Part shown: positions 1 through 42,487 of the stretch, one piece after another | Numbering within the stretch: position 1 is the first letter of the stretch | Layout: every line of letters begins with the position of its first letter | NCBI GenBank assembly: GCA_025454635.1 | Contig: JALOOB010000002.1 | Location: 1 to 42,487, forward strand | Source: Anaerolineae bacterium | Lineage (GTDB): Bacteria > Chloroflexota > Anaerolineae > CG2-30-64-16 | Direction: 5' to 3' | DNA length: 42,487 nt | The notes under the pieces: generated by a model | The model's input: the letters and a program-made list of their open reading frames with translations, nothing else | Databases searched by the model: none | What the model was told of the DNA's origin: nothing | Made by a program: the position numbers and the translations under genes

Positions 1-549
1 TTTACGAGCGTCATCGAGGGCGTGATTCGCCTCGGTCTGTTCCTGGGTTACCTCTGGTTAATCGGCTTCATGCCCGACATCCGCCGTGTCTTCGCTTATC
101 ACGGCGCGGAGCACAAGACGATCAACGCCTACGAGGCGGGCGCGCAGCTTACGCCCGAGGTCGTGGCGAAATACAGCACTGCGCACACGCGCTGCGGCAC
201 CGGCTTCCTGCTCTCGGTCATGATCATTTCGATCCTGGTTTTTGCGCCGTTCCATTTTGACAATCTGTTCCTGCGGCTCGCGTCGCGAATTTTGCTTGTG
301 CCTGTGGTTGCGGGGATCGCGTACGAGTTCATGCGTTTCAATGCGAGCCACCAGCATTGGGCCTGGGTCCGCGCGCTCACGGCGCCAGGGCTGGGCCTAC
401 AGCGCCTGACCACGCGCGAGCCGGAGCCGGCCATGCTCGAGTGCGCCATTGCCGCGCTCAAGCCGGTTCTCGCGGCCGACGGCATCGTCGTCGAAGCGCA
501 GCCTGTATCGGGACAACAACCGGCGCCGGCGCCTGTAGCCAGCGCCTGA
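1..549 (+). CDS. DUF1385 (YqhQ-like) membrane protein, 3' part
   Basis: The reading frame is already open at base 1, so the N-terminus lies outside the window; a GTG at 22 is internal. The visible ~182 residues hold a hydrophobic segment ([11 protein letters not shown]), then the family signature [13 protein letters not shown], then HTRCGTGF followed by a second long hydrophobic stretch ([15 protein letters not shown]) and a third further on. This pattern is that of the DUF1385/YqhQ family of polytopic inner-membrane proteins, whose biochemical role is not established. The C-terminus is a short Ala/Pro-rich tail. The next gene, mdh, starts about 95 bases downstream on the same strand; no clear terminator lies between them. 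Confidence 0.85.
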
Positions 550-643
550 CAATCGCATATTCCGTCCTCCGCACCGCTCACCGCTGCGCGGCCGCGTTCC
601 GTCGCGTTGAGCGGGCTTATTGGCCGTCGAAAGGAGAGTCTTG

Positions 644-1579
644 ATGAGCAAGGTGAGCATTATCGGCGCCGGGTTCGTAGGCAGTACGGTGGCGCACTGG
701 GCGATGATTTCGGGTGGCTGTCAAATCGTCCTTCTTGACGTTGTCGACGGCCTGGCCAAGGGTAAAGTGCTCGACCTGATCCAATCCGGCCCCATTGCCG
801 GCCATGCGATCGACGCTATCGGCACGACGGATTATGCCGACACCGCGGACTCTGAGATCGTGATCGTCACGGCCGGCGTTGCGCGTAAACCGGGCATGAC
901 GCGCGAAGATCTGGTCAGCATCAATGCCGGCATCGTACGCGATGTCGTGCAGCGCGTCGTCGAGAAGTCGCCGAACGCAATCCTCATCATGATGACCAAT
1001 CCCCTCGACACCATGACCTACCTTGCGCACCAGGTAAGCGGGCTCCCGCGCGAGCGTGTCATCGGCCAGGCGGGCGTGCTCGACGGCGGGCGCATGAAGA
1101 CCTTTATCGCGATGGAGACGGGCATCAGCCCTGAGAACATCCATACGACGGTGCTCGGCGGCCACGGGGACGAAATGGTGCCTCTCGTCCGCTACTCCAC
1201 CATCGCCGGCATGCCGCTCACCTACTTCCTCTCTCAGGAGCAGATCGACCACATCGTCGCCCGGACCCGTGACGGCGGCGCGGAGATTGTCCGCTACCTG
1301 AAGACGGGCAGCGCCTACTACGCGCCTGGCGCGTCGGCGTGCAAGATGGCCCAGGCGATTATCCGCAACCAGCATCATATCTACCCGGCGTCGGTGTACC
1401 TGCAGGGCGAGTACGGCCTGAACGATATTTGCTTCGGCGTGCCCGTCGTCCTCGGCAAGAACGGTATCGAGCGCATCATCGAGATCGACCTCGACGAGGA
1501 AGAGAAGACAATGATGCGCAAGTCGGCCGACCTGATCCGAAGCACGATGGCGCACCTCGGTCAGCCCGCGCATTCGTAA
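644..1579 (+). CDS. mdh: malate dehydrogenase (NAD-dependent)
   Basis: Oxidises malate to oxaloacetate with NAD in the cytoplasm. The start is set at the ATG at 644 because a strong Shine-Dalgarno (AAGGAGAG, 631-638) stands before it; an upstream TTG at 620 is in frame but lacks such a site. The product has 311 residues, normal for the LDH-like MDH family. Visible features are the Rossmann loop GAGFVG (8-13), the acidic NAD-binding residue D32, the substrate loop RKPGMTR (R81 and R87), N119, R150 and the catalytic histidine H174 in GGHGDE. Arg at position 81, where lactate dehydrogenases carry Gln, favours malate over lactate. The next gene is PEP carboxykinase, so oxaloacetate made here could be passed to PEP. 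The stop codon lies in a repeat-like stretch (1574-1593). Confidence 0.96.
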   Translation: MSKVSIIGAGFVGSTVAHWAMISGGCQIVLLDVVDGLAKGKVLDLIQSGPIAGHAIDAIGTTDYADTADSEIVIVTAGVARKPGMTREDLVSINAGIVRDVVQRVVEKSPNAILIMMTNPLDTMTYLAHQVSGLPRERVIGQAGVLDGGRMKTFIAMETGISPENIHTTVLGGHGDEMVPLVRYSTIAGMPLTYFLSQEQIDHIVARTRDGGAEIVRYLKTGSAYYAPGASACKMAQAIIRNQHHIYPASVYLQGEYGLNDICFGVPVVLGKNGIERIIEIDLDEEEKTMMRKSADLIRSTMAHLGQPAHS

Positions 1580-1633
1580 GAAGCCTGTGGTTCAAGCGTC
1601 AGTCCGGATGGCAAGCGCCGGCCGGAGTGACGA

Positions 1634-1686
1634 AGAGACCTGGTTTCGGGGTGCGCCTTTTCATGAGCGCGCGAAGCCAGGTTTCT
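1634..1686. repeat. inverted repeat between mdh and pckG (AGAAACCTGG family)
   Basis: Arms 1634-1648 (AGAGACCTGGTTTCG) and 1672-1686 (CGAAGCCAGGTTTCT) pair over 15 positions with two G-U wobbles, around a 23-nt loop. There is no T-run typical of an intrinsic terminator on the + strand. Similar AGAAACC/GGTTTCT sequence occurs at 25129-25159 and near 41630-41656, so this is best read as a dispersed element that may also mark the end of the mdh message. Confidence 0.6.
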
Positions 1687-1719
1687 CCTCGTGCTCAGCG
1701 TTGAGACAGGAGGTGATCG

Positions 1720-3531
1720 GTGGCCTACGAGGTCAAGAACGCCAGGCTCGTTGCCTGGGTCGATGAAATCGCCGGGTTGTGTCAGCCCGAAGCCGTGCAC
1801 TGGTGCGATGGCAGCCGTGAGGAGTACGACCGGCTGATGGCGCAAATGGTGGATTCGGGCATGGCCGAGCCGTTGCAGCAGCGCCGGCACAGCCACCTGT
1901 TCCGCAGTGATCCCTCGGATGTGGCGCGGGTCGAAGCGCGCACATACATCAGCACGACGAGCCAGGACGACGCGGGTCCGACAAACAATTGGGTCGCGCC
2001 GGACGAGCTTAAGAAGACAATGCTCGCCCTGTACGATGGATGCATGAAGGGGCGCACGCTCTACGTGATCCCGTTCTCCATGGGACCCATCGGCTCGCCG
2101 ATGGCGAAGATCGGCGTGGAGTTGACTGACAGCCCCTACGTCGTGTGCAACATGCATATCATGACGCGCGTCGGGGCAGACGTCGTCGCGGAGCTTGGAC
2201 CGGACGGCGAATTTGTCCCTTGCCTGCACTCCATCGGCGCGCCCTTGGAGCCCGGAGTTGCTGACGTCAAGTGGCCGTGCGCGCCCATGGAGCAGAAGTA
2301 CATCAGCCACTTCCCCGAAGAAAACCTGATCTGGTCCTACGGGTCGGGCTATGGCGGGAATGCGTTGCTCGGCAAGAAGTGCTTCGCCCTGCGTATCGCC
2401 TCTGCGATGGCGCACCGCGAAGGGTGGATGGCCGAGCATATGCTTATCCTGCGGCTGATCAGCCCCGAAGGCAAGCGCTACCATATCGCGGCTGCGTTCC
2501 CGTCCGCGTGCGGCAAGACCAACCTGGCGATGATTCAGCCCACGCTGCCCGGCTGGCGCGCGGAGACGCTCGGCGACGACATCGCGTGGATGAAGATCGG
2601 GCCGGACGGTCGCCTGTATGCGATCAACCCGGAGGCCGGCTTCTTCGGCGTGGCGCCGGGCACATCCTACGGCTCGAACCCCGTCGCAATGGACACAGTC
2701 CGCGAGAATGTGATCTTCACCAACTGCGCGCTGACGGACGAGGGCGACATCTGGTGGGAGGGAATGGGCGTTCCCGCGCCGCGGCACGCGATCGACTGGA
2801 AGGGCCGCGACTGGACGCCCGACAGGGGCGAGCCCGCCGCGCATCCGAATGCCCGTTTCACCGCGCCGGCGCAACAGTGCCCGTCGATCAGCCCCGACTG
2901 GGAAGCTCCGCAGGGCGTCCCGATCGACATCTTTGTGTTTGGCGGCCGTCGCGCAGGCATGGTCCCGCTCGTCACGGAGGCGTTCGATTGGGATCACGGC
3001 GTGTTTCTCGGCGCGACGGCGTCCTCCGAGACCACGGCGGCGAACATCGGCGCGGTGGGCAATCTGCGCCGCGATCCGTTTGCGATGCAGCCCTTCTGCG
3101 GCTATAACATGGCTGACTACTTCGGGCACTGGCTGGCGATGGGCGATCGCTTAGGCCCGAATGCGCCGCGCATCTTCTACGTGAACTGGTTCCGCAAGTC
3201 GCCGGAAGGCAAGTGGCTCTGGCCGGGATACGGCGAGAACAGCCGGGTGCTCAAGTGGATGTGCGCGCGCATCGAGGGCAAGGTCGGCGCGGAGCGCACA
3301 CCCATCGGCCTGCTGCCGCGCGTGGGGGACCTCGACCTGAGCGGCCTGCAGCTCGCGCCGGAGAACCTGGTCGAACTGCTGCGCGTGGATTCTGCCATGT
3401 GGCAGGCGGAGGTGCCTGACATCGAGCGCCACTTCAGCCAGTTCGGCGACCGTCTGCCGCCGCGCATGGCCGCGCAGGTGGATCAACTGGCCGCGCGACT
3501 GCGTGAGTCTCAGCCGGTGGCGCAAGCGTAA
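1720..3531 (+). CDS. pckG: phosphoenolpyruvate carboxykinase (GTP)
   Basis: Interconverts oxaloacetate + GTP and PEP + CO2 + GDP. The GTG start at 1720 is chosen for the near-perfect Shine-Dalgarno AGGAGGTGAT directly upstream (1708-1717) and because the 603-residue product fits the GTP-dependent family (about 600-620). The kinase-1a P-loop [12 protein letters not shown] is at 260-271 with the reactive-loop Cys at 264, and GDDIAW (285-290) is the kinase-2 metal site. The N-terminal half carries the family stretches [15 protein letters not shown] and [13 protein letters not shown]; the C-terminal half has [12 protein letters not shown] and [10 protein letters not shown] (the mobile-lid region). 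It lies 140 bases after mdh on the same strand, with a repeat hairpin between. ATP-type PckA is excluded because its motifs differ. Confidence 0.97.
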
Positions 3532-3546
3532 CACTTGAGAATCGGA

Positions 3547-3586
3547 GATTGAAGATCGAAGATGCCCGCGTTTTCGATCTTCAATC
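3547..3586. repeat. perfect 14-bp hairpin after pckG (ATTGAAGAT family)
   Basis: GATTGAAGATCGAA (3547-3560) is matched exactly by TTCGATCTTCAATC (3573-3586) around a 12-nt loop, and the downstream arm continues with a second TTCAATC unit. It sits 15 bases after the pckG stop and 30 bases before the transporter start. A related, larger inverted repeat with the same ATTGAAGAT core lies at 39611-39706. It may act as a terminator or mRNA-end stabiliser, but its recurrence marks it as a dispersed repeat. Confidence 0.7.
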
Positions 3587-3616
3587 TTCAATCCGGGATC
3601 TGAGCCAGATAGCATT

Positions 3617-4330
3617 TTGAATCGCTCATACCGTTACTATGACATCATCATGGCGTCCTTCGTGGCGGTGCTGCTCCTCAGCAACATCGCCTCGTCCGCC
3701 AAGATTATCGACTGGGGCGTGTCGATCGCGGGCCTGCCGCTGGCCTTCGATGCGGGCACGCTTCTCTTTCCGATTAGCTACATCTTCGGGGATATCCTGA
3801 CCGAGGTGTACGGGTACGGGGCTGCCCGACGCGTGATCTGGACAGGCTTCGCGCTCTCCGCGGTCATGGCGTTCACGTTCTTCGTGGTGGCGCGGCTGCC
3901 GGGCGAGGCCAATTGGGAGGCCGCGGCGGGCCAGGCGGCGTTTGACGCGATTCTCGGCGGCGTAAGCACCGGCGCGATCGTGGCTGCCAGCCTTGCTGCT
4001 TACCTGGCCGGTTCCTTCACCAACTCGTTTGTCCTCGCTAAGCTCAAGGTTCGGACGCATGGCCGCTGGCTCTGGCTGCGGACCATTAGTTCGACGCTTG
4101 TTGGGGAGGGCATCGACACGACCGTGTTTGTGCTGATCGCCTCCGCGCTCGGCGTCTTTCCTTGGGCGGCTGCGTTGAGCATCATTGTGGCGAACTACAT
4201 CTTCAAGGTTGGAGTCGAGGTCCTGTTTACGCCCGTCACTTATCGAGTGGTGGGCGGACTGAAACGCGCCGAGGGCGTGGACGCCTATGACGTGAGTACG
4301 AACTTCAACCCGTTCCGGGTGAAGGCATGA
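3617..4330 (+). CDS. yhhQ: queuosine precursor transporter (YhhQ/VUT family)
   Basis: Integral membrane protein of 237 residues predicted to import queuosine precursors such as preQ0/preQ1 or queuine. A TTG start at 3617 gives MNRSYRYYDIIMASFVAVLLLSN, which matches the typical N-terminus of the family; a later ATG at 3650 is possible. No good Shine-Dalgarno is visible. Family signatures are LLSNIASSAKI, GTLLFPISYIFGDILTEVYGYG (read as LLFPISYIFGDILTEVYGYG at about 52-72) and the C-terminal KVGVEVLFTPVTY. About six hydrophobic segments are seen. The stop overlaps the Era start (ATGA), so the two are translationally coupled. The enzyme that uses queuine-type bases, Tgt, is encoded 14 kb away in this window. 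Confidence 0.9.
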   Translation: MNRSYRYYDIIMASFVAVLLLSNIASSAKIIDWGVSIAGLPLAFDAGTLLFPISYIFGDILTEVYGYGAARRVIWTGFALSAVMAFTFFVVARLPGEANWEAAAGQAAFDAILGGVSTGAIVAASLAAYLAGSFTNSFVLAKLKVRTHGRWLWLRTISSTLVGEGIDTTVFVLIASALGVFPWAAALSIIVANYIFKVGVEVLFTPVTYRVVGGLKRAEGVDAYDVSTNFNPFRVKA

Positions 4331-5406
4331 GCGACGCCCAGGAGTCGAAGCCGTTCGGGGAGGCGGGCGAGTCGGAGTCCGGCGGGCCCGACGTGATCGA
4401 CGCGTTCTTCGGGCAGCATGAGCGCGAAGTTCGTGAAGACTTCCGGGCAGGCTTCGTCGCAGTGCTCGGCCGCCCAAATGTCGGAAAATCCACCCTGATC
4501 AACGCGCTGCTCGGCCAGAAGGTGAGCATCGTCTCGCCGAAGCCGCAGACAACGCGCAATCGCCTGCTCGGGATTCTGACGCGCGACGACGCGCAGATTA
4601 TCTTTCTGGACACCCCCGGCATTCACAACCCGCTGCGCAGGCTCGGCGAGATCATGGTCGAGACGGCAGCGGCCACCTTGCCCGACGCCGACGCGCTGCT
4701 GTGGGTGGTCGACGCGGCCGCGCCGCCAACGGACGAGGATCGTAAAGTCGGTGAGATCATTCGCGCGGCAAGGACGCGAATACCCTTCCTGCTCGGACTG
4801 AACAAGATCGACCGGCTCGAAGGCAAGACGTCGAAGCATGAGGCGGAGCACCGCGCTCTCGCCCCTGAGGCTGAACCGTTCCGCGTTTCCGCGCTGCAGG
4901 GCGACGGCCTGGATGCGCTGGCCGACCGACTCGCGCAGTTGGTCCCGCTCAGTCCGCCCCTGTTCCCCGAGGACCAGGTGACGGACCAACAGGTGCGCTT
5001 CATGGCGGGCGAGTTGGTACGCGAGGCGGTGCTGCTGCACCTGCGCGACGAAGTGCCGCACTCGGTCGCGGTTTTGGTGAACGAGTTCAGCGAGCGCGAA
5101 AATGGGGTCACGTTCATCGCCGCCACAGTGTACGTCGAGCGCCCGACGCAGAAGATGATTATTCTGGGCAAAGACGGCGCGATGATCAAGAAGATCGGGC
5201 AAGCCGCGCGCGGCCAGATCGAAGAACTGGTCGAGACGAAGGTCTTTCTCGAGTTGTGGGTCAAGGTGCGCCCGAAATGGCGCACTGACGAGGAGGAGCT
5301 TCGCCGCCTCGGTTATCAGATGCCCAAGAAAAAGAAGGGCAAGAAAGGAGGCTCGCGCCGAGCGCAGGGCCAGCGACCCGCGGACCAGCAGTCCCACGAA
5401 CCGTAA
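4327..5406 (+). CDS. era: GTPase Era, 16S rRNA-binding
   Basis: Ribosome-assembly GTPase that binds the 3' end of 16S rRNA in the 30S subunit. The 359-residue product has a G domain with GRPNVGKS (48-55, G1), DTPG (95-98, G3) and NKID (159-162, G4), then a KH domain around 262-330 with the GKDGAMIKKIG loop and the usual FLELWVKVRPKW strand. It is about 55 residues longer than most Era proteins: roughly 42 acidic residues precede the G domain and a Lys/Arg-rich tail (KKKKGKKGG) follows the KH domain. The ATG at 4327 overlaps the previous stop by four bases. A start nearer residue 40 cannot be excluded, but no ATG or Shine-Dalgarno supports one. Confidence 0.95.
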   Translation: MSDAQESKPFGEAGESESGGPDVIDAFFGQHEREVREDFRAGFVAVLGRPNVGKSTLINALLGQKVSIVSPKPQTTRNRLLGILTRDDAQIIFLDTPGIHNPLRRLGEIMVETAAATLPDADALLWVVDAAAPPTDEDRKVGEIIRAARTRIPFLLGLNKIDRLEGKTSKHEAEHRALAPEAEPFRVSALQGDGLDALADRLAQLVPLSPPLFPEDQVTDQQVRFMAGELVREAVLLHLRDEVPHSVAVLVNEFSERENGVTFIAATVYVERPTQKMIILGKDGAMIKKIGQAARGQIEELVETKVFLELWVKVRPKWRTDEEELRRLGYQMPKKKKGKKGGSRRAQGQRPADQQSHEP

Positions 5407-5435
5407 CCGCACCAATCATCCATCGGAGGGTTCAC

Positions 5436-6026
5436 ATGGACTTCAATCGCATTATCAATGGCATGATGCGCGCCATCCGCCTCGATAAGACATTTTTCGA
5501 GGAAGTCGAGAACGACCCGAGCTACAATCAGGACGCTCTTGGTGTCGTCATCATCGTGGCTGCCATCGGTTCCATCGGCAGCTTCATCGGCGCGCTTGTC
5601 ACCGGCGCGGGCTTTCTTGCCGCGATCGGCGGCCTCATCGTCTCCCTTGTGTTGGCGATCCTGGGCTACTTCCTGTGGGTCTTTGTGGCGCACTGGATCG
5701 GCACGCAGTTTTTCAAGGGTGTGGGCGATCGCGGGGAAGTGCAGCGTGCGCTGGGCTTTGCCTACGCGCCGCAGGCCCTCAATATCCTGAGCTTCATCCC
5801 CTGCGTTGGCGGAATCATTGCGTTTGCCGCGTGGATCTGGTCCATCGTTGCCGCTTTCATCGCCATCCGGCAGTCGCTTGAACAGGACGACGCCAATGCG
5901 GCGCTGACCGTCATCATTTCCGGTATCGCGATCATGATCGTCGTCGGCCTGATCGGCGCGATCTTCGCCGGCCTCGGCCTCGGCGTGGCTGCGCTGTCTG
6001 GCGCGCTGGGCAGCATCGGCCAGTAG
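5436..6026 (+). CDS. Yip1 family membrane protein
   Basis: A 196-residue polytopic membrane protein starting at an ATG behind a clear Shine-Dalgarno (CGGAGGG, about 5424-5430). A short cytoplasmic N-terminus rich in charged residues (MMRAIRLDKTFFEEVENDP) is followed by five or so hydrophobic segments. The stretch RALGFAYAPQALNILSFIP and the following GGIIAFAAWIWSIVAAFIAI match the bacterial Yip1 domain (PF04893), which has no defined role in bacteria. It stands 29 bases after era and 44 bases before the CBS-ACT gene, probably in one transcript. Confidence 0.8.
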   Translation: MDFNRIINGMMRAIRLDKTFFEEVENDPSYNQDALGVVIIVAAIGSIGSFIGALVTGAGFLAAIGGLIVSLVLAILGYFLWVFVAHWIGTQFFKGVGDRGEVQRALGFAYAPQALNILSFIPCVGGIIAFAAWIWSIVAAFIAIRQSLEQDDANAALTVIISGIAIMIVVGLIGAIFAGLGLGVAALSGALGSIGQ

Positions 6027-6070
6027 TCGGTCGCCACCCACCCCATCACATTCGTCGCACGGAGGTACTT

Positions 6071-6715
6071 ATGCTCGTAGGCGAGCGGATGACCCGCAAC
6101 CCTGTCACTATCCTCGATACGGCCAGCATCGACGACGGCATCCATCTGATGCGCGAGCGGAAGGTGCGCCGCCTGCCCGTCCTGGACGAGTCCGGCAAGA
6201 TGGTCGGCATCGTCTCGGACAAGGATTTGCTTCATGCGGCTCCGTCGCCCGCAACCTCGCTGAGCGTCTACGAGCTGCACTACCTGTTGGCGAAGCTGAC
6301 GATCAAGCAGGTGATGTCCAGCCCCGTGATCTCGGTCAGCCCGGACACGCCCCTCGAAGAGGCCGCGCGCGTAATGGCCGACAACAAGATTGGCGGCCTG
6401 CCCGTGAGCGAGGGCGATAAGCTCGTCGGCATCATCACCGAGACTGACGTCTTCAAGATCCTGGTCGAACTGCTGGGCGCACGGACTCCCGGACAGCGCG
6501 TGACGATCCGGGTAACTGAAGGAAAGGGCGTGCTGGCAAGGCTGACACAGGCCCTGTCGGACCTCGGCGCGAACATCATCAGCGTCGTGACCTACGCCGG
6601 CGCCAATGCGTCTGAGCGTCTCATCATGGTGAAGCTGAGCGACGCAGACTCGTCCGCGGTGCGCGGCGCGCTGGCAGGGCTCGGCGTCGAAGTGGTCGAC
6701 TTCCGCGGGGAGTAA
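6071..6715 (+). CDS. CBS-pair and ACT domain protein (AcuB-like)
   Basis: A 214-residue soluble protein with two CBS domains (about 1-56 and 76-132) and a C-terminal ACT domain (about 143-214, beginning QRVTIRVTEGKGVLARLTQ). CBS pairs usually bind adenosyl ligands and ACT domains bind amino acids, so the protein is likely a small-molecule sensor; the architecture resembles AcuB, but there is no acuA or acuC nearby to support a role in acetoin or acetyl-CoA synthetase control. The ATG start has GGAGG at 6061-6065 before it. Its stop codon (6713-6715) runs directly into the ribosome-binding site of thyA. Confidence 0.85.
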   Translation: MLVGERMTRNPVTILDTASIDDGIHLMRERKVRRLPVLDESGKMVGIVSDKDLLHAAPSPATSLSVYELHYLLAKLTIKQVMSSPVISVSPDTPLEEAARVMADNKIGGLPVSEGDKLVGIITETDVFKILVELLGARTPGQRVTIRVTEGKGVLARLTQALSDLGANIISVVTYAGANASERLIMVKLSDADSSAVRGALAGLGVEVVDFRGE

Positions 6716-6722
6716 CGGAGGA

Positions 6723-6751
6723 TGTAGCGCAAGTTGCCAACTTGCGCTACA
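6723..6751. repeat. 29-nt palindrome inside the thyA ribosome-binding region
   Basis: TGTAGCGCAAGTTG (6723-6736) is mirrored exactly by CAACTTGCGCTACA (6738-6751) with one base between, a perfect 14-bp inverted repeat. It lies between the Shine-Dalgarno CGGAGG (6716-6721) and the TTG start of thyA (6761). A shorter relative, GTGGCGCAAG/CTTGCGCCAC, is at 14222-14246. It looks like a dispersed palindromic element inserted into the leader. Confidence 0.8.
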
Positions 6752-6760
6752 GCTCAGACA

Positions 6761-7555
6761 TTGCGCCAGTATCTCGACCTAATGCGTCACATCATGGAGA
6801 GCGGCGCGGACAAGGGTGACCGCACCGGCACTGGCACGCGCTCCGTCTTCGGCTACCAGATGCGGTTCGACCTGGCCGCAGGCTTCCCCGTGCTCACCAC
6901 GAAGCGGCTGCACCTCAAGTCGATTATCTACGAACTGCTGTGGTTCATCCGCGGCGACACAAACGCGCGGTGGCTGCAGGAGCGCGGGGTGCGCATCTGG
7001 GACGAGTGGGCGGACGCAGGGGGCGAGCTGGGGCCCGTATACGGCAAGCAGTGGCGATCGTGGCCCGCCGCAGATGGTCGCGCAATCGACCAGTTGGGCG
7101 AGGTGATCGACCAGATTAAGCGCAATCCCAACTCGAGGCGCCTGATCGTCAGCGCGTGGAACGTCGGCGACATCGACAAGATGGCGCTGCCGCCATGCCA
7201 CGCGCTCTTCCAGTTCTATGTGGCAGACGGGCGGCTCTCGTGTCAGTTGTATCAGCGGTCGGTCGACGTGTTTCTCGGGCTGCCGTTCAACATCGCCTCG
7301 TACGCGCTGCTAACCATGATGGTGGCGCAGGTCTGCGACCTCGGCTATGGCGAATTCATCCACACGAGCGGCGATGCGCACCTCTACCGCAACCACTTCG
7401 ACCAGGCGCAGCTCCAGCTTGCCCGCGAGCCGCGCCCGCTCCCTACAATGCGCATCAATCCGGCCGTCAAGGAGATCGAAGGGTTCAGGTACGAGGATTT
7501 CGAGTTGGTCGGCTACGATCCGCACCCGCACATCAAGGCGGACGTTTCAGTGTGA
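6761..7555 (+). CDS. thyA: thymidylate synthase ThyA
   Basis: Methylates dUMP to dTMP with methylene-tetrahydrofolate. From the TTG at 6761 the product is 264 residues, the same length as the E. coli enzyme, starting (M)[10 protein letters not shown] as in that protein; the catalytic cysteine then falls at 146 in [12 protein letters not shown]. Other visible sites are DRTGTGT (20-26), the dUMP-binding RRLIVSAWN and the cofactor-binding C-terminus. An upstream in-frame TTG at 6734 lies within the palindrome and would add nine residues foreign to the family. No Shine-Dalgarno stands directly before 6761; the nearest, CGGAGG at 6716-6721, is separated from it by the palindrome. Confidence 0.96.
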
Positions 7556-7566
7556 GAGCGACGGAT

Positions 7567-7612
7567 AACACAAAGACACGAGGGAAATAAGCTGACCTTG
7601 TGTCTTTGTGTT
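7567..7612. repeat. perfect hairpin between convergent thyA and ribF (CACAAAGACAC family)
   Basis: AACACAAAGACAC (7567-7579) pairs exactly with GTGTCTTTGTGTT (7600-7612) around a 20-nt loop. It fills the 63-base gap between two genes that converge, so it could serve as a terminator for both strands, although the stem is AT-rich and T-runs are lacking. A related, less perfect copy is at 9884-9950. Confidence 0.7.
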
Positions 7613-7618
7613 GAAAGC

Positions 7619-8971
7619 TTAGACGTCGAAGGTCACGCGCGCTTCCCAGCCCGCCTCGGTGCGGCGCACGCGCAAATCGTGATAAGTCACGGCTTTGATG
7701 GCCGTGTGCGCGGGCGTGCCTTTGTGCCCGTACGCGACCCCGCGAATTCCCCGCTCGCTGAGCTCGTAGATCTCGAAGCGGGTGTGCATTTCGCCGCCCA
7801 ACTCCTGCCCCAGCAGCAGGCGGTTCAGCCACGCAACGAGCAGCTCCTCGAAGCCTTCGGCGTCCGCGCTGATTGCGCGGGCGACAGTCACCGGCTGCGC
7901 CGCGTCCGCGTCCTGTAGCGCGTACATGGCGGCGGCCGCGTTGGCGAATAGCCCCCGCTCGTCCTCGCCCGTCACGTCGATGGCCCAGTCTGCGGTGTGA
8001 ACCAACTCGCGCCAGGCGCCTTCTTCCGGCCGCTGCGCGTCTGTCGGCGGCGACGCCAGGATGCGGCGGGCAGTTTCTGCGTCCGTGGTGATCTGCGCGA
8101 CCAGTTCGTCGATGCTGGTGAATTTCTTCTCCCCGCGCAGCCGCGCGACAAAGCTCAAGCCAAGAACCTCGCCGTACAGGTTGCCGGAGAAGTCGAGCAG
8201 GTAGGCCTCGATGGAGGGATGGCCGTTGTCGAAGCTCGGGCGGACGCCGACGTTCACCACAGCTGGACAGCCGGTGTCGCCTCGCCACGCCCAACAAGCA
8301 TACACGCCGTAGGCTGGCGTGAGCCGTTCCTGTGGGAGCAGCAAATTGGCGGTTGGGAAGCCGAGCGTGCGCCCTCGCTGCGCGCCGAGCACGACTTTGC
8401 CCCACACCCGGTACGGCCGCCCCAGCAGGTCCGCCGCTTCCTCAACTGCGCCTTGCTCGCTCAGGAGAGTGCGAATGCGGCTGGAGCGCACCTGCTCCCC
8501 GCGCCACACGAACGGTGGCACGATGCGCAGGTCATAACCTAGCGCGCGGCCGAGCTCCGCGAGCCGCTCCGTGTTGCCCTCGCGGCCCTTGCCGAGCGCG
8601 AAGTCCGGCCCGACCCACAACTCGCGCAGCGGCAGATGTCGGGTGAGCTGCGCGAGGAAGTCCGCGGCAGGGGTGGCGGCGGTGTCGCGGGTGAATGGAT
8701 GCGCAACGACGAAGTCGAGGCCGAGCGCGGCCAGCAGATCGGTGCGTTCCTCGTTCGTCGTCAGGCGGGCGGTCTTGAGTTCGGGGCGGAGCACCGCAAC
8801 CGGATGCGGCTCGAAGGTGAGCAGCCCGGCGCGGCCCCCTGCGGTGTGCGCGGCAGCGGCCAGCTCGCCAATGAGCATCTGGTGCCCGCGATGCACGCCG
8901 TCGAAGTTGCCGATCGCCAGGTAGACCGGGCCGTCAAGAGGTGGGCTGGGGAAACCCTCGAAGACGTCCAT
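7619..8971 (-). CDS. ribF: bifunctional riboflavin kinase/FAD synthetase fused to archease
   Basis: A 450-residue single reading frame with two parts. Residues 1-306 are a complete RibF: the FMN adenylyltransferase site NFDGVHRGH (22-30), SSRIR (163-167), the flavokinase motif GRTLGFPTANL (200-210), and the normal RibF ending FTSIDELVAQI. After a linker of about 10 residues, 318-450 form a whole archease domain: HTAD (325-328), LLVAWLNRLL, the signature AIKAVTYHDLRV (424-435) and the terminal acidic residue in FDV. Archease activates the RNA ligase RtcB. RibF makes FMN and FAD. The ATG at 8971 overlaps the truB stop by one base, so it closes the nusA operon. The joint is continuous in frame with no stop or start needed between the parts. 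Confidence 0.92.
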   Translation of the reverse strand: MDVFEGFPSPPLDGPVYLAIGNFDGVHRGHQMLIGELAAAAHTAGGRAGLLTFEPHPVAVLRPELKTARLTTNEERTDLLAALGLDFVVAHPFTRDTAATPAADFLAQLTRHLPLRELWVGPDFALGKGREGNTERLAELGRALGYDLRIVPPFVWRGEQVRSSRIRTLLSEQGAVEEAADLLGRPYRVWGKVVLGAQRGRTLGFPTANLLLPQERLTPAYGVYACWAWRGDTGCPAVVNVGVRPSFDNGHPSIEAYLLDFSGNLYGEVLGLSFVARLRGEKKFTSIDELVAQITTDAETARRILASPPTDAQRPEEGAWRELVHTADWAIDVTGEDERGLFANAAAAMYALQDADAAQPVTVARAISADAEGFEELLVAWLNRLLLGQELGGEMHTRFEIYELSERGIRGVAYGHKGTPAHTAIKAVTYHDLRVRRTEAGWEARVTFDV

Positions 8972-9855
8972 CACTCGCCTGCCGCAAACACCTTGTCCGG
9001 CCACCATTCGCTCGGCGCTTCATGGCGCAGAATGGCGACAACGCTGCCATCGTCGCCCAGCGCGTAACCGGCGCGACTGTGCGCGGCGTTGCCGTCGATG
9101 GGCTGTCCGTTGCGAAGCCGCTTGATCTGCTCCGCGTTCACCGGCACGGGCGTCAGGGCGGAGAGGGCGGTCGAGATGGGATGCAAATGGCGGTTCAACT
9201 CGCCCGCCCGGTGGGCTTCGGCCATGCCTTCCGGGCTCAGCCCGTCCTCCACGAGAAACCGCCCGCTGCGCGTGCGGCGCAGTCCGGCCAGCGCGCCGCC
9301 GCAGCCAAGCGACTGTCCAAGATCATGGGCCAGGCTGCGGATGTACGTGCCGGGTTCGCAGGTCACGTCGAGCGTCAGACACGGCGGCGCCCAGTTAACC
9401 ATTTGGATGCTGTGGATCGTGACCGCACGCGCAGAAGGCCTGACCTCCTCGCCGCGTCGCGCCCGGCGGTGCAGCGGCACGCCGTCCTGCTTAATCGCGG
9501 AGTAGGCGGGCGGCGCCTGCATGATCTCGCCCACGAAGTGGCCGAGCGCCTGCCAGATCACGCCGCGGTCGATCTCCGCGGGCAGCGGCCGCGACTCGAT
9601 CACCTCGCCGTCCAGGTCGTACGTGTCGGTGATCGTGCCCAACTGGATATCGGCCCGGTAGGTCTTGTCAGAGGCCATCAGGTACTCGCTGACGCGAGTT
9701 GCCTGGCCGACGCAGACCAACAGGACGCCGGTGGCAAGTGGGTCGAGTGTGCCGGCATGACCAACGCGTTTCACCTTGAGCACGCGGCGGATCCATGCGA
9801 CGACATCGTGCGAGGTCCAGCCTTGCGGCTTGTCAATGTTCAGGATACCGTCCAA
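8971..9855 (-). CDS. truB: tRNA pseudouridine-55 synthase TruB
   Basis: Converts U55 of the tRNA T-loop to pseudouridine. A TTG at 9855 gives MDGILNIDKPQGWTSHDVV, the standard TruB N-terminus, and a 294-residue product; an in-frame GTG at 9891 would add 12 residues encoded within the upstream repeat, so it is less likely. The catalytic aspartate is D38 in GHAGTLDPLATG, and the later family stretch QAPPAYSAIKQDG is present, as is GTYIRSLAHDLG. It lies between nrnA and ribF in the nusA operon and overlaps ribF by one base. Confidence 0.95.
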   Translation of the reverse strand: MDGILNIDKPQGWTSHDVVAWIRRVLKVKRVGHAGTLDPLATGVLLVCVGQATRVSEYLMASDKTYRADIQLGTITDTYDLDGEVIESRPLPAEIDRGVIWQALGHFVGEIMQAPPAYSAIKQDGVPLHRRARRGEEVRPSARAVTIHSIQMVNWAPPCLTLDVTCEPGTYIRSLAHDLGQSLGCGGALAGLRRTRSGRFLVEDGLSPEGMAEAHRAGELNRHLHPISTALSALTPVPVNAEQIKRLRNGQPIDGNAAHSRAGYALGDDGSVVAILRHEAPSEWWPDKVFAAGE

Positions 9856-9883
9856 ACTACTTCTCGCTTCGATGAAATCGACG

Positions 9884-9950
9884 ACAAACACAAAGATACA
9901 AAGTCACAAGGAAGACTATGTTGCCATCGTGTCTTTGTGTCTTGGTGTTG
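9884..9950. repeat. imperfect inverted repeat between truB and nrnA
   Basis: The left arm (about 9884-9907, containing ACACAAAGATACAAAG) and right arm (about 9929-9950, containing GTGTCTTTGTGTCTTGGTG) are imperfect reverse complements and share the CACAAAGACAC core with the perfect hairpin at 7567-7612. The right arm runs through the stop and last codons of nrnA. Confidence 0.6.
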
Positions 9951-10938
9951 ACGACGAGCTCAGGCTCGCGGCATGAACAAGCGGCAGCACGCGCGCCTGC
10001 GCATCGGCCAGCGGGCCGGTCAGCAGGCAGCCGGCTGCCTGCGGATGTCCGCCGCCGCCGAGGCTCAACGCGACTGTTGCGACGTCGTAACCCGGCCGCG
10101 ACCGGAAGTCCACCTCGATGCGACCGTCCGCCAGCTCGTTGAAGACCACGGCGACCCGCGCCTCGGCCGCGTTGATGAGCTGGCTGACCAGCCCGCCGTC
10201 GTCCTCGTCCAGGATGCCCGCAGCCTCGCGCATCGCCTTTGTGACTTCCGCCCACAAGACATAACCGTCAAGATGCGCCCGCTCGAACGCCATGCCCCAC
10301 AGCCGCATGTGCTTGAAGGGACGGGTGGCAAGCGTTCGTTGGCTTACGTCGGCCAGATTCGCGCCGGCCTCAATGAGGCGGACGGCAGCGGCCAGCTCGG
10401 CCGCGGTGACGTTGCTCGTGCGGAAGCCGAGCGTGTCGGTCACGAGGCCGACGAGCAGGGGCGTGGCCGCTTCCTTCGGCAGGGGCACGCCAAGCGCGTC
10501 CGCGAGCGCGATGACAAGCTGGCTTGTCGAAGCCGCTTCGGGCGCGACATAGTTCAGGTTGCCGAAGTGCAGGTTGGTGATGTGGTGGTCGACGACGATC
10601 AGTGGGGTCGGCGTGAACGCGAGGTTCGAGAAGATGGCGCCCAGCCGCGCCGGATCGCTCGCGTCGAGCGAGACAACAAGGTCGGGCTGGAAGCCCTCGG
10701 GCAGCGCGTTGACGATGCGCTCGACGCCGGGCACGAAGAACAGGGATTCCGGCGGGCGGTCCTGGCACGCCAGGACGACGGCGCGCTCGCCGGGCAGAGC
10801 GTCCAGAACGTACCCCAGCCCGAGCAGCGACCCGATTGCGTCGCCGTCTGGGTTGACGTGGCAGAACGCCACGAGGGACGCGGCCCCCATGATGGGGGCC
10901 ACGAGGTCACTCAGATTCGCGCTGTTCGGCGTCGGCAT
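9916..10938 (-). CDS. nrnA: DHH-family phosphoesterase, NrnA-like nano-RNase/pAp phosphatase
   Basis: A 340-residue DHH/DHHA1 protein expected to degrade short oligoribonucleotides and dephosphorylate pAp. The start is placed at the ATG at 10938 (MPTPNSANLSDLV) because homologues begin about 20 residues before the first motif; this start lies 32 bases inside rbfA. Visible metal-binding motifs are CHVNPDGDA (H27, D31, D33), SLDASDP, VVDHH (the DHH motif) and, in the DHHA1 domain, the nucleotide-binding GGGGHPQAAGC. The last ten or so residues (TPRHKDTMAT) are encoded by the flanking repeat and are unlikely to be ancestral. It sits in the usual place between rbfA and truB. Confidence 0.92.
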   Translation of the reverse strand: MPTPNSANLSDLVAPIMGAASLVAFCHVNPDGDAIGSLLGLGYVLDALPGERAVVLACQDRPPESLFFVPGVERIVNALPEGFQPDLVVSLDASDPARLGAIFSNLAFTPTPLIVVDHHITNLHFGNLNYVAPEAASTSQLVIALADALGVPLPKEAATPLLVGLVTDTLGFRTSNVTAAELAAAVRLIEAGANLADVSQRTLATRPFKHMRLWGMAFERAHLDGYVLWAEVTKAMREAAGILDEDDGGLVSQLINAAEARVAVVFNELADGRIEVDFRSRPGYDVATVALSLGGGGHPQAAGCLLTGPLADAQARVLPLVHAASLSSSSTPRHKDTMAT

Positions 10939-11335
10939 GGTGATCCTGTCCCGGCGCTTGCGCGGCCGCCCGCTCGGCGGATTTTCGCTCCGCAGCGATC
11001 TGATCGAGGATGTCGTCCACATGCGAGGCGCGCTTCTCTGTGTCGTCTACGACGAAGTGCAACTCGGGCACCACGCGCAGGTGAAGGTTCTCCACCAGCG
11101 CGCGGCGCAGGAACGTGGTCGAGTGCTGCAATGCGCTCAGCACGTGGCGCGTCTGCGAATCGGGCAGCGCGTGCTGGATAAACACGCGCGCGTTGCCCAA
11201 ATCCGCCGAAACCTGCACGTCCGTGACGGTGACCATCGCGTCTTCCAGTCGCGGATCGGTTAGTTCGCTGCCAATGAGAAGCCCAAGCTCCTCAGTTAAC
11301 ACCTCGGCAATGCGTTCTTGCCGGCGAGAAGTCAT
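10907..11335 (-). CDS. rbfA: 30S ribosome-binding factor RbfA
   Basis: A KH-type cold-shock factor that binds immature 30S subunits and helps 16S rRNA maturation. The product is 142 residues: the N-terminus RRQERIAEVLTEELGLLI and the core DPRLEDAMVTVTDVQVSADLG and LVENLHLRVVPELHF are typical of the family, here cited in parts. The C-terminal 25 residues are charged and low in complexity. The ATG at 11335 shares one base with the infB stop (TAATG), and the 3' end overlaps nrnA, so infB, rbfA and nrnA are coupled. Confidence 0.95.
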   Translation of the reverse strand: MTSRRQERIAEVLTEELGLLIGSELTDPRLEDAMVTVTDVQVSADLGNARVFIQHALPDSQTRHVLSALQHSTTFLRRALVENLHLRVVPELHFVVDDTEKRASHVDDILDQIAAERKSAERAAAQAPGQDHHADAEQRESE

Positions 11336-13947
11336 TACAGCACCCGTTCCTTCTTGTAGGCCTCCAGCACGTCGCCCGTCTCGAAGTCATGGAAGTTGTG
11401 CAGGTGGATGCCGCACTCGAATCCTGTCTTGACCTCGGGGACGTCCTCCTGGAACCGCTTCAACGCGGCGATCTTGTCCTCGGCGATCACCTCGCCCGCG
11501 CGCTTCACCCGAACCGGGGAGTTGCGCTGGATCTCGCCGTCCAGGATATAGCAGCCGGCCACCTTGCCGACCTTCGACACCCGGAAGACCTGGCGAATTT
11601 CCGCATGGCCCGTGACGACTTCCTTATACACGGGCTCCAACATCCCCTGGAGCGCCTTCTGCACGTCCTCAATGATGTTGTAGATGATGTTGTAGATGCG
11701 AATGTCGATGCCTTCGGCCTCGGCCATCTTCTGCGCGCCGCCGTCCGCAACGACGGAGAAGCCGACGACGATGGCGTGCGACGCGACCGCGAGCATGACG
11801 TCCGACTCGCTGATGTTGCCCGTGCCCTGGTGCAGAATCTTCACCTTCAGCTTGTCCGTGCTGAGCTTTTCGAGCGAGTTCACGATCGGCTCGATGGACC
11901 CCTGCACGTCCGCCTTCAGGATCAAGTTGAGTTCCTTCACCTGGCCCGCTTCAGCCGCAGCGAAGATGCTCTCCAGCGTGCGCGCCGGCGCCGGGCCTGC
12001 GGCCGCCTTCTTGGCAAGCTGCCGTTCGGATGCAATCCCCCGCGCGGTCCGGTCGTCCGCAACCACCTTGAACGTTTCGCCAGCAACCGGCACGTCGGAG
12101 AAGCCCAGGATCTGCACCGGCCTCGCGGGCTTGGCCTCCGTTATCGGCTCGCCCTTGTCATCATACATGGCGCGAATCTTGGCGTAAGTTTCCCCGCTCA
12201 CGATGCTGTCGCTCACGTGGAGCGTGCCGTTCTGGACCAGCAAGGTCGCCATCGGGCCGCGCTGCTTGTCGAGCCGGCTCTCGATGACCGTGCCCACGCA
12301 GTCGCCTTTCGGGTTTGCTGTCTGCGGGTCGACGTCGGCCAGGAGCAGGATGCTCTCGAGCAGGTCATCGATGCCGCGGCGCATCTTGGCCGAAACCGGG
12401 ACGCACATGACGTCGCCGCCGTACTCTTCGATGAGCACGCCGTTGTCCGCCAGCTCCTGCTTGACCCGGTCCGGGTTAGCCTGCGCCTTGTCGATCTTGT
12501 TCAGCGCCACGATGATCGGCACTTGGGCCGCTTTGACGTGCGCGATCGCCTCTTTTGTCTGCGGCATGACGCCGTCGTCCGCGGCCACCACCACGATGGC
12601 GATGTCGGTCACCTGGGCGCCGCGCGCGCGCATGGCCGTAAACGCCTCATGGCCGGGTGTGTCGAGGAACGTGATCTTGCGCCCGTTAATCTCGACCTGG
12701 TACGCGCCGATGTGCTGCGTGATGCCGCCCGCTTCGCCTTCGACCACGCGCGTCTCGCGGATCGCATCGAGCAGGGTGGTCTTGCCGTGGTCGACATGGC
12801 CGAGCACAACGACGACCGGCGGGCGAACCTCCATGTCCTCCGCCTTCTCCTGCGCCAGGATGCGCTGTCGCAACGTCTGCGGCGCAGCCTCGGGCTCGGC
12901 GGCCACTTCGGGCTCGGGCGCCTTTTCGCGGTTGACCGCAATGCCAAGTTCTTCGCCGATGAGCGCAGCCGTGTCGTAGTCGATGGACTCGGTGATGGTG
13001 ACCATCATGCCGTAATTCATCAGGGTCTTGATGACCTCGATCGGGCTCTTCCGCATCTTCTCGGCGAGATCGCGAATCGTGATCGTGTCGCCGATGACCA
13101 GCTCCGTTACAGCCGCCTGGGCTGCCGCAGTGGGCCGGGCCGCGCCGGTGAGGGGCGGCGGCGCAAGGCGTTCGCCGGGTGGCAACTGAGCCTGACGCGA
13201 CTTGCCCTGCGGCCGACGCTGGTTGTTGCCGCCCGGACGGTTGCCGCCCGACGGACCCCCGCCGGTGCGCTGTTGCGGGCCGGTCCGTTGCGGGCCGCCG
13301 CGATCCGGCGCGCCGAATCCGCCGCCACCGCTCGGCGCGCCACCGCCGCCACCGCCGTAACCGCCGCCCGGGCGGCCCTGCGAGGGTCCACGGTTCTGAC
13401 CGCCGTAGCCCCCTTGGGGGCCACCACCACCACCGCCGCCGCCACCACCACTGTAACCGCCACCGGGCCGGCCCTGTGAGGGACCGCGGTTCTGTCCGCC
13501 GTAGCCGCCCGCCGGCCGCGGGCCGCTGGGCGCGGGGCGTCCGCGTGGAACGACTGTGTCCTCGGACGTGGGGTCGAAGACGCGTTGGTTGAACACCTCG
13601 TCATCGCCCCCCTGGTTTGGCTGCCCGCCCGGCCGGTTGCCGGGGCGAGTCTCGCCGGGACGCGAAGGCGCGGGGCTGCGATTGCCGTCCGGCGCGGAGC
13701 CGGGCTTGGCCCCCGGGGCCGATGGTTTGGCAAAGGAGGGCGTTTTGGGCTGCCGGCTCGCATCGTTGCGCTGGCCGTTTTCCGCCGGCTTGCTCCCTGG
13801 GCGCGCCGCCTGGTCAGGCGTCTGTGGTCGCCCTTGGCCCTGGCCGGCAGGTCGCGCCTGCGGCTGGCGCGGTGTATTCTGGTTCTGGGTTTCGTTTTCA
13901 GTCGAGGCCCCGCTGGGCTGCTCGGCTTTCGGGTTGTCGTTCGCCAT
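11335..13947 (-). CDS. infB: translation initiation factor IF-2
   Basis: GTPase that places initiator tRNA on the 30S subunit; 870 residues. The start at 13947 has AAGGAGG a few bases upstream. Residues 1-270 are a disordered region rich in Gly, Pro, Arg, Gln and Asn with a tandem 19-residue repeat at 147-165 and 179-197. An IF2-N module follows (about 282-336, [20 protein letters not shown]), then the G domain from about 378 with GHVDHGKT (383-390), DTPGHEA and NKID, and the C-terminal beta-barrel domains ending near [12 protein letters not shown]. The position after ylxR and before rbfA is standard. Confidence 0.97.
13357..13509 (-). repeat. tandem protein repeat within infB
   Basis: Two copies of the 19-residue unit [19 protein letters not shown] are encoded at 13453-13509 and 13357-13413, 96 bases apart, with a run of glycines between. 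The amino-acid units are identical while many third codon positions differ (for example CGAGGGTCC against TGAGGGACC on the + strand). This suggests an old duplication kept at the protein level. Confidence 0.85.
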
Positions 13948-14126
13948 TCATCATCCTCCTTGAGCCGCCCGCGAGGCGCAGAGTTCGTTCTGGGCGAAGT
14001 CCAGAGACGACGCGCGGTCAACCAGCCGGGCGTAAGCCGGGGCTGGGGGGCAAGCCGATTCCTATTCACGGTCAAACCACGGGGGAAGGACAGGGGGACG
14101 TTCAGGGAGGGAGGGGGTTTATGCCA

Positions 14127-14207
14127 CTACTTACGCATAAGGCCTTCCTCGGAGCGTCGGGTTCCTTCGCCCATCGGTTGTGTTAGCGGTCGCGTGGCCG
14201 CTACCAT
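14127..14207 (-). CDS. possible 26-residue leader peptide before infB
   Basis: An ATG at 14207 follows AGGAG at a spacing of six bases and opens a 26-codon frame ending in TAG, reading MVAATRPLTQPMGEG and then RRSEEGLMRK after one Thr. The ribosome-binding site is good, but the peptide resembles nothing recognised and lacks hydrophobic or regulatory-peptide features. It may be chance within a non-coding leader. Confidence 0.2.
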   Translation of the reverse strand: MVAATRPLTQPMGEGTRRSEEGLMRK

Positions 14208-14221
14208 GAGTTGCTCCTGTT

Positions 14222-14246
14222 GTGGCGCAAGTAGACCTTGCGCCAC
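14222..14246. repeat. short palindrome after ylxR (relative of the thyA-leader element)
   Basis: GTGGCGCAAG (14222-14231) and CTTGCGCCAC (14237-14246) are exact reverse complements with a 5-nt loop. The GCGCAAG core and spacing resemble the palindrome at 6723-6751. It begins four bases beyond the ylxR stop codon. Confidence 0.6.
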
Positions 14247-14250
14247 GTCA

Positions 14251-14559
14251 TTATTCCTCCGGCAGCGTCTCAGCGTATGCCTTCAACGCTGTCGTGTCTT
14301 CCGCTGTCAAACTTGTCTTCAGCGCCGTATTCAGACGCTGCGTGAAGCCGGGAACGTTCCAGCAGTCCCGCGCTTTGCACAAATAAGCGCCCCGGCCTGC
14401 GGCCTTGCCGGTTGGATCCACGTGGACTTCGCCGGCTGGCGTCCGCACGATGCGCACCAGCTCCCGCTTGCCCCGTTCCGACCGGCAGACAACGCATGTC
14501 CGCTGCGGCACGTGTTTGGGGCGCGGCCCCTTCGGCTTGGAGGCTTGCCCCGATGGCAT
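14251..14559 (-). CDS. ylxR: YlxR family RNA-binding protein (RnpM)
   Basis: A 102-residue basic protein with the family motifs PQRTCVVCR (18-26) and GRGAYLC (55-61). YlxR proteins sit between nusA and infB in many bacteria, and in Bacillus subtilis the protein (RnpM) was reported to bind and modulate RNase P. The ATG at 14559 lies three bases after the nusA stop. The N-terminus is Lys/Pro-rich and the C-terminus is slightly longer than the typical 90 residues. Confidence 0.92.
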   Translation of the reverse strand: MPSGQASKPKGPRPKHVPQRTCVVCRSERGKRELVRIVRTPAGEVHVDPTGKAAGRGAYLCKARDCWNVPGFTQRLNTALKTSLTAEDTTALKAYAETLPEE

Positions 14560-14562
14560 GGC

Positions 14563-16206
14563 CTAGTATTCCACGTCGCCCCAGCCGCCGCGGCCCGGCT
14601 TGCGCTTGCGCCGCGCAACCACCTCGCCCAGGTCCTCGTCGAAGACCAGCTCGCGCTTCTTAGTGTCCTTCTTAACCTTCTTCGCCGGGGCCTTCTTCCC
14701 TGCGCCGCCCTCTTCCTCGTCTTCGATCAATTCGTCGTCCACGAAGGCTTCGGGCACGAGGAACTGCTCACCCGCGTCGCCCATGCTCTGGGGCTCGGGC
14801 TCTGCCGGCGCGACCTCCGCCGGCCCAGGCTCGGCGGCGACCTCTTCTTCCTCAACGGCGGGCGCAACGGCTTCCGCAACTTCAGGAGCGGCGGCTTCGG
14901 CCTCGACCATCTCAGTTTCGGGCTGGGCCTCTGCCTCTTCTTCGATTTGCGGCAGGTCGGGCCGGTTCTGATCGGCCTGCGCCAGCAAGCGAGCGGCCGT
15001 TTCCAGAGTGGCCTGCGTCTTGTCGCGTTCGCGCAGCAGCCATTCCGCGCGGCTGAGGAGGTCGTCGCCCGCGGGCAGCGCCGCGGCCTTGTCCTGCAGC
15101 GAGCGCTGGCGGATCATCTGCATCTGCTGCCGCTTAATCTCGGCCAGGCCCTCGGTCGCAGCCTCGGTCTCGCTCTTGATGTCGATGCGCCAACCGGTCA
15201 GCTTGGCCGCAAGGCGCGCATTCTGGCCTTCCTTGCCAATGGCGAGCGAGAGCTGGCGGTCAGGCACCACTACGATAGCGGTGCGGATATCGCCTTCTTC
15301 GATCAGGATCGTATCGGTCGGCTTGGCGGGGCTGAGCGCGTTGCTAATGAAGCTGCGCACGTCAGCAGACCATTCGACCACGTCGATCTTCTCGCCGTTC
15401 AGTTCGTCCACGATGTTCTGGATGCGTGTGCCGCGCAGGCCGACACAGGAGCCGACGGGATCGACGCCGGGCTGGCTGGCGGAGACGGCTACCTTCGAGC
15501 GCTGGCCCGGTTCGCGAGCGATGCTCTTGATTTCGACCGTGCCGCTGTAAATTTCGGGGATTTCGCGCTCGAGCAGGCGGCGTAGCATATTGCGATGTGT
15601 GCGCGACAGGCGAATCTGAGGCCCCCGCGTGCCCTTGTTGATCTCTGCGAGCAGCGTGCGGACGTTCATGCCCACGCGGTAGCGGTCGTTCGGAAGTTGG
15701 TCTTCCGCCGCAATGATGCCCTCGGCCTTCTTGCTGAGCGTGACCGTCACCGCGTTGCTGCGGTAGTCGATCGACTGCACCTGGCCGGTGATCAGTTCGC
15801 CTTCGCGCTGCTTGTAGAAATCGAACAGCTGGTCACGCTCTGCCTCATGGATGCGCTGGAGAATGACCTGTTTGGCCGTCTGCGCGGCAATGCGGCCGAA
15901 ATCCGCCGGCTCGCGGTGGTCGATGACCGTGCTGCCAAGTTCCGCGTCCTTGTCCAGCTTGCGGGCCTCGGGCAGGCCGATTTCGACCGCGGGATCCTCG
16001 ACCTTTTCAACCACGGTCTTCTCGCAGGAAATGCTGAGGTCGCCCGTGTTCGGATCGATGGTTGCTTGGACGTTGGCCGTGGCGTTGGCGTAATTGCGCC
16101 GGTAGGCGTGGACCAATGCTTCCTCGATGGCTCCCAGGATCGTCTCGCGCGGCAACTCTTTCTCCGCGCAGATCTGGTTGACAGCCATGATCAGCTCTTT
16201 GCTCAT
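14563..16206 (-). CDS. nusA: transcription termination/antitermination factor NusA
   Basis: Binds RNA polymerase and nascent RNA to control pausing, termination and antitermination. The start is the ATG at 16206 ([20 protein letters not shown]) behind AAGGAA; upstream in-frame sequence is leader RNA. The 547-residue product has the polymerase-binding N-domain (1-125), an S1 domain (about 135-200), and two KH domains (about 225-290 with [15 protein letters not shown], and 295-345 with [18 protein letters not shown]). The C-terminal 150 residues are Glu/Ala/Pro-rich, ending in a Lys/Arg-rich segment, and are not conserved. It leads the operon; rimP, often just upstream, is absent here. Confidence 0.96.
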
Positions 16207-16281
16207 TTCCTTCGTTCTCTCCCGCAAAATGCCCACCGGCCTGACGCCGGGTTTGTTCCGTTCCGGGACCCTTACAACAAA

Positions 16282-16306
16282 GAAAGCCGGGGGGTTCCCG
16301 ACTTTC
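16282..16306 (-). terminator. hairpin in the nusA leader, attenuator-like
   Basis: On the - strand GAAAGTCGGG and CCCGGCTTTC pair over ten positions (one G-U) around a 5-nt loop and are followed by TTTGTTGT. It lies between the nusA promoter and start codon, so it would end or pause transcription of the leader. The T-run is imperfect, and the sequence is also reminiscent of the AGAAACC-type repeats, so function is uncertain. Confidence 0.5.
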
Positions 16307-16336
16307 CGCAGAAGAGTGCCTGAAGCTAATGTCAAG

Positions 16337-16365
16337 ATAATAGCATAGCTTTGCAGAAGGGTCAA
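16337..16365 (-). promoter_or_regulatory. sigma-70-type promoter of the nusA operon
   Basis: On the - strand TTGACC (16360-16365) and TATTAT (16337-16342) are 17 bases apart. Transcription would start near 16330, giving a leader of about 125 nt that includes the hairpin at 16282-16306. Confidence 0.7.
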
Positions 16366-16383
16366 GTTCGCAGAGCGACGTCT

Positions 16384-17247
16384 TTAAGGCAGCACCGCGA
16401 ACCGTCCAGCGACAACTTCCTGCCCCGCCGGACTGGCAACGAAGTCGACCAGCGCGCGGACCTGAGGGGTGAGCGGCGCCCGAGCGCCGAGATAGAGCGT
16501 GCGCGCCAGATAGTACGCGCCGCTGCGAATGTCCTCGGTCGACGGCGGCAGCCCCTCGACGGGCACGATGCGGACGCGACTATCGGCGGCAGATGCGGAG
16601 ACGTAGCCGACGGAGAGAGGATGAGATGCGACATAATCAATGACGGCTTGTGTTGTGGGCATGACCAGCGCGTTCAGCGTCACTCGCTGGCCGCCCATCA
16701 CCCGCGCCTCGAACGCGGCGCGAGTGCCCGAGCCGTCCTCGCGGCTCACAATTTGCGGCTCGCCCTCGATCCCGCCCAGCGCGCGCCAGTCCAACACCTC
16801 GCCGCCAAAAAGCGCGCGCAGCTGCAACGCGGTCACGTTCGAGATGGGGTTGCGCGGGTGGACGACCACCGCGACCCCATCGCGCGCGATGGGGACTAAC
16901 TGGAATTCGTCGGGGACGACCTGCGTCTCGTCCCAGTATGAGAGGGCTGCCACGTCGACGCGGCCGGCGCGCAATTCGTCCCAGCCGATCTGCGTCCCGC
17001 CGCCCTGGACCTCGACCAGCAGATTTGGGTTCTGTGCCTGCAGCGTCGCCGCGAGCTCACCGAGGGCAGGCGCCATCGTCGTTGAGCCGGCGATGCGGAG
17101 GCGCGTTGGCGGCGGCGTTGCGGTCGGACCGGCTGCGCAGGCGGCAAGGACAAGCAGGCCGACCATCAACCCCAACCACGAATATGCGAATGGGCGCAGG
17201 CGCCCGTGCTGATTCGCTGCTCGGGTTGCGTTCGGCGTCGATTTCAT
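16384..17247 (-). CDS. PstS-like phosphate-type substrate-binding lipoprotein
   Basis: A 287-residue exported protein. The N-terminus has a basic stretch, a hydrophobic core and the lipobox LAAC with the lipidated Cys at 37, followed by a Pro/Thr linker. The mature part shows RIAGSTTMAPALGELA and, further on, SREDGSGTRAAFE, the oxyanion-binding motifs of the PstS/PBP-like family. It probably binds phosphate or a similar oxyanion on the outer face of the membrane, but no permease or ATPase genes (pstC, pstA, pstB) are nearby. The ATG at 17247 overlaps the uppP stop by one base. An open frame continues upstream into uppP but is only its shadow. Confidence 0.85.
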   Translation of the reverse strand: MKSTPNATRAANQHGRLRPFAYSWLGLMVGLLVLAACAAGPTATPPPTRLRIAGSTTMAPALGELAATLQAQNPNLLVEVQGGGTQIGWDELRAGRVDVAALSYWDETQVVPDEFQLVPIARDGVAVVVHPRNPISNVTALQLRALFGGEVLDWRALGGIEGEPQIVSREDGSGTRAAFEARVMGGQRVTLNALVMPTTQAVIDYVASHPLSVGYVSASAADSRVRIVPVEGLPPSTEDIRSGAYYLARTLYLGARAPLTPQVRALVDFVASPAGQEVVAGRFAVLP

Positions 17248-18083
17248 CAGAGCACGTTCGCCAGCACGACAATCACCCCTAGCGCGGCGCAGTAGGCAGC
17301 GAACACATACAGGCTGCCGCGGCGGAGGTAGGAGAGCAAGAAGCGGATGCACAGGTAGCCGACAATCCCCGCCGCGAGGGTCCCGGCAATCAGCGCGGCC
17401 GGCGAACTGTCGAGCATTTCGGTCCCCTGAGTGAGATCGAACAACTGCAGCACGCCTGCGCCGAGGATGGCGGGCGTCGCGAGCATGAAGCTGAAGCGGG
17501 CCGCGGCCTCGCGCGTGAGGCCCCGGCCCATGCCCGCAGCCATCGTCGCGCCGGAGCGGCTGATTCCGGGCGCCATCGCGATAGCCTGCGCAATGCCCAC
17601 GGTCAGTGAGTCGGGGAGATTCAGGTTCGCCAACGGCTTTTCGCGCCGGCCGATGCGTTCGGCCAACGCGAGCAGTCCGGCAGTGACCAACAAAAAGAAG
17701 CCGACCGCGACCGGCGCGGCGAACAGCTCCTCGATGAAATCCTTGAAGAGAAAACCGAGGACGACCGCGGGCAGCGTGCCGAGGATCAGGCCCCACGCAA
17801 GCCGGCTGTCCGGGTCGGCCAGCCGGCCGCCGGACGCGGCGCTCCACGGACCGTGGCCGAAAAGGCTGCGGAAGAACGCCCGAATGACCGCCAGCCACTC
17901 GCGCCAGAAATAGGTGACGACTGCCGCGAGCGTGCCCCAGTGGAGCAGCGTGTCGAAGAGCAAGCCAGGGTTCTGCCAGCCTAACGCCCAGGGAACGAGC
18001 ACGAGATGCGCTGACGAACTGACCGGGATGAACTCGGTCGCGCCCTGGACGATGCCGAGGATGATGGCTTGGATGATGTCCAT
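17247..18083 (-). CDS. uppP: undecaprenyl-diphosphate phosphatase (UppP/BacA)
   Basis: Membrane enzyme that dephosphorylates C55-PP to recycle the lipid carrier for cell-wall synthesis. The 278-residue product has about eight hydrophobic segments and the two family active-site motifs: QGATEFIPVSSSAHL (13-27) and PGISRSGATMAAG. The ATG start lies five bases after the tgt stop, and the gene overlaps the lipoprotein gene downstream, so the three are probably one transcript. Nothing is missing compared with the family. Confidence 0.95.
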   Translation of the reverse strand: MDIIQAIILGIVQGATEFIPVSSSAHLVLVPWALGWQNPGLLFDTLLHWGTLAAVVTYFWREWLAVIRAFFRSLFGHGPWSAASGGRLADPDSRLAWGLILGTLPAVVLGFLFKDFIEELFAAPVAVGFFLLVTAGLLALAERIGRREKPLANLNLPDSLTVGIAQAIAMAPGISRSGATMAAGMGRGLTREAAARFSFMLATPAILGAGVLQLFDLTQGTEMLDSSPAALIAGTLAAGIVGYLCIRFLLSYLRRGSLYVFAAYCAALGVIVVLANVL

Positions 18084-18088
18084 ACGCG

Positions 18089-19304
<1,216 letters not shown>

Positions 19305-19311
<7 letters not shown>

Positions 19312-19332
19312 AACGAGGGCCTGTGCTATACT
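19305..19332 (+). promoter_or_regulatory. promoter for the membrane-protein gene at 19370
   Basis: TTGTCA (19305-19310) and TATACT (19327-19332) are 16 bases apart. The -35 box overlaps that of the divergent tgt promoter almost entirely. A leader of about 30 nt ends with the Shine-Dalgarno CAGGAGG before the ATG at 19370. Confidence 0.65.
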
Positions 19333-19369
19333 TCACACGCACCACTCATCTTCCCCTCAGGAGGCAACG

Positions 19370-20422
19370 ATGCCTTTTGGCGAACTCCTCACCGGCTCAG
19401 TTCAACTGATTTGGCGCAACAAAAAGCTGCTTATCTTCCCCGCCATTGGCCTGGCCTTATACGCGATCGGTCTGCTCATCTATCAGCTGGCTGGCGCAGC
19501 GTGGCTGAGCCGCTACTTCGACTGGCTCAACGATATGATGCGCAGCCCCGACGCCATTCCCCCCGACATCATGGGCGAGTTCTTCACTGGCGTGGCGGCC
19601 ATGTGGATCGGCCTTGCCGTATTTCTCATGCTGAGCCTGCTCGGCTACATCGTCGGCCTCGTCGCAACATCCGGACTGATCCTCGAAGCGGATCGCGCGC
19701 GCGACGGCGAGCAGGTCGACGTCGGCCGGGGGTTGCGAGAAGGGCTGGGCCGTGCCGGGCATCTCTTCCTCGTGCAGCTCGCGTGGCTTTTGCCGGGCTT
19801 GCTCATCGGTTGCGTGGGGTTTGCCGGCTTCTTTCTGCTGGCGTTCGGCGCGGGCGCGGCCGGCAGCCGGAGCGACACCGCGAACGCGCTCGGCTTCGTC
19901 TGGCTCGCTTGCGTCTGCGGCGGTTTCTGCCTGGGCCTGCTTTATGCGGTCGTCGCGGGCATCTTCTCGCCGCTCATGCAGCAGTCTGCGGTGGCGGGCC
20001 GGCGCGGGGTGGTCGAAGCGATCCGCGAGGGCTGGGCGCTCACGCGCGCCAACCTGGGCACGGTCATCCTCGTGTGGATTCTGCTCCTGCTCGTGTCGTT
20101 TGCGGTGACAGTCCTGCTTCAGCTTGTCACGACCATCATTAGCCTGCCGCTGACAGGCGTTTGGCTGGCGGGCTTTGGCCGGCTCATGGAGGACGCGCAG
20201 CGCGGCGTTATGCCTCAGTTACCGCGTGTTAGCACGCCGTTATACCTCATTACCTCGCTCTTTTCGCTGCTGGTTACGGTTGGCGGGATGTGGCTGCTGC
20301 AAGCCTACATGCCGGTGGTGTGGAACGGGGTGTACCGGCGCCTGTCGCGGCCGGTGGTGGCGGCGCCAGCGGAACTGGTGGCCGCTGAAGATGATACAAC
20401 GCAGGACGAGCCGGCCGCTTAA
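19370..20422 (+). CDS. multi-pass membrane protein of unknown function
   Basis: A 350-residue protein starting at an ATG with a good Shine-Dalgarno (CAGGAGG). Six or so hydrophobic segments are seen (about 22-44, 88-115, 148-175, 185-212, 237-265 and 290-312), with a soluble loop at 115-145 and a polar, acidic C-terminal tail. The N-terminus (SVQLIWRNKKLLIFPAIGL) and the stretch EAIREGWALTRANLGTVILV resemble bacterial membrane proteins with the glycerophosphoryl-diester-phosphodiesterase-like or DUF6159-like membrane fold, but I cannot assign a family with certainty and no enzyme motif is visible. It has its own promoter and is followed by a convergent gene. Confidence 0.8.
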   Translation: MPFGELLTGSVQLIWRNKKLLIFPAIGLALYAIGLLIYQLAGAAWLSRYFDWLNDMMRSPDAIPPDIMGEFFTGVAAMWIGLAVFLMLSLLGYIVGLVATSGLILEADRARDGEQVDVGRGLREGLGRAGHLFLVQLAWLLPGLLIGCVGFAGFFLLAFGAGAAGSRSDTANALGFVWLACVCGGFCLGLLYAVVAGIFSPLMQQSAVAGRRGVVEAIREGWALTRANLGTVILVWILLLLVSFAVTVLLQLVTTIISLPLTGVWLAGFGRLMEDAQRGVMPQLPRVSTPLYLITSLFSLLVTVGGMWLLQAYMPVVWNGVYRRLSRPVVAAPAELVAAEDDTTQDEPAA

Positions 20423-20428
20423 ATGCGT

Positions 20429-20491
20429 AGGGGGCGGGATCGGTCGACGCCTGCCGACACTCCTGCCCCCTGCCGCTTCCCCCAAAGGGGG
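20429..20491. terminator. hairpins between convergent genes at 20422 and 20495
   Basis: AGGGGGCGGGA (20429-20439) pairs with TCCTGCCCCCT (20461-20471) with one G-U, and a second small stem CCCCC-AAA-GGGGG lies at 20479-20491. Both are in the 72-base gap between convergent genes, a place suited to a two-way terminator, but no long T-run follows. Confidence 0.5.
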
Positions 20492-20494
20492 AGT

Positions 20495-20821
20495 TCAGTC
20501 TTCCTTCTTTGTTCCCGCGCTGGCCCCGCTTGGCTCCGAGCTAGTCGATGTCGTCGCTGGCGCGCTGTCTGTCTTCTTCTCCGTGGACGCGCTCGCCGGC
20601 GCGGCTTCGTCCTTCTTGCCCGCGGGGATGCCGGTCGACGACTTGCCTTTGTTATCCGTCACGTAGAACCCTGAGCCCTTGAAAATCACGCCGACGGGTT
20701 GAATCACGCGGTGCACGTGGCCGTTGCACTCGGGGCAATCCCGCAAGGGCGCTTCGGAATAAGATTGCAGTCGCTCGAACCGCACGCCGCAGTCGTCGCA
20801 TTCGTAAACATAAGTGGGCAT
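20495..20821 (-). CDS. FmdB family zinc-ribbon protein
   Basis: A 108-residue protein whose first 50 residues are a zinc ribbon, MPTYVYECDDCG with C8, C11, C29 and C32 as ligands, followed by the family stretch GVIFKGSGFYVTD. The remaining half is a Ser/Thr/Ala/Lys-rich disordered tail. FmdB-type proteins were first linked to formamidase regulation, but most members have no known role; the family is widespread and the genomic context here does not help. The gene has a strong promoter of its own and a hairpin near the 5' end of its message. Confidence 0.9.
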   Translation of the reverse strand: MPTYVYECDDCGVRFERLQSYSEAPLRDCPECNGHVHRVIQPVGVIFKGSGFYVTDNKGKSSTGIPAGKKDEAAPASASTEKKTDSAPATTSTSSEPSGASAGTKKED

Positions 20822-20861
20822 CGCCGTAACCCCCGGTCCAACCTGACACGTAACATTCAGA

Positions 20862-20885
20862 CCTCCGAGAGTATCCCCTCGGAGG
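20862..20885 (-). other. stem-loop at the 5' end of the fmdB transcript
   Basis: CCTCCGAG (20862-20869) and CTCGGAGG (20878-20885) form a perfect 8-bp stem with an 8-nt loop. The predicted transcription start (about 20888) lies directly before it, so the RNA would begin with this structure, which could protect it from 5'-end decay. Confidence 0.5.
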
Positions 20886-20894
20886 CCAACCGTG

Positions 20895-20923
20895 ATTATA
20901 ACGCACTTCTGTTAGTGTTACAA
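20895..20923 (-). promoter_or_regulatory. promoter for fmdB-type gene
   Basis: On the - strand TTGTAA (20918-20923) and a perfect TATAAT (20895-20900) are separated by 17 bases, the best promoter match in this part of the window. Confidence 0.75.
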
Positions 20924-20948
20924 ATGCGCGGCGCAAATTCCCCGCGCG

Positions 20949-22820
20949 TCAGCGGACGCGAATCTCCGCCAGCGTCACCGCGTCGCGCCCATCTTCGGTT
21001 ATCTGTCGCGGCTGCCCCTCCGCGTCCCCGTCGTAGAGCGCCAGAATCAGCCGGTAAGTGCCGGGCGGCAACGAAGCAGGCAGCCGGACGCCGTGACTGC
21101 TTCGCCCCCGGGTGATTTCGAGCGGCGCGTCGCTCTGCGCGACGAGCGCGCCGCCCTCATCGAGCAGTTGCAGCGTAATCTTGACCCCTGCCGGCAACTG
21201 GTCGCGCGGCCCTGACCATTGCAGATGAATGCCGAGCAGCGAGCCGGGGGCGACAAGCGCGCCCGGTTGCAGGCCGACCGTGTCGAGCCGGAGGCCGCCC
21301 TGGAATGTCGCGCTGAGCGGCTGCGCGGCATCGGGTGGAAGCTCCCCAACGACAACTTCGCGGCCGGCCACGCTTAGCGTCTGGATGATGTCGTAACGAG
21401 ATGCCAATGCAGCGCGCGCGATCCTGTCGCCGTCCCACCCGTCGCCCGACGCGAGCGGAACCACGACGCGATCGACCCCGGCTTGGACGAGATCCTCCGT
21501 CACTCGCTCGGCGCCGGCCGTATCTCCGGGCGCGAAGGGGATCGCCCAGCGCGTCTCTTGCTGTGGGTAGTAGTACCAGAGCGTCGGATCAGCGCCGTTC
21601 ACGAGGACCCAGGCTCGCGCGGGGTCAAATCCATCAGTGAGCGCGGTCAATTCCCTGACCAACTCGCGCCACCCGCGCGATTTGCTGTAGGCCGGGTCGA
21701 ACAGGTAGTGCGCGCTCGCAATGAGCGACAGAATCACCAGGACGCCGGTGAGCGCGGCCGCGACCTCGCGTTCCGGCCGCGGCTGCCGCCGCTCGACGGC
21801 TGCGGCCAGCAGGAGGATCAGGCCGGGCAGGGCCGCGACCAGATAGCGCTCGTTGAAGATCGGCCGGCCGCGGCTGCTGAGCCACGTTGCGGCGAGCGGG
21901 ACGACCAACAGCAGCGCGGCGAACGCCAGGTCGCGCCCGGTGTCGCTGCGCCGCCGTAGCGCGCCGGCGATCAGGAGGAGCAGGATCGCCGCAGCGGTCA
22001 GCGCAGCCGCGTTGCGCACGGGGAGCGGGGCCATTTCGCCTGCGGTGAGGGCGCGCGCGGTGCGCAGGAGCGCGTCGAGCAGGCCCGGCGAATCGCCGTT
22101 GCCGCGATAACCGGTGAGCGTGTCACGCGCGACAATCAACCAGGGGAGAAACAGCGCAAAGAGGGCGGTTTGCGCGGCCACCCAGTATCTGAGCGGACGC
22201 CAGAACCTGCCGGTTTTTGCGCCCCGAATTGCGCGCCAAGCCACCCAGGCATTCTGCGCGACGATCACAAACGCGGCGAAGTAGTGGGTGTGGAGCGCAA
22301 GTAGGCTAGACAGCACGTAGGCAGCCCCTGTGCCGAATCGCGGCCGGCGGAAGAAGGCAATCGCCAGCGCCGAACTGAGCAGGGTCAGCGCGAGGCTCAT
22401 GCTGTACATCCGCGCATCCTGGCTGTGCCAGAGAGCGTACGGGCTGAGCGCAAGCAGCCAAGCCGCGAGCGCAGACGCGCGCCCACTGAGGCCAATGCGG
22501 CGCGCGAGCGCGTAAATCAGCGCAATGCTGAGTGTCCCGAAAAATAGGCTGGTGAACCGCAGCGCGAACTCGGAGTGACCGGCTGCGTCAAGCCAGTGAT
22601 GCTGGATCCAGTACGAGGCAACGGGGTGCGGCTCGCGTAGTTCGAGCGTGCCGGACACAATTCGGCCTAGGCCGTTGAGGCTGAAGAAGTAGCCGAACGT
22701 CTCATCCCCGCGCAACTCCTGGTGGCCGAGACGGAAAGCGCGGAGCCCGAACCCGGCGAGGACGGCGAGCGTTGCGAGGACACGCGGCGCCAGGACGGCG
22801 CGCGCAGCGAGGCGGATCAT
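20949..22820 (-). CDS. GT39/ArnT-type membrane glycosyltransferase
   Basis: A 623-residue protein with about ten hydrophobic segments in the first 400 residues and a soluble C-terminal domain of about 200 residues with beta-rich character (VKITLQLLDEGGALVAQSD). The first extracytoplasmic loop carries the acidic motif LRGDETF (D39, E40) typical of GT-C fold enzymes of the PMT/ArnT superfamily, which move sugars from polyprenyl-phosphate carriers to protein or lipid acceptors. The acceptor is unknown. Its ATG overlaps the stop of the YfhO gene (ATGA), so the two are co-translated and probably act in the same envelope-glycosylation step. Confidence 0.85.
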   Translation of the reverse strand: MIRLAARAVLAPRVLATLAVLAGFGLRAFRLGHQELRGDETFGYFFSLNGLGRIVSGTLELREPHPVASYWIQHHWLDAAGHSEFALRFTSLFFGTLSIALIYALARRIGLSGRASALAAWLLALSPYALWHSQDARMYSMSLALTLLSSALAIAFFRRPRFGTGAAYVLSSLLALHTHYFAAFVIVAQNAWVAWRAIRGAKTGRFWRPLRYWVAAQTALFALFLPWLIVARDTLTGYRGNGDSPGLLDALLRTARALTAGEMAPLPVRNAAALTAAAILLLLIAGALRRRSDTGRDLAFAALLLVVPLAATWLSSRGRPIFNERYLVAALPGLILLLAAAVERRQPRPEREVAAALTGVLVILSLIASAHYLFDPAYSKSRGWRELVRELTALTDGFDPARAWVLVNGADPTLWYYYPQQETRWAIPFAPGDTAGAERVTEDLVQAGVDRVVVPLASGDGWDGDRIARAALASRYDIIQTLSVAGREVVVGELPPDAAQPLSATFQGGLRLDTVGLQPGALVAPGSLLGIHLQWSGPRDQLPAGVKITLQLLDEGGALVAQSDAPLEITRGRSSHGVRLPASLPPGTYRLILALYDGDAEGQPRQITEDGRDAVTLAEIRVR

Positions 22821-25108
22821 GCGGGAGCGCGCAGCTCAGGCTCCGGCTTGCGCGCGGCGGCCCGGCTCTCCAGGATCAGCGCAGCGAGCAGCCCGACGGC
22901 CACGGCGAGAAGCGCAACGAGCGAGATAATCAGGCCAGTCGGGCGCGGCCGGAAAGCCAGCGTCACCGTGTGCGTGCCCGCAGGCATCGCTACCGCCCGG
23001 AGCACAGCGTCGGCAGTGAGGATCGGCGCCGGCGCATCGTCGATTGCCGCTTGCCAGCCGGGATACGCAATCTCGCTGAGGGTCAGGACGCACGGCGCAT
23101 CGGTCGTGACCTCGAGCGCGAGAAATTCGGGCGTCCGGCGTGTCCATTCTACCGTTCCCGCGCAGTTGGGATCAGGCGCAGGGTCGGGCGGGGCGGACAG
23201 GATCACGTCGGCCTGGGGATCGAAGCCGGGCGCCAGCACGCGGGCAAGCTGCCCATCGGCGGACGGCTCAACCGAAAAGCGGCCGTTCAACCACGCCCGC
23301 GGGCGGGGATCGTTCAAGCGATAGACATAAATAGGATTTCCGTCCCCGCCGGTCTGCTCGGCCAGGCGCTCCGCCGGCTCCTCGAGCTCGGGACGCCATG
23401 TGAACACGTACTTCACGCCGAGCAGTCGCCACAGCAGCGGCCGCGGCGCCTCGCGGAGCAGGCGGTCATAGGCTGTCAGCTTGAGGGGACTCGCGCCCGT
23501 GATCTCATCGAACCCGTATCCGTACCCGATGTGCTCCGTCAACGGCCCCTCGTTCGCTGTGCGAAAGACGCCTGTGTCTGCCCGAACCGCATCAAAGATC
23601 GGGCCGGGAGGGAACGGCTGCGCGGACGCGGCTGTGCCCGCGTGCTGCCCGCTGACCACGGTGAACAGATCGATCACTATGACAAGGATCATCAGCGCCG
23701 GCCGGCCGCTCCACACGGCCCCGCCTGCGGCGGCGAGCATCAGGCTAAGCCACATCGCCGCGGCGGTGAAGCCCCACAGCCCCTCGTTGCCGGCTTGATA
23801 GCCGATGAAGCACGCGGCGGCGAACACCAGCGCAGACATAGCCGCAATCCAGAAGCCCCTTGCGAGGCCTAATCCGGGCCGGGTATTGCTTCCGTCTGGC
23901 TTGCTTGTGAGCGAGCGGGCCAGGGCAGCCGCGCCGAACCCCGCAAGCATCGCAAGGCCGAAAACCACCCAGACAGCCAGCCGCTCCTGCCCGCGGAACA
24001 GCCGCCAGCCCGGCAGCGCCAGATACGCGAGCTGATAGACCGGGGTGATGTTGCCGAACGAGAGAAGCAAGCCCGCGCCTGCGAGTCCGCCGAAGAAGCC
24101 GACGAGGTCGCGCGGGAGAGCCAACGCCGGGTCGCGCCGAGCGGCGCCGAAAAGCGCGAAGATGGCGAGGCCGAGGGCAAGCACGCCGATGTAAAGCGCT
24201 GCGACGGGAGTGGCGATTTGCGGAAAAATGAACTGGATCAGGTCATACGGCATGAAGCCCGAGCCTGCCGCGTCGATGGTCAGGCCGGCGCGGGTGGACA
24301 GGCGCATGTATTCGAGCGCGGGGAGCAGTTGCGCGGCTGCCAGCGCCGCGCCGAGGGGCAGGAACGCGACGAGCGCGGCCAGCCTGCCCAGAACGGCGGG
24401 CCACGCGCGCGCGCGGGCCATCTGGAAGGCCCGGAACACGGCGAACGCCAGCCCGGCATAACCCACGAGCAGCGCCGATTGCGGATGACCGGCCGTCAGC
24501 GCGACGCCGAACACTAGTCCGGCCAGCAGCACGGGCAGGATCGCGCGCCGCGCCCTGTCCGCAGCAAGGTGACTCGCCGCGTGGTCGAGCGCGAGGAAGA
24601 GCCACGGGAGCCAGACCACGGTTTCGAGGATCGCAAGCTGGAGCAGCGGGTAGCTGGTGAGGTACGAGCCGAAGGTGAACGCGACCGCCGCGACCCACGC
24701 GCCAAAGCGGCTGCGGGTGAGCCGTCGCGCGAGGAAGTACATGCCGAACGCAGCAATGGGATAGTGAAGAATGCCTTCGAGTTGGAGCGCCTGGTAACTG
24801 AATCCGGCCGCCTGTGTGAGGGCAATCGTCAGCCGGGCGGGGGGGTAGTAGGCGCCCGACTGGATGTCCGCGAGGAACGGATGCCCGCTCAGCGCGTGGG
24901 GGCTCCAAAGCGGCAACTCGCCCTGAGACAACCGCTCGGCGCGATAGGAAGCGAACGCGTAGAATTGGTTGCCGAAATCACCCGCGGCAAATCCGCGGTG
25001 GTCGACGCCCGCGAAGGGCAGGCTGCGCCAGAAAAAGAGCAGGCAGAGCGCGGCCAACAACAGCAGGTCGAGCAGGGTGAGCAGGCGGGCGCGTCGCGTA
25101 GGAGTCAT
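22817..25108 (-). CDS. YfhO family membrane protein
   Basis: A 763-residue polytopic protein with a dozen or so hydrophobic segments, a first loop with the motif DFGNQFYAF and GELPLWSPHALSGHPFLAD, and a periplasmic-type C-terminal domain followed by a final membrane segment (IISLVALLAVAVGLLAAL). These match the bacterial YfhO family, multi-pass GT-C-like proteins; the Bacillus and Listeria members help to glycosylate lipoteichoic acid. The substrate here is unknown. It lies upstream of, and overlaps, the GT39 gene. Confidence 0.88.
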   Translation of the reverse strand: MTPTRRARLLTLLDLLLLAALCLLFFWRSLPFAGVDHRGFAAGDFGNQFYAFASYRAERLSQGELPLWSPHALSGHPFLADIQSGAYYPPARLTIALTQAAGFSYQALQLEGILHYPIAAFGMYFLARRLTRSRFGAWVAAVAFTFGSYLTSYPLLQLAILETVVWLPWLFLALDHAASHLAADRARRAILPVLLAGLVFGVALTAGHPQSALLVGYAGLAFAVFRAFQMARARAWPAVLGRLAALVAFLPLGAALAAAQLLPALEYMRLSTRAGLTIDAAGSGFMPYDLIQFIFPQIATPVAALYIGVLALGLAIFALFGAARRDPALALPRDLVGFFGGLAGAGLLLSFGNITPVYQLAYLALPGWRLFRGQERLAVWVVFGLAMLAGFGAAALARSLTSKPDGSNTRPGLGLARGFWIAAMSALVFAAACFIGYQAGNEGLWGFTAAAMWLSLMLAAAGGAVWSGRPALMILVIVIDLFTVVSGQHAGTAASAQPFPPGPIFDAVRADTGVFRTANEGPLTEHIGYGYGFDEITGASPLKLTAYDRLLREAPRPLLWRLLGVKYVFTWRPELEEPAERLAEQTGGDGNPIYVYRLNDPRPRAWLNGRFSVEPSADGQLARVLAPGFDPQADVILSAPPDPAPDPNCAGTVEWTRRTPEFLALEVTTDAPCVLTLSEIAYPGWQAAIDDAPAPILTADAVLRAVAMPAGTHTVTLAFRPRPTGLIISLVALLAVAVGLLAALILESRAAARKPEPELRAPA

Positions 25109-25128
25109 CGACGAGAAATGATAACAAA

Positions 25129-25159
25129 GAAGCCCGGTTTCTGCCAGAAATCGGGCTTC
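25129..25159. repeat. 14-bp hairpin between fhs and the YfhO gene
   Basis: GAAGCCCGGTTTCT (25129-25142) and AGAAATCGGGCTTC (25146-25159) pair throughout with one G-U around a 3-nt loop. It belongs with the AGAAACC/GGTTTCT elements at 1634-1686. The rest of the 134-base gap has a degenerate inverted repeat with CACGAAGG and CCTCCGTGTCCTCTGTGG. Confidence 0.65.
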
Positions 25160-25242
25160 ATGTGGCCAGACACGAAGGCGCTAGAGTCCGTCGACTTCGC
25201 TCAGGATGCTCTGTGCCCTCCGTGTCCTCTGTGGCAAGAAAG

Positions 25243-27114
<1,872 letters not shown>

Positions 27115-27416
27115 GCTGAGACTACCTCCAGACAGGGGTTGAGGTTTGCGGTCGCGGTACAAGATCACACGATACAGTATGAGCCGGGGACTGCGCCATG
27201 ACTTTCGTCATGCGCGTTGGCGCGAGCATAACCTTAAAAATGCGCTATATTTGCGGTTTCCCGACCGTTTCAACCATTAATAGCGCGTCTTTTTGTCGAT
27301 TCGCGACGTCTTGATTGTCGTATCAGCGCAACGCCGCCATGCCTGACCCCAAACACAGTACACCAGGCGGCGCAACGCTCCGGAGAGACAGGACTCACTC
27401 CGCAGAGGAGGAACAG
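27115..27416. other. 302-base divergent intergenic region (fhs / HTH gene)
   Basis: On the - strand a candidate fhs promoter is TTGAAA (27268-27273), an 18-base spacer and TATAGC (27244-27249), leaving a leader of about 120 nt. In that leader lie the palindrome CATGAC-TTTC-GTCATG (27198-27213) and the small stem CGCG-TTGG-CGCG just beyond. These could be an operator or RNA structure. No riboswitch class was recognised. On the + strand no clear promoter was seen before the HTH gene, only its Shine-Dalgarno. Confidence 0.45.
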
Positions 27417-27881
27417 ATGGCGCTGTATTCGCGAGCGCTCAAGGCGGATGAACGACTCCGAATGGAAGAGCTGTTGGCCGACGAGGACGAAGAGCTGGCG
27501 CGCCGGGTGCGCATCGTCCTGATGTCGAGTCAACGGGAGGGCGTCCACGAGATCAGCGCAGCCGTCGGGCTGCACCCGATCAACGTTCGCAAATGGATTC
27601 ACCGCTTCAATAAGTACGGGCTGAAGGGTCTGTACCCACGACGTTCTCCCGGGCGGCCGCGGCTCTTCACGCGCGAGCAGCGGGATGCAATCGTCGGACT
27701 CGCCACAACCGATCCGCGGGTGCTGGGCCTCGAGTTCGACAACTGGTCGCTGCAGCGGCTGCGGACTCAACTCATCGAGCGCGGCGTCATGAACGACGTG
27801 AGCGCGGAAACCATTCGCCAGGAACTGCTGCGCAGCGGTCTGGTGTTCGACGAGCGGCGGTGGGTGTCGCTGGAGCGGTAG
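27417..27881 (+). CDS. stand-alone IS630-type helix-turn-helix protein
   Basis: A 154-residue protein; the ATG at 27417 follows GAGGAGGAA. Residues about 20-75 form an HTH of the HTH_23/29 type (ARRVRIVLMSSQREGVHEI then VGLHPINVRKWIHRFNKYG), followed by the Gly-Arg-Pro-Arg hinge and a second winged-helix domain (about 85-140, NWSLQRLRTQLIERG and VSAETIRQELL). This is the DNA-binding half of IS630/Tc1 transposases. The DDE catalytic domain is absent, and the next gene begins on the other strand within 50 bases, so it is either a remnant or a domesticated regulator. No inverted-repeat ends of an insertion sequence were seen. Confidence 0.8.
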   Translation: MALYSRALKADERLRMEELLADEDEELARRVRIVLMSSQREGVHEISAAVGLHPINVRKWIHRFNKYGLKGLYPRRSPGRPRLFTREQRDAIVGLATTDPRVLGLEFDNWSLQRLRTQLIERGVMNDVSAETIRQELLRSGLVFDERRWVSLER

Positions 27882-27928
27882 CCGCAAGGCGATATGCTCG
27901 CAATGATGCGCGCGCATGCGTTCACCGG

Positions 27929-30277
27929 TTACGGCTCGGCGAACGGGATCCAGGTCTTTAACATCGCGCCCGCTAACCCAGAGCGCGCCTCATAAATGGT
28001 CTTTGAAGTTTGCGCGATGTCCTGCACCCAGGCCACCGCCATGCCGCGTCCGGAGAGCGCGAGCGAAGCGCTGTGCGCGGAGCCGGCCGGACCGGGCAGC
28101 GGCTCGGCAGCAGGCCATACTTGCGCGCCCAAGGGCGCCGAGGTCAGCTGGGGCGCGTTTTGGTCGTCCCACGTGGCGAAGAGCATGTTGTCCGCGCCGA
28201 GGTGGAGCGTCAGGCCGCTCGCGCGGGCTTGTTTCGGTCCAAGATTGACCGGCGCGGGCCAATAGTGGTCGCGCCCGAAGTCGTAGCGCGGCTGCCGGTC
28301 GCCATCGATCCAGCCAAGGTGAGCGTTGCCGTCTGGCCCTGCGACAAGGCTCGGGTCCTTTGATTCGGAGCCCGGGCTGTAACTCGCGTTGTCCGAGATG
28401 TTGACAGGTAGAAACCAGCCGGCCGCTGTCTGTTCCGAACCGAAGATATTGAGGATGCCGAGCGAGTCCGCGGGAGTGGGCACTCGGGCGTGCCAGGCCA
28501 CGAACAGATTGCCGTCGCGGAGCACTGCCAGACTTGGGCTGCTGCCGTTCGCATTTGGCACGGGGTAGTTGATCCAGAACTTGCCGTCAAACTGCCCGGT
28601 ATGCACCATCCATGCGCCCGACGTGTGATCCGTCCATGCGACATATAGTCCGCCGCTCTTGTCAGCCGCAAGCGCGGGCGCATTTGAGCTGCCGCTTGTG
28701 CTGGATACCTGTTTTGGCAGGGTCCACTGACTCCCCGGCTTGAGCATGACGTGATAGATATCGGAGCTCTCGAGGAAGCTGCTGACGTACGTCACGTGGA
28801 GCGTGCCTGCGGCATCAAAGATGGCCGTCGGGGCGGCGCCCTTCGCGAGTTTCTTCGGGGTTCCCCACGCCTCTCTCGGCGCCTGGACCATGTGGTAGAT
28901 GAACCCGTTCGACTCGTACACGAGATGCGCGGCGCCACTTTCGCTCAATAGCAGGGTGGGCGGACCGCCCGGATTCACGTCGCTCACCACGCTGGTCGGG
29001 CCGACCCAACTTACCGACGCGATGGCGCTTCTGCTGCCCGCAGGCGCTGCAAGCCGGGCCGCGTCGTCCTTCGTGGCCGCGCGTACCGACTTCACCACGA
29101 GCACTCCGCTTCTGAGCCGTACGCCGGTTACCACGACCGTCTCCTGCCCTACCGTCGCGGCGCTGCGCGCAAGGCGCGCCTGCTCGGCAAGTTCGTTCGA
29201 CGGCAGGTACACCGGTTGGCCATTGAGGCTCCACAGCCCATCTGCCATGCCTGGGAGCAGCCGGCCCGCGTTCTCGGCGGGCGCCGGCTGGTCAAGCCAG
29301 ATCATCTCCGCCTTGACGTCGACAGCATTGACTTTGCTGCCGTCGATGAAAGCCTCGATCTCCGGCTGTATGCTTGCGCGGTCTTCGCCTACGTAAGTGT
29401 CGTCCGCGACCAACACGTGGCGGATCAGCGGCCGTCCGGTCTCGAAGGTGACAACTTCCCAGGTCGACTCGTCTTCGCCGAAGCCCTCGATGGAGTTGAC
29501 GTAGGCGTCAAGACGCGCCTCGCGGGACAGGTCGATCACCTCGATGCGTTCTGCGACCAGCGTGCCGTCGCTCGCAACGAGCGCTCGCACCTGCACCCAG
29601 TCACCCTGTTTGATGCGGTTCGCGTCCGCAGCCTGCAGAATGATGCTCCGACCGTCGACGACGATCACTCCGTCTGCCGCGCGTTCGACAGTGCCTTCCA
29701 GGTTGACGGCGACCTGGTCCGCATCGACCGCAAGGACCTCGATCGACAGAGCGAAAACGCCCACGCCCTGCCGGGACCCTGTGACGCGCACCTGCGCGTA
29801 GAGCGGGGGCTCTGTCGGGCGGAGCGTTTCTTCATCGTAGTAGACTTCCGTCCCACTGACCAATGCGAATTGGGGGTTTTGGCTGAACTTGGTGAGCACA
29901 CCGACGAACTGGAGCGGGGGGGCTGCAGATCCGGTGGGGCGGAGCACATGGAGCACATCGGCGGTCACGGTGTCCGCCGCCATGTCGCCCCAGACGGCTA
30001 CCCACGCGCCCGCTTCCATCCGGCCGCGGCGTTCGTTGATGCCCGTTTGCGGAGTTATGGCAATGATCGTGTTCTCGACGAGCCACTGACCGTCAACCAG
30101 GCGAATGAACCCCTCGATGCGCGTGGGGACCGTTTCCGCGTCGTCTGCTGCGCTGACAGCGCGCGGGGCGGCGGTATTCGCGGAGACGGGCGCCGCGGTC
30201 AGAACGGCCAACAGCGCCAGGACCAGGCAGACGGCCCATCGCGGGCCGCGCCCTCGAGGGCGACGATCCGAATTCAC
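27929..30277 (-). CDS. secreted protein with DUF5666 repeats and a beta-propeller
   Basis: A 782-residue exported protein. The GTG at 30277 is preferred (GGGAG eight bases before it) over a TTG at 30289. A signal peptide (AVCLVLALLAVLTAAPVSA) is followed by three units resembling DUF5666 (about 52-112, 120-182 and 187-245, each with a G-x-(V/I) strand pattern such as VNLEGTVERAADGVIVVDG). From about 405 the sequence becomes a repeating propeller like those of sialidases and BNR proteins, with blades such as GGLYVAWTDHTSG, GNLFVAWHARVP and GNAHLGWIDGD. No sialidase active-site set was identified, so it may bind rather than cleave. It is the last gene of the sigma-factor operon. Confidence 0.8.
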   Translation of the reverse strand: MNSDRRPRGRGPRWAVCLVLALLAVLTAAPVSANTAAPRAVSAADDAETVPTRIEGFIRLVDGQWLVENTIIAITPQTGINERRGRMEAGAWVAVWGDMAADTVTADVLHVLRPTGSAAPPLQFVGVLTKFSQNPQFALVSGTEVYYDEETLRPTEPPLYAQVRVTGSRQGVGVFALSIEVLAVDADQVAVNLEGTVERAADGVIVVDGRSIILQAADANRIKQGDWVQVRALVASDGTLVAERIEVIDLSREARLDAYVNSIEGFGEDESTWEVVTFETGRPLIRHVLVADDTYVGEDRASIQPEIEAFIDGSKVNAVDVKAEMIWLDQPAPAENAGRLLPGMADGLWSLNGQPVYLPSNELAEQARLARSAATVGQETVVVTGVRLRSGVLVVKSVRAATKDDAARLAAPAGSRSAIASVSWVGPTSVVSDVNPGGPPTLLLSESGAAHLVYESNGFIYHMVQAPREAWGTPKKLAKGAAPTAIFDAAGTLHVTYVSSFLESSDIYHVMLKPGSQWTLPKQVSSTSGSSNAPALAADKSGGLYVAWTDHTSGAWMVHTGQFDGKFWINYPVPNANGSSPSLAVLRDGNLFVAWHARVPTPADSLGILNIFGSEQTAAGWFLPVNISDNASYSPGSESKDPSLVAGPDGNAHLGWIDGDRQPRYDFGRDHYWPAPVNLGPKQARASGLTLHLGADNMLFATWDDQNAPQLTSAPLGAQVWPAAEPLPGPAGSAHSASLALSGRGMAVAWVQDIAQTSKTIYEARSGLAGAMLKTWIPFAEP

Positions 30278-30321
30278 GAGTGCTCCCAACCTTTTTAGGT
30301 ATGGGCGTCGCAGTCGGGTCG

Positions 30322-32097
30322 CTAGGGGGCAGTGGCGGTGGCAGGCGGCTCAACAGTTGCCGTGTCTGTCGGCGACGGAACGCTCGTGGGCGTCTCCGTG
30401 GGCACAGGCGACGGCGTAACGGTCGGCTCAAACACGACGAGTACCGTCGCGGTCAAGCTGCCGTCAGGGGACTGCAGGGCTTGGCAAGCGGCGGCCTTTC
30501 CGGCCGCCGGAGAACCGATGATCTGCGTCTGGCCGTTGATGGCGATGACCCAGCCATCGATTGTGATCGACGAGCCGGTATAGCTCTCGATCGTTCCGTC
30601 AATCTGGACTGTTTCAAAACGGACGGCTTCGATCCGTGTGGCTCGCAGCTCGCCCGTGTTGTACTTCAGGCCCTTGACATTCGCGAAGTCGCCCACGGCG
30701 GGGCTGTTGACGAGCTCAGTCTCGCCTGTCACCCGGATCCGGCTGCCCCCGATAGTCCACCACTCCCCGTCGATGCTCTTGATGTAATCGCTGAACTCAT
30801 ACGGCGTGGGCGGGGCGTCGGGCGGGGCCGTGACCACGATGCTCAACGCAAGCGGCCGGTTCGCGGGTCGATCGAGCGCCTCGCAGTCGACTGTTGCGCC
30901 GACGACCGCCGAACCTACAAGCTGCGTCGAAGAGTTAACCTCGACCTCGCTTCCGCCGATGGACCACACGCTCCCGTTCATCGAGATGATCGGGCCGACA
31001 ATCCGCACCTTCACGGTCGGTCGGGGCGGAACGGTCGCGGTCGCGGTTGCCGTTGCTGTGGGCGTTGGTGTCGAAGTGCGTGTCAGTGTCGGCGTCCGCG
31101 TTGGCGTGTTGGTTAGCGTCGGCGTCGGCGTCTTGGTGACGACGGGCGGGTCGCTGGGCTCGACCGGCGTGAGGCCGGGCAGAGACAGCGAACCGGGCGT
31201 TGCCGTCGACGTAGCTGGCGGAGCGGGCGTTTCCGTGGCCGTCGGGCTGCTCGTCGGCACTGGGCTTGCTGGCGCCGGCGAAGGAGCAGGAGTCGGATCC
31301 ACGGTCAGCGATTGGATGCTGCTGCTAGCCGTCGGCTCGACTGCCGCAGAGACCAGCACCAACGTCCCATCGCCTGGCGCCCGGAGCACAGCATCGACTC
31401 GACCGCCCCGCTCCACGTTCCCCTGGATCTTCGAGTTAGGCGTCACTGCGATGCTCAGTCCGGACACGACCCACTGCTGCTCGTCGAATGATTCGAGAGT
31501 GCCCTGCAGTCTTAAGTTGTCAATGAGCCGCCTGCGTTCGACAACAGCCTTAGCTTCATCGACGCGGCGCTGGCCATATGCGGCGCGCAACTCGTCACGG
31601 GTTTGATCTTCCAGCGTCAGAGCCAACCTCGCGTTCTCGGTGGCGGTCTTGACGCCGTAGAGGAAGTCGCCCGGCAGTGCGCTCGCAGCCAGGGTAACGC
31701 TACCAGAAAAGACTATACCACTAATAATTACAATTAGCAAAATCGCGAAAAGGCCCACGGGGCGCCTGGATGGAGCGCCAAAAGTAGCCCCCGGCGCCAG
31801 CGCCGTTAGGAGTTTTTGCCACCAGGGAATGGCCGCGGGGACGATGCCGCGGCGCGGCTGCAGCGCGAAGACCGCCTGCATGAAGGTATTGCGGGAGGCG
31901 AGCGCGACGTCGGCCGCGCGTGGGGGCACGGGGATGCGTTGAGCGCGGACGCCGGAGACGGTGCGCAGCATGGGTTCGAGGACGGCCGCGTCGTCGGGGT
32001 AGCGCGCGAGGCAGTCGGGGATGCCGGCGCCCGACATCAGCATGTCGACGCATTCAGCCAGCAGGCCGCTGATTCGTTCCTCGTCGCCCGGCATCAT
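30322..32097 (-). CDS. DUF5667/DUF5666 membrane protein, likely anti-sigma factor
   Basis: A 591-residue protein with a cytoplasmic N-domain (1-110), one membrane segment (about 113-138), a DUF5667 segment (140-190, ALPGDFLYGVKTATENARLAL), a DUF5666-like unit (196-255), a Thr/Pro-rich stalk (256-360), three more DUF5666-like units (about 363-425, 433-492, 496-557) and a second Thr/Pro tail. The N-domain has no zinc-binding HxxxCxxC motif. Its start overlaps the sigma-factor stop (ATGA). Position and topology suggest that it holds the sigma factor at the membrane and reads an outside signal, but this is inferred from context. The stalk is encoded by GC-rich low-complexity sequence. Confidence 0.8.
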   Translation of the reverse strand: MMPGDEERISGLLAECVDMLMSGAGIPDCLARYPDDAAVLEPMLRTVSGVRAQRIPVPPRAADVALASRNTFMQAVFALQPRRGIVPAAIPWWQKLLTALAPGATFGAPSRRPVGLFAILLIVIISGIVFSGSVTLAASALPGDFLYGVKTATENARLALTLEDQTRDELRAAYGQRRVDEAKAVVERRRLIDNLRLQGTLESFDEQQWVVSGLSIAVTPNSKIQGNVERGGRVDAVLRAPGDGTLVLVSAAVEPTASSSIQSLTVDPTPAPSPAPASPVPTSSPTATETPAPPATSTATPGSLSLPGLTPVEPSDPPVVTKTPTPTLTNTPTRTPTLTRTSTPTPTATATATATVPPRPTVKVRIVGPIISMNGSVWSIGGSEVEVNSSTQLVGSAVVGATVDCEALDRPANRPLALSIVVTAPPDAPPTPYEFSDYIKSIDGEWWTIGGSRIRVTGETELVNSPAVGDFANVKGLKYNTGELRATRIEAVRFETVQIDGTIESYTGSSITIDGWVIAINGQTQIIGSPAAGKAAACQALQSPDGSLTATVLVVFEPTVTPSPVPTETPTSVPSPTDTATVEPPATATAP

Positions 32098-32726
32098 ACT
32101 TGCATCACCCGGCGAAGGTTGATCACGGCGCGGTATTGTAGCGCCTTGACTGCCCCTTCAGTTTTTTCCATGATCTCGGCGACCTCGGCGATGCTGAGAT
32201 CTTCCAGGAACCGCAGATTAATCACTTGCGCCTGTTCCTCTGTCAGCTCCGCCAAGGCTGCCCGCAATCTGTCTCGCTCAAATTGCGCTTCTGTCGAATC
32301 AACGGGATCGCCCGTTACCGCCTGAACGGGCGCCGCGTCGTCGAGATCTACGAAGGAAGCCCTTCCCCTGCGTCGGTAGTGGTCGATAACCAGGTTGTGC
32401 GCGATCCGGTAAAGCCAGCCGGAAAAGGAAGTGCGCCAACCGCGCCCCGTACGCACGGCTTCGAGCATCCGCATGAACACCTGACCGGTCAGGTCCTCCG
32501 CAAGATCGGTTGACCCCACCCGGTGATAGATGTAAGCGTAAATCTTTTCAACGTACTGGTCGTAGAGCATTCCGAGCGCGCCCGGCTCAGCTTGAATGGC
32601 CCTCTCCAGGAGGGCTTGCTGCTCGGCCAGGTCCGGGCGCGGTGGCTCTTCGCGCGTCCCATCACCTTTGAAGACGCCAAAGGTGGCAAAAGATAACGCT
32701 CCGACGAGCCAATTTACTAAACTCAT
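32094..32726 (-). CDS. ECF-type RNA polymerase sigma factor
   Basis: A 210-residue sigma-70 family protein. Region 2 is at about 51-120 (ALGMLYDQYVEKIYAYIYHR, then DLTGQVFMRMLEAV and FSGWLYRIAHNLVIDHYRR) and region 4 at about 150-208 (LTEEQAQVINLRFLEDLSI, EVAEIMEKTEGAVKALQYRA). Regions 1 and 3 are missing, as in the ECF group. The first 20 residues (NWLVGALSFATFGVF) are hydrophobic and unusual for an ECF factor, possibly an amphipathic or membrane-touching tail. No Shine-Dalgarno is seen; the gene follows the phosphatidyltransferase by 31 bases and overlaps the DUF5667 gene. Confidence 0.92.
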   Translation of the reverse strand: MSLVNWLVGALSFATFGVFKGDGTREEPPRPDLAEQQALLERAIQAEPGALGMLYDQYVEKIYAYIYHRVGSTDLAEDLTGQVFMRMLEAVRTGRGWRTSFSGWLYRIAHNLVIDHYRRRGRASFVDLDDAAPVQAVTGDPVDSTEAQFERDRLRAALAELTEEQAQVINLRFLEDLSIAEVAEIMEKTEGAVKALQYRAVINLRRVMQV

Positions 32727-32757
32727 GTGAAATTCGTGGCCGCCATGGTAGCCACTA

Positions 32758-33339
32758 TCAGGCTGAGTTGGTCGCCCGCCATGTCACCAGGATGCGCTGG
32801 ATCGCCGTGATGCCCGCGAGCACCGCGATGATACCGAGCGCCCAGGTGAGCTGTCCGACGAGCAGGCCGGCGATGAGGACGACAAGCCGCTCGAAGCGCG
32901 TGAAGATCCCCTCCTTACACTGCAAGCCGACGCCTTCAGCGCGCGCTCGCGTATAGCTCACCAGTAAAGACATGGAAAGCGCCAGTACGGCCAGCATGGC
33001 GCCCAGATCGTTGTCAGCTTGAAGCATGACCCATGTGATGGCCACATACATGACTACTTCGGCCCACCGGTCAAGGGTCGAATCGAGGAACGCGCCGAAC
33101 TTCGACGTCTGGCCCAGGAGTCGGGCCAGCGTTCCGTCCACCGCGTCAAAGGCCAGGGTCACGATGAGGAGGATGCCAGCGAGGAAGAGACGGCCTGTCG
33201 CCAAGACGCCGGCTACGGCAACGGTGAGAAGAAACCCGAGGACGGTCACCGCGTTCGGTGTCAGCCCCAGCGATCCGAGGAACCGCGCGATCGGCTCGAT
33301 GATCCGCGCGCTCCAGGCTCTTGCCAGGTTCGCGACCAT
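32758..33339 (-). CDS. CDP-alcohol phosphatidyltransferase
   Basis: A 193-residue membrane enzyme that transfers a phosphatidyl group from CDP-diacylglycerol (or a CDP-ether lipid) to an alcohol. The full family motif D-x2-DG-x2-AR-x8-G-x3-D-x3-D is present: D65, D68, G69, A72, R73, G82, D86 and D90. Five or six hydrophobic segments are seen. The acceptor (glycerol phosphate, inositol phosphate or another) cannot be told from the sequence. The ATG at 33339 is chosen over longer in-frame starts because the promoter at 33383-33411 lies between them. It is the first gene of the transcript that runs on to the sigma factor. Confidence 0.9.
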   Translation of the reverse strand: MVANLARAWSARIIEPIARFLGSLGLTPNAVTVLGFLLTVAVAGVLATGRLFLAGILLIVTLAFDAVDGTLARLLGQTSKFGAFLDSTLDRWAEVVMYVAITWVMLQADNDLGAMLAVLALSMSLLVSYTRARAEGVGLQCKEGIFTRFERLVVLIAGLLVGQLTWALGIIAVLAGITAIQRILVTWRATNSA

Positions 33340-33382
33340 AGTGCACGCTCTACAAAGGAGAATACGATTAAAATGCAAATAC

Positions 33383-33411
33383 AATATACATGAAGGTCGC
33401 GCGGCTGTCAA
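33383..33411 (-). promoter_or_regulatory. promoter of the phosphatidyltransferase-sigma operon
   Basis: On the - strand a perfect TTGACA (33406-33411) is followed after 17 bases by TATATT (33383-33388). Transcription would start near 33376, about 37 nt before the ATG at 33339. Confidence 0.75.
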
Positions 33412-33415
33412 CCGC

Positions 33416-33444
33416 TTGCGGGGCCGCGTGATAGGCATTACAAT
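33416..33444 (+). promoter_or_regulatory. divergent promoter for the sirtuin gene
   Basis: TTGCGG (33416-33421) and TACAAT (33439-33444) are 17 bases apart. The -35 box is only four bases from that of the opposite promoter, so the two could be regulated from one site. Confidence 0.55.
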
Positions 33445-33509
33445 AGCCGGGCAGTGTTGCGACGACAATTACGTGACGCAACCCGCTAACCCTGCGCAGC
33501 GGTGAGGCT

Positions 33510-34313
33510 GTGTTCGGCAAGAGGTCGTTTCGTTCTTCTTCACCGGTCGGCGCGCCTGCCAGCGCGCCCGCCCTCGACCGCGCAGTCGAGTTGCTGGCCG
33601 CGTCGCGCTACACGATTGCGCTCACCGGCGCGGGTGTCAGCACACCCTCGGGCATCCCCGACTTTCGCAGCGAGCGCTCGGGCATGTGGAAACACGTTGA
33701 TCCGCTCGAAGTGGCCTCGCTGTGGGGCTTCCACGACCACCCGGAACGGTTCTATGATTGGTTCCGTCCGCTCATGAACAAGGCAATGCGCGCCCAGCCG
33801 AACGCGGCCCACCGCGCGCTTGCGCGCATGGAAGCTGCGGGGCGGCTTATGGCCGTTATCACGCAGAACATCGACTCGCTGCACCAGCAGGCGGGCAGCC
33901 GTTGCGTGCTCGAACTGCATGGACACACGCGGACTGCCACTTGCCTGAGCTGCGGCGGTCAGGTGGACGCGGGCCCGTTGCTGCGCGCCGCGCTGAGCGA
34001 GGCGACGCCGCCGCGTTGCGAAGGGTGCGGGGGATTGCTGAAGCCCGACGTGATCCTCTTCGGCGAGCCGCTGCCCTATGACACGGTTACCCGCAGTCAG
34101 GCCGAGGCGCTGCGATGCGACGTCATGCTCGTCGTCGGCACCTCACTCGAGGTCATGCCCGCGGCCGACCTGCCGCTGCTCGCCCGCCGCCGCGGCGCAA
34201 AGCTGGTTCTCGTTAACCTCTCCCCGACCCCGCTCGACGCTGCCATGGACGTCGTCGTGCGCCTCGACGTGGAAGCTGCGCTCGGCCGAATCGCGGCCGG
34301 CCTCGGCGTTTAG
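33510..34313 (+). CDS. Sir2 family NAD-dependent protein deacylase
   Basis: Removes acyl groups from lysines using NAD. The 267-residue product has GAGVSTPSGIPDFR (40-53), TQNID (118-122), the catalytic H137 in ELHGH, and a complete zinc site C145, C148, C170, C173. All core sirtuin motifs are intact. The GTG at 33510 follows GGTGAGG; the first 20 residues are not conserved and the true start might be later. It may oppose acetylation of metabolic enzymes, as bacterial CobB does, but no acetyl-CoA synthetase is nearby. The methyltransferase gene follows after nine bases. Confidence 0.93.
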   Translation: MFGKRSFRSSSPVGAPASAPALDRAVELLAASRYTIALTGAGVSTPSGIPDFRSERSGMWKHVDPLEVASLWGFHDHPERFYDWFRPLMNKAMRAQPNAAHRALARMEAAGRLMAVITQNIDSLHQQAGSRCVLELHGHTRTATCLSCGGQVDAGPLLRAALSEATPPRCEGCGGLLKPDVILFGEPLPYDTVTRSQAEALRCDVMLVVGTSLEVMPAADLPLLARRRGAKLVLVNLSPTPLDAAMDVVVRLDVEAALGRIAAGLGV

Positions 34314-34322
34314 CCGACATCC

Positions 34323-35003
34323 ATGCCCGCCCCACGCCGGCCTTCGCTCTACCAGCGCGCGTTCGCGCGCGTCTATGGCTGGGCAACCCTTCGCCTGTAC
34401 GACGAACTCGCCTGGGCGTATGACCCGATTAGCCGCTGGGTCAGCGGCGGACGGTGGGATGCGTGGCGGCGCATGGCGCTCGACTATTTGACGGGGCCGC
34501 GCGTGCTGGAAGTGGGCTTCGGCACCGGCGAACTACTGATAGAGCTGCGCGAACGCGGCTACGAGGTCACAGGCATCGACGCGTCGCGCGCAATGCAGCG
34601 CGTGGCAGGGCGCAAGCTCCGCGCGCGCAGTTGCGCCATTCCCCGCCTCCTCGGCAGCGCGGCCGCGCTGCCCTTCGCGGCTCGTGTCTTCGACTCGATT
34701 GTCTCGACGTTCCCGGCGGGCTACATCCTCGAGGTCGCATCCTTGCGCGAGCTTGCGCGGGTGTTGCGACCCGGCGGCATTTTGGTCATTGCCGGCCTGG
34801 CGGTGGAGCTGCCGACGTCCCTCCGGTTTCCCCTCTCCATCGCGCCCGGCGAGTGGGCCCCTCTGTGGGAGTACTTCGTTCGGGCGGCGGGCGAGGCGGG
34901 CTTGCGCGCGGACGTGAGCTGGCGCGCGGATGGGCCGGCTCGCGTGCCGGTGATCGTTGCGACGCATCAGTTGGCGGAGCTGGGCGATGCGGGGCTTTCC
35001 TGA
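34323..35003 (+). CDS. class I SAM-dependent methyltransferase
   Basis: A 226-residue protein with a Methyltransf_11-type fold: motif I VLEVGFGTGE (61-70), the acidic residue D86 in VTGIDASRAM, motif II/III ALPFAARVFDSIVSTFPAG and the post-motif LARVLRPGGILVIAGL. The N-terminus (YDELAWAYDPISRWVSGG) is typical of small-molecule or lipid methyltransferases of the UbiE-like group. The substrate is unknown. It is nine bases after the sirtuin gene and overlaps the next gene by 17 bases. Confidence 0.88.
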   Translation: MPAPRRPSLYQRAFARVYGWATLRLYDELAWAYDPISRWVSGGRWDAWRRMALDYLTGPRVLEVGFGTGELLIELRERGYEVTGIDASRAMQRVAGRKLRARSCAIPRLLGSAAALPFAARVFDSIVSTFPAGYILEVASLRELARVLRPGGILVIAGLAVELPTSLRFPLSIAPGEWAPLWEYFVRAAGEAGLRADVSWRADGPARVPVIVATHQLAELGDAGLS

Positions 35004-35802
35004 CTACCAGGCCGGACGCGGTGACACGCTCGCCGACCTCGCGCCGCTCGCGCCGTGCTTGTCGGGCGACAGTGAGATCGCAGAGACGGGCGAGGGCTTT
35101 CGGCTTGCGGTGCTTTCCGGCGACCGGGACCGTTACAGCAATGCGCAGCTCGATGACTACCGATCGCTGCCGCGGCGGGCGTTTCCGAACCGTCCCCCGC
35201 TTGCGCTCGACGTCCGGGCGCGCTTCTCGAGCGAGCCGGCTTCGTCGGGGGAGGGGCCGGGCCTGCTCGGAACGGCCGGCTTCGGGTTCTGGAACGACCC
35301 GTTCGCGATGAGCGGAGCGCGCGTCCCGATGCTCCCGCGCGCGGCCTGGTTCTTCTACGCCAGCCCGCCCTCCAACATGAAGTTGGATCTCGACACGCCC
35401 GGATGGGGCTGGAAGGCCGCGACCCTGGATACGCTGCGCCCGGAAGCCCTCCCACCGGCGCTCGCCGCGCCCCTGCTCGTTCCTCTGATGCGCGCCCCCG
35501 CGCTGTACCGCCGCGTATGGCCGGGCATCCAGCGCCGCCTGCGCATCGCCGAGGCGCCCATTGTGGGTTCGCGAACGGAGTGGCGGGATTATCGGCTCGA
35601 ATGGGGCGAGCGACTGGCCCGCTTCTTCGTCGACGGTGCGCTGATCCTCGACGCGCCCGCGCCCGTCGGCCCGCTTGGCTTCGTCATCTGGTGCGACAAC
35701 CAGTACATGATTGCCACGCCGCAAGGACGATTCGGCTCCGGCACACTGTCCGCCGGCCCGCAGTGGCTGGAGTGCTCCCATCTCCGCTTTTCCCCTCTGT
35801 GA
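34987..35802 (+). CDS. lectin/glucanase-fold-like protein of unknown function
   Basis: A 271-residue protein without a signal peptide. I do not recognise a named family. The stretches ARFSSEPAS, GLLGTAGFGFWNDPF, RAAWFFYAS, EWGERLARFFVDGALI and GPLGFVIWCDNQY have the strand pattern of concanavalin-like beta sandwiches (laminin-G, GH16), but no catalytic E-x-D-x-x-E motif was found. The ATG at 34987 is used because it is the first reasonable start; it lies within the methyltransferase gene in another frame, which suggests translational coupling. The stop falls in a CTCTGTGACTTCTGT stretch like the CACAGAG-type repeats. Confidence 0.65.
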   Translation: MRGFPDYQAGRGDTLADLAPLAPCLSGDSEIAETGEGFRLAVLSGDRDRYSNAQLDDYRSLPRRAFPNRPPLALDVRARFSSEPASSGEGPGLLGTAGFGFWNDPFAMSGARVPMLPRAAWFFYASPPSNMKLDLDTPGWGWKAATLDTLRPEALPPALAAPLLVPLMRAPALYRRVWPGIQRRLRIAEAPIVGSRTEWRDYRLEWGERLARFFVDGALILDAPAPVGPLGFVIWCDNQYMIATPQGRFGSGTLSAGPQWLECSHLRFSPL

Positions 35803-35825
35803 CTTCTGTCGCGCTTCTGTGTCTA

Positions 35826-35854
35826 TTGACCGATATTAATAGATAAATCATATT
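35826..35854 (+). promoter_or_regulatory. promoter for the metalloprotease gene
   Basis: TTGACC (35826-35831) and CATATT (35849-35854) are 17 bases apart in a locally AT-rich stretch that stands out from the GC-rich surroundings. Confidence 0.5.
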
Positions 35855-35945
35855 TTATGGAACTCGCGCGGTTACCCTTCCGTTTGGCTTTCGTGCGTCG
35901 AACCACTTCGGCACGGCGCCAGCCAGGTGGGGGTGGCAGCAAGGG

Positions 35946-37190
35946 ATGCCAAACGAGGGGCGAGAATCAGCAGGTGCGGGCCGCGCATGGATGACGGGCG
36001 TGGGTGTCGCAGTCGCGCTGTTAGTCACACTGAGTGGGGCGGCATGGACCGCCCGCGCCGCAACCGTCGCCATTCTGCCGCCTCCGCGGCCACTTGCAGG
36101 CTCACAGCCCTTCGCAACGCTCCTGTGCAAGTTCGCCGGCGTTGCTGTTGAGCCGGTGTCGATATCCTATTTCGACCGTCTGATGCTTGAAGGACCGGAA
36201 AGCCTGGATCAGTATTGGCGCGCAATGTCGTCGGGCAGGATCAACGTGGCCGGCAGCCAGGCCTTCGGGTGGTTCGCCATGCCGCATCCGCCCCGCGTCT
36301 ACCGAAACAACGAGCCAGACAGCGCGGAACTCGAAGCGCTCGCGCGCGATTGCAGCGCCGCGGCCGACGCGGATGTCGATTTCACCAGGTTCACGGGTAT
36401 CAACCTCGTCTTCAACGAGTGCCTGCTGCGCCCGCGCGGGGGCGAAATGGCCCTGACTCTTGACGGGGTGCGGCGGCGCTTTCGCGTACTGTGGCTCTGC
36501 CCCGGCGCCTCGGCTGCTCACCAGATCGTCGCGCACGAGATGGGCCACTCCTTTGGCCTCACGCACTCGACAGATGAGGACGGCGACGAATACGGGAATA
36601 CCTGGGACGTCATGAGCGTTGCGGGGTATTGCGCGGGCGAGTCGGACTTCGGTCTCCTCGCGCAAGAGCCAATTGCGTTCAACAAGGATCTGCTCGGCTG
36701 GATACCGCCGGAACGCAAGTTCCGCTCTCCAGGCCGAGAGGCGCGGACCATCGTTCTCGATGCCGCAGACGGCGGGACGGGTTATCTGATCGCTGAAATC
36801 CCTCTGGGTAGGAGCCGGATGTACACGGTGGAGGCCCGCGTGCGCGCGGGGTTCGACGACGCGCTTTCAACCTCCGGCGTGTTGATACACGAGGTAGACT
36901 TCCGTCGTCAGAACAAAGCGCGTTTGGTCTCACCGCAGAGCAACCGCGCAGGGGACGTCGCGGGAATGTTCGGCGGTTGGAGCGCGGGTGCGACGTTTGA
37001 CGACGCAGTGAGCGGTGTGTCGGTGCGGGTGGACGAGGCGTTGGAGAATGGCTTCATCGTCACGATCAGCCAGGGAACCACGCCCGCGCAGATCGTTCGA
37101 TCCGGTGGGCCTGTGCGCCTTGCTCCCCACGCGTCCGGCCAACGAAGTTCTGCATCGAGCCCGATCTGCGGGGATGAGACGCGCAACTAA
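35946..37190 (+). CDS. secreted metzincin-type zinc metalloprotease
   Basis: A 414-residue exported protein. A signal sequence (VGVAVALLVTLSGAAWTARA) lies near the N-terminus; ATG starts at 35946 and 35991 are both possible and neither has a strong Shine-Dalgarno. The active site is HEMGHSFGLTH (197-207), the extended HExxHxxGxxH of metzincins, with DVM (M223) as the Met-turn. The segment before it (YWRAMSSGRINVAGS) and the one after (FNKDLLGWIPP) resemble M6-type secreted peptidases. A beta-rich C-domain follows. It is likely to digest extracellular protein. It has its own promoter and no neighbour of related role. Confidence 0.85.
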   Translation: MPNEGRESAGAGRAWMTGVGVAVALLVTLSGAAWTARAATVAILPPPRPLAGSQPFATLLCKFAGVAVEPVSISYFDRLMLEGPESLDQYWRAMSSGRINVAGSQAFGWFAMPHPPRVYRNNEPDSAELEALARDCSAAADADVDFTRFTGINLVFNECLLRPRGGEMALTLDGVRRRFRVLWLCPGASAAHQIVAHEMGHSFGLTHSTDEDGDEYGNTWDVMSVAGYCAGESDFGLLAQEPIAFNKDLLGWIPPERKFRSPGREARTIVLDAADGGTGYLIAEIPLGRSRMYTVEARVRAGFDDALSTSGVLIHEVDFRRQNKARLVSPQSNRAGDVAGMFGGWSAGATFDDAVSGVSVRVDEALENGFIVTISQGTTPAQIVRSGGPVRLAPHASGQRSSASSPICGDETRN

Positions 37191-37247
37191 TCGGACTTGC
37201 GCTTCGTAGTGAAGGGTGTAATCATTGAGCCAGAAGGAGCCCTTCCT

Positions 37248-37787
37248 ATGAACGCAGATCGCACGCGCAGCCTCGCCTCTCTTGCCGTCGGCGCGGGCCT
37301 CATTGCCCTCGGCGCGCTGTTTCTGCTCGGCACGGTCTTCCGGATCAACGTCTGGGGCGCGCTGTGGCCGTTCTTTATCATCGTGCCCGGGCTGTTGTTC
37401 TTCGTGGGCATGTTCGCGCTTGGGAAGCCGGGCGCGCCGCTCGCGGTTCCCGGGAGCATCGTGACGACCGTCGGCCTGATCCTCTTCTTCCAGAACCTCA
37501 CCGGGCTGTGGGCGACGTGGGCATACGCGTGGGCGTTGATCTTCCCGACCGCGGTCGGCATCGGCATCGCGATTGCGGGGCTGTGGGGCGACGACACCAG
37601 CGCCGTCCGCGTCGGCACGGTCATGGCGGGCATTGGCCTGGCGATCCTGCTCTTCTTCGCCTTCTTCTTCGAGGTGATCCTTAACCTCAATGGCTTGCGG
37701 AGCGGCCTGTTCGGGTCGATCATGATCCCGGTGCTAATCATTGGCGCGGGGATCGTCTTCCTGATCTTTGCGCTGCGGCGGCGCTGA
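37248..37787 (+). CDS. small multi-pass membrane protein (DUF5668/LiaF-N-like)
   Basis: A 179-residue protein with five or six hydrophobic segments covering most of its length. The ATG at 37248 follows AGAAGGAG (37232-37239). The first two segments, VGAGLIALGALFLLGTVF and GALWPFFIIVPGLLFFVG, resemble the LiaI/LiaF transmembrane (DUF5668) unit, which occurs in envelope-stress proteins; the match is by eye only. The C-terminus ends in Arg residues on the cytoplasmic side. It is followed by an intrinsic terminator. Confidence 0.75.
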   Translation: MNADRTRSLASLAVGAGLIALGALFLLGTVFRINVWGALWPFFIIVPGLLFFVGMFALGKPGAPLAVPGSIVTTVGLILFFQNLTGLWATWAYAWALIFPTAVGIGIAIAGLWGDDTSAVRVGTVMAGIGLAILLFFAFFFEVILNLNGLRSGLFGSIMIPVLIIGAGIVFLIFALRRR

Positions 37788-37843
37788 TCCCTGCCAAGGG
37801 GAGTTGAACTCACTGATATAGCGCTCACCGCCGTATGATAATA

Positions 37844-37878
37844 CCGCCACGGACGCGCCGCGCACCGTGGCGGTTTTT
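37844..37878 (+). terminator. intrinsic terminator
   Basis: CCGCCACGG (37844-37852) pairs exactly with CCGTGGCGG (37865-37873), with one more A-T pair at its base, and TTTTT follows (37874-37878). It is 57 bases after the membrane-protein stop and 33 before the next start, so it separates the two transcripts or acts in the leader of the second. Confidence 0.8.
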
Positions 37879-37910
37879 CGCGTCCGCAATCTTCGCGGAG
37901 GCGCGCTGTT

Positions 37911-39614
37911 ATGGCGATACCGGTCATCCTGGCGGTCGACGACGACGCGGCGATCCTCGCCGCGGTGGAGCGCGATCTGAATGCGCGCTACGGTAGCGAA
38001 TACCGCGTGGTGACTGCGCCGTCCCTCGAAGCGGGCATCGAGGCGCTGACCGAAATGCGCGTGCGGGGCGAGGCCGTCGCGCTCGTCCTGGCGGACCTCC
38101 AGATGCCTGAGCGCGCAGGGTTCGCGCTGTTGCGCGCTGCGAGCGAGTTGGCGCCGGACGCGCGCCGCGTTGCGCTCGCAGCGTTTACGCAGGGCGATGC
38201 GGCGGTCGACGCGCTGGGTGAGGGCGTGTCACATCACACCTGCCTCAAACCGTGGGATCCGCCCGACGAGCGCGTCTTTCCGCTGCTCGACGACCTGCTC
38301 GCAGACTGGGTCGCGTGCTACCGGCCTGTGGAAGAAGCGATCCGCCTCGTCGGCTATCGGTGGTCACCGGACGACAGCGCGCTGCGCGCGTTCATGGCGC
38401 GCAACCAACTCCCGTACCGCTGGGTCGATGCGGGCGACGATGCAACGCGCGGCGAGGCCGAGGCCCTGCTCCACAGCGTAGGCTTAGACGAGGGGGACCT
38501 GCCCCTCGTTATCTTCCCCGACGGAACGCACCTGTCGCAGCCCGAGCCGCGCGCGCTTGCCGAGAAGGCGGGCTTGCAGACCGAGCCGGAAGAGCAGCAC
38601 TACGACTTCGTCATCGTGGGGGCTGGACCCGCCGGGCTTGCGGCAGCGGTCTACGCAGCTTCTGAAGGGCTGACAACGCTCGTCATCGAGCGCGAGGCGG
38701 CAGGCGGGCAAGCGGGGCAGAGCGCGCGCATCGAGAACTATCTCGGCTTTCCGAGCGGGCTGAGCGGGCAGGAATTGACGCATCGCGCGCGGCATCAAGC
38801 CACGCGATTTGGCGCGGAGATTCTCACCGCGCAGGAGGCAACCCGCATCGAGGCGCATGGCCGCTACAAGCGGGTCTTCCTGGGCGACAGTTCCCAGGTC
38901 TCGTGCGAGGCGCTGCTGATCGCCACCGGCGTGCAGTATCGTACGCTTGACATAACGGGGTGTGGCGATCTGATCGGCGCGGGGGTGTACTACGGCGCCG
39001 CGATGAGCGACACGATGTGCGTAATCAATAGCGAGGCGTATATCGTCGGCGCGGGGAATTCGGCGGGGCAGGCCGCGCTCTACCTGGCGCGCCATGCGCG
39101 TCGCGTGACCATCGTCGCACGCGGGGAGGACCTGGACGACAGCATGTCGCACTACCTGATCGACCGTATCGAGAAGGACCCTAAGATTCGCGTGCTCACG
39201 CAGACAGAGGTCGTCGCCGCCTTCGGTCGCCCGGGCGATGAACCCGGGGAGCAACGACTGGACAAGATCACACTGCGCAAGCGCGACACCGGCGACGAGG
39301 AGACCGTCGAGGCGTCGGGCCTGTTCATCTTCGTCGGCGCTGCGCCGCGCACCGATTGGCTGGCTGATCTGCTGCTGCGCGACGAGAACGGCTACGTCCT
39401 CACCGGGCCGGATGTGCTCCGCACGGGCCGCGGGGATCGTCAGGCCGGCGGGAATCCCTGGACGCTTGACCGGCAGCCTCTCTGGCTCGAAACCAGCGTG
39501 CCTGGCATTTTTGCGGCCGGTGACGTGCGCTCCCGCTCGATAAAACGGGTTGCCTCTGCCGTGGGTGAGGGCTCGATGTGCGTGGCCTTCGTCCACGAGT
39601 ATCTGCGGAGCTAA
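37911..39614 (+). CDS. response regulator / glutaredoxin-like / thioredoxin reductase-like fusion
   Basis: A 567-residue protein with three parts. Residues 1-130 are a CheY-type receiver with the acidic pocket (D10-D12), the phospho-acceptor D62 (LADLQMP) and K113. Residues about 140-222 look like a glutaredoxin fold (GYRWSPDDSALRAFMARNQL) without the CxxC. Residues 230-567 are a thioredoxin reductase-like flavoprotein with FAD-binding GAGPAG (237-242), NAD(P)H-binding GAGNSAG (380-386) and GIFAAGDVR (532-540). Where thioredoxin reductase has its CxxC, this protein has GVYYGAAMSD (358-367). Fused response regulator/thioredoxin reductase proteins are a known group. Disulfide chemistry therefore seems unlikely by the usual route, and the electron acceptor is unknown. 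No histidine kinase is adjacent. Confidence 0.88.
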   Translation: MAIPVILAVDDDAAILAAVERDLNARYGSEYRVVTAPSLEAGIEALTEMRVRGEAVALVLADLQMPERAGFALLRAASELAPDARRVALAAFTQGDAAVDALGEGVSHHTCLKPWDPPDERVFPLLDDLLADWVACYRPVEEAIRLVGYRWSPDDSALRAFMARNQLPYRWVDAGDDATRGEAEALLHSVGLDEGDLPLVIFPDGTHLSQPEPRALAEKAGLQTEPEEQHYDFVIVGAGPAGLAAAVYAASEGLTTLVIEREAAGGQAGQSARIENYLGFPSGLSGQELTHRARHQATRFGAEILTAQEATRIEAHGRYKRVFLGDSSQVSCEALLIATGVQYRTLDITGCGDLIGAGVYYGAAMSDTMCVINSEAYIVGAGNSAGQAALYLARHARRVTIVARGEDLDDSMSHYLIDRIEKDPKIRVLTQTEVVAAFGRPGDEPGEQRLDKITLRKRDTGDEETVEASGLFIFVGAAPRTDWLADLLLRDENGYVLTGPDVLRTGRGDRQAGGNPWTLDRQPLWLETSVPGIFAAGDVRSRSIKRVASAVGEGSMCVAFVHEYLRS

Positions 39615-39706
39615 ACCGATTGATGATTGAAGATGACAGATTAGGGGCGTCACTCAGGCGCAGGAATCAGGTCCGATCTGCGATGTTCAATCTTCAATCA
39701 GTTTAG
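39611..39706. repeat. long imperfect inverted repeat (ATTGAAGAT family)
   Basis: Arms of 31 bases at 39611-39641 and 39676-39706 agree at 26 positions as reverse complements, around a 34-nt spacer. The left arm contains the stop codon of the preceding gene. The core GATTGAAGAT is shared with the hairpin at 3547-3586. Confidence 0.7.
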
Positions 39707-39741
39707 TCGCGCCTGCCCTCCGCGGCGACCCGTCTCGTGAA

Positions 39742-39770
39742 TTGCCCCTACCTCCGCACAGGCATATAAT
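39742..39770 (+). promoter_or_regulatory. promoter for pepF
   Basis: TTGCCC (39742-39747) and a perfect TATAAT (39765-39770) are 17 bases apart; the leader to the ATG at 39823 is about 46 nt. Confidence 0.65.
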
Positions 39771-39822
39771 TGCCCGGTGTCTGGTCCACCCAGCGTATCA
39801 ATCGCTCGCAAAGGAGCAGCGT

Positions 39823-41620
39823 ATGGCTTCCGCATCCCCGCGTTGGGATCTTTCTAACGTCTTTCCCGGCCTCGAGTCACCCGAGTTTGCAGCAGCAATG
39901 GCGCGCTACGAGCAGAAGGTGGGCGAACTCGAGCAGGTCTTCGCCGGACGCGTCGCGGCGCTCGGGCCTGACTCGCCGCGCGCAGAGGTCGCGGCCGCGC
40001 TGGCGGACGTGCTCGCCCGGTTCAACGACCTCGGCGAGCGGGCCGGCACGCTGGGTCCCTATATCGCCTCATTCGTCACCACGGATTCTCGCAACACCTT
40101 TGCGCGGCGGCTTGACTCCGAGTTCGACCTCATAGGCGTCCGTTTTCGCCAGCTCAACACGCGCTTCCAGGCATGGGCCGGGTCGTTGGCGCCCGTTCTC
40201 GACGATCTCATCGCGTCCGAGCCCACAGTCGCGGCGCATACGTTTGTGGTGCGCGAGGCCGCTGAGCAGAGCCGCTACCTCATGCCGCAGGAGCAGGAAG
40301 AACTCGCTGCGGAGCTATCTTTGAGCAGCACGACCCTCTGGAGCAACCTGCAGGGCGTGGTGACCTCGCAGTTGACGTCCGAGTTCGAGTTGGACGGCGA
40401 AGTCAAGACGCTGCCCTTGCCCGCGCTCATCAACCTGCATTCGCATCCCGACGAGGCGGTGCGGCGCCGCGCATACGAGGCGGAGTTGGCGGTGCTCGCA
40501 TCCGCCCGCGAGCCGCTCGCCGCGGCGATGAATGGCATCAAGGGCACGACCAACACGATCAACCGGCGCCGCGGCCGCGCGGACGCGCTGCACCAGGCGC
40601 TCGACGATTCGCGTATCGACCGGGCCACGCTCGAAGCGATGCTCGGCGCGATGGAAGAGTCTTTCCTCACGTTCCGAAAATACTGGCGCGCGAAGGCGCA
40701 CCGGTTGGGGAAGGAGCAACTCCCGTGGTGGGACGTCGCCGTCGGGCGAGAGCAAGAAGGTGTACGGGTGGGAAGAGGCGCGGGCCTTCATCCTCCGGCA
40801 CTTTGCCGGTTTCTCGCCGAAACTTGCGGAGTTGGCGCGGCGCGCGTTCGACGGTGGCTGGATCGACGCGGAGCAGCGGCCGGGCAAGCGCGGCGGCGCA
40901 TTCTGCATGAAGGTGTGGGGGCCGCGCGAGTCGCGCGTCCTGAGCAACTTCGACGGCTCGCTCGACCAGGTCTCGACCCTCGCTCACGAGTTGGGGCACG
41001 CTTTTCATAACGAGTGCCTCTTCGCGGCCGGCAAGCCGCCGCTGCTCGCTGACACACCGATGGTGCTTGCGGAGACTGCATCGATCATGTGCGAGACGGT
41101 CGTGATGCAGGCGGTGCTGGGCGAGACGACCGATCCTGCGGAACAGCTTAACATCCTCGAAACGTCGCTGATCGGCGACGCGCAGGTCATCGTTGACATC
41201 TACTCGCGCTTCCTATTCGAGCGGGAGGTGTTTGAGCGCCGCGAGAAGAGCGAACTGTCGGCCGACGACCTCTGCGACGCGATGCGCCGCGCGCAACTGG
41301 CCACGTATGGCGACGCGCTGGACGAGCGATACCTGCATCCGTATATGTGGACGTGGAAGCCCCACTATTACCGCAGTGAGCTCTCCTTCTACAACTTCCC
41401 GTACGCGTTCGGCCTCCTGTTTGGCACGGGCTTGTACGCAATCTACCAGCAGCGGGGCGAGGCCTTCGTGCCGGACTACGTCGACCTGTTGGCCTCGACC
41501 GGCGAAGGCCCGGCCGCCGAGTTGGCCGCGCGCTTCGGCATCGACATTCGTGATCGCAAGTTCTGGTCGGACAGCCTCGCGGTGATTGGCGAGAAGATCG
41601 ACCGTTACTGCGCGCTCTAG
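39823..41620 (+). pseudogene. pepF: oligoendopeptidase F (M3 family), frameshifted
   Basis: The first frame runs from the ATG at 39823 (AAGGAG at 39811-39816) and encodes a normal PepF N-terminal half to LPWWDV (40732-40737). Homology then continues in the +1-shifted frame from PSGESKKVYGWEEA (40739) to the stop at 41620. Between the two only a single base remains where the family normally has two residues (as in WWD-x-FAP-x-G), which fits a 5-base deletion. The second half keeps the zinc site HELGH and the rest of the M3 fold, and the restored length would be about 600 residues, normal for PepF. No other damage is seen, so this is either a very recent mutation or an assembly error. The first frame would otherwise end at 41010. 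Confidence 0.85.
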
Positions 41621-41685
41621 CCAAGGCACGGGTTCCTCGTAAGAAACCTGTGTTCCACTCTCAACGCAAAGGACGCATCGCGCAA

Positions 41686-42487
41686 TGAACCTCGGAAAAA
41701 CCATCCGCCTCAAGCGGCTCTTCAGCCACCACACCGGCCGCTTCTGCTCCATCGCCGTCGACCACCTGCTTGGCTACGGCCAGGACATGCCTCCAGGGCT
41801 GCTCCACATCAAGCCGTCGCTGGCCGCCATCATGGCCGCGAAGCCGGATGCAGTGACCATGCACAAGGGCATCGCCGCATCGCTCTGGCCGCAGTACGCG
41901 GGGCAGGTCCCGCTGATCATTCAGGGGTCCGGCATCAAGACGGACGACAGCGCACAGGAGATGTTCGCGACGCCCGAAGATGCGGTCCGGCTCGGCGCGG
42001 ACGCGTTCGCCGTCGCGGCGTTCATTCGCGGCGCGACCGAGGGTTCGATGCTGCGCGCCGTCGCGGACTCAGTCCGCCAGGCGTCATACTACGAGATTCC
42101 CGTCATCTGCCACATCTACCCCCGGGTGTGGGACTCCAACGGCGCCGTCAGCATCTCGTACCGCCCCGAGGACATCGCTTGGGCCGCGCGCTGCGCGGTG
42201 GAGGTGGGCGCGGATGTGGTCAAGACGCCGTACTGCGGCGATATCGCGGCGCACCGGCAGATCGTTGACGACTGTCCCGTGCCGATGGTCGCCGCCGGCG
42301 GACCCAAGACCAGCACGTTCGAGGAGGCGCTCCAGCAGATGTGGGAGGTGGTCGAGGCGGGCGCGCTGGGAGCGACCATTGGCCGGAACGCCTGGGGCTT
42401 CCCCAACATCACCGCGAACGTCGAGGCATTCAAGGCCGTCATCCACGACCGCCTCACGCCGGCGGATGCGCTGGCGCAGGCCGGGCT
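41686..42487 (+). CDS. class I aldolase (DeoC/LacD/FbaB-like), 5' part
   Basis: The frame opens at the ATG at 41686 (AAAGGA about 12 bases upstream) and is still open at the window end after 267 codons. The product begins MNLGKTIRLKRLFSHHTGRF and contains AVDHLLGYG, KPDAVTMHKG, and VVKTPYCGD with a lysine placed as the Schiff-base residue of the DeoC/LacD/FbaB aldolase family; GGPKTSTFEEAL and GATIGRNAWG form the phosphate-binding end. It probably splits a sugar phosphate such as fructose bisphosphate, tagatose bisphosphate or a keto-deoxy sugar. The exact substrate is not determined. A partial AGAAACC repeat lies between it and pepF. Confidence 0.88.

What the first reader, a model, noticed from the sequence alone, without database searches (positions are those of the whole stretch)
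7619..8971. RibF fused in frame to a complete archease domain
One uninterrupted frame encodes a full-length RibF (residues 1-306, all FMN adenylyltransferase and flavokinase motifs present) and then a full archease (318-450) with HTAD, AIKAVTYHDL and the terminal acidic residue. Archease is the activator of the RNA ligase RtcB (established knowledge); RibF makes FAD. I know of no described link between flavin synthesis and RtcB-dependent RNA repair. The gene is the last of a nusA-infB-truB operon, so the fusion places an RNA-ligase cofactor under the control of the translation machinery genes. It might be a simple fusion of neighbours, or a way to tie RNA repair to flavin or nucleotide state.
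Basis: partly seen in the sequence, partly recalled or inferred. Interest (0 to 1): 0.85.

Follow-up and report, generated by a model that had tools for sequence, protein, structure and literature searches.

The report
Flavin enzyme fused to RNA-ligase activator
In one class of Chloroflexota bacteria, the gene for the enzyme that makes FAD has repeatedly merged with its neighbour, the gene for archease (the helper that switches on the RNA ligase RtcB); the fusion is real and apparently undescribed, but the evidence points to two independent proteins sharing one chain, not to a new flavin-controlled RNA repair system.

Summary
The fusion is real. One open frame on the MINUS strand (8971 to 7619, 450 aa) encodes a complete RibF (FAD_syn 14-165, Flavokinase 183-305) and a complete archease (320-450), all over Pfam cut-offs. 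It is not an assembly accident: 33 other Anaerolineae genomes carry it, and two more have FMN-adenylyltransferase::archease with the riboflavin-kinase part eroded. In 31 further genomes ribF and archease are separate neighbours, often overlapping by 4 bases. Archease is usually followed by rtcB. In the tree, fused and unfused states interchange at least 10 times, and a single fused clade is strongly rejected: recurrent merging of translationally coupled neighbours. The archease half looks functional: the essential His, two Asp, Lys and the free C-terminal carboxylate are kept, purifying selection matches the RibF half, and archease tracks canonical RtcB (106/109 versus 1/41 genomes). The halves decay independently: one lineage without rtcB has a ruined archease and intact RibF; others lost flavokinase motifs yet keep archease. 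This argues against an obligate flavin-RNA-repair link. The 'translation operon' position is simply RibF's usual place. No fusion was seen in the genomes sampled outside Anaerolineae. A new domain architecture of known proteins; function inferred, not assayed.

The parts
7619..8971 (-). ribF::archease fusion gene, 450 aa, ATG 8971-8969, stop 7621-7619
   Evidence: AlphaFold2 mean pLDDT 92.3, pTM 0.90
8477..8932 (-). FMN adenylyltransferase (FAD_syn) domain, residues 14-165; GNFDGVHRGH and VRSSRIR motifs kept
   Evidence: Pfam PF06574 3e-40; motif table
8057..8425 (-). riboflavin kinase domain, residues 183-305; GFPTAN and catalytic-Glu (SIEAYLLDF) motifs kept
   Evidence: Pfam PF01687 1.4e-41; one search gives the same coordinates
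8015..8056 (-). linker of 14 residues (306-319) between the two proteins; no ATG and no Shine-Dalgarno; the only nearby start-like codon is a TTG just inside archease (E-L-V-H-T-A-D)
7622..8014 (-). archease domain, residues 320-450; H325, D328, K426, D449 and C-terminal V450 match the essential H9, D12, K117, D141, I142 of P. horikoshii archease
   Evidence: Pfam PF01951 2.1e-26; residue table; PMC3973293
8971..9891 (-). truB, directly upstream; its TGA shares its A with the ribF ATG
9916..16365 (-). rest of the operon: nrnA-type DHH phosphoesterase, rbfA, infB, ylxR-like ORF, nusA
   Evidence: names by resemblance; not tested against family libraries

Best explanation
A recurrent gene fusion of two adjacent, translationally coupled genes. 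In Anaerolineae the ancient archease-rtcB pair came to lie directly behind ribF, the last gene of the nusA-infB-rbfA-nrnA-truB-ribF operon. Small frame changes at overlapping stop/start junctions then joined ribF and archease several times (recurrence shown by the tree; the frame changes are inferred). The product is a RibF that makes FMN and FAD, joined by a short linker to an archease that supplies the third metal site (two Asp plus the free C-terminal carboxylate) for guanylylation of RtcB, which is encoded elsewhere in most of these genomes (enzyme roles inferred from conserved residues and co-occurrence). The two activities probably do not regulate each other. The effect is shared expression and, in this lineage, a tethered archease as the only one found in the genome.
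For: Complete domains. 34 fused, 2 FMNAT::archease and 31 adjacent-unfused genomes; no fusion and no ribF adjacency in 20 further genomes (17 outside the class; in one of these, G403, the contig ends too near to judge adjacency). Many unfused neighbours overlap by 4 or 11-32 bases, and in G078 only a stop codon separates them. At least 10 state changes; one fused clade rejected, p-AU 1.4e-63. Last Asp plus exactly one further residue in 33/34 fused proteins; D12 and K117 in 33/34 (roles). dN/dS of the archease half 0.09-0.31, like the RibF half. Canonical RtcB in 106/109 archease-positive and 1/41 archease-negative genomes (Fisher 1e-31). rtcB directly downstream of the fused gene in 9 genomes. 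Independent decay: G025 has no RtcB (97% complete) and a ruined archease with intact RibF; G004 and f12 (fused), f42 and G031 (unfused) have lost flavokinase motifs with archease intact.
Against: No biochemistry or expression data. In family f1 and others the fusion is kept although rtcB lies elsewhere, and the fusion recurred, which could hint at selection for the joined protein. AlphaFold2 gives a confident overall fold (pTM 0.90); interdomain contacts were not examined and could matter. The FMN adenylyltransferase half is intact in every complete fused protein, so a link between that half and archease is dissociated in one direction only (G025, and RibF without archease).
Confidence: 0.8

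Rival explanations
1. Functional coupling: tethering archease to the FAD maker links RtcB activation to flavin or redox state, for example by a bacterial counterpart of FAD-dependent protection of the RtcB active-site cysteine.
For: A flavin-RtcB link exists in metazoa (PYROXD1, mutually exclusive with archease). Fusion is recurrent and present where rtcB lies elsewhere.
Against: 31 genomes keep the genes unfused side by side. Flavokinase or archease can decay without the other. PYROXD1 is a flavoprotein oxidoreductase; RibF only synthesises the cofactor, so the analogy is weak. Archease-positive genomes sampled outside the class have archease away from ribF.
Confidence: 0.08
2. The fused archease domain no longer serves RtcB and has been recruited to RibF, as a structural or regulatory appendix.
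For: No RtcB found in the window's own genome; archease scores in f1 are lower than in most unfused relatives.
Against: The MAG is 77% complete and all 9 family members have RtcB. Residues needed for RtcB activation, including the C-terminal carboxylate, are kept, and the one near-complete genome without RtcB lost them (G025).
Confidence: 0.05
3. The fusion is translated, but a separate archease is also made from an internal start, so the joined chain matters little.
For: Some fused lineages keep an in-frame ATG with a Shine-Dalgarno-like motif before archease (G017, G083, G125, G026).
Against: In the window only a TTG without Shine-Dalgarno lies at the start of archease; no start is conserved in family f1.
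Confidence: 0.06
4. Artefact: frameshift or misassembly joins two genes.
For: The genome is a fragmented MAG of 549 contigs.
Against: Same architecture in 33 other assemblies across 13 family-level groups (14 with f12), with conserved residues on both sides of the joint and purifying selection.
Confidence: 0.01

Closest known systems
RibF, bifunctional riboflavin kinase/FMN adenylyltransferase (C. ammoniagenes FAD synthetase, T. maritima TM379)
   Same: Residues 1-308 match end to end, 4.9e-43 to 4uze; all motifs kept
   Different: Carries a linker and archease, 144 residues in all, at the C-terminus
Archease (MTH1598/TM1083 family; P. horikoshii 4n2p, human 8btx/8odo)
   Same: Residues 320-450; essential residues and C-terminal carboxylate position kept; fold matched by Foldseek
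   Different: Not a free 16-kDa protein: tethered at its N-terminus to RibF
The archease-rtcB tRNA-splicing operon of bacteria and archaea (Desai et al. 2014, PMC3973293)
   Same: archease directly before rtcB in most Chloroflexota sampled, including 9 genomes with a fused gene
   Different: Here archease has been joined to ribF, and in the window's family rtcB lies elsewhere
PYROXD1-RTCB protection in metazoa (PMC12263435)
   Same: The only flavin-RtcB link found in the literature held
   Different: A flavoprotein oxidoreductase binds RTCB; no flavin-synthesising enzyme and no fusion is involved

Membership tests
RibF (TIGR00083) | FMN adenylyltransferase and riboflavin kinase domains in this order, over curated cut-offs | tested here: met
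   TIGR00083 236 bits vs cut-off 184; Pfam FAD_syn and Flavokinase over cut-off
RibF (TIGR00083) | GxFDGxHxGH and SSxxIR (adenylyltransferase), PTAN and catalytic Glu (kinase) | tested here: met
RibF (TIGR00083) | Riboflavin to FMN to FAD activity | not testable with these tools
   needs enzyme assay
Archease (PF01951) | Full-length match over the curated cut-off | tested here: met
   93.3 bits vs 25, profile 1-136; the NCBIfam equivalog PRK00407 matches below its own cut-off (58 vs 126 bits)
Archease (PF01951) | Metal site: two Asp plus free C-terminal carboxylate; His9 and Lys117 | tested here: met
   H325, D328, K426, D449, V450 last; roles
Archease (PF01951) | Stimulates RtcB guanylylation | not testable with these tools
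   co-occurrence with canonical RtcB supports it; assay needed
archease-rtcB operon | archease and rtcB adjacent | tested here: not met
   No RtcB in the 77%-complete genome; downstream of the gene lies a convergent thyA-like gene. Met in 9 other fused genomes

The most novel reading that the evidence does not exclude
Fusing archease to RibF couples RtcB activation to flavin or redox state (for example FMN/FAD binding by RibF gating archease), and this was selected repeatedly in Anaerolineae: the first link between flavin synthesis and RNA ligation.
Probability: 0.07. Interest if true: 0.8.

Novelty: new variant of a known kind. Interest (0 to 1): 0.4.

Why it matters
It shows that archease is kept, with all its essential residues, as the C-terminal part of an unrelated and probably essential enzyme. 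It also gives a clean set of natural experiments (fused, overlapping, adjacent, decayed) on how gene fusions arise from translationally coupled neighbours. It warns against reading a Rosetta-stone fusion as a functional link without checking for independent decay. If a coupling were found after all, it would connect cofactor metabolism with RNA repair.

Tried and rejected
Artefact at the joint: rejected by 33 other assemblies. Single ancient fusion: rejected by AU test. Second archease or flavokinase in the genome: none. Archaeal-type CTP-dependent riboflavin kinase to explain the flavokinase-less relatives: none in the five genomes searched. Archease on plasmids: no match. Literature: no held paper names archease together with riboflavin kinase or RibF. 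An early rtcB scan used a seed read on the wrong strand; corrected, and the rtcB marks are not used. Long open frames alone are poor evidence of fusion in G+C-rich DNA: G218 (460 aa) proved unfused.

Full report
What is there. The frame lies on the minus strand: ATG at 8971, stop at 7621-7619, 450 residues. Pfam finds FAD_syn at 14-165, Flavokinase at 183-305 and Archease at 320-450, each far above its cut-off; TIGR00083 (ribF) is also above its cut-off. Solved relatives are C. ammoniagenes FAD synthetase for residues 1-308 and P. horikoshii archease for 320-449. AlphaFold2, on an alignment of 31 fused proteins, gives mean pLDDT 92.3 and pTM 0.90. Foldseek matches the model to FAD synthetases and to archeases, including the human RTCB-archease complex.

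Own genome. The assembly (G000, 4.55 Mb, 549 contigs, 77% complete) has one archease and one flavokinase, both in this gene, and no recognisable RtcB. All nine genomes of the same family have archease and RtcB, so the missing rtcB is most likely a gap in the MAG. The contig that carries the gene in one of those genomes (G001) has the length of a contig titled Chloroflexi bacterium ADurb.Bin325, and most other near relatives are titled Anaerolineae, so I place the window in class Anaerolineae (inference from record titles).

Distribution. I fetched the region round archease in 108 genomes of the class with a usable archease and in 20 more. Of the first set, 34 (window included) have ribF and archease in one frame, two (family f12) have FMN adenylyltransferase and archease in one frame with only a remnant of the kinase, 31 have ribF and archease as separate neighbours in the same order, and the rest have archease elsewhere or at a contig edge. 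Counting f12, fused genes occur in 14 family-level groups. The 20 extra genomes came from other families, 17 of them outside the class: in none is archease fused to ribF or seen next to it (in G403 the contig ends too near to judge), and in 17 of the 20 rtcB follows archease.

Origin. In the unfused neighbours the archease start often overlaps the ribF stop by 4 bases, by 1, or by 11-32 bases; in G078 the two are in one frame with only the stop between them. In a tree of RibF, archease and TruB, the fused state changes at least 10 times, at least 6 of them forced by well supported branches, and a single fused clade is rejected (p-AU 1.4e-63). The count cannot tell gain from loss, but the varied linkers (6-26 residues, unlike each other between families) and the remnants of archease start codons in some of them speak for repeated gain (inference). 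The archease-rtcB pair is the known operon (PMC3973293).

Is the archease half working? P. horikoshii archease needs H9, D12, K117, D141 and the last residue I142; its metal site is two Asp and the C-terminal carboxylate. In the human complex D51, D178 and the terminal carboxyl of I179 hold the third Mn ion. Archease must therefore end the chain. In 33 of 34 fused proteins the last Asp is followed by exactly one residue, and K117 and D12 are each kept in 33 (for D12 the exception, G143, is an assembly gap of N). H9 is replaced by Y or S in three members of family f15. In the window these residues are H325, D328, K426, D449 and V450. Nei-Gojobori dN/dS of the archease half is 0.09-0.31 in pairs that are not saturated, like that of the RibF halves. 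Canonical RtcB (more than 1.2 bits per aligned profile position, my criterion applied by eye) is present in 106 of 109 archease-positive and 1 of 41 archease-negative genomes. The three exceptions are G000 (77% complete), G093 (85%) and G025.

Are the halves linked? They decay independently. G025 (97% complete) has no RtcB; its RibF is intact, but its archease has lost H, K, the last Asp and the exact C-terminus, and Pfam gives it only 20 bits, below the cut-off. Conversely G004 and family f12 (fused), and most of f42 and G031 (unfused), have lost PTAN and other flavokinase motifs while their archease is intact; no other flavokinase was found in the genomes of G004 and f12. So archease follows RtcB, not the kinase. 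The FMN adenylyltransferase half is intact in all complete fused proteins, so a link between it and archease is not excluded, only not needed.

Literature. No held paper joins archease with riboflavin kinase or RibF; the library holds open-access papers only, so absence is not proof. That is not flavin synthesis.

Verdict. The fusion is real, recurrent and apparently undescribed: a new architecture of two known families. The best-supported mechanism is merging of coupled neighbours into one chain with two independent activities (0.8). Catalysis by both halves is inferred, not shown. A flavin-gated RtcB activation remains possible at about 0.07.

Noticed in passing
L210:1396-4449 (G001), L209:2390-5566 (G004), L115:1623-4613 (G019) and about 20 further genomes: RtcB of many Anaerolineae is split by an in-frame intein (Intein_splicing 9.5e-15, LAGLIDADG_3). 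It sits after GYDIN, so that the +1 residue is the conserved Cys that matches, by motif, the metal-binding and oxidation-sensitive C122 of human RTCB.
   Followed up: partly
L102 (G004), L116 (G020), L144 (G055), L126 (G031), L149/L168/L184/L196 (family f42): The riboflavin kinase half of RibF has lost the PTAN motif and/or the catalytic Glu, or most of the domain, while FMN adenylyltransferase motifs are intact; no other flavokinase was found in G004, G020, G055, nor a CTP-dependent one. The source of FMN is unknown.
   Followed up: partly
L121:1780-3111:- (G025): Fused archease decayed in a 97%-complete genome without RtcB: a natural loss-of-function control.
   Followed up: yes
G012, G028, G036, G049 and others: Archease-negative Anaerolineae carry divergent RtcB-family proteins (about 0.5-0.8 bits per profile position), presumably archease-independent.
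   Followed up: no
L201 (G143:C129): The archease half is interrupted by a run of N in the assembly, reported as two matches in one open frame.
   Followed up: no
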